Shown piece by piece: positions 1 through 64,000 of a stretch of DNA of 64,000 nt (its first letter is position 1; each line of letters starts with the position of its first letter). The position numbers were made by a program, and so were the translations under genes. Origin of the DNA: Polaribacter reichenbachii (GTDB lineage: Bacteria; Bacteroidota; Bacteroidia; Flavobacteriales; Flavobacteriaceae); contig NZ_CP019419.1 of assembly GCF_001975665.1 (NCBI RefSeq), forward strand, positions 1,860,001 to 1,924,000. Reading direction: 5' to 3'. The notes below the pieces were generated by a model that saw only the letters and a program-made list of their open reading frames with translations, was not told the DNA's origin and did not search any database.

Positions 1-109
1 CTTTAGTTTTTGCGTGAGTAGATTCTAATTGCGCATACTGTTTTTTCGATACACAAGAACTTACTAAGATTACAGACAATATTAATAATGCTGTTATTTT
101 TTTCATCAT
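1..109 (-). CDS. Partial lipoprotein, probably OmpA-family (N-terminus only)
   Basis: The first 36 codons of a minus-strand gene run off the left edge of the window. They begin MMKKITALLILSVILVSSC, a lipoprotein signal peptide with a VSSC lipobox, followed by VSKKQYAQLESTHAKTK, which looks like the start of a charged or coiled-coil segment. This opening (Cys, then SKKQYAQLE) is typical of flavobacterial OmpA-like envelope lipoproteins that carry a coiled coil before the peptidoglycan-binding domain. The rest is outside the window, so the family call is inference. Start is the ATG at 109, with a second ATG at 106. It is divergent from the apbE-like gene. Confidence 0.55.
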   Translation of the reverse strand, partial: MMKKITALLILSVILVSSCVSKKQYAQLESTHAKTK

Positions 110-175
110 TTAAAAAATTAAATTCAACTACAAATTTAACAAAAACGGTAGATAATTAGTAGAATAAATACGATT

Positions 176-202
176 TTGTGAAAATTTTATATACTATTTT
201 TG
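176..202 (+). promoter_or_regulatory. Putative Bacteroidota promoter for apbE
   Basis: TATTTTTG at 195-202 matches the Bacteroidota -7 consensus TAnnTTTG, with a TTG at 176-178 as a possible -33 element (16-nt gap, a little short). The box lies 21 bases before the ATG at 224. The in-frame TTG at 200 lies inside this box and so is unlikely to be translated. Confidence 0.45.
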
Positions 203-223
203 CAAATAAGAATAAACAGATTT

Positions 224-1207
224 ATGAAAGTTGTACAAAGGGTATTATTTTTTTTAGCTTTATTACTTTTTACTGCTTGTAAAAAAGAGATTAAAAAACA
301 AGATTATGTTTTAAAAGGAGGCGTATTTGGTACCACTTATAAAATTACTTATTTAAATGCATCTAAAAATTATCAAAAATCTTTAGATAGTTTGTTTTTA
401 ATAATTAATAATTCTGTATCAACTTATATTCCGACTTCAGATATATCCAAAGTAAATAAAGGCGAAGAGAATATTATTATTGATGATATTTTTGCTGAGG
501 TATTTAAAAAATCTAAAAAAATTCATAAAGAAACTAACGGTTTTTTTGATCCAACAGTGGGTAATTTGGTAAATGCTTATGGTTTTGGACCTAAAAAAGA
601 AAAGGTAAATCTAACAAATCAAGAAATAGATAGTAGTATGCAGTTTGTTGGTTTAGATAAGGTTGTTTTAAAAAATGGTGCAATAGTAAAAGAAAATCCG
701 CAGGTATATTTAGATTTTAATTCTATTGCTAAAGGTTTTGGAATAGATATTGTATCTCGTTTCTTTGATGCTAAGCAAATAAATAGTTACCTTATAGAAA
801 TTGGTGGAGAAATAAGAGCAAAAGGATTAAAAAATAACAGTGAGCCTTGGGTTATTAAATTGGTAAACCCTGTAAAAGCAGATGATAATGATGGCTTTAA
901 AGTGATAAATCTTTCTGATAAATCTATGGCAACTTCTGGTAATTATAGAAAGTTTAGAATTACAGAAGATGGAAAAAAATATGTACATACTATAAATCCT
1001 AAAACAGGTCTAGCTACAGAAAGTAATTTATTAAGTGCTTCTGTAATTGCAGCATCAGATTGTGCAGATGTAGATGCTTATGCAACTGCTTTTATGGCTA
1101 TGGGCTTAGAAAAGACAAAAGAATTCTTAGAGAAACATCCTGAAATTAAAGTCATTTTAATTTATGCAGATACAGATGGTTCTTTACTAGAATTTTCAAC
1201 ATACTAA
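224..1207 (+). CDS. apbE: FAD:protein FMN transferase (ApbE family), lipoprotein
   Basis: ApbE enzymes use FAD to attach FMN to a Thr/Ser of target proteins such as Na+-NQR and RNF subunits on the periplasmic side. Visible family blocks are GTTYKITY near the N-terminus, STYIPTSDIS, NGFFDPTVGNLVNAYGFGP, DFNSIAKGFGIDI, LIEIGGEIRAKG, ATSGNYRKF, HTINPKTG and the Mg-binding end DCADVDAYATAFMAMG. The N-terminus from the ATG at 224 is a lipoprotein signal (hydrophobic run ending FTAC). The reading frame opens earlier at a TTG at 200, but that codon sits inside a TAnnTTTG promoter box, so 224 is preferred. Length of about 327 residues is normal. No target flavoprotein gene is nearby. Confidence 0.9.
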   Translation: MKVVQRVLFFLALLLFTACKKEIKKQDYVLKGGVFGTTYKITYLNASKNYQKSLDSLFLIINNSVSTYIPTSDISKVNKGEENIIIDDIFAEVFKKSKKIHKETNGFFDPTVGNLVNAYGFGPKKEKVNLTNQEIDSSMQFVGLDKVVLKNGAIVKENPQVYLDFNSIAKGFGIDIVSRFFDAKQINSYLIEIGGEIRAKGLKNNSEPWVIKLVNPVKADDNDGFKVINLSDKSMATSGNYRKFRITEDGKKYVHTINPKTGLATESNLLSASVIAASDCADVDAYATAFMAMGLEKTKEFLEKHPEIKVILIYADTDGSLLEFSTY

Positions 1208-1249
1208 ATTATAATCCAAGTCGTTAATTATTTAAATCGTTAACTTTTT

Positions 1250-1699
1250 ATGCGTTCAAAAAAAATAAACTTTAAACAACTATTATTCATTTTAATTATT
1301 TGTGTTTGCGGTACACTGCAAATAAATGCTCAATCAAACAAAAAAATAGCTTACTCATATATTAGAAAGGCAAATGCAGCCATAGAAAAAAGTATAGATT
1401 ATGCAGAAGCGCTAATCAATTTTAACAAAGCTATGGAGTATATGGATGTTATTACAGATAAAAATGTAGCAAGCTTAGGTGCAAGATCTTATTACGAAAT
1501 TCATCATACACAGAGAACCATTCAAAGACAAATTAAATTTTTAGAAATATCTAATAAATACTCTCAACAGTATTTTGCACTTGCAAAAAATAAACATTCT
1601 AATGATTATGAAGATAACTTAGAATTGTATACTCACGCAAAAAGTGATCTTAAAAAGTTAAGATATGCCCTTAGAAGAAAGAGTATGGGTAAGTTTTAA
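1250..1699 (+). CDS. Small exported protein, paralog of the next gene
   Basis: Not recognised as a named family. A 149-residue protein with a signal peptide ending around INAQ, followed by a helical region. It aligns end to end with the first ~130 residues of the protein at 1766: both carry YIRKAN near the start, a SIDY/SIDF segment with alternating A and L residues, KAM.Y.D.I.DK..ASLGA, a FLE segment and YS.QYF. The pattern resembles a TPR-like helical repeat. It lacks the C-terminal half of its neighbour and ends in a basic tail (RRKSMGKF). The two genes are in tandem, same strand, 66 bases apart, which suggests local duplication. A role in the envelope is inference. Confidence 0.6.
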   Translation: MRSKKINFKQLLFILIICVCGTLQINAQSNKKIAYSYIRKANAAIEKSIDYAEALINFNKAMEYMDVITDKNVASLGARSYYEIHHTQRTIQRQIKFLEISNKYSQQYFALAKNKHSNDYEDNLELYTHAKSDLKKLRYALRRKSMGKF

Positions 1700-1765
1700 G
1701 GACTGAATATCAGCTTTTTTTATTAAATTGCATATATTGCAAAAAAATAGAAAAAGCGTTTATTT

Positions 1766-3085
1766 ATGAAAAAGATTGTTATTGTTGTATGTTTATTAGC
1801 ATTTGGTGTAACTGAAGCACAAACGAATAAAGATATTGCAAATGTGTACATTAGAAAAGCAAACGAAGTTTTAACAGAAAGTATTGATTTTGAAACAGCA
1901 CTTACCATGTTTCAAAAAGCAATGAAATATACAGACACTATTTCAGATAAAAAAATAGCATCTTTAGGTGCATCTGTATATTTTGAAACCTATCACAAAC
2001 AACCTACTTTAAAAGAACAATTAGCATTTTTAGAAAAAGCAAAATATTATTCTAAACAGTATTTTGATTTAAACAATGGTAAAAATAAAAACTCAGAAGA
2101 TTTTATAAATAACTCAGATAATTATGTTTTTATACTAGAGAATATAGATAGTATAAATGCCAAATTAGAAAAAATAGAAGCAGACCGTATTAAAAAAGAG
2201 AAAGAATTACGAAGAATAGACTCTTTAAAAACGGTTTGGGTAAACAAGTCTAATGAATTGTCTTTTAAGGCTGATAGTATATACAAGTTCAATAAAAACA
2301 ATGTAGCTTTATATACAAATGATGGTTATTTTGGTTTGTTAAATGATAAAGGAGAAGTGCTTCTAAAAGCTAATGAGTATGAAGATGCTATTTCTTTTGA
2401 TGGTTTTGTAATATTTAAAAATAAAGCCATTAATCCTACAAAATTATTTAGTTATAATACTAATAATCATGTTAGTTTTCAATTGCCTAGTATTTCTGAT
2501 TTTAATACACTTTCTACACACTATGGTAAAGTGATGTTGCCAAGAGGAAATGGTAGATTAGTTACTTACCCAAACAATACACATAGCGCTTTTGTATACG
2601 ATCTTAACGTTAAAAAAATGATTAAGGTTGCAAACCTAGAAAACCTTTTAAAAAGATTAGAAAAGTTTGAAGCTATTAGAAAATACAATAAAGACGAACA
2701 GGTTAAAATTGATAAAGAATGGTATAATTTTGGAGGTCATTTAGGCGGCGGAATTCATCCATTATATGGCATAGAAGATTATAATTTAAAAGGTTTTTTA
2801 TGTTCTATAGATGGTAAGTTTATAAATGCAAGTTCAGGTTATCAATATATAGGTGGTTTTCATAATAATAAATATCAAGCGTATAAAGGCACAGAAGTTT
2901 TATGGGTTAACCAAAATGGAACAAAAGTAAGTACTGCCAAAGACGAAGGAGGAAAATATACTGGAAATTCTGTAGTAAGCAAATTAGAAAACGGTAAGTA
3001 TCAAATTACTAAAGACGGCATAATTGTTCTAGGAAAAGAGAGCTTAGAAAAAATGGTCGATTTTTTAAGAAGTTTTACTGAATAA
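1766..3085 (+). CDS. Exported two-part protein: TPR-like N-terminus plus WG-like repeats
   Basis: The protein has a signal peptide (MKKIVIVVCLLAFGVTEAQ), a helical domain shared with the 149-residue protein just upstream (about 20-125), a charged coiled-coil stretch (about 130-175, rich in K, E and R) and a C-terminal half with repeated beta-type units. One unit, NDGYFGLLNDKGEVLLKANEY, looks like a WG repeat (aromatic-G..D..G.....Y). Later units such as GFLCSIDGKFINASSGYQYIG and VLWVNQNGTKVS are looser versions. Function is unknown; WG repeats usually form solenoid or propeller-like binding surfaces. A palindrome TTGCA-N5-TGCAA lies at 1728-1742, just upstream, and might be an operator. Convergent with the methyltransferase gene, only 3 bases apart. 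Confidence 0.6.
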   Translation: MKKIVIVVCLLAFGVTEAQTNKDIANVYIRKANEVLTESIDFETALTMFQKAMKYTDTISDKKIASLGASVYFETYHKQPTLKEQLAFLEKAKYYSKQYFDLNNGKNKNSEDFINNSDNYVFILENIDSINAKLEKIEADRIKKEKELRRIDSLKTVWVNKSNELSFKADSIYKFNKNNVALYTNDGYFGLLNDKGEVLLKANEYEDAISFDGFVIFKNKAINPTKLFSYNTNNHVSFQLPSISDFNTLSTHYGKVMLPRGNGRLVTYPNNTHSAFVYDLNVKKMIKVANLENLLKRLEKFEAIRKYNKDEQVKIDKEWYNFGGHLGGGIHPLYGIEDYNLKGFLCSIDGKFINASSGYQYIGGFHNNKYQAYKGTEVLWVNQNGTKVSTAKDEGGKYTGNSVVSKLENGKYQITKDGIIVLGKESLEKMVDFLRSFTE

Positions 3086-3088
3086 TAA

Positions 3089-3862
3089 TTAATCTAATTT
3101 ATAGCAAACAGGTAATATTTCTCCTTTCATTAAACAAAATTGGGTTACCTTTTCTGCGGATATTTTTTGGGTATAATCAATTTCATCAACCTTAAAACCT
3201 ACAGAACGTAATCTATCAAAATAATCTTTTCCGTAAACTCTTACGTGATCATATTGGCCAAAAATTTTAGCGCGTTCTTTTTTGTCGGTAATAGAATCAT
3301 CTTCAAAAGTTGTGGCTCTAGATAAATCTTGCGGAATTTGAAAAATTCCAAATCCGCCTTTTTTTAAGACTCTAAACAATTCTTGCATTGCTTTTTTATC
3401 ATCTGGTATGTGCTCTAAAACATGATTGCAAAAAACAACATCAAATTCATTGTCTTTAAAAGGTAAATCGCAAATATCTGCTTTAACATCTGCAATAGGG
3501 CTTTCTAAATCAGAAGTAATATAATCTAGGTTTTTCTGTTTTCTAAACAAATCTAAAAAACATTGTTCTGGAGCAATATGTAAGATTTTTAATTTTTTGG
3601 TTGATGTAAAAAAGTTGGTTTCTTCCTTCAAAAACAACCACATTAATCGATGTCTTTCTAATGATAAAGTTGATGGAGAAAGTGCATTTTCTCGCTGTTT
3701 ACCATAACCATATGGTAAAAATTTACGAAACGATTTACCATCTATAGGATCTGTAAATTTATCTCCTTTTAAAGAAAGTGCAATTATTGGCCTAACCCAA
3801 TAGCTAACTTTTATTAGCCAAGGTCTTGGAATTGTATTTAGGATTTTTTTGAATATAGACAC
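3089..3862 (-). CDS. Class I SAM-dependent methyltransferase
   Basis: A methyltransferase of the Methyltransf_11 type with an N-terminal extension of about 100 residues. Rossmann motifs are visible: the SAM-binding strand KILHIAPEQ (motif I, here with APEQ in place of the usual GxGxG), the acidic end of strand 2 YITSDLES, then ADICDLPFKDNEFDVVFCNHVLEHIPDDKKAMQELFRVLKKGG, the classic motif IV-VI stretch. Substrate cannot be deduced. This type, with the LERHRLMWLFLK region, is common in Bacteroidota near glycan or lipid genes, but no such context is seen here. The departure from GxGxG is real in the sequence and characteristic of some subfamilies. The gene is in line with the GxxExxY gene upstream, 14 bases apart. 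Confidence 0.8.
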   Translation of the reverse strand: MSIFKKILNTIPRPWLIKVSYWVRPIIALSLKGDKFTDPIDGKSFRKFLPYGYGKQRENALSPSTLSLERHRLMWLFLKEETNFFTSTKKLKILHIAPEQCFLDLFRKQKNLDYITSDLESPIADVKADICDLPFKDNEFDVVFCNHVLEHIPDDKKAMQELFRVLKKGGFGIFQIPQDLSRATTFEDDSITDKKERAKIFGQYDHVRVYGKDYFDRLRSVGFKVDEIDYTQKISAEKVTQFCLMKGEILPVCYKLD

Positions 3863-3876
3863 GAATTACACAAATT

Positions 3877-4239
3877 TTACAAAAGAATACTTTTGTAGGT
3901 TAAACTATCTTCTCCGAAATTAACTAGTAATCCTAATTTTATTTTAGAAGCTGCTAAATAATTTAGAGTTTGTTTTATAAGACTTTTGGTAAGAGATACA
4001 ATTGCTTTGATTTCTAGAATTATTTTATCATTAATAATAAAATCAGCAACATAAAAATGAGGTAATAAAGTAATATTAAATTTTACTTCTCTTTTAAACT
4101 TTATGTTTTGATTTTTAAGTTCAATTTCTAAAGCATCACCATAAACAATTTCTGAAAACCCTTTGCCTAGTTCTTTATGAACTTCCATACAAGCACCAAT
4201 TATATTATAAGATTCTTGCTTGTAAATTAAAGTATTCAT
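3877..4239 (-). CDS. GxxExxY protein (PD-(D/E)XK nuclease-like fold)
   Basis: A 120-residue protein with the family signature G-x-x-E-x-x-Y seen literally as GFSEIVY, preceded by ACMEVHKELG. The second block is DFIINDKIILEIKAI, which gives the D...(E)xK arrangement of the PD-(D/E)XK nuclease fold, followed by a C-terminal part with QTLNYLAASKIKLGLLVNFG. Family members are short, often multicopy in Flavobacteriia, and have no settled function. The gene is flanked by degenerate sequence of the kind often seen between genes in these genomes (ACGAATTACACAAATT on the left, CTCTGTTAGTCTCTGTGAAA on the right), which suggests it may travel as a cassette. The sequence alone does not prove mobility. 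Confidence 0.8.
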   Translation of the reverse strand: MNTLIYKQESYNIIGACMEVHKELGKGFSEIVYGDALEIELKNQNIKFKREVKFNITLLPHFYVADFIINDKIILEIKAIVSLTKSLIKQTLNYLAASKIKLGLLVNFGEDSLTYKSILL

Positions 4240-4306
4240 TTTGTTTTTGTGAAATTAGAGAAATTAGTGTCTAAATAAATCTCTGTTAGTCTCTGTGAAA
4301 TAAAGA

Positions 4307-5110
4307 CTATTGACGAAACTCATCCTCCTCATCAGTAACAATTCCTAAAGCTTCATTTATATATTTAAAAGTAGAAAGTAGTTCTGGTTTTCCGTTTACA
4401 ATAGCAACATCGTGTTCAAAATGAGCAGAAGGTTTGTTATCTAAAGTTGTAATTGTCCAACCATCAGAATGCTGTCTTATTTTGTGAGTTCCCATATTTG
4501 TCATAGGTTCAATGGCTACAACCATACCTTCTACAAATTTTTTTCCTCTTCCTCTTCTACCATAATTTGGCATCTCTGGGTCTTCGTGCATTTTTCTACC
4601 TAAGCCATGGCCAACCAATTCTCTAACTACTCCATAACCGTGTTTCTCAGTAAAATTCTGTATAGCATAACCAACATCTCCAACTCTTTTGCCAACTTTA
4701 AATTCTCTAATACCAACGTATAAACTCTCTTTGGTAACTTCTAATAATTTTTTAGTTTCAGCATCAATTTCGCCAACAGCAAAAGTAAATGCATGGTCAC
4801 CATAAAAACCATTTTTTAAAGCACCACAATCTATAGAGATAATATCGCCTTCTTTTAAAGGTTCGTTCGTTGGAAAACCGTGTACAACTTGAGAATTAGG
4901 ACTCATACAAAGTGTATTCGGAAAATCGTAAAGACCTAAAAAACCAGGAATTGCACCTTGTTCTCTAATAAAATCTTCTGCAAGTTTATCTAAATATAAA
5001 GTAGTTACGCCAGGTTTTACTTCTTTGGCTAACATTCCTAAAGTTTTAGAAACTATTAATGCACTTTCGCGCATAATTTCTATTTCTTCTCTGGTTTTAA
5101 TATGAATCAT
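4307..5110 (-). CDS. map: Methionine aminopeptidase, type I
   Basis: Removes the N-terminal Met from nascent proteins in the cytoplasm. Type I features: the substrate-side His in VVHGFPTN; metal ligands Asp in ISIDCGALKNGFYGDHAF (two Asp), His in GHGLGRKMHEDP, Glu in AIEPM and Glu in EHDVAIV. No N-terminal SH3 or zinc extension is present, as expected for the bacterial short form. Start is the ATG at 5110 (MIHIKTREEIEIM). A longer frame starting with TTG at 5131 exists, but that TTG lies in the promoter box TAACTTTG, so the shorter start is preferred. It is an isolated transcription unit, ending ahead of the GxxExxY gene. Confidence 0.95.
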   Translation of the reverse strand: MIHIKTREEIEIMRESALIVSKTLGMLAKEVKPGVTTLYLDKLAEDFIREQGAIPGFLGLYDFPNTLCMSPNSQVVHGFPTNEPLKEGDIISIDCGALKNGFYGDHAFTFAVGEIDAETKKLLEVTKESLYVGIREFKVGKRVGDVGYAIQNFTEKHGYGVVRELVGHGLGRKMHEDPEMPNYGRRGRGKKFVEGMVVAIEPMTNMGTHKIRQHSDGWTITTLDNKPSAHFEHDVAIVNGKPELLSTFKYINEALGIVTDEEDEFRQ

Positions 5111-5128
5111 TCTATAAAAATTGAATTG

Positions 5129-5136
5129 CAAAGTTA
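5129..5136 (-). promoter_or_regulatory. Putative -7 promoter box of map
   Basis: TAACTTTG on the minus strand is an exact match to TAnnTTTG, 18 bases before the ATG at 5110. No good -33 TTG is seen at the expected distance, so confidence is moderate. Confidence 0.4.
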
Positions 5137-5194
5137 CTACAATTATTGATAATTATATGCTGATGTAACCCAAGTAAAAAAGCAATTTATTCTT

Positions 5195-5247
5195 AAAAAA
5201 CAAAACACGAATTTCGAAGATTTTTGTTGATCTATGAAATTCGTGTT
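5195..5247 (-). terminator. Factor-independent terminator after the gpmI / thioredoxin operon
   Basis: Perfect 12-bp inverted repeat, AACACGAATTTC at 5204-5215 and its complement at 5236-5247, with a 20-base loop. On the minus strand it is followed by a T-rich run (TTTTGTTTTTT) and lies 26 bases after the stop of the thioredoxin-like gene. Confidence 0.6.
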
Positions 5248-5273
5248 AGAAAATTATTGACTAAAAATAGAAC

Positions 5274-5885
5274 TTATTCGCTCTTATCGTAAGAATGTTT
5301 ATAAGGTGCTCCTGTAACTATTTTTAAAATGTCTTTTTCAAGATTTTCTCTTGGATATTCTACATAACGTCCTACCTCTTTACCCTCTTTATAAAAAATA
5401 AAAGTTGGTACTCTAATTATGTTGTAACCTTCTTGTAAATTATCGGGTGTTTTTTTGTTTCTACCTACTGTAACAAGTTCAAAATAATTTAAATCAAAAC
5501 CAGTTTCTTCTAGTATTTTATAAAAACGCGGCGTTTCTCTTTTACTGTCTCCACACCAAGTACCCATAAAACCTTTAATGGTAAAATCATTAATAATAGG
5601 TTTTAGTTTTTCTATGATTTCTTTGTTGGTATTATACTCACTATATCTGCTGTTAAACCAAGATTTATAAGAAGCATCTGCAAAAGAATTTTTATCAGCA
5701 AAACCAATTAAATAACCTCTATCGTTTTTAGTAGCACTTGCTTTTTCAGCTTTTACCTTAATATATTCTTTAGCTTTTACAACTTTTTTAGCTACTTCTG
5801 TTTCTTTGTTTTCTACAGTAGATTTACTTGAGTTACAAGCAAAAACAAGAGTAGTTAAAAATATAAATATGATTTTCTTTAGCAT
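5274..5885 (-). CDS. Thioredoxin-like lipoprotein with a single-Cys WCGDS motif
   Basis: The 203-residue protein has a lipoprotein signal (LTTLVFAC, Cys at about 17), a basic linker of about 60 residues, then a thioredoxin fold. FTIKGFMGTWCGDSKRETPRF carries the active-site position as WCGDS instead of the usual WCxxC, so only one Cys is present. The cis-Pro loop is visible as IIRVPTFIFYKEGKEVGRYVEYP. A monothiol protein of this kind cannot act as a normal disulfide reductase by itself; a redox-sensing or glutaredoxin-like role is inference. Its ATG overlaps the gpmI stop (TAATG, shared A at 5885), which implies translational coupling to phosphoglycerate mutase. Confidence 0.8.
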   Translation of the reverse strand: MLKKIIFIFLTTLVFACNSSKSTVENKETEVAKKVVKAKEYIKVKAEKASATKNDRGYLIGFADKNSFADASYKSWFNSRYSEYNTNKEIIEKLKPIINDFTIKGFMGTWCGDSKRETPRFYKILEETGFDLNYFELVTVGRNKKTPDNLQEGYNIIRVPTFIFYKEGKEVGRYVEYPRENLEKDILKIVTGAPYKHSYDKSE

Positions 5886-7402
5886 TATAAAAGTGATTTT
5901 TGTGTCATTTCTTCTGGTTGTTCTACGCCCATTAAATCTAAAATAGTTGGTGCTATATCACCTAAAATTCCGCTTTTAATTGATTTTATTTCATCATCAA
6001 TTAAAATAAAAGGAACCGGATTTGTTGTGTGTGCTGTATGAGGAGATCCATCAGGATTCATCATTGTTTCGCAGTTTCCATGATCTGCAATTAATAAAGT
6101 AGAATAACCATTTGCTAAACCAGTTTCTATAACTTCTTTGGCACAAATATCTACAGTTTCACAAGCTTTAATAGCTGCTTCCATAATTCCTGTATGCCCA
6201 ACCATATCTCCATTTGCAAAATTTAAACAAACAAAATCAGCTTCTCCTTTTTCTAAATCTTCGCAAAGCGCATCTTTTAATTCGTAAGCAGACATTTCTG
6301 GCTTTAAATCGTAAGTTGCTACTTTTGGCGAATTTCTTAAAATTCGAGATTCACCTTCAAAAGGTTCTTCTTGACCTCCAGAAAAGAAAAAAGTTACGTG
6401 AGGATATTTCTCAGTTTCAGCAATTCTGATTTGTTTTTTACCGGCTTTAGATAATACTTCTCCTAAAGTATTTTTGATGTTGTCGTTATTATAAATCACA
6501 TTAATTCCTTTAAAAGAAGAATCATACATTGTGATTGTTGTAAAGTATAAGTCTAATTTTTTCATTCCGAATTCTGGGAAATCATTCTGACTTAAAACGT
6601 TTGTTAATTCTCTACCTCTATCTGTTCTGTAGTTAAAGAAAATTACAGCATCACCTTCTTTTATTTGTGCTTTTGGAGAACCATCTTCGTTTGTAATTAT
6701 GATTGGTTTGTGAAATTCATCAGTTAAACCAGCTTCATAATTTGCATTTAAAGTTGCAATTGCATCTGTAGTTTTTGTACCTATACCATTTACAAGGCCA
6801 TCGTAAGTTTCTTTAATACGTTCCCATCTATTATCTCTATCCATGGCATAATAACGACCTGTAATTGATGCTAATTCACCGACACTTTTTGTCATATATT
6901 CTTGTACATCATTAATAAAATACGTACCAGATTTTGGATCACAATCTCTACCATCTGTAAAAGCGTGTAAGAAAACATTGGTAACATCATTTTCTTTTGC
7001 AACATCTAATAACCCTTTTAAATGATCTATGTGTGCGTGAATACCTCCGTTAGAAACCAAGCCTAATAAATGAACATTTTTGTTATTTTCTTTGGCATAC
7101 TTAAAAGTATCTAACAATACTTTTTCTTTACCTAACGTTTTTTCTTTTACAGCTTTGTTAATTCTAGCTAAATTCTGATATACAATTCTACCAGCACCTA
7201 AATTCATATGACCAACTTCTGAATTACCCATTTGTCCTTCAGGTAAACCAACGTGTTCACCATCTGTTCTTAATTGAGCATTTGGATATTTGTCATATAA
7301 AGAATTGATATATGGCGTTTTTGCGTTGTATATGGCAGATACTTTTGGGTCTTGTGTAATTCCCCAACCATCTAAAATCATTAAGATAACCTTCTTGTTC
7401 AT
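5885..7402 (-). CDS. gpmI: 2,3-bisphosphoglycerate-independent phosphoglycerate mutase
   Basis: Interconverts 3- and 2-phosphoglycerate in glycolysis and gluconeogenesis, using Mn ions and a phosphoserine intermediate. The alkaline-phosphatase-superfamily core is clear: MILDGWG at the N-terminus (metal-binding Asp), the nucleophile Ser in GNSEVGHMNLGAGRIVYQ, the inserted phosphotransferase domain with HAFTDGRDCDP and RYYAMDRDNRWERI, and the C-terminal metal site ADHGNCE followed by PHTAHTTNPVPFI. Length of 505 residues is standard. First gene of a two-gene unit with the thioredoxin-like lipoprotein. The 264 bases upstream, up to 7666, contain a short palindrome GCGTTAAACGC at 7554-7564 but no gene. 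Confidence 0.96.
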   Translation of the reverse strand: MNKKVILMILDGWGITQDPKVSAIYNAKTPYINSLYDKYPNAQLRTDGEHVGLPEGQMGNSEVGHMNLGAGRIVYQNLARINKAVKEKTLGKEKVLLDTFKYAKENNKNVHLLGLVSNGGIHAHIDHLKGLLDVAKENDVTNVFLHAFTDGRDCDPKSGTYFINDVQEYMTKSVGELASITGRYYAMDRDNRWERIKETYDGLVNGIGTKTTDAIATLNANYEAGLTDEFHKPIIITNEDGSPKAQIKEGDAVIFFNYRTDRGRELTNVLSQNDFPEFGMKKLDLYFTTITMYDSSFKGINVIYNNDNIKNTLGEVLSKAGKKQIRIAETEKYPHVTFFFSGGQEEPFEGESRILRNSPKVATYDLKPEMSAYELKDALCEDLEKGEADFVCLNFANGDMVGHTGIMEAAIKACETVDICAKEVIETGLANGYSTLLIADHGNCETMMNPDGSPHTAHTTNPVPFILIDDEIKSIKSGILGDIAPTILDLMGVEQPEEMTQKSLL

Positions 7403-7666
7403 TGTGTAGTTTTATTAGGTAAAAATAAGAAAGATTTTGGAGATATTTTTAAAATTCTACGAAACCGATAAAGTTGAGATTAAACGAATTTAAAAGTGTA
7501 ATAAATATGATATTAACATAAATTGAGTTTTTTTTTAGATAAAATATACGAATGCGTTAAACGCTTGTTAAATAAGGTAAAGCTCTGAAACATAATTGAT
7601 TTTGATTGGTCTATTAAATATATAAACAACCATAAATTATCATATTAATCTAAAAACTTATCTATT

Positions 7667-8062
7667 ATGAAAAAATTAATTTTAAGCAGCTTTATCTGCT
7701 TATTGGCGTTCTCAAGTTCAAGTAACGCAACTTCGTTAAATTTAAAAGAGAAAACTGTAGCATCAACAAAAGCTGGCTATGCAGTAAGTTCATTCTGTAA
7801 ATTGATACAAATGGGAAATTATGACGCTGTAAAATCGCTTATAGAATCTGGTCAAGATGTTAATGAAAAATCAACAGGTTTAACACCTTTAATGTTTGCT
7901 GCTAGACATAATAAATCTAAAATCGCAAAATTATTAATTGATAATGGAGCAAAATTAAATACAAAATCTGATAAAGCTACAAGGTTAACTGCTTTGCAAA
8001 TTGCAAAAAGGTCTAAAGCTGTAGATGTAATAAAAGTAATTAAAGAAGCTTACAGAAAATAA
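7667..8062 (+). CDS. Secreted ankyrin-repeat protein
   Basis: The 131-residue protein has a signal peptide (MKKLILSSFICLLAFSSSSNA) and then ankyrin repeats at about 45-125: GNYDAVKSLIESGQDVNEKSTGLTPLMFAARHNKSKIAKLLIDNGAKLNTKSDK followed by LTALQIAKRSKAVDVIKVI. The TPLMFAA and TALQIA segments are the standard helix starts. Small periplasmic ankyrin proteins often act as binding modules or inhibitors; no specific partner is suggested. It is monocistronic, with its own terminator directly downstream. Confidence 0.8.
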   Translation: MKKLILSSFICLLAFSSSSNATSLNLKEKTVASTKAGYAVSSFCKLIQMGNYDAVKSLIESGQDVNEKSTGLTPLMFAARHNKSKIAKLLIDNGAKLNTKSDKATRLTALQIAKRSKAVDVIKVIKEAYRK

Positions 8063-8083
8063 GCATTAAAGTATAAAATTAAT

Positions 8084-8110
8084 AAGCCGTCTGAAAAGAT
8101 GGCTTTTTTT
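8084..8110 (+). terminator. Intrinsic terminator of the ankyrin gene
   Basis: An 8-bp stem (AAGCCGTC with GATGGCTT, one G-T pair) with a 6-base loop is followed by seven T. It sits 22 bases after the ankyrin stop and directly after the end of the convergent small membrane protein gene, so it may serve both directions. Confidence 0.75.
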
Positions 8111-8112
8111 AT

Positions 8113-8379
8113 TTAAAATTTTACAAAACCTATTAGGTAAATAACGATTATTAAAATACTACCAGAAATAAGTAAAATTCTTATTAATTTTTTTTTATTT
8201 TCTGATTGTAATTTTTCTCTTATTCTTTTTAATTGTTGAGGTGTTGCTTTTTTATCAAAAGAAACTTGAATGTTTTTACCTTCTTTAAAATCTTTCATTT
8301 TTTGAAAAGTCGAAACGCGTGTTCTTTTGTTATTTTTTAGACTAGTAATCATTGCTGCTGCAGAACCTCCAAAACCCAT
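8113..8379 (-). CDS. Small single-span membrane protein (flavobacterial conserved)
   Basis: An 88-residue protein: a Gly/Ala-rich start (MGFGGSAAAMITSLKNNKRTR), a charged middle (KMKDFKEGKNIQVSFDKKATPQQLKRIREKLQSENKKK) and one C-terminal membrane helix (LIRILLISGSILIIVIYLIGFV). Short proteins with this pattern occur widely in Flavobacteriaceae, where some databases carry a doubtful riboflavin synthase label. Nothing in the sequence supports an enzyme. Function unknown. Confidence 0.65.
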   Translation of the reverse strand: MGFGGSAAAMITSLKNNKRTRVSTFQKMKDFKEGKNIQVSFDKKATPQQLKRIREKLQSENKKKLIRILLISGSILIIVIYLIGFVKF

Positions 8380-8431
8380 AATAGTATATCTTTTATTATA
8401 AGTAGTTGAAAATCAGTAAATGTTACAGTTT

Positions 8432-9514
8432 CTATTTTTTGAATTCTGATTTTAGTTTGATAAAAACCGCTTTTTGTGCTGCAGTTAAATCATCCGCAGT
8501 AAAAATAGAAATACCTTTTGCGCCATTTTTTTTAGCAATTTTAATGGCTTTTTCTAAATCTTCTGGTTTTCTTAAAGCAGGAGAATATAAACCAGAAATT
8601 ATAGGGAAATCTACATCATTAACATCTTGTTTTGTAGCAAAACCAATCCAATTGATGTTTTCTCTGTAAAAATTTTGATATAGCATTGGGTAGGCTGTAT
8701 CTAAATTCCAATCGTTCCAAGCTTGTCTAACCATTTGTCTAGACATTGTAGGAAAGGGAAAAACAGCAGCTGTTACTTTTTTGTTTTTGGTATGCGCAAT
8801 TGCTACAATTTCGTTAACCAAAGTTGTAACTGCATTCAATCTAAATTGGCGCCATTCTGTAGATAATTCAGGATGTTCGAAGTCAATAGGATCTTTATCA
8901 AAAATTGCTTTGAATTGTTTTCTGGCAATAGGATGATAATCATAATCAAACTCAGGCATTTCTGTATCTTGGACCAAGTTGTATTTTGGTTGTAAATCTG
9001 CACCCAAAATAACATCAGGATATCTAACATAATCTAAATGAACTGAAGCTAAGCCGTCTATTTTCATGAACTCTTTTGCGTTACTTATAATATAATCTCT
9101 GGCCTCTGGATGAAAAGGACTCAACCACTGATAATAATCTACATAAGCTCTATAATCTAAGGAGTTTTGCAGGTTTCTATTTACAGCATACCACTCTGGA
9201 TGTTGCATGGCTATAGTATCATTAGGTCTGTTTAACGTCCACATCCAACCATGGACTTTTATGTTTTTTTGATTGGCAATTGGTATAATTTTTTCTAAAA
9301 TTTCTGGAGCACCACTTACCAGAATTTCACTAATGCCTAAAGAATCGTAATATTTAATCTTTTTTTTCCATTTTAATTTGTCAAACGTATTTCCTGCGGA
9401 TGTCCATGAAGCAAATACAAAACTTTCCTTTTTAACTTTTAAGGATGATTTATCATCATTTTTGCAACTAACAATTGCTAATAGTAAAATGCTTAAAAAA
9501 ATATTTTTTGTCAT
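8432..9514 (-). CDS. GHL10-like glycosyl hydrolase lipoprotein
   Basis: The 360-residue lipoprotein (signal ending LAIVSCKN) has a TIM-barrel body of the glycosyl-hydrolase-like GHL10 type. Characteristic segments are KVHGWMWTLNRPN, HPEWYAVNR, WLSPFHPEARDYIISNAKEF and the strand-end motif SVHLDYVRYPD, whose Asp and Tyr are typical of this family. Then come VTAAVFPFP, WNLDTAYPMLYQNFYREN and GISIFTADDL. The true substrate of GHL10 proteins is poorly known; peptidoglycan or other glycans have been proposed for relatives. It lies 5 bases after the CBM9-like lipoprotein gene, so the two probably form an operon and act together on one glycan in the envelope (inference). Confidence 0.75.
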   Translation of the reverse strand: MTKNIFLSILLLAIVSCKNDDKSSLKVKKESFVFASWTSAGNTFDKLKWKKKIKYYDSLGISEILVSGAPEILEKIIPIANQKNIKVHGWMWTLNRPNDTIAMQHPEWYAVNRNLQNSLDYRAYVDYYQWLSPFHPEARDYIISNAKEFMKIDGLASVHLDYVRYPDVILGADLQPKYNLVQDTEMPEFDYDYHPIARKQFKAIFDKDPIDFEHPELSTEWRQFRLNAVTTLVNEIVAIAHTKNKKVTAAVFPFPTMSRQMVRQAWNDWNLDTAYPMLYQNFYRENINWIGFATKQDVNDVDFPIISGLYSPALRKPEDLEKAIKIAKKNGAKGISIFTADDLTAAQKAVFIKLKSEFKK

Positions 9515-9519
9515 AATTT

Positions 9520-10605
9520 TTATTTTCTGATGATAAAACCATCCTCTTTAATTGTATATTTTTTTTGCTTTTTTTTGTTTTCTGTGCTAAGAGTAAAACC
9601 TGAATTTGTTCTGATAAAAGAAGCATCTACAATTACATCATTATAAGTTAAAGAAGTAAATTCAGTTTTAAAACCAATTTCTTTTTCTTTTAAAAATTGC
9701 AAATCACCAAAGTTTATTTTTCGAAATAAGGCGAATGTAATTTGTTCTGAAATTATTGAGGTTTTGGGTTTAAAAACTTCGTGTTCAGATGCGTTTTTAT
9801 TCGAAAATTGAAGGTATCCCCAGTTTTCAGGAATGTGCATATTTATAGCTCCTTGATTGCTCCAAACCCAATTATATTCAGGTAAATATGTATTATTGAC
9901 TTTTTTTCGAGCATATTTATCATCAATAATTTCGAAATCCCACTCAACTCTAGAAAAATTTATACGCCATTGTTCACCATCAACGGGTTTGTTTTTTGGT
10001 TGATTTTTAAGTGTGACAAGAGGTTCTAGTGGAATTGCAATTTCTAAGGACCAAAAATCATCTTCATCAGAAAAATCATTTAAAGTTCCTTTCATAAAAA
10101 CTGCTGATTTAAGATTGTTTAAATTCCAACTATTATCTGCATTTCCGCTAAAACGATAAGGTTTGTCTAATTTTAAATCCCAAACCGTATTTAGAGCATT
10201 TATTTCAATTTCTCCATAATTATAGGTGTCGTTAGATGGATCTATAAAAACTTCAAAATCGTTATTGTAAAAAATAACTTCGTCTCTTTTTTTAATATCC
10301 GCCCAAATGTGTTTTTCTTTTAGTTTAGCATAAATATAAAGGTAATTTTTGTCCCAAAGCATTTTAACATTAGTTTGTTGTTTTGGTGTTTTTACCCCTT
10401 CAATATCTATAAAATTAGTTGTAAATTTTGCATTTTTCCAATCAATTTCATCCGCTTTTCCATCAATAATAATTTCTGAAGTGGCTTTATGCACCACATA
10501 ATTTTTGGGGATGATAATGTCATCAGAAATATCAACCATAATTTTCTGCTCTTTTGCACAGCAGAATAAAAGTAGTGTTACACCTAAATAAAATAGTTTT
10601 TTCAA
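9520..10605 (-). CDS. CBM9-like carbohydrate-binding lipoprotein
   Basis: A 361-residue lipoprotein (signal LLLFCCAKEQ) whose first half is a carbohydrate-binding family 9-like beta sandwich. The opening EIIIDGKADEIDWKNAKFT is the usual CBM9-like start (IDG..DE..W), followed by VKMLWDKNYLYIYAKLKEKHIWADIKKRDEVIFYNNDFEVFIDPSNDTYNYGEIEIN, the family core with NDxxExFIDP. The C-terminal 110 residues have no clear match. The start is a TTG at 10605: it is the first codon after an in-frame TAA and gives MKKLFYLGVTLLLFCC, whereas the next Met lies beyond the lipobox. It is the first gene of the pair with the GHL10-like hydrolase. Confidence 0.75.
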   Translation of the reverse strand: MKKLFYLGVTLLLFCCAKEQKIMVDISDDIIIPKNYVVHKATSEIIIDGKADEIDWKNAKFTTNFIDIEGVKTPKQQTNVKMLWDKNYLYIYAKLKEKHIWADIKKRDEVIFYNNDFEVFIDPSNDTYNYGEIEINALNTVWDLKLDKPYRFSGNADNSWNLNNLKSAVFMKGTLNDFSDEDDFWSLEIAIPLEPLVTLKNQPKNKPVDGEQWRINFSRVEWDFEIIDDKYARKKVNNTYLPEYNWVWSNQGAINMHIPENWGYLQFSNKNASEHEVFKPKTSIISEQITFALFRKINFGDLQFLKEKEIGFKTEFTSLTYNDVIVDASFIRTNSGFTLSTENKKKQKKYTIKEDGFIIRK

Positions 10606-10704
10606 GGAATGCTTTTTTTATAAAGCTAAAGTAATAAAAAAGCAGTTGTAAATAAATTGTATTGATTTATCTGTAATTATTCGTAATTTTACCTAACTAA
10701 TTTT

Positions 10705-12462
10705 ATGAAATTCGTAATGAAAACTCCTTTAGAATTTAACGAAGTAACTCAGAAACTGCCTAAACACTTGCATAAGTTTATTGTAAAGCAACCTTATGAT
10801 GCATATACAGCACAAAATCAAGCAGTTTGGAGATATGTAATGCGTATGAACATAGATTATTTAAGCAAAGTTGCGCATAAATCGTACATACCTGGTTTGC
10901 AAAAAACAGGAATTTCTTCAGAAAATATTCCTAGAATGGAAGGTATGAATCGTATTTTAAAAGAAATTGGTTGGGCTGCAGTTTCTGTGGATGGATTTAT
11001 TCCGCCAAACGCTTTTATGGAATTCCAAGCTTATAATGTTTTGGTAATTGCTTCAGATATGAGAACTATAAATCATATAGAATATACTCCAGCACCAGAT
11101 ATTATTCATGAAGCAGCTGGCCACGCGCCAATTATTGCAAATCCTGAGTATGCAGAATATTTAAGACGTTTTGGTGAAATTGGTAGCAAAGCAATTTCAT
11201 CTGCTAAAGATTACGAAATGTACGAGGCAATTCGACTTTTATCCATTTTAAAAGAAGATCCAAATTCTACGGATTTGCAAGTTAAAGAAGCACAAGAAAA
11301 AGTAGAAGAATTGCAAAATAATATGGGCGAATTATCAGAAATGGCTCAAATTAGAAATTTACATTGGTGGACAGTAGAATATGGTTTAATTGGTTCTTTA
11401 GATGATCCTAAAATATATGGAGCAGGACTTTTATCATCTATAGGAGAAAGTGCTTGGTGTATGCAGAACGAAGTAAAAAAACTACCTTATTCTATAGAAG
11501 CTGCTACTAAGAATTTTGATATTACAAAACCACAACCTCAATTATTTGTAACTCCAGATTTTGCATATTTAAGTTTGGTTTTAGATGAGTTTGCCAATAC
11601 AATGGCTTTAAGAAATGGCGGTTTAAATGGAATTAAAAAATTAATAAATTCTAAAAATATTGGAACCATAGAATTAACAACCGGTATTCAAATTTCGGGT
11701 ATTTTTGATGATGTAATTCAGTTTAAAAATAATAAAGTTGCTTATTTTCAAACTATTGGTAAAACAGCTTTAGCCAATAGAGACAAAGAATTAATTGGTC
11801 ATGGAGCAACAAAACACGCTAATGGTTTTGGTAGCCCAATTGGTAAATTAAAAGGAATTAATTTGCCAATAGAAGATATGAGTCCTAGAGATTTAAAAGC
11901 TTACGGAATTTACGAAGGCGAGTTTATGACTTTAGAGTTCGAAAGTGGAGTAGTAGTAAAAGGAAAAGCAATAACTGGCACTAGAGATTTAAGAGGTAAA
12001 ATTTTAATCATCACTTTTACAGATTGTACAGTAACTTATAAAGAAAAAATACTTTTTAAACCTGAATGGGGTTTGTATGATATGGCTGTTGGTAAAGAAG
12101 TAATTTCGGCTTATGCAGGTCCTGCAGATGTAAATTCTTTCGAAAATTCTACTAAAGTTTCTGAAGTCAAAACACATAAAATAAAGTATTCAGAAAAAGA
12201 GAATGCATTGTATTTTTTATACGACCAAGTAAAAGAAATGCGTGAAGATAATTCAGTATCAGAATTAAAAATAACAGAAATTTTTAATCAGTTAAAAACT
12301 AAATTTTCTAAGGATTGGTTATTGAATTTAGAACTCTATGAATTAGCTTTGCAAAATAATTACAAGATTAAATCTAAAATTTTAGCAACATTACACGAGT
12401 TAAAGTGTAACAAAAGCTACACAAGGTTAATTGAAAATGGATTAGCTTTGTGCCAAAATTAA
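10705..12462 (+). CDS. Aromatic amino acid hydroxylase with a long C-terminal extension
   Basis: Iron- and tetrahydropterin-dependent hydroxylase family (phenylalanine hydroxylase type). The N-terminal ~300 residues hold the catalytic domain: IIHEAAGHAP gives the two iron His (H135 and H140) and WWTVEYGLIG gives the iron Glu (E225). SIGESAWCMQ and DFAYLSLVLDEFANTMALRNGG follow. The last ~285 residues are extra compared with the usual short bacterial enzyme (about 260-300 residues) and contain beta-rich sequence plus KPEWGLYDMAVGKEVISAYAGPAD. The same long architecture is common in Bacteroidota. Phe to Tyr conversion is the likely reaction but substrate choice cannot be read from sequence. An ATG at 10717 is an alternative start. 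Confidence 0.85.
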   Translation: MKFVMKTPLEFNEVTQKLPKHLHKFIVKQPYDAYTAQNQAVWRYVMRMNIDYLSKVAHKSYIPGLQKTGISSENIPRMEGMNRILKEIGWAAVSVDGFIPPNAFMEFQAYNVLVIASDMRTINHIEYTPAPDIIHEAAGHAPIIANPEYAEYLRRFGEIGSKAISSAKDYEMYEAIRLLSILKEDPNSTDLQVKEAQEKVEELQNNMGELSEMAQIRNLHWWTVEYGLIGSLDDPKIYGAGLLSSIGESAWCMQNEVKKLPYSIEAATKNFDITKPQPQLFVTPDFAYLSLVLDEFANTMALRNGGLNGIKKLINSKNIGTIELTTGIQISGIFDDVIQFKNNKVAYFQTIGKTALANRDKELIGHGATKHANGFGSPIGKLKGINLPIEDMSPRDLKAYGIYEGEFMTLEFESGVVVKGKAITGTRDLRGKILIITFTDCTVTYKEKILFKPEWGLYDMAVGKEVISAYAGPADVNSFENSTKVSEVKTHKIKYSEKENALYFLYDQVKEMREDNSVSELKITEIFNQLKTKFSKDWLLNLELYELALQNNYKIKSKILATLHELKCNKSYTRLIENGLALCQN

Positions 12463-12470
12463 GAGATAAT

Positions 12471-12779
12471 ATGGGTTTATTTAACTTGTTTAAAAGAAAA
12501 AATATGAGTGCAGAAATTAAAGAATATTTAGAAAAAGGAGCAGTTGTTTTAGATGTAAGAACACAAGAAGAATGGAATGAAGGGCATTCTGAAGGCGCAA
12601 AACACATTGTGTTAACAGTAATTCCTTTAAATGTAGATGAAATAAAATCTTGGAATAAACCTGTAATTGCTGTTTGTAGAAGTGGTGCAAGAAGTGGACA
12701 AGCAACTCAGTTTTTGCAAAACCATGGCATAGATGTAATTAATGGAGGTCCTTGGGGAGATGTAGATCAATATCTATAA
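12471..12779 (+). CDS. Single-domain rhodanese-like protein
   Basis: Rhodanese fold of about 85 residues: VVLDVRTQEEWNEGHSEGAKHI is the canonical first block (CH2A), and the active-site loop CRSGARSGQA supplies the catalytic Cys and the Arg of C-x4-R. It probably carries persulfide sulfur in the cytoplasm; partners unknown. The start chosen is the ATG at 12471 (MGLFNLFKRKNMS); an upstream in-frame GTG at 12450 would overlap the hydroxylase gene. It is 8 bases after the hydroxylase stop, so likely co-transcribed. A strong hairpin terminator follows. Confidence 0.85.
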   Translation: MGLFNLFKRKNMSAEIKEYLEKGAVVLDVRTQEEWNEGHSEGAKHIVLTVIPLNVDEIKSWNKPVIAVCRSGARSGQATQFLQNHGIDVINGGPWGDVDQYL

Positions 12780-12798
12780 ATTTTGGATCTCTGTATAG

Positions 12799-12832
12799 GT
12801 TTTAAAACACAATTTCGGTTGTGTTTTAAAAC
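12799..12832. terminator. Bidirectional terminator between convergent genes
   Basis: A perfect 14-bp stem (GTTTTAAAACACAA and its complement) with loop TTTCGG. It starts 19 bases after the rhodanese stop and overlaps the stop codon of the convergent GSCFA gene, so it can end both transcripts. Confidence 0.7.
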
Positions 12833-13776
12833 TTTATAAAAGAAAATTCCTTCTGAATTTTATCTTTTTTTGCTTCTAAATTATTAAGAAATTGCTGATG
12901 TTGTTCAGAACTCTCATTAAAAGGTCTGTGTAAAATTCCTCTTTGAATGGCATCAATTTCTTTTAAAGTTGCTTTTGTTTTATCTGAAAACCAAGTTGCT
13001 ATAAACCTTTCCCAAATGTAATTTATGGCAGTTTTATTAGGATGAATCATATCTTCATTATAAAAACGATAATCGCGTAATTCATCCATCATAATTTCGT
13101 AAGAAGGAAAATAATGCGTGTTTTTTCTTTCATCAATTATTTGATGTATTGCTGTAATTAAATGGCTTTTACTTTGTGTATTTTCTATAAAACCATCTTT
13201 AAAATGCCTAACAGGCGAAACTGTAAACAAAATAGATACATTCTTATTTATAGATTTTATCAATGCAATTATAGCTTCTAAACTTTCGGTAATTTCATCA
13301 ACACTTAACAATTCTTTTAAGAATTTTTTTTGCGGAATTTTATGACAATTAACTACAATTTTATCGCTTTCTATATGTCTGTAAACCCAAGAAGTACCTA
13401 GTGTAATTACAATATGTGATGCTTCTTCTAATTTTTTATTTGTTGATGTAATTGCTGAATTTAAATGATTTAATATCTCATTTTTATCCAATGAACTTAA
13501 GCTAGAATGCGCATCAAATGAATGCCAAATTTCATTTTGATAAATTAAATCTTCTTCTGTATATTTTTTTTGGTTGATAACATTTGTTACTAAATTTTCT
13601 ATAGCAATAGGATGAAACAAAATACCAAACGGATTTTGCAAAGATTGAAACTTAAAATAATTAAATTTATTTCCAATATTTTCAGAAAAACAAGAACCCA
13701 ATAGCAATACTTTAGAATTATAATTGATTTGATTTTTAGTTTCTTTTTGAATTAGAATTTTAGTTTGCAGTTTCAT
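12826..13776 (-). CDS. GSCFA family protein (SGNH-hydrolase-like)
   Basis: The 316-residue protein begins with the family signature VLLLGSCFSENIGNKF, the source of the GSCFA name (here GSCFS), followed by NPFGILFHPIAIENLV. Further blocks are WHSFDAHSSLS, VITLGTSWVYRH, ILFTVSPVRHFKDGF and YFPSYEIMMDELRDYRFYNEDMIHPN, which resemble SGNH-hydrolase blocks with a C-terminal D..HP catalytic pair. Enzymatic activity in this family is not established to my knowledge; an esterase role on sugar or lipid acyl groups is inference. It is the third gene of a probable alaS / small peptide / GSCFA unit. Confidence 0.85.
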   Translation of the reverse strand: MKLQTKILIQKETKNQINYNSKVLLLGSCFSENIGNKFNYFKFQSLQNPFGILFHPIAIENLVTNVINQKKYTEEDLIYQNEIWHSFDAHSSLSSLDKNEILNHLNSAITSTNKKLEEASHIVITLGTSWVYRHIESDKIVVNCHKIPQKKFLKELLSVDEITESLEAIIALIKSINKNVSILFTVSPVRHFKDGFIENTQSKSHLITAIHQIIDERKNTHYFPSYEIMMDELRDYRFYNEDMIHPNKTAINYIWERFIATWFSDKTKATLKEIDAIQRGILHRPFNESSEQHQQFLNNLEAKKDKIQKEFSFIKF

Positions 13777-13796
13777 TTTTATAGAAGTGATTTTTA

Positions 13797-13913
13797 CTAT
13801 TTATTAAATAAAAAAGAACTTACATACCAAATTCCAAGACCAGAAAGAATCAGCACAATTATGATGATAAAAAGTATAATGAAAAAAGAAAATTTACTCT
13901 TTATTTTTTTCAA
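13797..13913 (-). CDS. 38-residue single-span membrane peptide, coupled to alaS
   Basis: A short frame that starts with TTG and overlaps the alaS TGA stop in the form TTGA. The product is a basic start (MKKIKSKFS), a hydrophobic helix of about 22 residues ([20 protein letters not shown]) and a short tail (YVSSFLFNK). The stop TAG lies at 13797, 20 bases before the GSCFA start. Charge pattern, coupling and fit between two genes support a real peptide. The absence of an ATG keeps confidence limited. Confidence 0.45.
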
Positions 13914-16528
13914 ACTATATATTCTTTCGCTTTTTCTAAAACTTTAGGAATTCCACCAGGATTTTTACCACCAGCAGTTGCAAAGAAAGGTTGGCCACCT
14001 CCACCTCCATGAATTAATTTCCCCAATTCTCTAACCACAGTTCCTGCATTATAACCACGTTCGTTTGCTAATTCTTTAGAAATATAACAAGTTAATAATG
14101 CTTTGTCATTTTTAGGAGAAGAAGCAAATAACAAAAATAAATTCTGATGTTCTTTACCCAAACCAAAAGCCAAGTTTTTAATTCCGTTTGCGTCTAAATC
14201 TACCTTAGTTGCTAAAAACTGAACGCCGTTAATTTCTTGTAATTGGTTTTTAATTTCTCCTGATAAGTTTTGCGCTTTTTCTTTTAGTAATTGCTCAACT
14301 TGTTTTTGTAAATCAGCATTTTCGTCTTGTAATTTTTGAACTGCTTTTACAGGATCTTTTGCGTTGTTTAATAAATCTTTTACTTCGAATAAAGTTCTGT
14401 TATTATCAAAATAAAAATCTTTAACAGCATCATTTGTAATGGCTTCAATTCTTCGAATTCCTGCAGCAACTGCACTTTCAGATTTAATTTTAAAATGCCA
14501 GATATCGCCTGTATTTTTTACGTGAGTTCCACCACAAAGTTCTACAGATTTACCAAATTTAATTGCTCTAACAGTATCTCCATATTTTTCTCCAAATAAA
14601 GCCATTGCTCCATCTGCAATTGCTTTTTCCATAGTAATGTTTCTACTTTCTTCTAAAGGCAATTTACCAGAAATACGAGCATTAACAAAGTTTTCTACAT
14701 CACGTAATTCATCAACAGTTAATTTAGAAAAGTGAGAAAAATCGAAACGTAAATATTTAGAATGTACAGCAGAACCTTTTTGCTCTACGTGTTTTCCTAA
14801 AACTTCTCTTAAAGCTTGGTGTAAAAGGTGAGTTGCAGTATGGTTGCACTCAGTTCTGTAACGTTGTTTTTCATCTACATTTGCTTTAAAAGCAGCATTT
14901 ACATTTTCGGGTAAATTTTTAGTAAAATGAATAATTACATTATTTTCTTTTTTGGTATCAATTATATAAATAACATCGCCATTTACATTTTCTAAATACC
15001 CTTTATCACCAACTTGTCCACCACCTTCTGGATAAAAAGGAGTTAAATTAAAAACAAGTTGATACATTGTTCCGTCTTTTTTAGAAGTAACTTTTCTGTA
15101 ACGTGTAATTTTTACATTGGCTTCTAAAAAATCGTAACCAATAAATTCTTGTACAGCATCATCAACTAAAACTGTCCAATCTTCTGTAGACATTTCACTT
15201 GCAGCACGAGATCTATTTTTTTGTTTTTGAAGTTCAGCTTCAAAGCCTTTTTCATCTAAAGTATATCCTTTTTCTGATAAAATTAAAGCAGTTAAATCTA
15301 TAGGAAAACCAAAAGTATCATACAATTCAAAAACTTTATCACCAGAAATTTCTTTTGTTTTTGCTGATGCAATAATGCCATCTAACAAAACCAAACCTTG
15401 ATCTAGTGTTCTTAAAAAAGAAGTTTCTTCTTCTTTAATTACGTTTTCTATTAGTTGCTTTTGCGCTTTAATTTCTGGGAAAGCTGTACCCATTTTTTTG
15501 CTTAAAACATCAACTAATCTATAAATAAAAGGTTCTTTTTTATCTAAAAATGTAAATCCGTAACGTACGGCTCTTCTTAAAATTCTACGAATTACATAGC
15601 CAGCACCTGTGTTGCTTGGTAATTGACCATCAGCAATAGAAAAAGCGACAGCTCTAACGTGATCAGAAATTACACGAGTTGCAATGTCTTGTTGTTCGTT
15701 TTTACCATATTTGGTGTTGGTAATCGCTTCAATTTCTCTAATAATTGGCGTAAAAACATCGGTATCGTAGTTCGATTGAACATCTTGTAAAACCATACAC
15801 AAACGCTCAAAGCCCATACCTGTATCAATATGTTTGTTTGGTAATTCTTCTAAATTACCATTTGCTTTTCGGTTGTATTGCATAAAAACCAAGTTCCAGA
15901 TTTCTACAACTTGCGGATGATCTTCGTTTACCAACGTTTTACCGTCAACTTTTGCTTTTTCTTCTGCAGAACGAATATCAACGTGAATTTCAGAACAAGG
16001 TCCACAAGGTCCTTGCTCTCCCATTTCCCAAAAATTATCTTTTTTATTTCCTTTTAAAATACGATCTTCAGCAATAAATTGTTTCCATAAATCGTAAGCT
16101 TCTGTGTCCATACCTAAATCATCAGCATCATCAGAACCTTCAAAAACGGTAACATATAAAATATCTTTATCAATTTTATAAACTTCGGTTAACAACTCCC
16201 AAGCCCAAGCAATTGCTTCTTTTTTAAAATAATCGCCAAAAGACCAGTTACCTAACATTTCGAATAGCGTATGATGATAAGTATCGTAACCAACTTCTTC
16301 TAAATCGTTATGTTTACCAGAAACACGCAAACATTTTTGCGAATCTGTAATTCTGTTCTTTTTTGGAGTTCCATTACCTAAAAAATATTCTTTAAAAGGC
16401 GCCATTCCAGAATTAACAAACATCAACGTTGGGTCGTCTTTTGTAACCATTGGAGCAGAAGGAACTACTAAATGAGATTTTTCTTTAAAAAAGTTTAAAA
16501 AAGTAGCACGAATTTCTTGAGATTTCAT
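13910..16528 (-). CDS. alaS: Alanyl-tRNA synthetase
   Basis: Charges tRNA-Ala. At 872 residues it has the full domain order: class II catalytic core ([65 protein letters not shown]), the tRNA-recognition helical region, the editing domain with the zinc-binding [13 protein letters not shown] and CGGTH, then a coiled coil and the C-Ala domain ending [14 protein letters not shown]. All typical motifs are intact. Divergent from the M23 peptidase gene with about 160 bases between them. A short palindrome AACTGC-N10-GCAGTT at 16578-16599 lies in the shared upstream region. Confidence 0.98.
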
Positions 16529-16612
16529 AAAAAAGAAGTTTCCAACAAGTTGGATTTTGTTAATTTATTTTTAAAAAACTGCATAAAAAAAAGCAGTTGT
16601 AAAACATTTTGT

Positions 16613-16620
16613 AAATTTGT
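16613..16620 (+). promoter_or_regulatory. Putative -7 promoter box for the M23 peptidase gene
   Basis: TAAATTTG matches TAnnTTTG. A TTG at 16598-16600 lies only 12 bases upstream of it, shorter than the usual spacing. The same stretch AAAAAAGCAGTTGTAAA also occurs upstream of the hydroxylase at 10636-10652. Confidence 0.35.
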
Positions 16621-16688
16621 TTGTTCTTTAAGTATAGTTAATAACAAATTAGCTGTACAAAAAACACAAAAATAGTATATTTAAGAAT

Positions 16689-17651
16689 ATGGCAAAAGTA
16701 AAATATTATTATGATGAGAATACCCTTTCTTACAGAAAAATTGCAGTAAAAAAGAGTGATAAATATCGTAAAGTAATATTTAGTTTTTTAGGGGTAGTTT
16801 TAATTGCATTTTTTGGTTTTATTGGTTTTAGTCAAATTTTAATGTCGCCTTCTGAGCGTGCACAAAAAAGAGAGTTAGAAAACTTGAAGTTTCATTACGA
16901 GCTTATTGAAAAAAGATTAGAAGAAAGTTCTTCGATATTATCTCAATTACAAGAAAGAGATAATAATATTTACCGTAGTTATTTTGAGGCTAATCCAATA
17001 CCAGAAGAACAACGTAAAGCAGGTTTTGGTGGTGTAAATCGATATAAGAACTTAGAAGGTTTTGATAATTCTGATTTAATTACCAAACTAACCAAAGAGG
17101 TAGATATTTTATCGAAACAAATGGTAGTACAGTCTAAATCTTTAGATGAAATTGTAGAACTAGCTAAAGAAAAGAAAAAAATGTTGGCGGCTATACCTGC
17201 AATTTTACCTGTTAAAAGAGGAGATTTTTATGTAGCTTCTGGTTATAAAATGAGAATGCATCCTATTTTAAAAATTAATAAATTTCATAAAGGAATGGAT
17301 TTTACAGCACCAAAAGGTACACCTGTTTATGCTTCTGGAGATGGTAAAATTCATAGAGCACAAAGAAGTAGTACTTTTGGGAATGTAATTTACATAGACC
17401 ATGGATATGGTTACAAAACCATTTATGCGCATTTAAGTAAAATGGTGGTAAAAAGAAGGCAAGAAGTAAAAAGGGGAGACTTAATAGGTTATGTTGGTAA
17501 TACAGGTTTATCTGTGGCACCACATTTACATTACGAAGTACATAAAAATGATAGAGCTGTAAACCCTATAAATTTTTATTACGGAGATTTATCTTTGGAT
17601 GAGTTTGCCAATTTGCAAAAAACGTCAGAAGAAAGTCAGTCTTACGACTAA
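16689..17651 (+). CDS. M23 family metallopeptidase, membrane-anchored
   Basis: The 320-residue protein has a cytoplasmic N-tail of about 28 residues, one transmembrane helix (29-51), a coiled coil (about 55-95 and 128-165) and a C-terminal M23/LytM domain. Zinc ligands are present: H200 and D204 in HKGMD, H281 in HLHYEV. H248 in IYAHLS and H279 complete the usual set, so the domain should be catalytic against peptidoglycan cross-bridges. This layout (TM, coiled coil, M23) is typical of flavobacterial cell-wall hydrolases. Divergent from alaS. Confidence 0.9.
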   Translation: MAKVKYYYDENTLSYRKIAVKKSDKYRKVIFSFLGVVLIAFFGFIGFSQILMSPSERAQKRELENLKFHYELIEKRLEESSSILSQLQERDNNIYRSYFEANPIPEEQRKAGFGGVNRYKNLEGFDNSDLITKLTKEVDILSKQMVVQSKSLDEIVELAKEKKKMLAAIPAILPVKRGDFYVASGYKMRMHPILKINKFHKGMDFTAPKGTPVYASGDGKIHRAQRSSTFGNVIYIDHGYGYKTIYAHLSKMVVKRRQEVKRGDLIGYVGNTGLSVAPHLHYEVHKNDRAVNPINFYYGDLSLDEFANLQKTSEESQSYD

Positions 17652-17778
17652 GTTTTATTGATTTAGTTTTAGGGACAAGAGAAAAGAGATTAAAGAGGAT
17701 AGATTTTAGATTAAAAAAAGTTGAGGAAATTTTAGAAATTAATCCAATGTTTGTCTAAGCTTCTAAAAGTCTTTTTTT

Positions 17779-17820
17779 AAACACCAAACACCAAACACCA
17801 AACACCAAACACCAAACACT
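17779..17820. repeat. 7-bp tandem repeat (AAACACC) x 6
   Basis: Five exact copies of AAACACC followed by AAACACT span 42 bases, ending 12 bases before the MerR-type start codon, in the place of the leader and ribosome binding site. Short-unit arrays of this kind can change copy number by slippage. Confidence 0.95.
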
Positions 17821-17832
17821 GAATAACAAAAA

Positions 17833-18162
17833 ATGCACGTAGATTTACCCGAAAAACGTTATTATAAAATAGGCGAAGTAGCCAAAGCTTTTCAAGTAAA
17901 TGCATCTTTAATTCGCTTTTGGGAAAAGGAGTTCAATGTTATTAAGCCAAAAAAAAATGCAAAAGGCAATCGTCTTTTTACTCAAGAAGATATCAAGAAC
18001 TTTAAGCTAATATTTAATTTAGTTAAAGAAAGAGGTTTTACTTTAGAAGGTGCAAAACAAAAGCTTAAAAAAAATCCAGAAGGAATTTTTAATAATCACG
18101 AAATTATTAGCAGATTAGAAGGGGTAAAAGCAGAATTGATTAAAATTAAAAATCAGTTGTAA
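17833..18162 (+). CDS. MerR-type transcriptional regulator (short)
   Basis: The 109-residue protein has a MerR winged-helix start: YYKIGEVAKAFQVNASLIRFWEKEFNVIKPKKNAKGNRLFTQEDIKNFKLI. Helix-turn-helix and wing residues are clear, then ERGFTLEGAKQKLKK and a short helical end that would form the dimer coiled coil. No effector-binding domain and no Cys cluster are present, so it is unlikely to be a metal sensor. This short form is widespread in Bacteroidota upstream of lemA-type genes. A 7-bp tandem array fills the region just before its start. It probably controls its own or the downstream lemA region (inference). Confidence 0.85.
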   Translation: MHVDLPEKRYYKIGEVAKAFQVNASLIRFWEKEFNVIKPKKNAKGNRLFTQEDIKNFKLIFNLVKERGFTLEGAKQKLKKNPEGIFNNHEIISRLEGVKAELIKIKNQL

Positions 18163-18202
18163 CAAATTCTATTTTCTTGTGTCTAACCATAGGAAACACG
18201 CT

Positions 18203-18229
18203 AATATTCTTTATATTCTCAAGAATATT
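18203..18229. promoter_or_regulatory. Inverted repeat upstream of lemA, possible operator
   Basis: A perfect 9-bp inverted repeat, AATATTCTT and AAGAATATT, with a 9-base spacer, about 50 bases before the lemA start. A near match to a -7 box, TATTATTG, follows at 18233-18240. No T-run follows, so an operator is more likely than a terminator. The adjacent MerR-type protein is a candidate ligand. Confidence 0.4.
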
Positions 18230-18276
18230 CGATATTATTGTAATGCAAAAAATCAATCAATAAAAATATAGAAATT

Positions 18277-18873
18277 ATGAAAAAATGGTTAATACCAGTA
18301 ATAATTATTGTGGTAATTGGGTTTTATCTTTTTAGTAAGGGTAAAAGTTTTAATAATGATGCTGTAGTTTTACAAGAAGACGCAAAAACAGAATGGTCTA
18401 ATGTAGAAAGTGCTTACCAACGTAGAAACGATTTAATTGGTAATTTAGTAAAAACGGTTCAAGGTGCTGCAGATTTTGAAAAAAGTACATTAACAGAAGT
18501 AATTAATGCAAGAGCAAAAGCAACTTCTGTAAATATAAACGCAGGAGATTTAACACCAGATAATTTAGCACAATTTCAACAAGCACAATCTGGTTTAACA
18601 GGTGCGTTATCGAAGTTATTAGTTTCTGTAGAACGTTATCCTGATTTAAAAGCGAATGCAAATTTCTTAGAATTACAAAGTCAGTTAGAAGGTACAGAAA
18701 ACAGAATAAATGTTGCGAGAGATCGTTTTAATGAAGATGTAAATAAATACAATAAACACATTAAAATTTTCCCAAATTCAATATTTGCTGGTTGGTTTAA
18801 TTTTGATGAAATGGCTAGATATAAATCTAATCCAGGTTCTGAAAATGCAGTAGATGTAAATTTCGAATTTTAA
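18277..18873 (+). CDS. lemA: LemA family membrane protein
   Basis: A 198-residue LemA protein with one N-terminal membrane helix (MKKWLIPVIIIVVIGFYLF) and the family helical bundle. AKTEWSNVESAYQRRNDLIGNLVKTVQGAADFEKSTLTEVINARAKATS is the signature stretch, with LSKLLVSVERYPDLKANANFLELQSQLEGTENRINVARDRFNEDVNKYN later. Molecular role is not settled. It is the first of three genes with two TPM-domain proteins (16 bases, then an overlap), the standard LemA/TPM arrangement. Confidence 0.93.
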   Translation: MKKWLIPVIIIVVIGFYLFSKGKSFNNDAVVLQEDAKTEWSNVESAYQRRNDLIGNLVKTVQGAADFEKSTLTEVINARAKATSVNINAGDLTPDNLAQFQQAQSGLTGALSKLLVSVERYPDLKANANFLELQSQLEGTENRINVARDRFNEDVNKYNKHIKIFPNSIFAGWFNFDEMARYKSNPGSENAVDVNFEF

Positions 18874-18889
18874 TTTATAAAACACTTAA

Positions 18890-19327
18890 ATGTCTAAAGT
18901 AGAAGCTTTTTTAACCAAAGAAGAAGAGCAAGAAATTATTGAGGCAATTCGAATTGCCGAAAAAAATACTTCTGGCGAAATTCGTGTACATATAGAAGCT
19001 ACAACAGATAAAGATCATTACGAACGCTCTTTAGAGGTGTTTCATCTTTTAAAAATGAACAACACAAAAGATGAAAATGCAGTACTGATTTATGTTGCTG
19101 TAAACGATAAAAAATTCGTAATTTATGGTGATAAAGGTATTAATAAAGTGGTACCTAAAGACTTCTGGAATTCTACCAAAGACATAATGCAAAATCATTT
19201 TAAAAATGCCAACTTTAAACAAGGTATTGTTGATGGTATTTTAAAAGCTGGTGAAGAATTAAAAGCACACTTTCCTTGGCAAATAGATGATGAAAATGAA
19301 CTTTCTAATGAGATTTCTAAAGGATAA
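18890..19327 (+). CDS. TPM domain protein, cytoplasmic form
   Basis: A 145-residue TPM (YgcG/Psb32-like) domain without signal peptide or membrane helix. Visible parts are LTKEEEQEIIEAIRIAEKNTSGEIRVHIEA, AVLIYVAVNDKKFVIYGDKGINKVVPKDFW and FKQGIVDGILKAGEELKAHFP. Proposed roles of TPM domains include phosphatase-like activity and photosystem repair in plants; in bacteria the function is unclear. Its stop overlaps the start of the next TPM gene (TAATG). Confidence 0.85.
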   Translation: MSKVEAFLTKEEEQEIIEAIRIAEKNTSGEIRVHIEATTDKDHYERSLEVFHLLKMNNTKDENAVLIYVAVNDKKFVIYGDKGINKVVPKDFWNSTKDIMQNHFKNANFKQGIVDGILKAGEELKAHFPWQIDDENELSNEISKG

Positions 19328-20178
19328 TGATGATTCGTAAACAGTTTTTAAAAGATAGTTTTCAGTTCGCAGATTTGTGTAAAAAGTTGTTGCTTGTAAT
19401 TGCTTTTGTTTTTTCGTTAAACACTTTTTCTCAAGGATTTGAAATTCCTGAAACACCTAAATTTCAAACTAGTGTTTACGATTATGTGAATTTGTTATCA
19501 GCAAATCAAAAAAAGAATTTAGAGAGTAAATTAGTTCGTTATTCAGACACAACATCAACCCAAATTGTAATTGCAATTATTTCATCTACAGAAGGTGAAA
19601 ATATAAATTACTTAGCTGCAAATTGGGGAGAAAAATGGGGAATTGGAGATGCTGAAAAAGACAATGGTGTTTTAGTTTTATTAGCAAAAGACGATAAAAA
19701 AATTGCAATCCAAAATGGTAGAGGTGTAGAGCATTTACTGACCGATTTTCAATCGAAAAGAATTATAGATAGAGTTATAATCCCTGAGTTTAGAAAAGGC
19801 GATTTTTATGCAGGCTTAAATAAAGGATCTGATTATATTTTTAGAACTTTAAATGGCGAGTTTAAAGGAACACGACAACAAGAATCCGAAGGTTTTGATC
19901 CAGGAATTATCATTTTTGTAATTGTTATCATCATCTTTTTTATTCTTATTTCTAGAGGAAATAAAAATAATAGAGGTGGAGGCAGAGGTTATAGAAGAGG
20001 TTCTGTAGCAGGCACAATTTTAGATACCATTATTTTAAGCAACGCTGGTAGAGGTGGAGGAAGCTTTGGTGGTGGTTTTGGTGGTTCATCTGGTGGAGGC
20101 TCTTTTGGAGGCGGTGGCTTTGGTGGCGGATTTGGAGGTGGCTCTTTTGGAGGTGGAGGTGCTTCTGGAGGTTGGTAA
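19327..20178 (+). CDS. TPM domain membrane protein with Gly-rich tail
   Basis: The 283-residue protein has an N-terminal signal or anchor (LLLVIAFVFSLNTFSQG), a TPM domain (about 42-180: VYDYVNLLSANQKKNLESKL, TQIVIAIISS, NGVLVLLAKDDKKIAIQNGRGVEHLLTD), a membrane helix (about 193-210) and a C-terminal tail that is almost pure Gly with Ser and Phe (GGSFGGGGFGGG units). This matches the YgcG-like architecture, with the TPM domain outside the membrane. Gly-rich tails of this kind are common in the family. A second ATG three bases downstream (19330) could be the start. Confidence 0.88.
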   Translation: MMIRKQFLKDSFQFADLCKKLLLVIAFVFSLNTFSQGFEIPETPKFQTSVYDYVNLLSANQKKNLESKLVRYSDTTSTQIVIAIISSTEGENINYLAANWGEKWGIGDAEKDNGVLVLLAKDDKKIAIQNGRGVEHLLTDFQSKRIIDRVIIPEFRKGDFYAGLNKGSDYIFRTLNGEFKGTRQQESEGFDPGIIIFVIVIIIFFILISRGNKNNRGGGRGYRRGSVAGTILDTIILSNAGRGGGSFGGGFGGSSGGGSFGGGGFGGGFGGGSFGGGGASGGW

Positions 20179-20222
20179 AACCTATCTTTATCTTTCTAAA
20201 GTAAATTAATTCAAAAAATTTT

Positions 20223-21071
20223 ATGTTGATGAAAAAGCTTCTTATATCATTCTGTTTGTTATTATTTTTTAGTTGTCAAAATTTCGGACAATTAGAAATG
20301 ATTGCTGATTTACCAAAGGTTTTAGAAGAGGTTTCTGGAACAGAAACCATAAAAGGTTCTGATTTAATTTGGATGTTGAATGATTCTGGAAATCAACCAA
20401 AATTATTTGCAGTTTCTGAAGAAGGTAAAATTCTAAAAGAGATTTATGTTAAAACTAAAAATCACGATTGGGAAGATTTAACTGCGGATAAAAATGGAAA
20501 CTTATACATTGGTGATTTTGGGAATAATAACAGCAAAAGAAAGAATTTAAGAATTTTAAAGGTTGATAAAAAATACTTAAATAAAAAAAATGCTGAGGTA
20601 GAAAAGATTGAATTTGAGTATGAAGATCAGAATAAATTTCCACCAAAAAAGAAAAATTTATTTTTTGATTCAGAGTCTTTTTTTTATTACAATAATCACT
20701 TTTATATTTTTACAAAAAGTAGAACAAAGAAAAAATACGGAAAAACTTCTTTGTATAGAATTCCTGCTGAAAAAGGAAAACATAAAGCAAAATTAATTGG
20801 CGAATTTGATAATGGTAAAAAATTAGATTCTTGGATTACCTCTGCAGATATTTCTGATGATGGAAAAAAAGTAGTGCTTTTATCACAAAAAAATATTCTA
20901 ATTTTCACAGATTTTAAAGGTGATAATTTTTTGTCTGGGAATGTAAAAGAAATCGAGTTAACTCATAAATCTCAAAAAGAAGGTATAACCTTTAAAAATA
21001 ATAATACCTTACTTATTACTGATGAAAAATCGGGTGGTGAAGGTGGTAATTTGTATAAAATAAAGTTCTAA
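20223..21071 (+). CDS. Lipoprotein with propeller-like repeats
   Basis: The 282-residue lipoprotein (signal ending LLLFFSCQN) is of unknown role. Its body has strands and turns resembling SMP-30/NHL-type propellers: LPKVLEEVSGTETIKGSDLIWMLNDSGNQPKLFAVSEEGKILKEIYV, DWEDLTADKNGNLYIGDFGNNNSKRKNLRILKVD, and FFDSESFFYYNNHFYIFTKSR later. Each block has the D..G..Y.GD pattern. Ligand and partner are unknown. An ATG at 20229 (MKKLLIS) is equally likely as the start. The 3' end overlaps the convergent DUF423 gene by 4 bases. Confidence 0.7.
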   Translation: MLMKKLLISFCLLLFFSCQNFGQLEMIADLPKVLEEVSGTETIKGSDLIWMLNDSGNQPKLFAVSEEGKILKEIYVKTKNHDWEDLTADKNGNLYIGDFGNNNSKRKNLRILKVDKKYLNKKNAEVEKIEFEYEDQNKFPPKKKNLFFDSESFFYYNNHFYIFTKSRTKKKYGKTSLYRIPAEKGKHKAKLIGEFDNGKKLDSWITSADISDDGKKVVLLSQKNILIFTDFKGDNFLSGNVKEIELTHKSQKEGITFKNNNTLLITDEKSGGEGGNLYKIKF

Positions 21072-21451
21072 AAGAATACTGTAAACTTATACAAAAGCAT
21101 AGCCCAACCAGCTGCTAAAAATAAGCCTCCTAAAGGTGTAATTGGTCCTAAAAACTTTAGTTTCTTGTTCTTTGCTGATGAAATAACGAGTAAGTAAATA
21201 GAGAAAGAAAACAGAATTACACCAATTATAAATGCATTTACTATGTAATTATCGATAGTTAAAGTATCATCTAAATTAAAGCCTAACACAAGTAAAACTA
21301 TTGCGTGATACATTTGGTATTTTACGCCAGTTTCAAAACTTTGTAATTGATCTCCACTTAATATTTTCTTTAATAAGTGCGCACCAAAAGCACCAAAAAA
21401 TATAGCTAAACAGCCAAAAATACTACCAAAAATTAATGCTAATTGACTCAT
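21068..21451 (-). CDS. DUF423 family inner-membrane protein
   Basis: A small membrane protein of about 127 residues with four predicted helices. The family opening is seen as LALIFGSIFGCLAIFFGAFGAHLLKKIL and the conserved region as LQSFETGVKYQMYHAIVLLVLGF, then LGPITPLGGLFLAAGWAMLLY. Function unknown (YgdD-like). The start chosen is the ATG at 21451; a TTG at 21466 would overlap the upstream phosphoesterase fusion gene. It starts 4 bases after that gene's stop, so the two are probably co-transcribed. Confidence 0.88.
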   Translation of the reverse strand: MSQLALIFGSIFGCLAIFFGAFGAHLLKKILSGDQLQSFETGVKYQMYHAIVLLVLGFNLDDTLTIDNYIVNAFIIGVILFSFSIYLLVISSAKNKKLKFLGPITPLGGLFLAAGWAMLLYKFTVFF

Positions 21452-21455
21452 ATTA

Positions 21456-24400
21456 TTAAATATCAAAACCTACTTTAAAAGCAATTCGCAACCCATCATC
21501 ACCATTAAATGCACCAAGATTACCTACAAATATATTAGCTGCGTTAAAAAATATTCCACCTCCATAAGAAGTATTTGGGGTTCCGTTTTCAGTTATAGGT
21601 ATCGTTAAGTTGTTTGGTGTATTCCAAACTTTACCGTAATCAAATCCGCCGAAAATTCCAATATTCATTGGTAAGAAACTGGTTTTTACACTTCTTAAAT
21701 TTAAGCGAATATCAGTAGTATGATAAAATGCGTTTTTACCTGTAAAGCGTTCGTTTCTATATGCACGCAAACCTTCGTTACCACCAATTGTTGCAGCTTG
21801 ATAAAACTCGAAGTTATTACCAAAAGTAAATTGTCCTTTTACTTTAGATGCTAAAACTAATTGACCATTAGGTATCAATTTGTGTGTAATTGACAAAGAA
21901 GTATTATTGTAAGCAAAATTTCTTTTTTCATCTAAATTTCTGGTATATCCAAACTTGGTATCGAACTCCATACCTAATGTTGTAAAAGCAGGGTTATCTG
22001 AGTGTTTGTAATTGTAACTTGCTTCTGTATTTAAAAAGTGTTGTTGTTTAAAAATTCTGTTATCTGCAGTGTAATTATCTTCTAAAAATCTGCCTTCTGT
22101 CCTTTCAATATCAAAACTTTGGTAGTTTAATCCTATTTTTAAAGCTGCACCTAAATCTCCTCTTATTTTTATGAATGAACCTAGTTTTATTTGACCAATT
22201 TTAACTCTGTTATAATCTCTGTCTTCATCATCTTTATCTGCTTCAGGATTTAAAGAATTGTTTCCATAACCAAAAAAGTTAGATGAATAATTAGGGCTAT
22301 TAAACTTTGCTTCAAATCCTAAATTCCAACGATCAAAAATATTGGCAATTTCTGATGAGTAACCTAATTCAAAACCTTTAGTTGCAAAGTAATAGTTTGC
22401 AGAAATAACGTGTTGCCTCGTAAAAGGATTTCTCTCGAAAGAATTTACTAAAAATAAATATTTTAAACCTACTTTAACTCCATCATCTGGGTTGTAACCA
22501 ATTGCAGGAGAAATTTTACTCTGCTTATGTTTCAGTTTTTTATAATCGTATGTATTAGTTTTATAATCGTCTGTGATTTTTTTATGTATGTTTTTAGTGA
22601 TAAAAGTATTTTTCTTGGTTTTATAATCATAAACCTTAACATCATGTTCATTTTTAATGTCGTAAACATCATTATTTAAACCACCAATAATTTTTATTTT
22701 AATGCTTTTTTTACCATTAGCACCAGTTAATAAAAACTCATCATCATCATCTAAACCATAAATCCAAATTTCTTTGGTAATATCATATTTATAGCGTCTA
22801 TTGTGAATAATAGTTCCTTTTTCACCATCTTTTATTCTGTAGGCTGTAATTTGAGTATCGCCATTAACAAAGCGTTTAATTTCGAATCTATCATCTTTAT
22901 TGGTACCAGTAATAACTTGGAATTTATTCAAATAATAAAAGTAGTTATCAGAAATTTTTTGAAGATTTTTTCTTCTCCCTTTTAGTTTTCTTTTAATATC
23001 ATTTATAGTTTCACCTCTAACTTCTGAAGGGAAATTAGAAAAAGCACGCTCAATAATTTCGTCTGTTATTTGATTTTGAATAATGCTAACTTGTTTATCC
23101 CAAACCTTTTTATCTGAAGCAGAAATTAAAGTCATATCTAAAGGATGACCAGATAAATTAAACCATTTTGTACTTTTTATATCCTCTTCGTAAGAACGCA
23201 TACCTCTTAAAGTAGGTATTAATTTGGTGAATACGTTTAACAGAATTCCGTCTGCAAAAACAGAAAAAGCCTGATCTCTATCTCTTGGTACAGGTCTATA
23301 AATAACCTTACCATTTTCTTTAAATTCAGCCCATCTCCATTGGTCTTGGTGTCTGTCCCAATCTCCAATTAACATATCAAATAAACGAGCTCTTATGTAA
23401 GATTCTTCATCTAAAGAATACTTTTCATCCTTTTTAAGATTTTTTCTTAAATCGTCTGTGCTTATAATTTCATCAGAATAACCAAAATTTTCTTTATCTC
23501 CATGGCCATCAGCGGTTCTGGCTTCAATCATATACAATTCATCACCATAATCTGTGTTGAATTCGCCCAAACTTTTTTGTTTTGGCACGTAAAATAAAAT
23601 AGGATTTGTATGATAAATATTAATAGCATCTGCCAATTGAGCAATGGTAAATGGCGCATAAGGATGCGAGCCTGTAAAAACGTCTAACAACAAGCTTTCT
23701 GTATAGGTTTTTTTAAATTGCCCCTCTACATATTGATCTTTAAAAGCAACAGCTTGCAAATACTGAACAGCATTTTTTCTTAATGCACGCATTACATACT
23801 CTTTACCCTCTTTATCTTCTAATCGTAAAGATTTAGATTGATGTCCTCCACCTCTTCTAACAGGTTTTAAGCCTCCATATAAAGTATCTAAACTTACTGT
23901 TGGCGCGTTTATTTTTTGACCAAAATATTTTCTATATCTCTTACCCCAAAGTAAATTATAAACACCACTTTTAGTAGTTTCTTTATCCGTATAAATTGAT
24001 GCTTCCTTTTCTGATAATTTTGCATTTGGGAAAGCATTAAACTTAATAATACTATCTGCTTCGAATACATTTGCTTCGTACACAATTTTACGATCTTTTG
24101 CAGTATAATAATGCACAGTAGAAGAACCATCTGTGTACACATCTAACCTTGCAAAACCTTGTGTACCGTAAGAAAATAAACCTCCGTTTACATTTTTTGT
24201 AGCTGTAACTTTAGAGCCAGATCCACTAACTATTTGTGGTATGTTGTCTTGTACAATGTATTGTAAATTATGCTCATGACCAGAAACAAGAATTATTTTT
24301 TCGTTTTGTTGTGCTAAGCTAATAATACGTTTTCTAAGTTGATTGTATTTATCATTTTGCTGATCTGTATTTGTTACTCCAGATGTTTTTCTTAAAATAT

Positions 24401-25154
24401 TTAAGGCGCTACCAAAAATAGGTAGAGGTTTCATATGACTTTTAAAAGAGTAATAACCTCCATGAGGACCGTTTGTAAATACAGGATGATGTATGGCTAA
24501 AAGCGTTGTTTTTCCTTGCGATTTTTTAATCATTCCTTCTAGCTCCTCAAAAAACTTTTCTCGAGTTTTTATTTGGCATTCATCGTTAATTCCTGGATGA
24601 TTGTCCCAGTTTGTAACATACCAATGAGAGTCTATAACAATAATATTGATATCGTCATTAACCTCTATTTTTTCTAACGGACATCCGTTTTCTGGTAAGA
24701 AAGTATTTTTACCCAAAGCATCTTCAACTAATTTTTCTTGTCTTTTTAATCCTTTTAAACCACTATACCAATCGTGATTTCCAGGAATAAATAATGTTTT
24801 TCCTGGGAATTTTTTACCAATATCAGTTTGTACTTTTAATCTGTATTTAGAAAGTTCATGTAGTTTTTTTCCTTTGGATGGAATTCCTTTAGGATAAACA
24901 TTATCTCCCAGAAAAATTAAAGTAGAATTTTTATTCGCTTCTTCTATTACCTGATTTAAATAAGATAAAGCAGAATCTCTTTTGTTGAATTCAGAATTAC
25001 CAGCATCACCAACAAGATAAAATGAATGAAGTAATTTTGCATCTTTTTTCTTTAGGTTAAATTTTTGACCTTCTGTAACTTGCATTTTTACAGTAGCACA
25101 AGAATGTATAAATGAGATTAGTAAAAGAGCAATACAAATTTTCAATATTTTCAT
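21456..25154 (-). CDS. Fusion: calcineurin-like phosphoesterase, kinase-like domain, outer-membrane barrel
   Basis: A 1232-residue lipoprotein (LLISFIHSCA). Residues ~45-340 are a metallophosphoesterase: LVGDAGN (47-53), GDN (83-85), GNHDWY (125-130), HH (222-223) and GHEHN (292-296) give the complete metal site. Residues ~425-640 look like an atypical kinase fold: a G-rich start (GGGHQSK, 435-441), a strand with Lys (VMRALRK, 454-460), GDWDRHQDQW (597-606), like the catalytic loops of HipA/CotH/Fam20-type enzymes, and RDRDQAF (624-630) in the metal-binding Asp position. Residues ~890-1232 are beta-rich with alternating aromatic strands, ending FKVGFDI, as in BamA/surface-antigen barrels. The whole would place phosphatase and kinase-like domains at the outer membrane. 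The phosphoesterase and barrel calls are firm; the kinase-like call is a pattern reading. Confidence 0.8.
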   Translation of the reverse strand: MKILKICIALLLISFIHSCATVKMQVTEGQKFNLKKKDAKLLHSFYLVGDAGNSEFNKRDSALSYLNQVIEEANKNSTLIFLGDNVYPKGIPSKGKKLHELSKYRLKVQTDIGKKFPGKTLFIPGNHDWYSGLKGLKRQEKLVEDALGKNTFLPENGCPLEKIEVNDDINIIVIDSHWYVTNWDNHPGINDECQIKTREKFFEELEGMIKKSQGKTTLLAIHHPVFTNGPHGGYYSFKSHMKPLPIFGSALNILRKTSGVTNTDQQNDKYNQLRKRIISLAQQNEKIILVSGHEHNLQYIVQDNIPQIVSGSGSKVTATKNVNGGLFSYGTQGFARLDVYTDGSSTVHYYTAKDRKIVYEANVFEADSIIKFNAFPNAKLSEKEASIYTDKETTKSGVYNLLWGKRYRKYFGQKINAPTVSLDTLYGGLKPVRRGGGHQSKSLRLEDKEGKEYVMRALRKNAVQYLQAVAFKDQYVEGQFKKTYTESLLLDVFTGSHPYAPFTIAQLADAINIYHTNPILFYVPKQKSLGEFNTDYGDELYMIEARTADGHGDKENFGYSDEIISTDDLRKNLKKDEKYSLDEESYIRARLFDMLIGDWDRHQDQWRWAEFKENGKVIYRPVPRDRDQAFSVFADGILLNVFTKLIPTLRGMRSYEEDIKSTKWFNLSGHPLDMTLISASDKKVWDKQVSIIQNQITDEIIERAFSNFPSEVRGETINDIKRKLKGRRKNLQKISDNYFYYLNKFQVITGTNKDDRFEIKRFVNGDTQITAYRIKDGEKGTIIHNRRYKYDITKEIWIYGLDDDDEFLLTGANGKKSIKIKIIGGLNNDVYDIKNEHDVKVYDYKTKKNTFITKNIHKKITDDYKTNTYDYKKLKHKQSKISPAIGYNPDDGVKVGLKYLFLVNSFERNPFTRQHVISANYYFATKGFELGYSSEIANIFDRWNLGFEAKFNSPNYSSNFFGYGNNSLNPEADKDDEDRDYNRVKIGQIKLGSFIKIRGDLGAALKIGLNYQSFDIERTEGRFLEDNYTADNRIFKQQHFLNTEASYNYKHSDNPAFTTLGMEFDTKFGYTRNLDEKRNFAYNNTSLSITHKLIPNGQLVLASKVKGQFTFGNNFEFYQAATIGGNEGLRAYRNERFTGKNAFYHTTDIRLNLRSVKTSFLPMNIGIFGGFDYGKVWNTPNNLTIPITENGTPNTSYGGGIFFNAANIFVGNLGAFNGDDGLRIAFKVGFDI

Positions 25155-25171
25155 GGCGTAAAAATAATTAT

Positions 25172-25765
25172 TTAAATTGACTTGTTGTACGAATCTAAAT
25201 CTTGTTTGGTATCAATATCTACTAGATTTGCTTTTATTTTAGGAGAAAGTGTGTCTTTTGTGTTTTGATTGATGAAATTTTTTGCGCCTTTATCTCCTTT
25301 TATCAGTAAAAGCTCATCATAATATTTTGATGAAAAAAGTGCTGGTACTCCAAAAAAATCACCATAATTAGAAGCAATAATCTTAGAACTATCATTATTG
25401 AACAAAGAGATAAGTGTATTTAGATAACTAATTTCTATTGCTGGTTGATCTGCTAATAAAACCAAAAAACCATCAAACTTGAAATGATTTTTTTTAAAAT
25501 GATGAATGCCAGAAATAATACTAGAACTTAAGCCTTCGTTAAAATTATGATTGATAATAAATTCGATATTTTCTGTTTTTATTTTCGATTTAATCAAACT
25601 AGCATTTGCGCCTAAAACACAAAAAATATTTTTTATTGGTAGTTGTTTTGCTTTTTCTAAAGTGAGTTCTAAAAGAGTTTTATTGCCAATTTTTTCGAGC
25701 TGTTTAATGCTTTTCATTCTCGAAGATTTACCTGCAGCTAATACTAAAACAGCAATGTTATTCAT
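25172..25765 (-). CDS. mocA: MobA-like NTP transferase (molybdenum cofactor cytidylyltransferase type)
   Basis: The 197-residue nucleotidyltransferase has the signature LVLAAGKSSRMKSIKQLEKIGNKTLLE at its N-terminus (nucleotide-binding loop LAAGxSxRM), the acidic site FLVLLADQPAIE and the ASNYGDFFGVPALFSSKYYDELLLIKGDKGAKNFI region shared by MobA/MocA proteins. With the XdhC gene directly upstream (adjacent, no gap), it probably completes a molybdopterin cytosine dinucleotide maturation pair for a molybdenum hydroxylase. The hydroxylase subunits are not in this window. Confidence 0.8.
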   Translation of the reverse strand: MNNIAVLVLAAGKSSRMKSIKQLEKIGNKTLLELTLEKAKQLPIKNIFCVLGANASLIKSKIKTENIEFIINHNFNEGLSSSIISGIHHFKKNHFKFDGFLVLLADQPAIEISYLNTLISLFNNDSSKIIASNYGDFFGVPALFSSKYYDELLLIKGDKGAKNFINQNTKDTLSPKIKANLVDIDTKQDLDSYNKSI

Positions 25766-26788
25766 CTAAGAACTGTGAATTTTTCCATTGATCTTTCTCA
25801 AAGAAAAAGGTTCTTTTTGTCTAATAACAGATAAAATTTCAGCAATAATAGAAACTGCAATTTCTTCTGGAGTTTTAGCACCAATGTGCAAACCTGCAGG
25901 TGTGTAAATGTTCTCTAAAAACTGATCAGTAATATCTGGTACAAACTCAAAAAGTTCGTTAAATAAACGTTCTCTTCTTTTAGGCGCACCTAAAATGCCA
26001 ATATATTTTGGATTGTATTTAGATAATTTTACCACATATTTTAAATCTTGTACATAACTATGATTCATAATTACAATGGCTGTATTTTCTGAAATGTCAG
26101 AAAATTCTATGGTCTCTGGTGAGTTCCCAACAACAGAATTTGCACCCGGAAAATCTGATAACCGTTTGCTGTCTTTAGCAGAAGTTATTACATCAATTTC
26201 CCAACCTAAATTTGCTGCCATTTTGCATAGTTTTACAGCATCGTGTTCACCACCAATTATTATCAACTTAAAAGCAGGCTGCAGAATTTGCAAAAAAACT
26301 GCAATTTCACTTTCTTTTTGCTGTGTAAACAATTCAGAAAACGTGAATTTTTCTTGATTATAAAAAGTAACTACAGAACCAAAATTGCCAAAAGATTCAT
26401 CCTTTTTAAGAAAGAAGCTATCAATTTTTAGGGATTCACGTTTATCAATTGTTGTTGCAAAAGCTTTTAGAAAAGCATCATCAATAAAAAAAGGTTCAAT
26501 TAAAATATATAAAATACCTTCGCAACCTAATCTATATCTACCATCGTAAGTAATTACTTTGGCTTTATTATCTAAAAAAACAGATTTTGCTCTTTGAATA
26601 ATTTCTTTTTCTACACAACCACCAGAAACTGCACCAACAGAATTTAAATCTTCAGAAATAAGCATTCTAACACCTGGTTTTCTGTAAGATGAACCTTCTA
26701 AATGAACTACAGAAGCCAGCACATTTTTCAATCCTTTTTGTTGATTGATGACAGTTTGATGTATAATCTCTTTGAGCTCGTGAATCAT
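25766..26788 (-). CDS. XdhC/CoxI family maturation protein
   Basis: A 340-residue XdhC-type protein. The N-terminal XdhC_CoxI domain shows GLKNVLASVVHLEGSSYRKPGVRMLISEDLNSVGAVSGGCVEKEI, with the conserved GGCVE Cys. The C-terminal Rossmann domain shows LIIIGGEHDAVKLCKMAANLGWEIDVIT, then MNHSYVQDLKYV, YIGILGAPKRRERL and IYTPAGLHIGAKTPEEIAVSIIAEI. XdhC binds molybdenum cofactor and promotes its sulfuration and insertion into xanthine dehydrogenase-like enzymes. Paired with the MobA-like gene. Confidence 0.9.
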   Translation of the reverse strand: MIHELKEIIHQTVINQQKGLKNVLASVVHLEGSSYRKPGVRMLISEDLNSVGAVSGGCVEKEIIQRAKSVFLDNKAKVITYDGRYRLGCEGILYILIEPFFIDDAFLKAFATTIDKRESLKIDSFFLKKDESFGNFGSVVTFYNQEKFTFSELFTQQKESEIAVFLQILQPAFKLIIIGGEHDAVKLCKMAANLGWEIDVITSAKDSKRLSDFPGANSVVGNSPETIEFSDISENTAIVIMNHSYVQDLKYVVKLSKYNPKYIGILGAPKRRERLFNELFEFVPDITDQFLENIYTPAGLHIGAKTPEEIAVSIIAEILSVIRQKEPFSLRKINGKIHSS

Positions 26789-26840
26789 TAAATAATAGTA
26801 ATGGTGCTACTAATATAAAGTTTTTAGCCTATAGTTAAAG

Positions 26841-27785
26841 TTAATTCCATTGTAATTCTTTTCTTTCTTGCCAATATAATTCTGGCGAAATTTTAAAAGA
26901 ATTTAGATGGTCAATATCATCATTAGAAAGTGAAAATAAGTTCGTTTTTAAATTATCTTTTAACTGATTTAAATTACTTGCACCACTTAAGACAGTGCTT
27001 TTACTGATTGTTTGCTCACAATATTTTAGAGCAATTGCATCTACACCAACATTGTGTTTATTCGCTAAATTTTCTAAAGTTGTGTACATTTTATTGTAAT
27101 GTGGGTATTTTTTATTTCTAAAAATTCTACCATTAGCTAAAGCTTCTTTTATTACAATCGATTTATTTTGAAGTTGTAATTCATCAATAATTTCTGATAA
27201 ACTTTGATCTAAAAAATTATAAGTAACTTGATAAACATCAAATAATTGTTCACCATCAACCAGAACATTTAGGGCTTTTTGTATCACCTCTGTTTGGTTT
27301 GTACCTGTTGTAGTTAAACCAATTTTTAAATTGTATTCCTTTTTTAAAAATGACAATTGTTCTAAAACTGATGTATTTTCTAAAACTCCAGTTTCTAAAG
27401 TAGCAGAATGAATTTGATACACTTTTAAATAGGGCAGAAGTTGTTTAGAAAACTGCCATTGCTCATTTAACTTGGCTAAACTGTGTTCTTTTACTTCGTG
27501 TACTTTTGCATTAGGATTAAAATTTGCGGTATAAGTATAACCCCATTTTGTAGCAACTTGAATAGAATTGTCGTTTTTGGTTTGCAACCATTCTAACAAT
27601 AATTCTTCTGCTAAACCATAACCAGGTGCTGTATCAAAATATCGAATGCCTAAGTTGTACGCGTTTTCTAAAACAGAAAAACTTTGTTTTTTAAAGGATT
27701 CTAAATCTGAATTGTCTACATTTTTCTGACGAACATTTATGTATTGAGGTCTTCCTAAAGCAGCTGTTCCTAATCCTAGACTCAT
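26841..27785 (-). CDS. Aldo/keto reductase family protein
   Basis: The 314-residue TIM-barrel oxidoreductase begins MSLGLGTAALGRPQYI. The catalytic Asp and Tyr appear in GIRYFDTAPGYGLAEELL, the Lys in IQVATKWGYTY and the His position in YQIHSAT. The C-terminus has the family NADPH-site segment SKSTVLSGASNLNQLKDNL. Substrate unknown; closest by look to the fucose dehydrogenase/DkgA-like broad group in Bacteroidota. It lies downstream of selO with two palindromes between, so probably a separate transcript. Confidence 0.85.
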   Translation of the reverse strand: MSLGLGTAALGRPQYINVRQKNVDNSDLESFKKQSFSVLENAYNLGIRYFDTAPGYGLAEELLLEWLQTKNDNSIQVATKWGYTYTANFNPNAKVHEVKEHSLAKLNEQWQFSKQLLPYLKVYQIHSATLETGVLENTSVLEQLSFLKKEYNLKIGLTTTGTNQTEVIQKALNVLVDGEQLFDVYQVTYNFLDQSLSEIIDELQLQNKSIVIKEALANGRIFRNKKYPHYNKMYTTLENLANKHNVGVDAIALKYCEQTISKSTVLSGASNLNQLKDNLKTNLFSLSNDDIDHLNSFKISPELYWQERKELQWN

Positions 27786-27812
27786 ATTTTTCTATTCGTT
27801 TTTAGACTCCAG

Positions 27813-27894
27813 AGGTTTTTTAAAACCTGTGAGCTTTTGTGTAATTAATTTTTTTAAGTTAAATATACCTACAAGGTTTTTGAAACCTTACAGG
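27813..27894. repeat. Two related palindromes between selO and the aldo/keto reductase gene
   Basis: Left copy 27813-27828: AGGTTTT-TT-AAAACCT. Right copy 27868-27894: AAGGTTT-N3-AAACCTT with outer CCT/AGG arms separated by AC on each side. They share the core AGGTTT..AAACCT and may be a dispersed palindromic element, or terminators of selO transcription. Confidence 0.7.
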
Positions 27895-27903
27895 ATAATT
27901 GTT

Positions 27904-29460
27904 TTACGAACTACAAGACAACATAGAACAACCCACTTTATTTCTAGCCCATTCAGGTCTTTTTGCAAACCATTTTTCGTTTTTTGGTTGTTCTGTATAA
28001 GGTTTTTTTAAGAGCTGAAATAATTCATCAATTAAAGTATAATCACCTTTATCTGCTGTGTCAATCGCTAATTGTGCCATATAATTACGCAACACATATT
28101 TAGGATTTACAGCATTCATTTTTTCCTTTCTTTCTTCGGATGAAACTCGTTCTATAGCCAATCTATTTGCATAGTTTTTAAACCATGAATTCCACCTGTT
28201 TTTTACATCCATAGCAATACTTTCTAAATCATAAAAAGCATTTTCTATCAATTTTAATCCAGTTTTATCATCAGAAAAATTACTTAAATTTCTAAAGAAA
28301 ATAGTCATATCAGTTTCTACTAATTGTAGATTATCTTCTAAATCTTGAATCAATTTTAAATCATCTTCATCAGTTACAAATAAGCCTAATTTACTTTTCA
28401 TCATTTGTAAAGATTGTTTTTCAAAATCAATTTTATACTGATTTAAAATAGCTTCTAAAGGCTCTACTTCTTCAATTATTGGGTACAAAGCATTTGCGAG
28501 TTGATACAAATTCCATAAGCCAATATTAGGTTGATTTCCATATCTGTAACGTTTATTTTGCCTGTCTGTGGTATTTGGTGTCCAACCAAAATCAAAACCT
28601 TCTAACCAACCATAAGGTCCATAATCTATGGTTAAACCTAAGATAGACATGTTATCAGTATTCATAACTCCATGCACAAAACCCACTCTTTGCCAATGAA
28701 TAATCATCTTTAAAGTACGTTCTGAAACTGCTGCAAAAAAGTTGATATAGGTTTCTTTTGACGGATTTCCTAAATGCGAAAAATGATGTTTGATCGTATA
28801 ATCTGTTAAAACTTTTAAGTTTTTTACATCTTTTCTAGCAGTAAAAATTTCAAAATTCCCAAACCTTAAAAACGATGGAGAAATACGAGAAACAATTGCG
28901 CCTTTTTCATAAGCGGGATTTCCATTGTATAAAACATCGCGCAAAACTTGATCTCCAGACAAACTTAAAGATAAAGCACGTGTTGTTGGTATGCCTAAAT
29001 AAAACATTGCTTCACTACATAAATATTCTCTAATTGATGAACGTAAAACAGCCAAACCATCTGCAGTTCTAGAATAAGGAGTTTCGCCTGCTCCTTTTAA
29101 TTGTATTTTCCAGTTTTTATTTTGATGTTCAACTTCGAATAAATTTATAGCTCTACCATCTCCTAATTGTCCTGCCCAATTACCAAATTGATGCCCTCCA
29201 TAACACATTGCAAAAGGTTTTGTATTTGGGTAAACTCTATTGCCAGTAACAATTTCTTTAAAGAATTCGGTTTTAGTTTCTTCTTGAGTTATTCCTAATT
29301 CTGATGCCATTTCTTGCGAAACGTGAATTACTTTTGGCGCTTTCGTTTTTTTAGGATTTACATAAGAAAAAACAGCTTCAGAAACTTGTCTTCTTGAGTT
29401 TTCAAGAATTTTATCTGAAGGTAATTCTGATGTAAATGTATTTTTTAGATTCAGTTTCAT
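27904..29460 (-). CDS. selO: Protein adenylyltransferase SelO
   Basis: SelO is a pseudokinase-fold enzyme that transfers AMP from ATP to protein hydroxyls, linked to redox control. Key blocks: FAMCYGGHQFGNWAGQLGDGRAI, the ATP-side GAGETPYSRTADGLAVLRSSIREYLCSEAM, and the catalytic region HGVMNTDNMSILGLTIDYGPYGWLEGFD. At 518 residues it is full length. The C-terminus ends CSS, with Cys at the place where animal SelO has selenocysteine, and another Cys (GCSM) five residues earlier, as in other bacterial versions. It lies 19 bases downstream of msrA in an msrB-msrA-selO unit. Confidence 0.95.
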   Translation of the reverse strand: MKLNLKNTFTSELPSDKILENSRRQVSEAVFSYVNPKKTKAPKVIHVSQEMASELGITQEETKTEFFKEIVTGNRVYPNTKPFAMCYGGHQFGNWAGQLGDGRAINLFEVEHQNKNWKIQLKGAGETPYSRTADGLAVLRSSIREYLCSEAMFYLGIPTTRALSLSLSGDQVLRDVLYNGNPAYEKGAIVSRISPSFLRFGNFEIFTARKDVKNLKVLTDYTIKHHFSHLGNPSKETYINFFAAVSERTLKMIIHWQRVGFVHGVMNTDNMSILGLTIDYGPYGWLEGFDFGWTPNTTDRQNKRYRYGNQPNIGLWNLYQLANALYPIIEEVEPLEAILNQYKIDFEKQSLQMMKSKLGLFVTDEDDLKLIQDLEDNLQLVETDMTIFFRNLSNFSDDKTGLKLIENAFYDLESIAMDVKNRWNSWFKNYANRLAIERVSSEERKEKMNAVNPKYVLRNYMAQLAIDTADKGDYTLIDELFQLLKKPYTEQPKNEKWFAKRPEWARNKVGCSMLSCSS

Positions 29461-29479
29461 ATGTTATTTACAACGGGTT

Positions 29480-30028
29480 TTAAGCTCCTTGTAATTTTAA
29501 TTTATCTGCGTGTAATTTTCTTAATTTAGATAACTTTGGTTCAATTACAAAAGTACAATACCCTTGTCTTTTATGATCTCTATAATAATTTTGATGCTCT
29601 TTTTCTGCATCGTAAAAAATATTTAAAGCGCTAATTTCTGTAACAATTTTATCATTATAATAAGGCTGAATTTGTTCTAAAACCTCTTCTGCAATTTTTT
29701 GTTGATAATCATTATGATAGTAAATTACAGATCTGTATTGTGTACCTCTATCTGCACCTTGTTGGTTTAATGTTGTAGGATCATGAGTGGTCATAAAAAT
29801 AACCAAAATGTCTTCGTAAGAAATTACATCAGTATTAAAAGTTATTTGAATAACTTCTGCATAACCTGTTAGTCCAGAGCAAATTTCTCTATATGTAGGC
29901 TTGCCAGGCGCATTACCACCAGAATAACCAGAGACTACTTTTTCTACCCCTTTTACTTCTTGAAAGACAGCTTCTGTACACCAAAAACATCCACCACCTA
30001 CTGTGGCAATTTGTAAATTTTTATTCAT
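29480..30028 (-). CDS. msrA: Peptide-methionine (S)-S-oxide reductase
   Basis: MsrA reduces the S form of methionine sulfoxide in proteins. The catalytic motif is GGCFWCTEAVFQEVKGV, with the reactive Cys in GCFW. Further blocks are VVSGYSGG, PTYREICSGLTGYAEVIQITF, HDPTTLNQQGADRGTQYRSVIYYH and AEKEHQNYYRDHKRQGYC, whose late Cys may serve as a resolving residue. At 182 residues it has normal length. No signal peptide, so cytoplasmic. It starts one base after the msrB stop. Confidence 0.96.
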   Translation of the reverse strand: MNKNLQIATVGGGCFWCTEAVFQEVKGVEKVVSGYSGGNAPGKPTYREICSGLTGYAEVIQITFNTDVISYEDILVIFMTTHDPTTLNQQGADRGTQYRSVIYYHNDYQQKIAEEVLEQIQPYYNDKIVTEISALNIFYDAEKEHQNYYRDHKRQGYCTFVIEPKLSKLRKLHADKLKLQGA

Positions 30029-30029
30029 T

Positions 30030-30476
30030 TTATTTTTTGTCTAAAATCATAGATTCAGAGTTTATGCAATAACGCAATCCACTTGGTTCTGGACCATCAG
30101 GAAAAATATGCCCCAAATGTGCATCGCAAGTGTTACACATAACTTCAACTCTAACCATACCCATAGTTGTGTCTTTATGGTATTTTATTGCATTTTCTTT
30201 TATAGGTTGTGTAAAGCTAGGCCAGCCAGAACGAGATTCGTATTTGATTGTAGAATCGAATAAAGGCGTATTGCAACAAACACAGTTGTATTTGCCTTCT
30301 TCGTAAATGCTACATAAATCTCCAGAATGTGGTCTTTCTGTACCTTTTTTACGCGTTATTCTAAATTGCTCTGCTGTTAATTGTTGTTTCCATTCTTTTT
30401 CGGTTTTTTCAACTCTTTTATCCGGAGTCGGATTTCCGTTTAAAGTATAACTAATTATATTTTTCCAAGTAAGCAT
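30030..30476 (-). CDS. msrB: Peptide-methionine (R)-S-oxide reductase
   Basis: MsrB reduces the R form of methionine sulfoxide. The zinc site is present as two Cys pairs (CVCC and CNTC). The active centre is seen as SGWPSFTQPI, GHIFPDGPEPSGLRYCINSESM, with the catalytic Cys in RYC. A 148-residue cytoplasmic enzyme. First gene of the msrB-msrA-selO operon, so the two stereospecific repair enzymes are made together with the SelO adenylyltransferase. Confidence 0.96.
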   Translation of the reverse strand: MLTWKNIISYTLNGNPTPDKRVEKTEKEWKQQLTAEQFRITRKKGTERPHSGDLCSIYEEGKYNCVCCNTPLFDSTIKYESRSGWPSFTQPIKENAIKYHKDTTMGMVRVEVMCNTCDAHLGHIFPDGPEPSGLRYCINSESMILDKK

Positions 30477-30564
30477 TTATATTGTTTTGTGTGGTTTTAA
30501 TAGTCGTAAAAATTACTATAAATTTACAACTAAATGAATAGAATAAAAAGTTGTTTTTATTCCT

Positions 30565-30572
30565 TACTTTTG
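30565..30572 (+). promoter_or_regulatory. Putative -7 promoter box of the HD-PycTM gene
   Basis: TACTTTTG matches TAnnTTTG, 20 bases before the ATG at 30593. No -33 TTG at a proper distance is evident. Confidence 0.4.
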
Positions 30573-30592
30573 ATAGACTAAAAAAAATAATT

Positions 30593-31804
30593 ATGAGCGA
30601 ATTAGCATCTAAAGCCGAACTTTACGTTTTAAATTTTTTAAGTAAAAATTTAGATAAGAAGTTCGTTTATCATAATATTTCTCACACACAAAGAGTTGTA
30701 GAAAATACAACTGAAATTTGTGAAAACATAGAGATTACAGAAGAAGAAAGAGAAGATGTTTTATTAGCGGCTTGGTTTCATGATACTGGTTTTGTTAAAG
30801 GGGCAGAAAATCATGAAGATGAAAGTGTTAAAAATGCCGTTAATTGGTTGCAAGATAATGGTGTAAATTCTCAGAGAATTGAAACCATTTCTAACGTTAT
30901 TCTAGCAACTAAAATGGGTTCTGAACCAACTAATAAATTAGAGGAAATTATTGTTGATGCAGATTGTGCACATTTAGCTTCTAAAAACTTTTTAGATTAT
31001 ACAGCTTTGCTAAGAAAAGAGTGGGAGCTTACAGGTAAAAGGAAAATATCTGAGATAGATTGGATTGCTGATAATATCGAATTTTTTACCATAACACAGA
31101 AGTTTTATACAGATTATGCTTTAAAGAATTGGAGTAAAAGAAAAGCTAAAAATTTAGCTAAATTGATTAAAAGTCAGAAAGAAATAGCAGACAATACTAA
31201 AAAGTTTAATCAGAAACAGCAGGCTTTAGATATCAAAAAAAATAAAAGCGATGTTCCTGAAAGAGGAGTAGAAACGATGTTTAGAGTTGCCTTAAGAAAT
31301 CACATTACTTTAAGTGATATTGCAGATACAAAAGCCAATATTTTACTTTCTGTAAATGCGATTATTATTTCTATGGCTTTGTCTACTTTAATTCCGAAAT
31401 TAGATAATCCTTCTAACGATTATTTGTTGATACCTTCTATTATATTTATCCTTTTTACTGTGGTTTCTATGGTTTTATCCATATTAGCAACCAGACCAAA
31501 TGTTACACAAGGAAAATTTACAAAAGAAGATGTGGCCAATAAAAAAGTAAATCTGTTATTTTTTGGTAATTTTCATCAAATGAAATTAGAAGAATTTGAA
31601 TGGGGAATTCAAGAAATGATGAACGATAAAGAATATTTATATGGTTCTTTAACCAAAGATTTATATTTTCTAGGCTTAGTGTTAAACAGAAAATACAATC
31701 TTTTAAGAACTACGTATACTGTATTTATGATAGGTATTATTGTTAGTGTTATTGCTTTTTCTATTGCTTTTGCGATGCAAGGAACTAGCCCACATACATT
31801 ATAG
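30593..31804 (+). CDS. HD phosphohydrolase fused to a Pycsar-effector-like membrane domain (DUF5706)
   Basis: A 403-residue protein. The N-terminal HD domain (about 20-130) has H31 in HNISHTQRVV, the HD pair at 63-64 (AAWFHDTGF) and the late Asp in VDADCAHL, so its metal site looks complete. A helical linker follows. The C-terminal part matches the PycTM/DUF5706 pattern: FRVALRNHITLSDIADTKANILLSVNAIIISMAL, then a second helix about 277-298 and a third about 374-395. PycTM domains serve as membrane-damaging effectors in Pycsar phage defence, where a cyclase lies beside them; no cyclase gene is next to this one. Function as effector, nucleotide hydrolase or both is open. The frame also opens at a TTG at 30551, upstream of the promoter box, so 30593 is preferred. 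Confidence 0.8.
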   Translation: MSELASKAELYVLNFLSKNLDKKFVYHNISHTQRVVENTTEICENIEITEEEREDVLLAAWFHDTGFVKGAENHEDESVKNAVNWLQDNGVNSQRIETISNVILATKMGSEPTNKLEEIIVDADCAHLASKNFLDYTALLRKEWELTGKRKISEIDWIADNIEFFTITQKFYTDYALKNWSKRKAKNLAKLIKSQKEIADNTKKFNQKQQALDIKKNKSDVPERGVETMFRVALRNHITLSDIADTKANILLSVNAIIISMALSTLIPKLDNPSNDYLLIPSIIFILFTVVSMVLSILATRPNVTQGKFTKEDVANKKVNLLFFGNFHQMKLEEFEWGIQEMMNDKEYLYGSLTKDLYFLGLVLNRKYNLLRTTYTVFMIGIIVSVIAFSIAFAMQGTSPHTL

Positions 31805-31814
31805 AATCACAAAA

Positions 31815-34202
31815 TCAAGCTTCTATTTCTTTTATTAAATCGTTAAAAGAAATGGTAGCTTTTTCACTAAAATCTTCTTGATAAATAACTTCTACTCTAA
31901 GCGCTTTTAATCCAGAAACACCCTGTAAATCTTCTAATTCTAAGTGTTCTAATTTACCCAATTGATTTTTAGATTGTAAATAAGAAATATATTTAGAATA
32001 TTCTACAGCGTCTTTATCTTGCGAATACACAATTGCAATTTTTCCTGGTACAGTTAAACGATCTTGAGTTCCTTTAATGTTTGCTTTATCAATACGTTTT
32101 TTTATGATTTCGTATCTTATGTTATAAGCACCATCAACATCAAATTGCTTTTCGTCCATTCTAAATTTTATAGCCATAGGATTACTATGCACTAAAATTA
32201 AGGATGCTACACGCAAATCGTTTTTCATATTTCTACGTTCGTAAAAAGCTAAATTTTCCATTTCACAAGTTACTTTTAGTTGCCATAAACGAAGGTTGTA
32301 TAAATACAGATTATCAAAAGTTTTAGAGTTTGTAATAGATTGCCCTATATACATATTATACTCCACTCCGTCTGTTTTATAACGTTCAAAATAATGTGGA
32401 AACATATTTTGAACATCTTTTTGTTTATTATCTAAAAATCTTGCTAGTTTATCATTTAAAAGCGTAACACTTTCTTCATATTCTTTTCTCTTTTCGTAAA
32501 CTACATTAAGTTCTTTGTCTAAACGATTCATATAGATTTTAACCTTTTGAGAAAGTTCTTTACTAATGTCTTTTATATGTTCAAAAACAGGATAAATTTC
32601 TCTGCTTAAAAAATCTAAAATACTTACTTCGTCACCAGCATTTAGGCCTTCTTGTACATCTTTTAAATACGAAGAAACACGAAACATTAATTCGTTATAA
32701 ATAGGTAGTTTTTCGGTTTTACATGCATCTTTTAAAACAGAAATAGCCAACGTTAACTGTGTAGTTAAATCTTCTTTTATAGCAGTATTTCTAGCATCAG
32801 AAGATCCTTTTATATCACTCTGACCAAATAAAGGATAGACTTCATCAAAAACAATTTCGTCTAATTTTGCATTATCACTAGTTAAAGACTCTTGATGAAA
32901 TTTTTCTGCAGCTTCGTAAAAACGCCATTTTACTGCAGGGTGTATTGATGTATAATTCTCTTGAATAGTTGCTTCTAAAACATTTTGACGTTCTTCTGAT
33001 GTTCTTTTAACAGCAGCTTCAAATACAGGAATTATATCTTTTAATTTATTAATTGTAACCGAATTTAAGTCATAAGCTCTTTGTGATGCAATTTCTAATA
33101 AAGCTAAATCGCCATTTTGTGTTGCTACAATTGGTATTAGAATAATACTTTGAATACCAGAATCATATAGGTTTTGATAAAAAGGATTTTTGTTGGTATT
33201 TAAACCGTATTGCTCTACATCAGAAATAATAAATGTTTCATGATCTACAAAAACTTTTTGCATAACTGCATCGCAAAAATAGCCTTCATTGCATTTTATT
33301 TCTGAATTTTTATTTAAAATAATACTGTTTGATTTTTTTACAGAATTTTCACAAACTTTTGAGTTGACATTATCGAAAATAGAAAAACCTAATTTTAAGT
33401 CTTTTATACTGTAAAAATCTCTTAAGTTATTTTGTAATTTGTAAATTAAATCATCTCCACCAGACAATAAGTTAGCCTTTATTTGAGATAACATTTCTTC
33501 GGATGTAACATCGAAAAGACTAATTAAACCGAAACCTTTAAAAATATAACTGTTAGGAGGAAACTTCTCTCTCCAAATATCGATATTCTCAAAGTTGTTT
33601 AAAAGCTCTTCAAAATCACTTTTGGTTAACTGAGGTGCATTTTCTGTTGGTATTACTTCAGAAAAATCAGCATTGAATGCAGCTCTGTAATATTTCATAG
33701 TTCCTGTTGTTTTATCAGGAATATCAAAATAAAAAGGTCTTTTTACATCAACATTATAACCATATACAAAGCCTAAAATAAAAGTACAGGCCATAATATA
33801 CATACTATCATCTTCAAAATTTCGAACGTTTAATTCGAAATCATCACCAGCATTATCTATTATATTTTTAAAACGATCTGTAAATTTAAAAGAGGTAAAA
33901 GAAAAAGGAACACTTGCTGCTTTAATTTCGTTTTTCAACAAAGGTTCTGGAAATAAAGGGTTTAACAATAATTCTATTTCTTCCTTATTTTTTTCTAGTA
34001 TTGAATAATCAGAAAATCCATCAATTAATTGCGGATGATTATTGAACAACGTAACCATATTTATAGCACCACTATGAAAAGGATGATCTTTATATTCGTC
34101 ATTTGCGTATTTCTCGAACATTACGAATACCTTTTTAAAAGATACGAAAAGCTGAAGAGGTAACTCTATATCGTCAAAATTATTAGATTCAATGATTCTC
34201 AT
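31815..34202 (-). CDS. Large cytoplasmic protein with a GAF-like domain
   Basis: The 795-residue protein has no signal peptide or membrane helix. The middle (about residues 265-400) resembles a GAF sensor domain: KLGFSIFDNVNSKVCENSV, KVFVDHETFIISDVEQYG, NLYDSGIQSIILIPIVATQNGDLALLEIASQ. The rest is helical with a long segment of Asp, Glu and Lys residues and no known catalytic motif. Large GAF proteins of this kind occur in Flavobacteriaceae without known role. A near promoter box (TAACTTTTG) ends only 4 bases before the ATG, so the message may have almost no leader. A 22-bp inverted repeat lies about 100 bases further upstream. Confidence 0.6.
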   Translation of the reverse strand: MRIIESNNFDDIELPLQLFVSFKKVFVMFEKYANDEYKDHPFHSGAINMVTLFNNHPQLIDGFSDYSILEKNKEEIELLLNPLFPEPLLKNEIKAASVPFSFTSFKFTDRFKNIIDNAGDDFELNVRNFEDDSMYIMACTFILGFVYGYNVDVKRPFYFDIPDKTTGTMKYYRAAFNADFSEVIPTENAPQLTKSDFEELLNNFENIDIWREKFPPNSYIFKGFGLISLFDVTSEEMLSQIKANLLSGGDDLIYKLQNNLRDFYSIKDLKLGFSIFDNVNSKVCENSVKKSNSIILNKNSEIKCNEGYFCDAVMQKVFVDHETFIISDVEQYGLNTNKNPFYQNLYDSGIQSIILIPIVATQNGDLALLEIASQRAYDLNSVTINKLKDIIPVFEAAVKRTSEERQNVLEATIQENYTSIHPAVKWRFYEAAEKFHQESLTSDNAKLDEIVFDEVYPLFGQSDIKGSSDARNTAIKEDLTTQLTLAISVLKDACKTEKLPIYNELMFRVSSYLKDVQEGLNAGDEVSILDFLSREIYPVFEHIKDISKELSQKVKIYMNRLDKELNVVYEKRKEYEESVTLLNDKLARFLDNKQKDVQNMFPHYFERYKTDGVEYNMYIGQSITNSKTFDNLYLYNLRLWQLKVTCEMENLAFYERRNMKNDLRVASLILVHSNPMAIKFRMDEKQFDVDGAYNIRYEIIKKRIDKANIKGTQDRLTVPGKIAIVYSQDKDAVEYSKYISYLQSKNQLGKLEHLELEDLQGVSGLKALRVEVIYQEDFSEKATISFNDLIKEIEA

Positions 34203-34299
34203 AATGCAAAAGTTATTGTAAGCGTATCTATTTAGACGTATTATTTGTTTAAAAGTTACAAAAAATCTATCAAATCTGTTTTAATTTTAAAACTCGAAA

Positions 34300-34371
34300 A
34301 GTTTTTGTTCATTTAACTCAACTATTATTTAAGAATATAATCTTAATTATTGAGTTAAATGAACAAAAACT
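34300..34371. repeat. 22-bp perfect inverted repeat with 28-base spacer
   Basis: The arms, 34300-34321 and 34350-34371, are exact complements and start AGTTTTTGTTCATTTAACTC. The spacer holds a second small palindrome (TTAAGA-N6-TCTTAA at 34329-34346), off-centre by two bases. The element sits between the GH26-like gene and the GAF-like gene. It is long for an intrinsic terminator and no strong T-run follows; a hairpin RNA, an operator or a small mobile-element remnant are all possible. Confidence 0.9.
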
Positions 34372-34443
34372 AATAAGGTAGTTTTTGATAAAAAGTTTAT
34401 TAGTACTTTCTTTTACAAAGATATTAAATTAAACCGAATACTT

Positions 34444-35628
34444 TTATTCTGCTTCAGGTTGCTTTAGATATGCAGGCCATTTTTTTAATTCATCTTTAAT
34501 TGTTGTTGTAACCTCATTATCGTCTTTTATGTACCAGCTTACGTTTTTATAGGTAATGGTTCCATCATTAGAGTAATGAAAAAATAAAATAGCATTTACA
34601 TAAGGATATTTAGTGTTAAAATCCTTGAAAGTATCTGCAAACCATTTTGCTCTATCTCCACCAGGTTTTAAAGAACCAAATTCTGCTATCATTATAGGTT
34701 TATAAAATGCGGCTAAGCTCTCGTAATAATTACCAAAAATTTCTTTAAAAGTCCACCAATCACTCCAGCTTGTACTAGTTCCGTAGTTTAAAACTCCAGT
34801 AGCAACTATATCTACATATTCTGTTCCAGGATAATATTCTTGAAATTTACCATAAGATAAATGCGGACTCCAAACCCAAATAATATTTGTTGCTCCTACC
34901 GATTCAAAAACATCTTTAACATGTTTATAAGCAGCAATAAATTCTGACGGATCATTGTTTTGTGGACCCCAAGGATAACGATATGGATCATTCATTTCAT
35001 GCCCCACTCTTAAATAAATTGGATAACCAACTTTAGCAGCTTCAATTGCCCATTCTTTTATATAAGAATCATAATCGCCATTTGCAACAGATAATAACCC
35101 GTGATTATTTCTTTGCTCTAAGGCTTTAATTTTTGGGAAATTTTCTTGTGAAAATTTTTCTAGCCAAGGCTCCCAAGTTATCATTGGTATAGATCCAATT
35201 CTTACAATTGCATCAACTTCATTTCTAGGAAACTCATAAGCTTGACCTTCACCCCAGGCCTTGTAAATATGAATTATTGGAAAGGTTAGGGCTAAAGAGT
35301 CTTCTAAATTTATAATATTTTCATAAGAAGCACCTTTACTATCATCTGATGCACCAAATAAAATATGTTTTGTTTTAAGTAAGGCATATTTATTTTTTCT
35401 TTGATCTTTAAACCAAGCTAATTTCTTTTCTCTATTTTCTTCTCTTTTACCTAAAATATTATCGTGTTCAATATCTTTAACAAAACTTCCTAAGTTTTCT
35501 AGAAACCCACCTAAAGGACCTTTTGAGCTTTTACTTACGGCTGTTAAACCATAAATTATAAAATAACCAAGTACTAAAGCAAGTAGTACATTAAAAAGTC
35601 TTTTAGATTTATTTTTAAATGATGCCAT
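34444..35628 (-). CDS. GH26-like glycoside hydrolase, membrane-anchored
   Basis: The 394-residue protein has an N-terminal membrane helix (about 12-31), then a spacer and a clan GH-A barrel. The acid/base is seen as YLRVGHEMNDPYRYPWG (E211) and the nucleophile as PIMIAEFGS (E316), with IPMITWEPW and IIWVWSPH in between; this is the GH26 pattern (mannanase, lichenase and others). It is the last gene of a three-gene unit with the GT2 synthase and the outer-membrane barrel, in the place where BcsZ, AlgL or PgaB-type hydrolases sit in other polymer systems. Its likely job is trimming or editing the new polymer in the periplasm. The glycan is not known. Confidence 0.8.
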   Translation of the reverse strand: MASFKNKSKRLFNVLLALVLGYFIIYGLTAVSKSSKGPLGGFLENLGSFVKDIEHDNILGKREENREKKLAWFKDQRKNKYALLKTKHILFGASDDSKGASYENIINLEDSLALTFPIIHIYKAWGEGQAYEFPRNEVDAIVRIGSIPMITWEPWLEKFSQENFPKIKALEQRNNHGLLSVANGDYDSYIKEWAIEAAKVGYPIYLRVGHEMNDPYRYPWGPQNNDPSEFIAAYKHVKDVFESVGATNIIWVWSPHLSYGKFQEYYPGTEYVDIVATGVLNYGTSTSWSDWWTFKEIFGNYYESLAAFYKPIMIAEFGSLKPGGDRAKWFADTFKDFNTKYPYVNAILFFHYSNDGTITYKNVSWYIKDDNEVTTTIKDELKKWPAYLKQPEAE

Positions 35629-35697
35629 AACTATGTTTGATTTATTTAAGTTTTTAAGATTTATTCAACTTATATGTTGATGTTTAAAACTTATATT

Positions 35698-37311
35698 TTA
35701 ATTATTTTTAATTTTAAATTTTTTATCGTCTGTTATTGTTATTCTGTTCCAAGCATTTTCTGCTTTAATAAACAAAGATTTATAGGCAGCGACTATACCA
35801 CCTATAAACTGTAAAAATGCTATCATCGCAAAACCTATCATTCCCCAGGTTTTTTCTGCTGTAAGAATAAGTTCTGATTGAGAAATATAATATCTTCTTT
35901 CAATATAAACTCCTACAAGCATTAAGATAAATAAAATACAGTAAATAATTAATGGTTTTACAAATGGGCTCATAAATCCTTTAACAGCTACTTTTGCTGT
36001 TGGTATATAAGGAACTTTTTTATTAATTATCGATAAATAAAAAGCATAAGTATACACAGGCCAACAAGAATATTTTAAAACCATACCTCTCCAATGAATA
36101 CCTCTTTCTGTTTTTTTATCGCAGAAAAAACTTTGAGCATGTGCATAAATAAGTATCGCAATTAAAATGATAGGACTACCTAATATCAAAAATTCACTAA
36201 AGTCCATACTGGCTGGAATTATTTTTGTTGCAAAAAATAACATTGGTACAAAAATAAAGAAAGCTGTCATTGGACCAACTAAATAATAAGTACCTATAGA
36301 TATATAAGATATTTTTTGCCAAAAAGTTAATCCTTTAGAAGCTTTTGGAAATTCATCAAAAAGCATTTCATAAACACCTCTTGCCCATTTTAGTTGTTGT
36401 TTACAATACGAAGTAAAGTCCTCTGGAACTAAACCACGACTAACAATTACGGGATTATATATAGATTTCCATCCTTTTGAATGAATTCTGATAGAAGTAT
36501 TTAAATCTTCAGACAAACCGGTTGCATGACCTCCAATACTTTCTAGAGCTTTTCTTCTAAAAGTACAATTAGCACCAATAGCTACTGCACCACCATAACC
36601 AAATAAACCCATTTGTGTAGGTCCGTAAAATGTATAAGTTTGTTCTGCAGCTCCTTGTGCGGTTAAAGAACGAAACATATTGTAATATCCTTGACTTACT
36701 TGAACAAAACCTACTTTTTCATCTTGGAAAAAACCTAAAGTCTGATCAAGAAAATTAGGAAAGACAATATGATCTGGATCTAATACAAGAATATAATCTT
36801 CATTTGTTTTTTTTAATGCTTCATTAACTTTACCTGCTTTTGCTCCAGGAATATTAACTAATTCTAACCAAACAACTCCATATTGTTCAGCTAACTCTTT
36901 AAAAGCAATATCTTCAGTATCATCAAGTAAATAGGTTGTGTGAGGATAGTTTAAGTTTTGTAATGCTTTAAAAGTATTTTCGAACATTGATAAAGGTTCT
37001 CCTGGAGATGATGTAGTAAAAACTGCTACACTTAAGTTTTTATCTGGTGTTGGAACTTTTTCAGGTTTTTGAATACGTAAATAATTTATCCAAATTAAAG
37101 CTACTCTAATAATTCCATATCCAAAAAATAGGCTCAAAATAATGAATAAAAAAAGGTTTTCAACGTGCTCTGCTCTAAACCACCATTCCATTAAATTAAA
37201 CATACTTATAAAACCTGCTATTGTTAGTCCTAAAAAGACAGCTTTATCTATACTAGTTACTTTTTTAGCTTCCTTAAACTTCCACAAATCATCATGTAAT
37301 TTTGCGCTCAT
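35698..37311 (-). CDS. Processive GT2 glycan synthase (cellulose-synthase-like)
   Basis: The 537-residue membrane enzyme has two N-terminal helices (about 21-75), a cytoplasmic GT2 domain and about five C-terminal helices. Catalytic residues are in place: DD (130-131) in TYLLDDTED, the DxD as DPD (178-180), the TED-like base as SED (267-269) and the QxxRW position as QQLKW (305-309), where Lys replaces Arg. It lacks a PilZ domain, so control by c-di-GMP through this protein is unlikely. Such synthases build beta-linked polymers and push them through the membrane. Its ATG overlaps the stop of the outer-membrane barrel gene (TAATG). Confidence 0.88.
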   Translation of the reverse strand: MSAKLHDDLWKFKEAKKVTSIDKAVFLGLTIAGFISMFNLMEWWFRAEHVENLFLFIILSLFFGYGIIRVALIWINYLRIQKPEKVPTPDKNLSVAVFTTSSPGEPLSMFENTFKALQNLNYPHTTYLLDDTEDIAFKELAEQYGVVWLELVNIPGAKAGKVNEALKKTNEDYILVLDPDHIVFPNFLDQTLGFFQDEKVGFVQVSQGYYNMFRSLTAQGAAEQTYTFYGPTQMGLFGYGGAVAIGANCTFRRKALESIGGHATGLSEDLNTSIRIHSKGWKSIYNPVIVSRGLVPEDFTSYCKQQLKWARGVYEMLFDEFPKASKGLTFWQKISYISIGTYYLVGPMTAFFIFVPMLFFATKIIPASMDFSEFLILGSPIILIAILIYAHAQSFFCDKKTERGIHWRGMVLKYSCWPVYTYAFYLSIINKKVPYIPTAKVAVKGFMSPFVKPLIIYCILFILMLVGVYIERRYYISQSELILTAEKTWGMIGFAMIAFLQFIGGIVAAYKSLFIKAENAWNRITITDDKKFKIKNN

Positions 37312-38819
37312 TAAATTTTGAAATTTATACCTAGGTTAATGTTTTTTCTGCTATAGAAGAATGTTTCTTGATCTATATAAGTGATATTTGCAATAAAATT
37401 ATTTGAAAAATTATATTTAATACTTCCAGTATATTCTTTTGGGGTAAAAGTAGCATCATAAAAACCACCAATCTCTGTTGTGTTAGATGTGGTTGTAACA
37501 GGATAAGGGTTTCTTATATTACCAATAAAACCATAATTTACTTTTGCTTCTAGTGATATTTTTTTGCTAGGCTTGTAATTTATAATAAATATACCTGAGT
37601 GTATTTCTTGTTCTTCTGGTGTAAAATAAGGATTATACACACCTACACCTTGGTTGTCAAAGAAAAAAAGAGTGTCTTCTGAATCTGTATAATTAAAGCT
37701 ATATCCTATTTGGAAATTTAATTTTTTAAATTTTATAGGTTGCGATAAAATCCAACTACCAAACGATTTTATGATATTATCATCATAAAACATTTGATGG
37801 TTGTACCAAGAATGCAAAACGATCCATTTATTGCTATAATCTATTTCGCCAAAAAGGCTTTGATACGTTAAATTAATAGAAGTACTAGCAATTGTACTTA
37901 GTAAGTTGTTTTTTGCATAACCAACTTTTAAGAACGTTTTTTTGAATAAATCTTTTGTGATGCTTAGACCCCCAATCCAATCAGATTTGTCAGAATGATT
38001 TATATAGATACCTCCAAATGCATTTGCTGTAAGTTTAAGCTTATTAAAATAAAATTGATTTTTTAATTGAATAATTAAAGCGTCTTCATTTTCTGGTGTA
38101 AAACTATATCTTGATACTTCTAATTGAGGATTTAAAAATCGTGAAACATATTCACCTACAACTATATGACTTACAAAATAATCTAAAGGTTGAGAATCTG
38201 TTTGGTATTCAAAATTAGCCTTAATATAAGTTGCGGTTACAGCGGCTATTTCTGCCTCTAAATTTTTTGTATAATCGCTGTTTGGGTAAATTTCATTGAT
38301 TTTGGTAATTAACCTTCTCGATTTTTTTATGTCTCCTTTCCAAAAATTAATGTTGGCTTGCATCATTAAGAATTCTATATTTTTAGAATTCTTATCTAAA
38401 AAACGAGATAAAATAGTTTCAACCTTATTTATCTTACCAATTTTATATAAAAAACGAGCATAATCTAATTGTAAATCTTTGTTGGTAGCATCAATAGAAA
38501 TGGCTTTTTTAAACTTATTATCTGCTTCTGAGTTGTTATTATTCATAGACAAAGCATAGGCATAGACCCAGTTTATATATTGGTTGTCAGAAAATTTATC
38601 ATAGTGTTCTGATAAAAATAAAACTGCATTATTGTATTCTTTTTTTGAAATATATTCTTTAGAAATTGCAAGTATTTCTTTTGCACTTTTTGTGTTATTT
38701 ATTTCTTTCTTTAAAGAGGAGGGATTTGACTGATTTTGAGAAAAAACAGCAATATTTAAAAAAAATAAGAAGAAAACAGTAGTAGTTTTTAATACATTTT
38801 CTACCCTTGTTATATTCAT
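37311..38819 (-). CDS. TPR plus YaiO-like outer-membrane beta-barrel protein
   Basis: The 502-residue protein has a signal peptide (FFLFFLNIAVFSQ), a helical region of TPR-like repeats (about 45-195: YINWVYAYALSMNNNNSEADNKFKKAISIDATNKDLQLDYARFLYKIGKINKVETIL) and a C-terminal barrel of about 300 residues with alternating strands, for example LTANAFGGIYIN and ISLEAKVNYGFIGN, ending in LGINFKI as outer-membrane proteins do. The TPR-then-barrel layout parallels BcsC, PgaA and the AlgK/AlgE pair, and the barrel resembles the YaiO type. It is the first gene of the synthase operon and probably forms the export pore or its scaffold (inference from layout). Confidence 0.8.
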   Translation of the reverse strand: MNITRVENVLKTTTVFFLFFLNIAVFSQNQSNPSSLKKEINNTKSAKEILAISKEYISKKEYNNAVLFLSEHYDKFSDNQYINWVYAYALSMNNNNSEADNKFKKAISIDATNKDLQLDYARFLYKIGKINKVETILSRFLDKNSKNIEFLMMQANINFWKGDIKKSRRLITKINEIYPNSDYTKNLEAEIAAVTATYIKANFEYQTDSQPLDYFVSHIVVGEYVSRFLNPQLEVSRYSFTPENEDALIIQLKNQFYFNKLKLTANAFGGIYINHSDKSDWIGGLSITKDLFKKTFLKVGYAKNNLLSTIASTSINLTYQSLFGEIDYSNKWIVLHSWYNHQMFYDDNIIKSFGSWILSQPIKFKKLNFQIGYSFNYTDSEDTLFFFDNQGVGVYNPYFTPEEQEIHSGIFIINYKPSKKISLEAKVNYGFIGNIRNPYPVTTTSNTTEIGGFYDATFTPKEYTGSIKYNFSNNFIANITYIDQETFFYSRKNINLGINFKI

Positions 38820-38969
38820 AAATATTTATTTAATGGGAATTATTATCTATCAAAATATTAATCAACTAGTATTATAATCTTAAGTCAAAGAAACAAATAT
38901 AAATATTTATATTTAGAAAACTTATTAAATTCTAGTGGGGTTTTAGTTTCTCTAAAATCATTTTAATTT

Positions 38970-39004
38970 AAGGTGCTTCTAATTTTTTTTCTCAGAAACA
39001 CCTT
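38970..39004 (-). terminator. Possible terminator of the leucine-rich-repeat gene
   Basis: An 11-bp stem (AAGGTGTTTCT with AGAAGCACCTT on the minus strand, one wobble pair) and a 13-base A-rich loop, 40 bases after the stop. No T-run follows on the minus strand, so the role is uncertain. Confidence 0.35.
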
Positions 39005-39044
39005 TATAAATGGATACTTTAAATTTTAGTACTATAAGAAAAAA

Positions 39045-40994
39045 TTATAGTCCACTTACTGTACCAAAATTTTTCCAAACATCGCTTGCTTTGTATGTCT
39101 CAATAGAAGATGAAGGTACCTTTAATGTAGCATTATCAATAGATACATATTCAAAAACATTGGCTTCTATTGTTAAAGGCGTAGTTATGTCTACTGTTAC
39201 ATTTTGCAAACTACCACAATTATTAAATGCATTGTTTTCAATAGTTGTTATGCTACTAGGTATAATAACATCTGTTAAACTAGTGCATTGAAAAAAAGTA
39301 TATTCTGCTATATTAGTTACTGTATTTGGTATTGGAAAACTTGTTAAACTAGAACATAAACCAAAAGCAGTTTTTCCAATGCTAGTTAAGGTACTAGGAA
39401 AATTAACTTTTGTTAAACTACTACAAGCGTAAAATGTGTTTTCTGGAATGGTGGTAATACCTTCAGGAATTGTAATTTCTGTTACACTATTACAGCCTCC
39501 AAATGCGCCATCTTTTATAGTGGTTACAGTATTAGGTATGTTAATTTCAGTTAAGCTGCTACAGTTCCAAAAAAGGGTAGCTTCTATTGTTGTTAAACCA
39601 CTTGGTAAATCAAGGTTTTTTAAGCTGAAACAATTTCCAAAAGCTGCACTACCAATACTTGTTACACTACTAGGTAAACTGAGATCTTCTAAACTAGCAC
39701 ATCCATAAAAAACAGCATTTCCAATATTTGTTACACTATTAGGTATAGTTATATCTGTAAGATTAGAGCATTCATAAAATAAATTGTCTGATAGGCTTGT
39801 AAAATTATCAGGAATTACGGCTTTTGACATATTAACACATAAACCAAAAGCAGAGTCTTCAATACTAGTTACTGTATCTGGTATAGTAATTTCTTTTAAA
39901 ACTGAGCATGCATAAAATGCAGAATTACCAATTGTGGTTATATGACTAGGAATATCATAAGTTTCTAAATTGTTACAAGCATAAAAGGTAGCTTCAGGAA
40001 TTTTTGTATAACTAGATGGAAAAGTTACTGTGGTTAATGAATTGCAATAACCAAAAACTGCTGAACCCATATCCTCATTTGCCACACTATCTGGTATGGT
40101 AACATTATTTAAACTGCTGCAATAGTAAAATGCAGAATTACCAATACTTTTTATGGTAGAAGGTATGGTAATAGAAGTTAAACTTTCACATCCAAAAAAG
40201 ACATTTTCAGCTAAATCTTCTGTTGATGAAGGGATATCTATTGATGTTAAACTTTTACATTGCCCAAAAGCAGTATGTTCTATGTTTGATACAGCATCTG
40301 GTACATCAATACTTGTTATTCTCGAAGAATCATAAAAAGCTAACTGACCAATACTAGTAACACTTTCAGGTATAGTAACGCTTATTAAGTCATAACAATA
40401 CGCAAAACCTTCGTTGGCAACACTTGTTATATTATAAGTTAAATCAAATTGATCTATTGTGCTTGGTAAATCTAATGCACCTGATGGGCCAGCTTCTGAG
40501 CTTTTTTCTATAGAAACTTCTTTATTAGCTACATTTGTAATGGTATATTTAAAATCACCAATATCAAAAGTGGTACCTACTGCAGGGCCTGTTGCTGCGA
40601 TAACTACAACAGAAACAGTTGCAGAAGAAGTATCTCCATCACTATCAGTAATTGTATAATCGAAAGTATCTGTACCATCAAAACTAGCTTCTGGTGTATA
40701 ATCTATGGTGTCATCCGTTGGGTCGTTTGCTGTGCCTTCAGTATTTACAACAACAGTTCCTCCATTAGCTGTACTTGATGAAATTACAGAAATTGCTCCT
40801 GTATTAGGGCCATCATCACCAAAGTTATCGTTGTTTAAAACGTCAATGTTAATAGAAGTGCCAACATCTGTAGAAGCTGAATCATTTAAGGCATTTGGAG
40901 TGTCGTTTAAATCTTCTTCTTCAGTTCCAGCAGGGCTTGTACATGAAGCAAAAGCTAAAAATGTAATTGCGAGAGCGTATAAAAATTTTCTCAT
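39045..40994 (-). CDS. BspA-like leucine-rich-repeat lipoprotein with cadherin-like domain
   Basis: A 649-residue surface lipoprotein (signal ending LAFASC). Residues ~30-130 form a cadherin/VCBS-like Ig domain: SINIDVLNNDN, TIDYTPEASFDGTDTFDYTITDSDGDTSSATVSVVV. About 18 LRR_5 (BspA-type) repeats of 22-23 residues follow (about 190-620), with consensus L..I.IP..VT.IG..AF..C.SL. The last repeat has the usual capping tail (LKVPSSSIETYKASDVWKNFG). Such proteins mediate adhesion or substrate binding at the cell surface. It is probably a separate transcript beside the exopolysaccharide operon; its promoter is well formed. Many plus-strand frames inside it are antisense shadows caused by the repeat composition. 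Confidence 0.9.
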   Translation of the reverse strand: MRKFLYALAITFLAFASCTSPAGTEEEDLNDTPNALNDSASTDVGTSINIDVLNNDNFGDDGPNTGAISVISSSTANGGTVVVNTEGTANDPTDDTIDYTPEASFDGTDTFDYTITDSDGDTSSATVSVVVIAATGPAVGTTFDIGDFKYTITNVANKEVSIEKSSEAGPSGALDLPSTIDQFDLTYNITSVANEGFAYCYDLISVTIPESVTSIGQLAFYDSSRITSIDVPDAVSNIEHTAFGQCKSLTSIDIPSSTEDLAENVFFGCESLTSITIPSTIKSIGNSAFYYCSSLNNVTIPDSVANEDMGSAVFGYCNSLTTVTFPSSYTKIPEATFYACNNLETYDIPSHITTIGNSAFYACSVLKEITIPDTVTSIEDSAFGLCVNMSKAVIPDNFTSLSDNLFYECSNLTDITIPNSVTNIGNAVFYGCASLEDLSLPSSVTSIGSAAFGNCFSLKNLDLPSGLTTIEATLFWNCSSLTEINIPNTVTTIKDGAFGGCNSVTEITIPEGITTIPENTFYACSSLTKVNFPSTLTSIGKTAFGLCSSLTSFPIPNTVTNIAEYTFFQCTSLTDVIIPSSITTIENNAFNNCGSLQNVTVDITTPLTIEANVFEYVSIDNATLKVPSSSIETYKASDVWKNFGTVSGL

Positions 40995-41018
40995 TATTTT
41001 TGTTTAAGGGGTTGATAA

Positions 41019-41047
41019 CAAAGGTATTTAAATATTCGTTATCTCAA
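41019..41047 (-). promoter_or_regulatory. Promoter of the leucine-rich-repeat lipoprotein gene
   Basis: The minus strand carries TTG (41045-41047), an 18-base gap and TACCTTTG (41019-41026), a full match to the TTG-N17-23-TAnnTTTG promoter of Bacteroidota. The start codon is 24 bases downstream. Confidence 0.65.
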
Positions 41048-41084
41048 AATTTTTTTTATTTTATTTGAATTTATTTTAATGTAA

Positions 41085-42395
41085 CTATTTCTGTCTAAAG
41101 TAAATAGTTATTGGTACTCCAGAAAAATTATAAATTTCTCTAAGTTTATTTTCTAAAAATCGTTTGTAAGGATCTCTAACATATTGTGGTAAATTACAGA
41201 AAAAGGCAAACTGAGGTGTTTGAGTAGGTAACTGCATACAGTATTTAATCTTCACAAATTTTCCTTTAATAGCAGGTGGTGGGTTGTTTTTAACAATTTC
41301 TAACATTGTTTCATTGAATTTACTTGTAGAAATTCTGTTTTTTCTGTTTTCAAAAACTTCTACAGCAGTTTCAATGGCTTTAAATAAACGTTGTTTTGTT
41401 AAGGCTGATATAAAAATAATAGGCACATCTGTAAAAGGTGCAATTTGTTCTTTTACTTTGGCTTCATAATCACGCATTGTATTGGTTTCTTTTTCAACCA
41501 AATCCCATTTATTAATTAAGATGATAACGCCTTTTCTGTTTTTTTCTGCTAACCAAAATATATTTTGATCTTGACCTTCAAATCCACGAGTGGCATCAAT
41601 CACTAAAATAATAACGTCAGAATATTCTATAGAACGTACAGCACGCATTACAGAATAAAACTCTAAATCTTCTTTTACTCTCGATTTTTTTCGGATACCT
41701 GCAGTATCAACCAAATTAAAATCGAAACCAAATCTGTTGTATTTTGTATCAATAGAATCTCTAGTAGTACCTGCAATATTGGTTACAATATTTCTGTCTT
41801 CCCCAATTAGAGAATTAATAAATGATGATTTTCCTGCATTTGGGCGCCCAACAACAGCAAATCTCGGTAATTCTTCTTTTTCTAAATCTACAGCTTCTGG
41901 TTCTGGCATTTTTTCTGCAAGCGCATCTAATAAATCTCCAGTACCTGAGCCATTAATAGAAGCAATTGTATAATATTCGCCTAAACCTAAATTGTAAAAC
42001 TCTACTGCATCAGGTTCTCTCATTGCATTATCAACCTTATTTACAACTGTAAAAATTGGCTTTTTAACTTTACGTAAAAGTTTAGCAACCTCAGCATCCA
42101 TAGGCGTAATACCATCTTCTACATTCACTACGAAAACAATTAAATCTGCTTCATCGATAGCCAGATTTACCTGTTTTCTAATTTCGCCTTCAAAAATATC
42201 ATCAGAACCTTTTATATATCCACCAGTATCTATCACAGAAAATTCTTTTCCATTCCAGTCAGATTTTCCATAATGTCTATCTCTTGTAACTCCGCTAACA
42301 GAATCTACAATAGCTTCTCTTTTTTGTACCAATCTGTTAAAAAGTGTCGACTTTCCTACATTTGGTCTTCCTACAATGGCAACAATGCTATTCAT
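41085..42395 (-). CDS. der: GTPase Der (EngA), ribosome assembly
   Basis: A double-GTPase needed for 50S ribosome maturation. The first G domain starts [22 protein letters not shown], with DTGGYI and NKVD; the second has [25 protein letters not shown] and NKWD. A KH-like C-terminal domain ends [16 protein letters not shown]. The start is the ATG at 42395; a frame opening at a TTG at 42416 begins inside the promoter box TATCTTTG and is rejected. Another GTPase gene, era, lies close by on the same strand, with one small plus-strand gene between. Confidence 0.96.
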
Positions 42396-42413
42396 TTGAT
42401 TTGTAATTTTTTG

Positions 42414-42421
42414 CAAAGATA
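42414..42421 (-). promoter_or_regulatory. Putative -7 promoter box of der
   Basis: TATCTTTG matches TAnnTTTG, 18 bases before the der ATG. The same box is found before era at 43886-43893. Confidence 0.45.
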
Positions 42422-42475
42422 CGATTTACTAAAGGATTTTAATTGTAATTTTAAGGGGTTGTAAAATAGATTTCT

Positions 42476-43000
42476 ATGGATAAAAAATTAAACCTATTGA
42501 TAGAAAAAAGAAATAGCGAAGTTTTTCTAAGACCAAGGTTTACAATCGATCTTGATAAGAATTGTAAAGAAATACTTGAGCGTTTTTCTGATGCATTAAA
42601 AAATGAAAACTCAAGCATTATTGGCAATATTGTTGATGGTCATGTTTTTATAAAAGTTTCTAAGAAAGAAGAACATTTTTGGTCTCCTCAATTGCATTTA
42701 GAAATCATAGAAAAAACATCAGAAAGCTCATTTTTAAAAGGGTTGTTTGGTCCTAAACCTGCAGTTTGGACACTTTTTATGTTTATTCATTTTGTAATCG
42801 GAATTTCATTTATTGCTTTTTGTATGCTATTATATACAAGAGTTTCTTTAAATGAATCACTTTTTTTTCCTGTATTAATGATGATTGTTTTACCGATAAT
42901 ATGGTTGCTTCTGTATTTTTTAGGTAAAATAGGAAAAAATACAGGTAAACATCAAATGAGAAAATTACATAGCTTTATGATGCAAGTAATTGAAAATTAA
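42476..43000 (+). CDS. Small two-span membrane protein, unknown
   Basis: A 174-residue protein of unknown function. Residues 1-90 are soluble and charged (RNSEVFLRPRFTIDLDKNCKEIL, HFWSPQLHLEIIEK), residues ~97-117 and ~128-148 form two membrane helices, and the tail is basic (GKIGKNTGKHQMRKLHSFM). The arrangement suggests a small inner-membrane protein with a cytoplasmic N-terminal domain. It lies between der and era on the opposite strand; the 3' ends of this gene and era overlap by 4 bases. A conserved role in this place is not known to me. Confidence 0.6.
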   Translation: MDKKLNLLIEKRNSEVFLRPRFTIDLDKNCKEILERFSDALKNENSSIIGNIVDGHVFIKVSKKEEHFWSPQLHLEIIEKTSESSFLKGLFGPKPAVWTLFMFIHFVIGISFIAFCMLLYTRVSLNESLFFPVLMMIVLPIIWLLLYFLGKIGKNTGKHQMRKLHSFMMQVIEN

Positions 43001-43881
43001 TTCTGATTATAACCAAAACGTTTTAATTGATTCTTATCACTTCTCCAGTTTTTATTCACTTTTACATAGAGCTCAATAAAAACTTTTTTCTGAAAAAAGC
43101 GTTCTAAATCTTTTCTAGCTTCAGCGCCAATTCTTTTTATTGCAGTTCCTTTGTGTCCTATAATTATTCCTTTTTGAGTATCGCGTTCTACCATAATTAT
43201 AGAGCGAATTCGAACAATATTTTCTTGTTCAATAAATTCTTCTGTTTCAACTTCTACAGAATAAGGAATTTCTTTTTTGTAATGCATTAGAATTTTTTCT
43301 CTAATTTTTTCATTTACAAAAAAGCGTTCAGGTTTATCCGTTAATTGGTCTTTAGGGTAAAAAGGAGGTCCTTCTGGTAATAGTTCAATTATTTTATAGA
43401 AAACAGCTTCTACATTAAATTTTTCTAAGGCAGAAATTACATAAACAAAAGAATTTGGTACTTTTTCTCTCCAATATTTAATTTTTTCATCAACTTCTTC
43501 TTTGTTCGATTTATCAATCTTGTTTAATAAAAGTATAACAGGAATTTTACTGTTAATGATTTTGTTGAAAAAAGCTTCATTTTTTAATGCAGTTTCTCCA
43601 ACTTCAACCATATATATTAAAACATCAGCATCATCTAAAGCAGATTTTACAAAATCCATCATAGAGGCTTGCAATTCATATGCAGGTTTTATGATTCCTG
43701 GAGTATCAGAAAAAACAATTTGATATTCTTCGTGATTAACAATTCCTAAGATTCTATGCCTTGTTGTTTGTGCTTTTGGGGTGATGATAGATAATTTTTC
43801 ACCAACCAAAGCATTCATCAAAGTAGATTTACCCACATTAGGATTTCCTATAATATTTACAAAACCAGCTTTATGTATCAT
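42997..43881 (-). CDS. era: GTPase Era, 16S rRNA maturation
   Basis: Era binds 16S rRNA and helps 30S assembly. The G domain opens [44 protein letters not shown], with DTPGI, NKID and SALEKFN. The C-terminal KH domain has EKILMHYKKEIPYSVEVETEEF and KGIIIGHKGTAIKRIGAEARKDLERFF, the RNA-binding loop. An upstream extension of 49 codons is open to 44028 but would run antisense over the initiator tRNA, so the ATG at 43881 is chosen. The promoter box TATCTTTG ends only 4 bases before this ATG, so the message may be leaderless. Confidence 0.96.
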   Translation of the reverse strand: MIHKAGFVNIIGNPNVGKSTLMNALVGEKLSIITPKAQTTRHRILGIVNHEEYQIVFSDTPGIIKPAYELQASMMDFVKSALDDADVLIYMVEVGETALKNEAFFNKIINSKIPVILLLNKIDKSNKEEVDEKIKYWREKVPNSFVYVISALEKFNVEAVFYKIIELLPEGPPFYPKDQLTDKPERFFVNEKIREKILMHYKKEIPYSVEVETEEFIEQENIVRIRSIIMVERDTQKGIIIGHKGTAIKRIGAEARKDLERFFQKKVFIELYVKVNKNWRSDKNQLKRFGYNQN

Positions 43882-43885
43882 AAAA

Positions 43886-43893
43886 CAAAGATA
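43886..43893 (-). promoter_or_regulatory. Putative -7 promoter box of era, very close to the ATG
   Basis: TATCTTTG matches TAnnTTTG. Transcription from it would begin at or within a few bases of the ATG at 43881. No clear -33 TTG is visible upstream. Confidence 0.45.
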
Positions 43894-43992
43894 ACTTGTT
43901 TTCTGTTTTGTCTTTAAATTTATGCTGAAAAAAAATAAATGAAATAAAGTTTGGATAATAGTTTCTTTGTGTTGTATCTTTGCAGTCCAAAT

Positions 43993-44065
<73 letters not shown>

Positions 44066-44069
44066 CTAT

Positions 44070-44124
44070 TTTAAAGCACAAAAAAGCGGATTGTTTATTA
44101 CAATCCGCTTTTTTGTGCTTTAAA
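44070..44124 (+). terminator. Strong hairpin after tRNA-fMet
   Basis: A 24-bp perfect stem (arms 44070-44093 and 44101-44124) with loop TTTATTA. The GC-rich core GCGGATTG is followed by an A/T stretch, so the 3' arm contains a T6 run. It is nearly symmetrical and could stop transcription in both directions. Confidence 0.75.
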
Positions 44125-44558
44125 GTTTTATAATACTTAATAGCTCGTCAAGACTAATCGTTATGTTTAAATAAGGAGTTGGTTAATCTAAAGAGAAAGA
44201 GCTCTATATTTCTTACTCCTCTAAATTGGGGCTTAAAGCTTTGAATTAGGAGTTTAGTATTCTGTGTTCGGTTTGTTTTACTTTTTTATGTCAATAAAAG
44301 TTGGATTTTTGTTTTTTTTAAGTTTAATAAGTGTGTTTAGAAATGAGTTCTTGCTGATCTAAATATATTAAAAAATATAATATTTAGGTAAGCTTAAATT
44401 ATTTGTAGTTATAAATATTTTATTTATTGTTTAGTTATTTAAACGAAGATAAGTAATGAAAAAATAACTATACAAATAATGATTTAATTGTTGAAAAATG
44501 CCTATTTTACTGATTTATTTTAAATTAATAACCAAACAATTTTTTAATATTTACAATT
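44125..44558. other. Intergenic region before the glucan-locus regulator
   Basis: 434 bases without a coding frame that I can support. The DNA is AT-rich and no match to TAnnTTTG with a proper -33 is clear; no RNA structure beyond the terminator at its left end was recognised. It should contain the promoter of the regulator gene. Confidence 0.6.
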
Positions 44559-47369
44559 ATGTGTAAGCCTTCGATTTTATTTTTTGTTACATTCTTAGTA
44601 TTTATTAGTATTGGTTTTTCACAAGAATTACCGCCAATAAATTCTTTTAAAATTGAAGATTATGAAGCTGGAAATCAAAATTGGGCAATCTCTCAGGCAG
44701 ATAATGATTTTATTTATGTAGCTAATAATAATGGTTTATTAGAGTACAATGGTGCAACATGGAATTTGTACGAAACACCTAACGAAACAATTATGAGGTC
44801 TGTTAAAGCATATAAAGACAAGATATTTACAGGTTTTTATATGGGTTTTGGTTATTGGCAAAAGAACGATCATGGTATTTTAGAATATTATTCTATTGTA
44901 AATGCTCAGCATGTAAAAATGATAGAGGACGAACAAATTTGGGATATTGTAGAATTAGATGGATGGATGTTGTTTAAGTCTCTACAAAGAATTTATTTGT
45001 ATAATTTATCAAACAAAACAATTAAAGTTGTAAAAACTAAAAATAGGGTTAATACTTTGTCTAAAGTAGATGATGTAATTTATTTTCAAGATAACAAGCA
45101 AGGGTTATTTATGTTAGAGAATGGGATGCCTAAATTAGTTTCCAATCATAGGGTTATTAAAGAAAATTTTATTGTTGATGTTTTTAAAAAAGATAATAAA
45201 CTATTGTTATTGACTCAAGAAAACGGTTTTTATTTTTTAAATAATAAACGTGTAGAGAAATGGGATATTCTTTCAGATTCTGTTCTTAAGGGTAAAAAGA
45301 TTTATAGTGCTAAATTATTAAAAGATAATAGCTTTGCGTTGGGTACTGTTTCAGATGGAATAATTAATATTAATCAATTTGGTGAAACTAATTATCAAAT
45401 AAACCAAAGTGAAGGTCTATTAAATAATACAGTTTTATCTGTTTTTGAAGATAATGATAGTAATATTTGGTTAGGTTTAGATAAAGGTATCAATTGTGTA
45501 AATAACACATCTCCAATTAAAATTTATAATGAAAAAAACGATTTTTTAGGAACTATTTACACATCATTAATTTACAATAACAATATTTATTTAGGTACTA
45601 ATCAAGGTTTATTTTATAGAGATGTTAATACCAATAAGCCATTTAAATTTATAGAAAACACACAGGGGCAAGTTTGGAGTTTAACAGCAATTGATGGTAA
45701 ATTATTCTGTGGTCATGATTCTGGTACTTTTATTGTAGAGAATAAGAAAGCTAGAAATATTTTTAATAATACAGGTACTTGGCAGTTAATTAAAATAGAC
45801 GATAATACTATATTACAAGGGTGTTATAAAGGTTTGTTTGTGTTAAAAAAAGAATACGGTAAATGGAGCTTAAGAAATAAAATAGAAGGGTTTAGTAGTT
45901 CGAGTAAAAGATTTGTTTTAGTAAATAAGAATAAGGTTTTAGTTAATCATGCGTACAAAGGTGTTTTTAAAATTACTTTAGATGATGGTTTGTTAAAGGT
46001 TTTAAAATTAGAAGTAGATGCTACAGTAGCTAAGGGTAATCTCTCAAGTATTGTTAATTATATGGGAGATATTTTGTATGCCAATAAAGAAGGGGTGTTT
46101 AGGTATAGTAAAATTTCAGACTCTTTTACTATAGATAGTGTATATACCAAATTGTTGTCTACAAATTCGTATTTATCAAGTAAACTGGTTCATAATTATA
46201 ATGATAATAAATTATGGTTTTTTTCTAAAGATTACATAAAATATTTATCGCCAGGTAAATTCAATAATAAGCCAATAGTAAATAAAGTTTTTATTTCTCA
46301 AAATATATCAAAAGCAGCGTCTGGGTATGAAAATATTATTCAATTAGAAAACGATCGCTACTTAATTGGTACTTCTAATGGTTATATAGTTGTAGATTTA
46401 GATAAAAAACATAACTCTAATACTTATAATGATTTTAATGTATGTATAAATAAAATAAATTCTTTTAAAACTGATGAACCAAAACAAGCCATAAGTTTAA
46501 CACAAAAAACTGAATTTGATTTTGTTAATAATAATCTAGAGTTTTTTTATAGTGTGCCTTTATATGATAAAACGCTCAATACTAAGTATCAGTATCAGCT
46601 AGAAGGTTTTAATAAAGATTGGAGCCAACCTTCGTTTTCGAATTCAATTACTTTCGAGAATATTTCTTTTGGCGATTACACATTTAAAGTAAGAGCTATA
46701 GTTGGAGGGCAAATTAGTAGTAATGTTAGTAGTTTTAGCTTTAAAATAAATAAACCTTGGTATGTTTCTAATGTTTTTGTTGTCTTATATGTTTTAGTTT
46801 GTTTATCTGCTTTTTATCTAGTCCATGTTTTTTCTAAAAGATATTACAGAAAACAAAGAGAAGAGTTAATAGAAAAAAATAGAAAAGAATCAGAATTAAA
46901 AGAATTAGAGAGTTCAAAAGCAATAATTAAGCTAAATAATGATAAGCTTAGAAATGATATTGAAAGTAAAAATAGAGAGCTAGCAACTTCTACAATGAAT
47001 ATTATTAAAAAGAACGAGTTTTTAAATACTATAAAAAACGAATTGGTAAGCGGAGGTGATAGAAGTATTACGAAAGTTGTAAATATTATCAACAAGAATT
47101 TAAATAATACAGATGATTGGAAAATGTTTCAAGAAGCATTTAATAATGCAGATAAAAAATTCTTAAAAAAAGTAAAACAAAAGCACCCAAGTTTAACTCC
47201 AAACGATTTAAGACTTTGTGCTTATTTAAGGTTAAATTTATCATCTAAAGAAATTGCTCCTTTGTTAAATATTTCTCCTAGAAGTGTAGAGGTAAAAAGA
47301 TATAGGTTAAGAAAAAAGATGGAATTACCTCACGATTCTAACTTAACAAATTATATTTTAGAAATATAA
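44559..47369 (+). CDS. Glucan-locus sensor-regulator: beta-propeller, Y_Y_Y and LuxR-type HTH
   Basis: The 936-residue one-component regulator has a signal peptide (ILFFVTFLVFISIGFSQ), periplasmic propeller repeats over about 30-660 (for example DNDSNIWLGLDKGINCVNN and IYLGTNQGLFYRDV), a Y_Y_Y domain (about 660-730, YQYQLEGFNKDWSQPSFSNSITFENI), one membrane helix (about 735-757), a coiled coil and a C-terminal LuxR-like HTH (about 865-930, LTPNDLRLCAYLRLNLSSKEIAPLLNISPRSVEVKRYRLRKK). No histidine kinase or receiver is present, so it differs from hybrid two-component regulators. It most likely binds glucan fragments in the periplasm and switches on the genes to its right. Confidence 0.88.
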   Translation: MCKPSILFFVTFLVFISIGFSQELPPINSFKIEDYEAGNQNWAISQADNDFIYVANNNGLLEYNGATWNLYETPNETIMRSVKAYKDKIFTGFYMGFGYWQKNDHGILEYYSIVNAQHVKMIEDEQIWDIVELDGWMLFKSLQRIYLYNLSNKTIKVVKTKNRVNTLSKVDDVIYFQDNKQGLFMLENGMPKLVSNHRVIKENFIVDVFKKDNKLLLLTQENGFYFLNNKRVEKWDILSDSVLKGKKIYSAKLLKDNSFALGTVSDGIININQFGETNYQINQSEGLLNNTVLSVFEDNDSNIWLGLDKGINCVNNTSPIKIYNEKNDFLGTIYTSLIYNNNIYLGTNQGLFYRDVNTNKPFKFIENTQGQVWSLTAIDGKLFCGHDSGTFIVENKKARNIFNNTGTWQLIKIDDNTILQGCYKGLFVLKKEYGKWSLRNKIEGFSSSSKRFVLVNKNKVLVNHAYKGVFKITLDDGLLKVLKLEVDATVAKGNLSSIVNYMGDILYANKEGVFRYSKISDSFTIDSVYTKLLSTNSYLSSKLVHNYNDNKLWFFSKDYIKYLSPGKFNNKPIVNKVFISQNISKAASGYENIIQLENDRYLIGTSNGYIVVDLDKKHNSNTYNDFNVCINKINSFKTDEPKQAISLTQKTEFDFVNNNLEFFYSVPLYDKTLNTKYQYQLEGFNKDWSQPSFSNSITFENISFGDYTFKVRAIVGGQISSNVSSFSFKINKPWYVSNVFVVLYVLVCLSAFYLVHVFSKRYYRKQREELIEKNRKESELKELESSKAIIKLNNDKLRNDIESKNRELATSTMNIIKKNEFLNTIKNELVSGGDRSITKVVNIINKNLNNTDDWKMFQEAFNNADKKFLKKVKQKHPSLTPNDLRLCAYLRLNLSSKEIAPLLNISPRSVEVKRYRLRKKMELPHDSNLTNYILEI

Positions 47370-47401
47370 TACCCAAACATTTTAGTTTTTTACCCCTACA
47401 A

Positions 47402-47417
47402 TACCACAACATTGGTA
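47402..47417 (+). promoter_or_regulatory. Candidate operator upstream of susC
   Basis: An inverted repeat TACCA-N6-TGGTA, preceded by the C-rich stretch TACCCCTACA at 47391-47400, stands out in AT-rich DNA 170-200 bases before the SusC start. It is a natural candidate site for the adjacent HTH regulator. No strict TAnnTTTG box was found between it and susC. Confidence 0.4.
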
Positions 47418-47588
47418 ATATAGTCTTGTTTTCGGTTAATTTTTTCTATTTAATAATCCTTGTATTTATTGGGTTTTATATATTATTTATCCCTTTTTTT
47501 TGTGATGTATGTTTTTTGTAGTGGTTCTATTTGCGAATTAGCTAAAATTTAACTCTAATTTTATAACAAACTATAAATATATTAATTG

Positions 47589-50500
47589 ATGAGAAAAAAA
47601 GTCATATTGTTACTCCTCTTACTTGTAGGTTTTTGCGTTAATGCTCAAACTATTAATGTAAAGGGTGTTGTAAAGGATGCTAAATCTGGTGATTTATTGC
47701 CTGGTGTTAGTATAATAATTAAAGGAACAACTATTGGTACTGAAACTGATTTTGATGGGCAATATAGTTTGTCAAATGTTACAGAAGGTGCAACTTTAGT
47801 CTTTAATTATCTGGGTTTTGCTCAGAAAGAAGTAATCGTAAATCAACAAGTTATTAATATTTCATTAGAAGAGTCTGCAGAGGCTTTAGATGAAATTATA
47901 GTTGTTGGTTATGGTAAACAAAAGAGAAAAGATGTTACAGGTTCTGTTTCTATTGTAGGCGAAGAAACATTAGAAGTTTTAAAACCTATAGATGCTACAA
48001 CAGCACTACAAGGTACAACTTCTGGTGTTGCTGTTAACTTGTCTTCTGGTGCTCCAGGTGCAAAGGTTAATATTTTAATTAGAGGTGTAAGTTCAAACAC
48101 AAACAATCAGCCATTAACAATTGTAGATGGTTATGAAGGTGATTTAAATAGTATAAACCCTAATGATATTGAATCAATTACGGTTTTAAAAGATGCACAA
48201 GCAGCTATTTATGGTATAAAAGGTGCAAATGGTGTAGTTTTAGTAACTACTAAAATTGGTAGTAAAAATAAAAAAGCAACTGTTAAGTACGATACTTATG
48301 CAGCCATTCAGCAAACTACTAAAAGATTAGATTACTTAAATGCTACAGAATACGCTTTAGTTTTAAACGAAGCATATGCAGCAAGTGGTCAATCATTACC
48401 ATTTAGTAATGTTAGCCAGTTAGGTACTGGTACAGATTGGCAAGACCAATTATTTAACAATGCTTTATTAATGAATCATAACATTAGTTTATCTGGTGGA
48501 GGTGAGAATGTAAAGTATTTTGTGAGTGCTTCACGTACAGAACAAGATGGTATTATTGCTAAGGATAAATCTAATTTTGTAAGAAATAATATCAAATTAA
48601 ATTTAGGTGTAGATATTAGTAAAAAACTGAATTTCTCTTTAATTGCTAACTATTTTACAAGTGCTTCTCAAGGTTTTGATAGTTCTTTATTATTTAACGG
48701 GTTAAATTACGCACCTACTTTTGGTCTTGATCAAGATGATACAGCTAATTTCTTAGGTATAGAGGTTGTTAATCCTTTATCATTATTAAGTAATACTTAT
48801 GGCGAAAATAATGGAAATGGAATTGAAGGTAACTTTAAATTAGAATATAAACCTATTGAAGGTTTAAATGTTACATCTAGAGTTGGTTATAAAATTTATA
48901 ACGAAAAACAAAGATCTTTTACGCCAATTCAAGATTATGGATCTAGTAAAGTTTATAATAAAACACAAAGTTCAGTTTATCAATTTAAAGCAACTTCTAC
49001 AAGAGTACTTTGGGAAACCTTTGCAACATATACCAAAACCTTTGCAGAAGATCATAATACAAGTTTTACGGCAGGTACAAGTGTTCAGAACGATTTGTTT
49101 GATGGTATTTATGCAACAGGTTTTGATGTGCCAAATAACTCGTATGATTTTGCAGACATTAGTTTAACAAATTCTCAAAGCGAGCAGAGAAGTATTAATA
49201 CTGGTAATAGCGATATTAGATTAACGTCATTTTTTGGTAGAGCTCAATACGATTATAAAGGGAAATATTTATTTTCTGGTTTAATTAGAAGAGATGGGGC
49301 TTCTGTTTTTGCAGAAGATCAAAGAGTAGATAGTTTTTGGTCGGTAACTACAGGTTGGAAAATTTCTGACGAAGACTTTTTAAAAGATAACGAAACGATT
49401 TCTTTCTTAAAATTAAGAGCAAGTTATGGTACACTAGGTAATTTAGTTGGTGATAATTTATACAGATCTTTATTAAATGGAGAAGGAACTTATGTTTTTG
49501 ACGGTTCTTTAGTAGATGGTACAGCTCAAGGAGGTTTACCAAACCCATTAGCAACTTGGGAAACTGCAGAAAAATTAGATATTGGTTTAGATATTAATTT
49601 ATTTGATGACAAATTTTCAATCGTTGCAGATTATTTCGAAGAAACAAGAAAAGATTTATTAATTCAAAACTTCCCAGTTTCTGGTTTATTAGGTTCTGGA
49701 GCTGCAGGTGGTGCAAATCCAACAGTAAATGCTGGTACTTCTAAAAACACGGGTGCTGAATTGGCAATTAACTATAAAGCCATAGCATCAGATGATTTAA
49801 ATTTAAATTTTGCTTATAATGTAACGTACGTAAAAAACAGAGTTACAGATGTTTTAGATGATGCTTTTGTAGAAGGAGGAACTTTTGCTATTGGTAATCT
49901 AGCACCTTCAAGAATGGAAGTTGGTCAGCCAATTGGTTATTTCTACGGATTAGTTACAGACGGAATTTTTCAGACACAAGCAGAAGTAGACGCGCATCCT
50001 TCTCAATCTGGTTTAGGTGCTTCAAGTACTTCTCCTGGAGATATCAGATATAAAGATACAAATAACGATGGTGTTGTAGATTTTGATGATAGAGTTAATA
50101 TTGGTAATCCTCAAGCAGATTTTTATATGGGCTTTAATATCTCAGCAAAATATAAAAATTGGGATTTTACAACTTATTTATACGCAGAAATTGGTAAAGA
50201 TATGGTTAGAAACTTCGAACGTTTTTTACCAAATGTTAACAAACCTGCCTATTATTTAGATAGATGGACAGGTGCAGGAACAAGTAATTCTGTACCAAGA
50301 CTTACAAACGATGCAACTAACAATAAGTTATTTTCAGATTTCTTTGTAGAAGATGCTACTTTCTTGCGTATGCAAAATATTCAATTAGGTTATAATTTTG
50401 ATACAGAATTATTAGAGAAAGTAGGTTTATCTAAAGTAAGATTATATACTTCTATAAATAATTTATTCACTTTAACAGAGTATTCCGGTTTTGATCCATC

Positions 50501-50591
50501 TATTAATGGTGGTGCAATAGGAGCAGGTATTGATTCTGGTAACTACCCATCAGCAAGACAGTTCTTATTAGGTTTAAATGTTACATTTTAA
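47589..50591 (+). CDS. susC: SusC-like TonB-dependent transporter
   Basis: A 1000-residue outer-membrane importer of oligosaccharides, driven by TonB. Order: signal peptide (to VNAQ), carboxypeptidase-like domain (about 22-95, VKGVVKDAKSGDLLPGVSIIIKGTTIGTETDFDGQYSL), TonB box region (ALDEIIVVGYG), plug (about 110-230, with LQGTTSGVAVNLSSGAPGAKVNILIRG and ANGVVLVTTK), then the beta barrel to an aromatic end LLGLNVTF. The start chosen is the ATG at 47589; a TTG directly before it is also in frame. Directly followed by susD (10 bases). By context its cargo is beta-1,3-glucan fragments. Confidence 0.95.
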   Translation: MRKKVILLLLLLVGFCVNAQTINVKGVVKDAKSGDLLPGVSIIIKGTTIGTETDFDGQYSLSNVTEGATLVFNYLGFAQKEVIVNQQVINISLEESAEALDEIIVVGYGKQKRKDVTGSVSIVGEETLEVLKPIDATTALQGTTSGVAVNLSSGAPGAKVNILIRGVSSNTNNQPLTIVDGYEGDLNSINPNDIESITVLKDAQAAIYGIKGANGVVLVTTKIGSKNKKATVKYDTYAAIQQTTKRLDYLNATEYALVLNEAYAASGQSLPFSNVSQLGTGTDWQDQLFNNALLMNHNISLSGGGENVKYFVSASRTEQDGIIAKDKSNFVRNNIKLNLGVDISKKLNFSLIANYFTSASQGFDSSLLFNGLNYAPTFGLDQDDTANFLGIEVVNPLSLLSNTYGENNGNGIEGNFKLEYKPIEGLNVTSRVGYKIYNEKQRSFTPIQDYGSSKVYNKTQSSVYQFKATSTRVLWETFATYTKTFAEDHNTSFTAGTSVQNDLFDGIYATGFDVPNNSYDFADISLTNSQSEQRSINTGNSDIRLTSFFGRAQYDYKGKYLFSGLIRRDGASVFAEDQRVDSFWSVTTGWKISDEDFLKDNETISFLKLRASYGTLGNLVGDNLYRSLLNGEGTYVFDGSLVDGTAQGGLPNPLATWETAEKLDIGLDINLFDDKFSIVADYFEETRKDLLIQNFPVSGLLGSGAAGGANPTVNAGTSKNTGAELAINYKAIASDDLNLNFAYNVTYVKNRVTDVLDDAFVEGGTFAIGNLAPSRMEVGQPIGYFYGLVTDGIFQTQAEVDAHPSQSGLGASSTSPGDIRYKDTNNDGVVDFDDRVNIGNPQADFYMGFNISAKYKNWDFTTYLYAEIGKDMVRNFERFLPNVNKPAYYLDRWTGAGTSNSVPRLTNDATNNKLFSDFFVEDATFLRMQNIQLGYNFDTELLEKVGLSKVRLYTSINNLFTLTEYSGFDPSINGGAIGAGIDSGNYPSARQFLLGLNVTF

Positions 50592-50601
50592 AATATAAAA
50601 G

Positions 50602-52086
50602 ATGAGAAATTACAACAATAAAATAAAATTAGGAATCATCTTTATGGCAAGCTTATTCATTTTAAGTGCTTGTTCAGATGAATACTTAGACAATTCTAAA
50701 ATTTACGCAGAAGATTCTGAATCATTTTTTAATTCAGAAACAGATTATTACAACGCTTTAGTTGCAGCTTACGATCCTTTACAATCTACATTTATTAATG
50801 TTTTAATGGGCGAAATTGCTTCTAATAACACACTTTGTGGTGGTGAGAGTGCAACAGATGTTCCTGGGTATCAGCAAATAGATGATATGACACACACACC
50901 TGTAAATGCACAACTTCAAAATCTTTGGAGCTGGATGTTTGGTGGCGTAAATAGAGCAGCATATATCATCGAGTTTCAAGATAAAACCGATTTTTCAGGC
51001 AAAGAAGTAATTATAGCAGAAGCTCGTTTTTTAAGAGCATACTACAACTTTGAGTTGGTAAAATGGTTTGGCGATATTCCAATTAAGCCAGAAGGACGTT
51101 TTGTTTTAGGTGATGAAAAAACGATTCCTAGATCTCCAACTGCAGATGTTTATGCACTAATAGAACAAGATTTAGAATATGCTGTAGCAAATTTAAATTA
51201 CACAGCACCACAAACGGGTAGAGCAACAAAGGGTTCTGCGCAAGCATTGTTAGGTAAAGTATATTTATTTCAAGATAAGTTTGATGAATCTGCAGCTGTT
51301 TTAGAAAACCTAATTCAAAACGGAGGTTATGTTTTAGAATCTGATTATAATACAATTTTCGAATTTGCTGGTGAAAACGGATCAGGAGCTGTTTTTGAAG
51401 TGCAATACACAGATATAGAAGGTGCAGGTTTCGAGTGTTTACAGTGTAGTGAAGGTAATGTAGCAGTAGGTTTTCAGGGAGTTAGAGGTTATGACGGAGA
51501 TTTATTTACATCTGGTTTTAGTTTCAATGTACCAACACAAGAAGTTGTTGATGAGTTTGAAGCTGGAGACAATCGTAAAGATGTGGCTATTTTAGATATA
51601 GAAGCTTGGTCTACATCTACAGGCGCTGCTTATACAACAGGTTATGAGCATACAGGTTATTTTAATAGAAAATATTTACCTAGAAAAAGAAGTGCTGATG
51701 CAGCAGGAGATTTAAATCTTACAAATCCTAATAACTACAGAGCAATTCGTTATGCAGATGTTTTATTAATGGCTGCAGAAGCTTACAACAGAAAATCGAG
51801 TCCAGATGATGTTAAAGCAAAAATCTACCTAAATATGGTAAGAGAAAGAGCTTTTGGAAATGCTGATAATAACATTACAACAACTGGTACTAACTTAACA
51901 GCTGCAATTTATAAAGAAAGAAGAGTAGAATTAGTTGGTGAAGGGCATCAATTTTTTGATTTGGTAAGAACAGGTAGAGGAGCTCAAATACCAGGTTTTC
52001 AAACTGGTAAAAATGAAGTATTTCCTATTCCGATAGAAGAAATACAGTTTTCGCAAGGAAATTGGTCGCAAAATGATAATTATTAA
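50602..52086 (+). CDS. susD: SusD-like glycan-binding lipoprotein
   Basis: The 494-residue SusD/RagB protein has a lipoprotein signal (FILSACSDEYLDN) and forms the lid of the SusC pore. Typical parts: N-terminal TPR-like helices with ETDYYNALVAAYDPLQ, EARFLRAYYNFELVKWFGDIP, ATKGSAQALLGKVYLFQDKFDESAAVLENLI and a C-terminal RagB/SusD end, NYRAIRYADVLLMAAEAYNR and KERRVELVGEGHQFFDLVRTG. Presumed ligand: laminarin-type glucan, from the GH set around it. Confidence 0.95.
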   Translation: MRNYNNKIKLGIIFMASLFILSACSDEYLDNSKIYAEDSESFFNSETDYYNALVAAYDPLQSTFINVLMGEIASNNTLCGGESATDVPGYQQIDDMTHTPVNAQLQNLWSWMFGGVNRAAYIIEFQDKTDFSGKEVIIAEARFLRAYYNFELVKWFGDIPIKPEGRFVLGDEKTIPRSPTADVYALIEQDLEYAVANLNYTAPQTGRATKGSAQALLGKVYLFQDKFDESAAVLENLIQNGGYVLESDYNTIFEFAGENGSGAVFEVQYTDIEGAGFECLQCSEGNVAVGFQGVRGYDGDLFTSGFSFNVPTQEVVDEFEAGDNRKDVAILDIEAWSTSTGAAYTTGYEHTGYFNRKYLPRKRSADAAGDLNLTNPNNYRAIRYADVLLMAAEAYNRKSSPDDVKAKIYLNMVRERAFGNADNNITTTGTNLTAAIYKERRVELVGEGHQFFDLVRTGRGAQIPGFQTGKNEVFPIPIEEIQFSQGNWSQNDNY

Positions 52087-52098
52087 TTTTTAAGAAGC

Positions 52099-54147
52099 AT
52101 GAAAAAACTGAAAACAATATACAAAGCATTAATTATATTTTTAATGATTAGTGCGTGTACAGAAGATGATAGAAGTTTAGACTTCTTAGATAATATTGCA
52201 GCTCCAACTAATGTGGCAGCAGTATATAGTGTAGCACAAGATAATTCTGGTTTAGTAACTATTACACCAACTGCAGAAGGAGCAGTTTCTTTCGATATTA
52301 CTTTTGGAGATGGAACAGCAGAACCAGAAAGTATGGAAGCAGGAAAAAGTGTACAACATACTTATCAAGAAGGTACTTATCAAGTTACAATAGAGGCACA
52401 TAATACGAAAGGAGATTCAACAATAGCAACGCAAGAATTGGTAGTATCTTTTAATGCTCCACAAAATTTAGTGGTAGTTTTAGAAAATGATGCATCAAAA
52501 TCTAAGCAAATAAATGTTACAGCAACTGCAGAATTTGCAACAATATTCGAGTTTTATTCTGGAGAAACAGGAGTAGATCAGCCTGTGGCAACTGCAAATA
52601 TTGGAGAAGCTATTGCTTATCAATATGCAACTGCAGGTACATACTCAGTTAAAGTTATTGCCAAAGGAGCTGCAATAGAAACAGCAGAATACACAACAGA
52701 CTTTGAAGTAACAGAAATTTTAGCACCAACAAATGCTGCAATTACACCTACTAATAGAGATGCCGCAGATGTGGTATCAATTTTTAGTGATGCTTATACA
52801 AATGTTACTATAAACGAATTACCAACAGATTGGTCTTTGTCTAATTTCGAAGCTACAACTATTAATGGGAACAATGTTTGGTTATTAACAAACTTAGATT
52901 TTTTAGGTATGGTAACCAATTATGACGCAGGTATAGATGTATCAGCAATGGAAAAATTACACATAGATTATTGGGTGCCAGAAGGAGTAACTAATGAGTT
53001 TTTAGTGAAAATTGTAAACACTGTAGATGGTGGAGAAGCTGAAGAATCTTTAGGAACAACAGTTGGTGGTTCTTGGCAAAGTATAGACTTAGATATGACT
53101 GGTTTTGATGGTGGAAATCTTGCTAATAAAACTAAAATAACACAAATTTTAATTGATGCAGTAGATGTAGAAGGAGTTGTTTATGTAGATAACTTTTATT
53201 TCTATAAAGAAAGTACAACACCAGTTTCTGGAGTAACACCAATCACTTTCGAAACAGATTATGAATTAAGTTCGTTTGATGGTGGAGCTGCTTCAGTTGT
53301 AGCAAATCCAGATACAAATGGTAATACATCATCTTCAGTTTTAGAACTTGTAAAAAATGCGGGTCAACCTTGGGCAGGCTCTAAAATTACAATTCCAACT
53401 ACGTTCGATGTTTCTAATACAACAGTAACAGCAAAAGTATGGTCTCCAAGAGCAGGTTTAAATTTATTATTAAAATTCGAAGATGCTACACCTTGGCCAA
53501 ATACAATTGCATCCGCAGAAATTACAGCTACAACAATTGGTGCAAACGCTTGGGAAGAATTAACCTTCGATTTTTCTGGAATAAGTACTACTGTAGATTT
53601 TAACAATCTAGTTTTAATTATGGATAATGGAACAGAAGGAGATGGTTCTGCTAACTATACTATTTATTTAGATGATATTTCTTCTACACCTATGTTAGAT
53701 TTTGAACCAGAATTTGAACTAAGTTCTTTTGATGGTGGTGCAATTTCTGTAACTGCAAATCCAGATACAAATGGTAACACGTCTGCTATGGTTGCACAAC
53801 TAGTAAAAAATGCTGGACAACCTTGGGCAGGTTCTAAAATTACGGTGCCTTCTCCATTTAGTTTTACAAACGGAACAAGTGTTAAAGTTAAGGTTTGGTC
53901 GCCAAGAGCAGGTTTAAATTTACTATTAAAATTTGAAGATGCTACTGCTTGGCCAAATACAATTGCATCCGCAGAAATTACAGCAACTACAACTACAGCA
54001 AATGCTTGGGAAGAGTTAACATTCGATTTTTCTGGAATAAGCACTTCTATAGATTTTACAAACTTAGTTTTAATTATGGATAATGGTACAGAAGGCGATG
54101 GTTCTGCCAATTACACTATTTATCTGGATGATATATCACAATTTTAA
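52099..54147 (+). CDS. Surface glycan-binding lipoprotein, PKD plus three CBM-like domains
   Basis: The 682-residue lipoprotein (FLMISACTED) lies right after susD, where PUL surface glycan-binding proteins sit. Order: PKD-like domains (about 30-210, FDITFGDGTAEPESMEAGKSVQHTY, YQVTIEAHNTKGDS), a first CBM-like beta sandwich (about 220-375, VSAMEKLHIDYWVPEG, GVVYVDNFYFYKE) and two near-identical C-terminal modules (about 382-530 and 533-682) with FETDYELSSFDGG or FEPEFELSSFDGG, AGQPWAGSKIT, VWSPRAGLNLLLKFEDAT and SANYTIYLDDIS. The two modules differ mainly in the first half. It probably holds polymer at the surface for GH16 and SusD. No catalytic motif is seen. Confidence 0.8.
   Translation: MKKLKTIYKALIIFLMISACTEDDRSLDFLDNIAAPTNVAAVYSVAQDNSGLVTITPTAEGAVSFDITFGDGTAEPESMEAGKSVQHTYQEGTYQVTIEAHNTKGDSTIATQELVVSFNAPQNLVVVLENDASKSKQINVTATAEFATIFEFYSGETGVDQPVATANIGEAIAYQYATAGTYSVKVIAKGAAIETAEYTTDFEVTEILAPTNAAITPTNRDAADVVSIFSDAYTNVTINELPTDWSLSNFEATTINGNNVWLLTNLDFLGMVTNYDAGIDVSAMEKLHIDYWVPEGVTNEFLVKIVNTVDGGEAEESLGTTVGGSWQSIDLDMTGFDGGNLANKTKITQILIDAVDVEGVVYVDNFYFYKESTTPVSGVTPITFETDYELSSFDGGAASVVANPDTNGNTSSSVLELVKNAGQPWAGSKITIPTTFDVSNTTVTAKVWSPRAGLNLLLKFEDATPWPNTIASAEITATTIGANAWEELTFDFSGISTTVDFNNLVLIMDNGTEGDGSANYTIYLDDISSTPMLDFEPEFELSSFDGGAISVTANPDTNGNTSAMVAQLVKNAGQPWAGSKITVPSPFSFTNGTSVKVKVWSPRAGLNLLLKFEDATAWPNTIASAEITATTTTANAWEELTFDFSGISTSIDFTNLVLIMDNGTEGDGSANYTIYLDDISQF
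53242..54144 (+). repeat. In-gene tandem duplication of ~450 bp
   Basis: Units 53242-53685 and 53695-54144 encode the two C-terminal modules of the glycan-binding lipoprotein. Long stretches are identical at the DNA level, for example around the codons for LNLLLKFEDAT and IMDNGTEGDGSANYT, which points to recent duplication or gene conversion. Confidence 0.9.
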
Positions 54148-54157
54148 AATATAAAAT

Positions 54158-55822
54158 ATGAAAAAACTTAAAAATATTTATATAGTTTTATTTTCTATGT
54201 TGATGGTCTTTGTGGGTTGTCAAGAAAATAACTATCAGTTTGGTGAAATAGTTACACCAACCAACATCTCAATAACAGCAGAAATTGTAGGTGTAGATTC
54301 AAGCAATCCTTATGGAGATGGTAGTGGTTCTGTAAACTTTACAGCAATTGCAGATAATGCATCATCATATGTGTTTTATTTTGATGGTATAGCAGAAAAA
54401 TCACCATCAGGTGAGTTAAGCAAAAGATTTTCTAAAGTAGGTGTAAACGTGTATACAGTTGTTGTAAAAGCAAATGGTACAGGTGGTTTATCATCAACAG
54501 AAACCATAGAAGTAGAGGTTTTTAGTTCATTTACAGATGAAGAAGCAGAAAACTTTTTAAGTGGTGCAAATATTGGCGATAGCAAAAAATGGTATTGGCA
54601 AGCAGATAAAGATGTTCACGTAGGTTTAGGACCAGTTACTGATGATTATGGAAATGGAGAATTTGCATATGAAGCTTGGTGGAATGGAATTAAAGCTTGG
54701 GATGAAGAAAAAAGCTGTATGTACGATAATGAGTTTGTGTTTACAAGAACTGCAAACGGACTTACATTTGAGCAAACTGTTGGACCAGCATTTGTACCTG
54801 GTACATATGCAGATGTTTTAGGTGTTGCAGGAGATACTTGTCATGATGATACAGTAGCTACTTCTATGTTTGGTGTAAAAACAGTTTCTTTTGGGCCATC
54901 TACATCAAAAGCAGCAACAGAAGGTTCTTACAATAACGAGCCTTATAGAGGCACTACTTTCGAAATTTCTGAAGGTGGATTTATGGGTTGGTTAGTAGGC
55001 TCTAGTACGTATGATATTATTTCAATTTCTAATGATGAGTTAATTGTTAGAATTATTCAAGATGGAGATGGTTTTGCATGGTATCATAAATTTACATCAA
55101 CAAAACCAGTAGAAGGTGCTGTAAGTTATACTTACAATGATTTAGTTTGGGAAGACGATTTTAATACTGATGGCGCACCTAATACAGCAAACTGGACCTA
55201 TGATTTAGGTGCAGGTGGTTGGGGAAATGGAGAAGCACAAACCTACACAGACGAATTAGAAAATGCGAAAATAGAAAATGGTTCTTTAATTATTACAGCT
55301 AAAGCTGATGGTAGTGGAGGCTATACTTCTGCAAGATTAAAATCTCAAGGATTACAAGAATTTACCTATGGTAGAGTAGAGGTTAGAGCAAAATTACCTG
55401 CTGCTCAAGGTACTTGGCCTGCAATCTGGATGTTGGGCTCTAATTTCCCTGATGTGGGTTGGCCAAAATGTGGCGAAATTGATATTATGGAAATGACAGG
55501 TCAAGATAAAAATACCACTTTAGGTACTTGTCATTGGTTTGATGAAGCAAGTCAATCTAAAGCAGATTATGGAGAAACAACTGCTATATCTAATGTTGAT
55601 TCTGAGTTTCATTTGTATACTTTAGAGTGGACAGACACTGCCATAAAAATTTATTTAGATGATGTTCCTTTTTACGAATTAACAAATAGCTCAGATTTAC
55701 CTTTTAATGCAGATTTCTTTTTAATTCTTAATGTAGCAATGGGTGGTACACTTGGTGGTACTATAGATGCTGGGTTTACAGAAGATACTATGGAAATTGA
55801 TTACGTAAAAGTGTATCAATAA
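54158..55822 (+). CDS. GH16 endo-beta-1,3-glucanase (laminarinase) lipoprotein
   Basis: The 554-residue lipoprotein (LMVFVGC) has a PKD-like domain (about 33-122), a middle domain (about 125-312) of unclear family with FTDEEAENFLSGANIGDSKKWYW, and a C-terminal GH16 domain (about 325-554). The catalytic motif GEIDIMEMTG puts the nucleophile at E440, the helper Asp at D442 and the acid/base at E445; the extra Met gives the bulged strand of laminarinases. WPAIWMLGSNFPDVGWPKCG supports the same subgroup. It should cut laminarin outside the cell. It ends the first part of the locus: a terminator lies 23 bases downstream. Confidence 0.92.
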   Translation: MKKLKNIYIVLFSMLMVFVGCQENNYQFGEIVTPTNISITAEIVGVDSSNPYGDGSGSVNFTAIADNASSYVFYFDGIAEKSPSGELSKRFSKVGVNVYTVVVKANGTGGLSSTETIEVEVFSSFTDEEAENFLSGANIGDSKKWYWQADKDVHVGLGPVTDDYGNGEFAYEAWWNGIKAWDEEKSCMYDNEFVFTRTANGLTFEQTVGPAFVPGTYADVLGVAGDTCHDDTVATSMFGVKTVSFGPSTSKAATEGSYNNEPYRGTTFEISEGGFMGWLVGSSTYDIISISNDELIVRIIQDGDGFAWYHKFTSTKPVEGAVSYTYNDLVWEDDFNTDGAPNTANWTYDLGAGGWGNGEAQTYTDELENAKIENGSLIITAKADGSGGYTSARLKSQGLQEFTYGRVEVRAKLPAAQGTWPAIWMLGSNFPDVGWPKCGEIDIMEMTGQDKNTTLGTCHWFDEASQSKADYGETTAISNVDSEFHLYTLEWTDTAIKIYLDDVPFYELTNSSDLPFNADFFLILNVAMGGTLGGTIDAGFTEDTMEIDYVKVYQ

Positions 55823-55844
55823 TATTTTTATTTTAATTGGTTTA

Positions 55845-55880
55845 AATAAGGTCAGTTTATATTGACTGGCCTTATTTTTT
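55845..55880 (+). terminator. Terminator or attenuator inside the glucan locus
   Basis: A 12-bp stem (AATAAGGTCAGT with ACTGGCCTTATT, one wobble) and an 8-base loop, followed by a T-run. It separates susC-GH16 from the downstream hydrolase genes and may lower or separate their expression. Confidence 0.7.
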
Positions 55881-55921
55881 AATGCTCACATCAGTTTTAG
55901 ATCTTTAATTAATTCCTTCTT

Positions 55922-57202
55922 ATGAAAAGCACTTTTATAGCCTTATTTGTTTTTTTCTTTACTCTAAATTCTTGCGCACAAAGCAATAATGTTGCTGTTG
56001 TAAGTAATAAGCAAGGCGTAAAATTAATGGTTAACGGAAAAGACTTTTTTATTAACGGAATGAATTGGGATTACTTTCCAATAGGCACAAATTACGAATA
56101 CAGTCTTTGGAATCAATCAGAAGATTTTATAGAAAAAGCACTAGCATCAGAAATGAGTCTATTGCAAAAAATGGGCGTAAATACAATTCGTGTCTATGCT
56201 GGTATACCTCCAAAATGGATTACTCATATCTATAAAAACTACGGAATTTACACCATGTTAAATCATTCTTTTGGTAGATATGGAAACACAATAAATAACC
56301 AGTGGATTCCTGTTACAGATTACAGAAACCCAGAAACTCAAAAGGGTTTATTATCAGAAGTTACTAAAATGGCTAAGACCTATAAAGATACTCCAGGATT
56401 ACTTTTATTCCTTTTAGGGAATGAGAATAATTATGGACTTTTTTGGGCAGGCTCAGAAACAGAAGACTTTCCTGATGATGAAAATCAAAAAAGAGAAATG
56501 GGCGAAAAAAGAGGGAGACCAATGTATAAACTCTTTAATCAAGCAGCTAAATTGATGAAAGAAATCGATAAAAATCATCCTGTAGCTGTTTGTAATGGAG
56601 ATTTATTATTTGCTGATATGTTTGCTGATGAATGCAAAGACGTAGATATTTTTGGTACAAATATGTACAGAGGTAAATCTTTTACAGATGCGTTTTTAAG
56701 AGTAAAAAATGAAATTAACAAACCCATTCTTTTTACAGAGTTTGGCGCAGATGCGTTTAATGCTAAAACCAATTCAGAAGATCAAAAAATGCAAGCGTAT
56801 TTTATGATAGAAAACTGGAAAGAAATTTATTTAAATGCAGCTGGTTTAGGAAATACGAACAACTCAATTGGCGGATTTACTTTTCAGTTTAGTGATGGAT
56901 GGTGGAAATATGGACAAACTAAGAATTTAGAAATTCACGATAAAAATGCTTCTTGGTCTAGTGAAGGTTATCATTTCGATTTTACAGAAGGTAGCAAAAA
57001 TATGAATGAAGAATGGTTTGGTATTTGTGCAAAAGGTGCAACTAATAAAGATGGTTTTTATCAATTAAAACCAAGAGTTGCTTATTATGCAATTCAAGAA
57101 ATACATCAATTAAATCCTTATAAAAAAGGAGTTACAGCAAAAACTGTATCAAATTATTTTAAAAATATTCAGGCAAAAAATACGGATTTAAATAAAGAGT
57201 AA
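55922..57202 (+). CDS. Clan GH-A hydrolase lipoprotein, family uncertain (GH2-TIM/GH72-like)
   Basis: The 426-residue lipoprotein (LNSCAQ) has a TIM barrel. Opening: GVKLMVNGKDFFINGMNWDYFPIG, then LQKMGVNTIRVYAGIPP. The acid/base is E168 in LLGNENNYG and the nucleophile E273 in ILFTEFGAD. The layout resembles the barrel of GH2 proteins and of GH72-type beta-1,3-glucan transglycosylases, but it has no beta-sandwich domains of GH2. Its place beside GH16, GH17 and GH30 argues for action on beta-1,3-glucan, possibly as exo-hydrolase or transglycosylase. It is not GH5-like in its opening. Family and activity need a sequence search. Confidence 0.7.
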   Translation: MKSTFIALFVFFFTLNSCAQSNNVAVVSNKQGVKLMVNGKDFFINGMNWDYFPIGTNYEYSLWNQSEDFIEKALASEMSLLQKMGVNTIRVYAGIPPKWITHIYKNYGIYTMLNHSFGRYGNTINNQWIPVTDYRNPETQKGLLSEVTKMAKTYKDTPGLLLFLLGNENNYGLFWAGSETEDFPDDENQKREMGEKRGRPMYKLFNQAAKLMKEIDKNHPVAVCNGDLLFADMFADECKDVDIFGTNMYRGKSFTDAFLRVKNEINKPILFTEFGADAFNAKTNSEDQKMQAYFMIENWKEIYLNAAGLGNTNNSIGGFTFQFSDGWWKYGQTKNLEIHDKNASWSSEGYHFDFTEGSKNMNEEWFGICAKGATNKDGFYQLKPRVAYYAIQEIHQLNPYKKGVTAKTVSNYFKNIQAKNTDLNKE

Positions 57203-57211
57203 ATATAAAAA

Positions 57212-57231
57212 TTGATAACATAGATTATCAA
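57212..57231. promoter_or_regulatory. Inverted repeat before the phosphorylase gene
   Basis: TTGATAA-N6-TTATCAA, 28 bases before the start codon. No T-run follows, so an operator or mRNA structure is possible. Confidence 0.3.
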
Positions 57232-57259
57232 CAGAAAAAATCAATATAATAAAGAAAAA

Positions 57260-60200
57260 ATGAGCAAAACTGTTTCTTACAAAGACAATGTAAACTCGAA
57301 TCCTAATACAGCTATAACAGGAGAGTTGGTAACATTAGAAAACGAATCTTACTATAAAATAGCTAATAGTCATACAATGCGTCCGTTTTTTATGACGATT
57401 GTTTCAGACTCAAATCATTGGATGTTTATTTCTAGTAATGGTGGTTTAACTGCGGGTAGAAAAAATGCGGAATACGCAATTTTTCCATATTACACAGATG
57501 ATAAAATAACTGAACTTGCAGAAACTACAGGTTGTAAAACTGTTTTTAGAATTGCTAAAAATGGCAAATCTATTTTGTGGGAACCTTTTTCAGAAAGACA
57601 AGCGGGTATCTACAACATCATCAGAAATGTTTATAAAAATGAGTATGGAAACAAGGTGATTTTCGAAGAAATTAATCAAGATTTAAACTTAACTTTTAAA
57701 TATCAATGGAATTCTTCAGATGAATTTGGTTTTGTTAGAAAAGCAAGTTTAATCAATAATGCTGATGAAAATCTGGATATTTCTATGTTAGATGGATTTC
57801 AAGACATCATTCCTTATGGAGTGGGTTCAGATATACAGGGTATTCGAAGTAATTTGGTTGATGCGTATAAAAAATGCGAATTAGAGGCAGAAGTAGGTTT
57901 GGGTATCTACGCATTAAGTGCCATTATTGTTGATAAAGCAGAACCAAGTGAAGCTTTAAAAGCCAATTTAGTTTGGTCTTTAGGTTTGGAAAATCCTACT
58001 TACTTATTGTCGTCTTTGCAAATAAATAATTTTAGAAGAGGTGTACAACTTCAGCAAGAAGTAGATGTAAAAGCAGAAAAAGGTGCTTATCTTATTAAAG
58101 CTGATATTCATTTAGCAGGAAAAGCAGAAAAAAAATGGTTGCAAGTTGCTAATGTAAATCAAACAGTTGCAGATGTTACGCGTATTTCTGAGTTGATTAA
58201 AACCGATGATAATTTACAAGAAGTATTACAGAATAATATAGAAGAAGGCACAAAAAACTTAATTAATTTAGTTGCTGCTTCTGATGGATTACAACTTTCT
58301 AATGACCCATTAATTAACACAAGACATTTTTCTAATACACTTTTTAACATTATGAGAGGTGGTATTTTTGATGACAATTATACCATAGAAAAAGACGATT
58401 TTAACACCTATTTATCAAAAGCAAACAAACAATTATTTGCAGATAAACAAGATTTTTTACACGATTTACCTCAAAAATTTACGTTAACTTTTATTAAAAA
58501 TTTAGCAGAAAACGATGCCGATAAAGATTTTAAACGTTTGTGTTTAGAATATTTACCATTAAAATTTAGTAGAAGACATGGAGATCCAAGTAGACCTTGG
58601 AACAAGTTTTCGATTAATACAAAAAGTGAAATAGACGGGTCTAAAATTTTAGATTACGAAGGGAATTGGAGAGATATTTTCCAAAACTGGGAAACGTTAG
58701 CACATTCATATCCTCAATTTATAGAGAGTATGATTCATAAGTTTTTAAACGCTACAACTTTCGAAGGATACAATCCATACAGAGTTACAAAAGATGGTTT
58801 TGATTGGGAAGTAATAGAAGAACACGATCCTTGGTCTTATATAGGTTACTGGGGAGATCATCAGATAATTTACTTGCTTAAATTCTTAGAATTTATAGAA
58901 AAACATTATCCGTCTAAATTGGCAGAATTATTTAATGACGACATTTTTGTGTACGCAAATGTGCCTTACATCATTAAACCGTATGCAGAGATTTTAAAGA
59001 ACTCTAAAGATACTATCGATTTTGATCATCAATTAAATGCAAAAATTGACGAAAATAGAGCAGAAATTGGTGCTGATGGATCTTTAATTACGGATAAAAA
59101 TAACAACGTTCATAAAGTTAATTTAATAGAAAAACTTTTGGTTACAGTGTTAGCTAAAGTATCTAATTTTATTCCAGAAGGTGGTATTTGGTTAAATACA
59201 CAAAGACCAGAATGGAATGATGCTAACAACGCTTTGGTTGGTAATGGAGTTTCTATGGTTACCTTAAATTACCTAAGAAGATTCATTAATTTCTTTGAAG
59301 GAATTGTCGCAAATGCGGATATAAATGAGATAAAAATTTCTGATGAAGTTGCAATAATGTTTACAGAAATTGTAAATACTTTAGATAAAAATGCATCAAT
59401 TTTATCAAGAAAAGTTACAGACAAAGAAAGAAAAACAGTTTTAGACGGTTTAGGAAATCCTGCAAGTGAATACAGAACAGCTATTTACAAAAACGGATTT
59501 TCATCAAACAAAACAACAATTTCTAAAACAGCATTAGCACACTTTTTAGAAATTACCAAAAGCTATTTAGAGCATAGTATTAGAGCAAACAAACGCACTG
59601 ATAATATGTATCACGCATATAACTTAATGACGATTGAAAATACAGAAGAAGTTTCTATTTCGTATTTATCAGAAATGCTAGAAGGGCAAGTTGCTGCTTT
59701 AAGTTCTGGTTATTTATCGCCAAAAGAAGCCTTAGCGTTATTAGATGGTTTAAAAGCATCTGCATTGTTTAGACCAGATCAATACAGTTATATATTATAT
59801 CCTAATAAAGAGTTGCCAAGGTTTACACAAAAGAATAATATTACTGCAAAACAAGTTGAAAGCTCAAAATTATTACAACAATTAATTGCTGATGGTAACA
59901 CAGAAATTATTGAAAAAGATGTTTTAGGAAACTATCATTTTAACGGGAATTTCAATAATGCAAACAGTGTAAAAGCAGCTTTAGCAAATTTATCAAAGGA
60001 ATATTCGTCTTTAATTTCTGAGGATGAAAATACGGTGCTATCAATTTTTGAAGACATTTTCGATCACAAATCATTTACAGGTCGTTCAGGAACTTTCTTT
60101 GGTTATGAAGGTTTAGGCTCTATTTATTGGCATATGGTTTCTAAGCTTTTAGTTGCTGTACAAGAAAATTGTTTACTAGCTGTAAAATCTGGAGAAAGTG

Positions 60201-60715
60201 AAGTGGTTATTGGAAAGTTATTAGATCATTATTACGAAATAAATGCAGGAATTGGTGTGCACAAATCGCCAGAATTGTATGGTGCTTTTCCAACAGATGC
60301 TTATTCGCATACACCAGCAAATAAAGGTGCGCAACAACCAGGTATGACAGGTCAAGTAAAAGAAGATTTGTTAAGTAGGTTTGGTGAATTAGGTGTTTTT
60401 GTTAAAGATGGAAAAATAGGATTCAATCCACGTTTATTAAAGGTTTCTGAGTTTTTAAATGAAGCTAAAGTATTTACATATATCAATGTAAATAGTGAAA
60501 AAGCAACTTTAGATATCACTAAAAATCAATTGACTTTTACCTATTGTCAAGTGCCAATTATCTATGATTTGTCTGATAAAAATGCAATTGAAGTTGTTTT
60601 TAATAATGATAAAAATATTGGTTTTAATAGCCTTGTTTTAGACAAAGAAACAAGCACGAAAATGTTTGATAGAACGAATGAAATCAATCATATAAAAGTT
60701 TCGATAATTAAATAA
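57260..60715 (+). CDS. GH149-like beta-1,3-oligoglucan phosphorylase
   Basis: The 1151-residue protein has no signal peptide, so it is cytoplasmic. It belongs to the GH94-related phosphorylases: an N-terminal beta sandwich with MTIVSDSNHWMFISSNGGLTAGRKNAEYAIFPY, then an (alpha/alpha)6 barrel with DPWSYIGYWGDHQIIYLLK (about 523-541) and RPEWNDANNALVGNG. The Asp in WND, D654, is the probable general acid. The length of about 1150 exceeds GH94 (about 800) and fits GH149, which phosphorolyses beta-1,3-glucooligosaccharides to glucose 1-phosphate. The neighbouring GH16, GH17, GH30 and symporter genes fit this substrate. GH149 rather than GH94 or GH161 is inference from length and context. Confidence 0.75.
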   Translation: MSKTVSYKDNVNSNPNTAITGELVTLENESYYKIANSHTMRPFFMTIVSDSNHWMFISSNGGLTAGRKNAEYAIFPYYTDDKITELAETTGCKTVFRIAKNGKSILWEPFSERQAGIYNIIRNVYKNEYGNKVIFEEINQDLNLTFKYQWNSSDEFGFVRKASLINNADENLDISMLDGFQDIIPYGVGSDIQGIRSNLVDAYKKCELEAEVGLGIYALSAIIVDKAEPSEALKANLVWSLGLENPTYLLSSLQINNFRRGVQLQQEVDVKAEKGAYLIKADIHLAGKAEKKWLQVANVNQTVADVTRISELIKTDDNLQEVLQNNIEEGTKNLINLVAASDGLQLSNDPLINTRHFSNTLFNIMRGGIFDDNYTIEKDDFNTYLSKANKQLFADKQDFLHDLPQKFTLTFIKNLAENDADKDFKRLCLEYLPLKFSRRHGDPSRPWNKFSINTKSEIDGSKILDYEGNWRDIFQNWETLAHSYPQFIESMIHKFLNATTFEGYNPYRVTKDGFDWEVIEEHDPWSYIGYWGDHQIIYLLKFLEFIEKHYPSKLAELFNDDIFVYANVPYIIKPYAEILKNSKDTIDFDHQLNAKIDENRAEIGADGSLITDKNNNVHKVNLIEKLLVTVLAKVSNFIPEGGIWLNTQRPEWNDANNALVGNGVSMVTLNYLRRFINFFEGIVANADINEIKISDEVAIMFTEIVNTLDKNASILSRKVTDKERKTVLDGLGNPASEYRTAIYKNGFSSNKTTISKTALAHFLEITKSYLEHSIRANKRTDNMYHAYNLMTIENTEEVSISYLSEMLEGQVAALSSGYLSPKEALALLDGLKASALFRPDQYSYILYPNKELPRFTQKNNITAKQVESSKLLQQLIADGNTEIIEKDVLGNYHFNGNFNNANSVKAALANLSKEYSSLISEDENTVLSIFEDIFDHKSFTGRSGTFFGYEGLGSIYWHMVSKLLVAVQENCLLAVKSGESEVVIGKLLDHYYEINAGIGVHKSPELYGAFPTDAYSHTPANKGAQQPGMTGQVKEDLLSRFGELGVFVKDGKIGFNPRLLKVSEFLNEAKVFTYINVNSEKATLDITKNQLTFTYCQVPIIYDLSDKNAIEVVFNNDKNIGFNSLVLDKETSTKMFDRTNEINHIKVSIIK

Positions 60716-60721
60716 TTTGTG

Positions 60722-62002
60722 ATGAAAAATACCTGGTTTACATATTTGGTTTGCGGTTTTTTATTGATAGGCTTCTCTTGTAAAAAAGGAAATAAGATTA
60801 CTGGCAAAGAAGAAATTAAAAAGAATATGACAGCAGCTCAGATTTTAGGAAATCCGGATTATTTAGCAATTTCTTATGGTGGTTATAGAGAAAGATCAAG
60901 AGAAAATCAACCTACAATTGCTCAATTAAAAGAAGATTTAAAGTTGATGTTTGCAATGGGCATTCGCATTATTAGAACTTATAATGTGCAACCAAAATTG
61001 CCACACGCAGCAAATGTTTTAGAAGCCATTCATCAATTAAAACAAGAAGATTCTAGTTTCGAAATGTATGTAATGTTAGGGGCTTGGATAGATTGTTTAA
61101 ATGCTTGGACAGATTTAGAACCTAATCACGAAGTTGAAAGTGCTCAAAATGAAGGAGAAATAGCTAGAGCAGTTGCTTTGGCAAACAAATATCCAGATAT
61201 CGTAAAAGTTATTGCAGTTGGTAACGAAGCTATGATTCGTTGGGCAACCAGTTATTTTGTACAGCCTAAAGTAATTTTAAAGTATGTAAAGCATTTACAA
61301 AACTTAAAAAAAGAAGGCAAATTGTCTAAAGATTTATGGATTACTTGTTCAGATGATTTTGCTTCCTGGGGTGGTGGAGATTTAAGTTATAGAGTAGCAG
61401 ATTTAGAAAATTTAATAAAGGCTGTAGATTATGTTTCTATGCATACATATGCATATCATAACTCACATTATAACCCTAGTTTTTGGAAAGTTCCAGAAAA
61501 TGAACAGCATTTATCAGAAAAAGAAAAAATTGATAAAGCTATGTTACGTGCTTTAGAATTTGCAAAAACGCAATACAAGAATGTATCTGATTATGTAAAA
61601 AGTATAGACGCTACCAAAACAATTCATATTGGCGAAACAGGCTGGGCTACAGTTTCAAATGGTCATTATGGAGTTGATGGTTCAAGAGCAACTGATGAAT
61701 ATAAACAAGGTTTGTATTATAGCTATTTAAGAAAATGGACAAATAAAGAAAGTATTTCTTGTTTTTATTTTGAAGCTTTTGATGAGCAATGGAAAGATGC
61801 ACAAAATCCTCAAGGTTCAGAAAATCATTTTGGTTTGTTCACTTTAAAAGGTGAGGCTAAATACCCAATTTGGAATTTGGTAGATCAAGGAATTTTTAAA
61901 GATTTACATAGAGGAGGGAATCCAATTATCAAAACTTTTAACGGTGATAAAGAAAAATTAATGAAAACGGTTTTAGTACCAAATACAGATTATCAAAGAT
62001 AA
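60722..62002 (+). CDS. GH17 beta-1,3-glucan hydrolase lipoprotein
   Basis: The 426-residue lipoprotein (LLIGFSCKKG) is a clan GH-A barrel of family 17. The acid/base is E169 in VIAVGNEAMIRW and the nucleophile E305 in IHIGETGWAT, both in the GH17 context; IRIIRTYNVQP and VSMHTYAYHNSHYNP support it. GH17 enzymes cut unbranched beta-1,3 linkages, often with transglycosylation. The ATG at 60722 is chosen over the GTG three bases upstream. It starts 6 bases after the phosphorylase stop, and 6 bases separate it from the GH30 gene. Confidence 0.9.
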   Translation: MKNTWFTYLVCGFLLIGFSCKKGNKITGKEEIKKNMTAAQILGNPDYLAISYGGYRERSRENQPTIAQLKEDLKLMFAMGIRIIRTYNVQPKLPHAANVLEAIHQLKQEDSSFEMYVMLGAWIDCLNAWTDLEPNHEVESAQNEGEIARAVALANKYPDIVKVIAVGNEAMIRWATSYFVQPKVILKYVKHLQNLKKEGKLSKDLWITCSDDFASWGGGDLSYRVADLENLIKAVDYVSMHTYAYHNSHYNPSFWKVPENEQHLSEKEKIDKAMLRALEFAKTQYKNVSDYVKSIDATKTIHIGETGWATVSNGHYGVDGSRATDEYKQGLYYSYLRKWTNKESISCFYFEAFDEQWKDAQNPQGSENHFGLFTLKGEAKYPIWNLVDQGIFKDLHRGGNPIIKTFNGDKEKLMKTVLVPNTDYQR

Positions 62003-62008
62003 ATACTA

Positions 62009-63505
62009 ATGAAAAAGGCAACCTATTTTTTTTACACATTACTATCATTTATGATTTTAAGCTGTCAAAATACACAAGATAAATTGAATGTAGAGGTTTA
62101 TGAAACATCAGCAAGTGGAAATAGTTTAACAAAATTAGTCGATTTTTCTTCGGATGAAAATCAGGAAGAAATCATTCAAGTTAATTTGTTTCCAGCGCAG
62201 AAAAAACAAACAATTACAGGTTTTGGGGGTGCTTTTACAGAGTCTTCTGCTTATTTGTTAAATCGTTTAACCAAAGATAAAAGAGATACGATAATTCAGG
62301 CTTATTTTTCTAGTGAAGGGGCAAATTATTCACTGACAAGAACACATATGAATTCTTGTGATTTTTCAATTTCTCAATATTCTTATTCTCCTGTAGAAGA
62401 CGATGTAAATCTAGAGCATTTCTCAATCAAAGAAGACAAAGATGATTTAATTCCGATGATTAAAGATGCTATGAAAGCATCAACAGACGGATTTAAAATT
62501 TTTGCTTCTCCTTGGACAGCTGCTCCTTGGATGAAAGATAATAACAAATGGGTTGGAGGTAAATTATTTCCAAAATATTATGATACTTGGGCATTATTTT
62601 TCTCTAAATATGTAGATGCTTACAAAGCAGAAGGTATAGATATTTGGGGTTTTACCGTAGAAAATGAGCCTTTAGGAAATGGTAATAATTGGGAAAGTAT
62701 GCATTATTCACCTGATGAAATGACCAATTTTGTCCAAAATCACTTAGGTCCAAAATTAGAAGCAGATGGTCATCAAGTTAAAATTTTAGGATACGATCAA
62801 AACAGAGAACATTTAAAAGAATGGATAGATTCTCAATATAAAAACGAAGCAGCATCTAAATATTTTGATGGTACAGCCATTCATTGGTATGCAAGTACTT
62901 ATGAGATTTTTCCAGAAGAATTGCAATATGCACATCAAAAAGCACCAAACAAATATTTAATACAAACAGAAGCTTGTGTAGATTCTCAAGTTCCTGTTTG
63001 GAAAGATGATAGTTGGTATTGGAAAAAAGAAGCTACAGATTGGGGTTGGGATTGGGCTCCTGAAAAAGACAAATATTTACACCCAAAATACGCGCCAGTA
63101 AATAGATATGCAAGAGATATTATTGGCTGTTTAAATAATTATGTAGATGGTTGGGTAGACTGGAATATGGTTTTAGATACCAAAGGTGGGCCAAATTGGT
63201 TTAAGAACTGGTGTGTTGCACCAGTTATTGTAAATCCAGAAACAGATGAGGTGTATTTTACACCTTTATTTTACACACTTTCTCATTTCAGTAAATTTAT
63301 TAGACCAGAAGCAAAAGTTATAGAAGTTGAAAACACGGATAAAGATTTACTTATTACAGCTGCAGAAAACCTTGATGGAACAATAGCTGTAGTTGTTTTT
63401 AATGAAAAAGAAAATCCGAAAACAATTCAGCTTTCTTTAGGTGAAAAGAACATAAAAATAGCCATTCAAGGTCAAGCTATTCAAACGATTGTGGTTAAAA
63501 AATAA
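62009..63505 (+). CDS. GH30 glucosidase / beta-1,6-glucanase lipoprotein
   Basis: The 498-residue lipoprotein (FMILSCQNT) is a family 30 enzyme. QTITGFGGAFTESSAYLLN is the family opening, the acid/base is E220 in DIWGFTVENEPLG and the nucleophile E321 in YLIQTEACVDS, with WMKDNNKWVGGKL and FSKFIRPEAK in the C-terminal beta domain. GH30 members in laminarin loci remove beta-1,6-linked glucose branches or act on gentiobiose-type links, which GH16 and GH17 cannot. Subfamily is not certain by eye. Confidence 0.92.
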   Translation: MKKATYFFYTLLSFMILSCQNTQDKLNVEVYETSASGNSLTKLVDFSSDENQEEIIQVNLFPAQKKQTITGFGGAFTESSAYLLNRLTKDKRDTIIQAYFSSEGANYSLTRTHMNSCDFSISQYSYSPVEDDVNLEHFSIKEDKDDLIPMIKDAMKASTDGFKIFASPWTAAPWMKDNNKWVGGKLFPKYYDTWALFFSKYVDAYKAEGIDIWGFTVENEPLGNGNNWESMHYSPDEMTNFVQNHLGPKLEADGHQVKILGYDQNREHLKEWIDSQYKNEAASKYFDGTAIHWYASTYEIFPEELQYAHQKAPNKYLIQTEACVDSQVPVWKDDSWYWKKEATDWGWDWAPEKDKYLHPKYAPVNRYARDIIGCLNNYVDGWVDWNMVLDTKGGPNWFKNWCVAPVIVNPETDEVYFTPLFYTLSHFSKFIRPEAKVIEVENTDKDLLITAAENLDGTIAVVVFNEKENPKTIQLSLGEKNIKIAIQGQAIQTIVVKK

Positions 63506-63528
63506 GTCAAATTAAAGTCAATATAAAA

Positions 63529-64000
63529 ATGTCAAATACTATAACAAAAAATAAGAAAGTGGCAATGGGTCAGAAAATTGCTTTTGGTATTGGAATGTTT
63601 GCAAATCAAATGTTTCCTGCTATTTTAGGTATTTTTATGGTTGTTTTAGTGCAAGATTTAGGTTTTCCTGGTTGGATGTGGTCTTTAATTTATTTCTTTC
63701 CAAGAATATTCGATTCTATCACAGATCCAATAATGGGTTTTATTTCTGATAATACAAAATCGAAATGGGGTAGAAGAAGACAATATGTTTTAATTGGCGG
63801 AATTATTATGGGAATTGCTTATGTTTTTATGTGGCAATTGTTTAAAGAAAACTCATTACAATTCAATTTTTGGTATTTTTTCTTATGGTCTATCGTTTTT
63901 TATTTAGGCTTAACATTTTTTAGTGTGCCTTATGTTGCAATGGGTTATGAAATGAGTGATGATTTTCACGAACGTACAAGCATTATGGCAATTGCTCAGT
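63529..64000 (+). CDS. Partial MFS (GPH family) sugar:cation symporter
   Basis: The first 157 residues of a membrane transporter, cut by the window end. The N-terminal region KIAFGIGMFANQMFPAILGIFMVVLV and the loop motif DSITDPIMGFISDNTKSKWGRRRQYVL are those of MelB-like glycoside-pentoside-hexuronide symporters (DP..G..SD.T.S.WGRRR). Three further helices follow, including LGLTFFSVPYVAMGYEMSDD. It likely imports glucose or short beta-glucans across the inner membrane to feed the cytoplasmic phosphorylase. It lies 23 bases after the GH30 stop. Confidence 0.9.
   Translation, partial: MSNTITKNKKVAMGQKIAFGIGMFANQMFPAILGIFMVVLVQDLGFPGWMWSLIYFFPRIFDSITDPIMGFISDNTKSKWGRRRQYVLIGGIIMGIAYVFMWQLFKENSLQFNFWYFFLWSIVFYLGLTFFSVPYVAMGYEMSDDFHERTSIMAIAQ

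Follow-up and report, generated by a model that had tools for sequence, protein, structure and literature searches.

The window, a stretch of 64,000 nucleotides from Polaribacter reichenbachii (genome a single contig of 4.125 Mb), contains three genes that form a synthase-dependent exopolysaccharide system of a type already known, with secretion of a polymer predicted. Its unusual part is an apparent change of donor nucleotide among relatives of the synthase, followed by a reversal in the window's own clade. We hold it fairly probable that this exopolysaccharide machine switched from UDP-glucose to a CDP-6-deoxyhexose donor and that the switch was undone in the clade to which the window belongs.

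The exporter, synthase and hydrolase genes

The original prediction, which our analysis supports in part, described an operon with a TPR/outer-membrane barrel gene, a processive GT2 synthase gene and a gene for a membrane-anchored GH26-like hydrolase, the first two overlapping at TAATG. The ORF coordinates contain both this order and the overlap, which is one base long and joins the exporter and synthase genes, and the genes are linked in closer relatives.

37311..38819, minus strand: exporter gene, ORF of 502 aa
35698..37311, minus strand: synthase gene, ORF of 537 aa
36505..36507, minus strand: Asp269 codon, SED motif (TED equivalent), placed by alignment
36385..36399, minus strand: QQLKW, residues 305-309, the QxxRW motif with Lys replacing Arg
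35629..35697, no strand: synthase-GH26 gap of 69 bp, site of rfbF-rfbG-SDR in relatives
34444..35628, minus strand: GH26 gene, ORF of 394 aa
34996..34998, minus strand: Glu211 codon, aligned with E109 of Endoglucanase H, invariant in 28/28
34681..34683, minus strand: Glu316 codon, aligned with E222 of Endoglucanase H, invariant in 28/28

The exporter matches TPR_19 above the Pfam cut-off and, by eye, begins with a signal peptide. Its predicted model consists of nine TPR-type helices followed by a C-terminal β-barrel with 17 long strands, and the fold matches of this model include BcsC, 4y25 and PelBC, the nearest being BcsC, PgaA and PelB. The TPR region and outer-membrane barrel expected of synthase-dependent secretion are thus both present in the model and its fold matches, in agreement with the identity first proposed for this gene. 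The BcsC, PgaA and YaiO families were absent among the Pfam matches listed (E up to 10) and from NCBIfam (0.1). A YaiO-type exporter was considered and rejected; a literature search for YaiO/YaiP found nothing relevant. Immediately upstream, a gene oriented like that of the exporter (39045-40994) encodes a BspA-type LRR protein, with a relative at this place in L032-L036; it is a possible surface partner for the polymer.

The synthase scores above the Pfam cut-offs of PF13632, PF13641 and PF03552. Its predicted model matches the BcsA fold, and the predicted motifs DD, DPD, SED and QQLKW are all present, as in a processive GT2 enzyme. Asp269 of the SED motif is presumably the general base. QQLKW is unchanged in all 24 members aligned and recurs in all eight far relatives examined. 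The synthase scores best against cellulose synthases, and the best NCBIfam match is TIGR03030 (CelA), with 170.9 bits against a cut-off of 699.1; TIGR03937 (PgaC_IcaA) reaches 69.8 bits against 422.3. Both scores are far below the cut-offs set for these named synthases. No PilZ family was found among its Pfam matches at E 0.001, and neither flanking gene (31815-34202 and 39045-40994) has a BcsB family match in Pfam or NCBIfam; nor is a deacetylase gene adjacent to the operon. All three absences had been anticipated.

If the enzyme were simply a cellulose synthase whose accessory set had diverged, this would account for the rank of TIGR03030 and for the name 'cellulose synthase (UDP-forming)' that some sources give to family members. 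We regard this reading as highly improbable, given the distance from the CelA cut-off, the missing PilZ family, the lysine in QxxRW and a GH26 enzyme in place of the family-8 cellulases that are regular in cellulose operons according to the accessible part of PMC5070118. The genome encodes a second GT2 (G000:C1:636971-637987), 25% identical to the synthase, with counterparts in open frames of ~497-502 aa in many genomes of the genus.

The hydrolase matches PF02156 with 40.2 bits (cut-off 20.2) and carries an N-terminal transmembrane helix, identified by eye. Glu211 and Glu316 supply by alignment the two catalytic glutamates of family 26; we take Glu211, like E109 of Endoglucanase H, to be the acid/base and Glu316, like E222, to be the nucleophile. 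A membrane-anchored GH26 hydrolase therefore stands as predicted. The mannan side of the original guess at the product fares worse, since the best solved relative is Endoglucanase H (E 6e-34) and the best mannanase reaches only 5.5e-6, placing the enzyme, by sequence, nearest a lichenase. Synthesis of a β-mannan from GDP-mannose by the window synthase, with trimming by a GH26 mannanase, is quite improbable on these scores and on those of the synthase itself, which are best against cellulose synthases. GT2 and GH26 are fused in one protein in three of five far-relative synthases scanned (L090, L091, L094), which supports a working link between synthase and hydrolase. The fusion gene of L091 is preceded by one that encodes a GH2-type TIM-barrel protein.

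Related loci and their CDP-sugar cassette

Relatives were collected by a contig scan (22 loci) and by whole-genome searches, and merging of duplicates left 30 closer loci besides the window (L081, L083, L084, L087 and L088 were dropped; L003-L006 repeat loci under other identifiers). A further 14 far matches were found, and the eight examined have synthases 33-42% identical to that of the window. The closest named loci, with synthases 80-87% identical, come from Polaribacter, from Flavobacteriaceae records and from one bin labelled Pseudopedobacter; the remaining relatives are spread over Bacteroidota.

When the window is counted with the 30 closer loci, 30 of the 31 have the exporter and 28 have GH26. 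Each of the four missing genes is explained by the end of a contig: that of L047 starts with the synthase, that of L049 breaks off within it, that of L038 stops beyond the SDR gene and that of L043 stops 151 bases past the synthase. The proposed co-occurrence across Bacteroidota thus extends to closer relatives wherever the contig allows; among the far relatives, the exporter occurs in none of eight and a GH26 match in five. Distribution of the synthase is patchy. At E <=1e-130, with its own genome counted, it was found in 9/166 genomes of the genus, 3/397 of the family and 2/395 of the class, and the L045 protein used as query at the same threshold detected relatives in 2/376 genomes of the order and 3/148 of the family of G249. 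No relative was found on viral contigs.

A cassette that went unremarked in the original prediction lies downstream of the synthase gene in 17 of the 30 closer relatives, encoding a glucose-1-phosphate cytidylyltransferase, a CDP-glucose 4,6-dehydratase and an SDR. Ten others are cassette-free, two are cut off and one is odd. The compact three-gene form emphasised earlier is therefore real in the window and the rarer form among its closer relatives. The GH26 gene follows the cassette in 16 of the 17 loci, the contig of the seventeenth (L038) ending at that point.

In L034, the cytidylyltransferase scores 392 bits against TIGR02623 (cut-off 300.25) and the dehydratase 483.3 bits against TIGR02622 (cut-off 278.45), and successive spacings of 17, -16, -13 and 2 bp indicate genes that overlap or nearly touch. 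The SDR remains below every NCBIfam cut-off, the best listed being LegB (130 of 475 bits); its best match of solved structure is a 4-keto-6-deoxyhexose reductase (E 2.8e-34), but a UDP-glucose 4-epimerase scores almost equally well (2.3e-33). No RfbH gene lies between the cassette genes of L034 or L045, so that a 6-deoxyhexose would be expected and not a 3,6-dideoxyhexose. The odd locus, L052, carries a diverged rfbF-rfbG-SDR set (37-2824), inverted upstream, and the DD motif of its synthase is altered to Thr-Asp. In L037 (7623-9493), the cytidylyltransferase is 57% and the dehydratase 83% identical to the L034 proteins, the pattern that an exchange of the cytidylyltransferase gene in one lineage would leave.

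Both CDP families exceed their cut-offs in all seven cassette genomes searched, where the copies are the cassettes themselves, and in one of eight cassette-free genomes. In that genome (G016), the genes belong to a cluster elsewhere that includes RfbH (728.6 bits, cut-off 423), and their products are 51-59% identical to the L034 proteins. Neither family exceeds its cut-off in the genome of the window. A search there with the L034 dehydratase returned distant SDRs only (best 33% identity, E 1e-14), and a CDP pathway was rejected for this genome. A CDP-glucose dehydratase over the cut-off also occurs in G177, one of four genomes of far relatives that were searched, without the Ser131 type of synthase described below.

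Residues 102 and 131 and the loss of the cassette

37006..37008, minus strand: Ser102 codon (TCT), right after strand 95-101; Ala in cassette-bearing relatives
36919..36921, minus strand: Asp131 codon (GAT), second Asp of DD, right after strand 124-130; Ser in cassette-bearing relatives

Every cassette-bearing synthase has Ala102 and Ser131 (17/17), and every cassette-free one, the window counted, has Ser102 and Asp131 (11/11). These groups exclude L043 and L049 (contig ends), the odd L052 and the eight far relatives. Positions 102 and 131 are the only columns of 541 with one fixed state per group; no such column exists in the GH26 and exporter alignments.

The association was also seen in 148 rows comprising the window, 27 loci and 120 of the 2,388 family proteins, some of which are near-copies of the loci. 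The pairs at 102-131 are Ala-Ser (97), Ser-Asp (37), Ala-Gly (12), Ser-Asn (1) and Thr-Asp (1), giving a normalised mutual information of 1.0 when D/N is set against S/G; the next column reaches 0.85. Gly131 together with Ala102 occurs in P0115, P0137, P0138, P0151, P0153, P0154, P0164, P0167, P0170, P0171, P0182 and P0183. The single Thr-Asp row is L052 (Thr102, Thr130-Asp131), which fits neither group. L043 and L049 have Ser131 and their contigs end, the last 151 bases of L043 containing, by eye, no rfbF start. Far relatives carry Glu (7/8) or Asp (1/8) at 131, and none has the cassette. Serine at 131 is encoded by AGT/AGC and aspartate by GAT/GAC in 16 loci and the window, two changes apart.

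In the accessible part of PMC10592267, Asp294 of poplar CesA8, in the DDG motif, is placed at hydrogen-bond distance from a ring nitrogen of uracil, and residues of the STVDP motif shape the uridine groove. The same source calls DDG invariant in cellulose synthase, which would make variation at 131 a rare handle. Asp294 is the second Asp of DDG (6wlb numbering, offset 13; Ser258, Val260 and Glu265 fit too), and by alignment residue 131 of the window synthase corresponds to D180 of RsBcsA (4hg6) and hence to Asp294. Since residue 102 directly follows strand 95-101 in the model, it would lie, by alignment, in the STVDP-equivalent loop, the other loop of the uracil pocket, where its contact is an alignment-based prediction. 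Cytosine bears no hydrogen on N3. A serine in place of the aspartate would thus be chemically plausible with a CDP donor.

A phylogenetic tree of 34 synthases, from which the partial genes of L047 and L049 were left out, placed the window in a clade of five rows (support 100/99) nested within a clade of 22 rows (100/99); Ser131 is found in all 17 remaining rows of the larger clade. The three-gene forms with Asp131 in L050, L051 and L089 fall outside the 22-row clade. When the 148-row tree was built without columns 102 and 131, the window's clade comprised 12 rows, all Asp131, beside mostly Ser131 rows. Residue 131 switches three times on well-supported branches (four in all), with 102 moving along in all three (sign test p 0.25); P0111 and P0180 are lone reversions. 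Only two cassette switches are visible. With so few independent switches, statistics cannot by themselves decide whether residues and donor are linked.

Evidence of cassette loss came from L086 (G016), a member of the window's clade. Its 272-bp gap between synthase and GH26 (5391-5662) contains a decayed piece of an SDR gene that is oriented as in the cassettes and matches the 3' part of that gene in five of the six tested (best match E 1.4e-14, 78% over 89 bp; best of 500 dinucleotide shuffles 3e-4). The corresponding gaps in L033, L080 and the window yielded no remnant at E 0.01. A match in the L032 gap (E 2.3e-4, 54 bp) was discounted, its own shuffles reaching 1e-4 or less in 6 of 500. Together with the nesting, the L086 remnant indicates that the cassette was once present in the window's clade and was then lost; it slightly raised our confidence in the donor switch and slightly lowered that in two rivals.

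One of the alternatives holds that all members use UDP-glucose, that the cassette sugar serves another glycan or a decoration elsewhere and is merely co-expressed, and that the two residues are lineage marks. The scarcity of independent switches, a GH26 enzyme that does not part the two forms and the ten columns of 541, 102 and 131 among them, in which the 11 and the 17 have no letter in common would all suit it. We nevertheless consider it rather unlikely, because the L034 locus holds no further glycosyltransferase gene, both fixed-state columns sit at the ends of two strands lining the uracil pocket, and both residues are back in the outgroup state in the very clade where the cassette was lost.

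The proposed donor switch and comparison with known systems

According to the donor-switch explanation, the GT2 enzyme would polymerise an activated sugar and pass the chain through a membrane channel of its own. Transport across the outer membrane would fall to the TPR arm and barrel, and trimming or release in the periplasm to the anchored GH26. For the window, UDP-glucose is the most likely donor and a β-glucan the most likely product. The cassette-bearing relatives most likely run this machine on a CDP-6-deoxyhexose supplied by the three extra genes of the operon, by way of CDP-glucose, CDP-4-keto-6-deoxyglucose and its C4-reduced form, and the base pocket would differ to match, Asp131 having become Ser and Ser102 Ala. 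In the order of changes that we infer, the cassette would later have disappeared from the window's clade and both residues would have reverted. The chances appear evenly balanced that a BcsA-like family exchanged UDP-glucose for a CDP-6-deoxyhexose so as to make a 6-deoxyhexose homopolymer, with the window's clade as a natural revertant lacking the cassette. The sugar of such a homopolymer would perhaps be quinovose, giving a cellulose-like chain without the C6 hydroxyl.

If correct, this explanation would name two residues that set the nucleotide choice of a processive polysaccharide synthase, and would place in Bacteroidota a 6-deoxy-sugar polymer of which we found no description in the literature searched. 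Natural before-and-after synthase pairs, ~80% identical, are open to direct biochemical comparison. Literature searches returned no match for the whole system, a Polaribacter synthase or a quinovose homopolymer, and no processive GT2 synthase using a CDP-sugar was found in the accessible part of the open-licence literature searched. The main text of a survey of synthase-dependent operons (PMC7112194) contains none of the terms Bacteroidetes, GH26, CDP or Flavobacter.

Compared with known systems, the locus most resembles BcsA/BcsC cellulose secretion in its BcsA fold, processive motifs, TPR and barrel exporter and hydrolase partner, but differs in lacking PilZ and an adjacent BcsB gene, in the lysine of QxxRW, in the GH26 partner, in its score far below the CelA cut-off and in the cassette of its relatives. 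BgsA of Sinorhizobium meliloti, a GT2 synthase without PilZ, and RiGT2 of Romboutsia ilealis, with no bcsB clustered, are also similar, compared by description and not by sequence; both are mixed-linkage glucan synthases, and RiGT2, in contrast, has a PilZ domain (PMC10374906, accessible part, in whose main text the term GH26 is absent). The PNAG (PgaA/PgaC) and Pel (PelB) systems share an exporter of similar predicted fold (4y25, 9h80), but PNAG differs in its deacetylase and in the low PgaC_IcaA score of our synthase. Bacterial polysialyltransferases use a cytidine nucleotide sugar as donor and belong to another glycosyltransferase family and fold. There, too, one enzyme makes a homopolymer (PMC5517516, accessible part), but without a BcsA-like channel. 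The cassette itself is closest to the pathway that supplies CDP-D-fucose for the HS:41 capsule of Campylobacter jejuni, in which a cytidylyltransferase, a 4,6-dehydratase and a C4-reductase, the last being the role predicted for the SDR, yield this CDP-6-deoxyhexose; according to the accessible part of PMC12369002, that sugar passes via a mutase into the capsule repeat, whereas here the cassette lies within the synthase operon.
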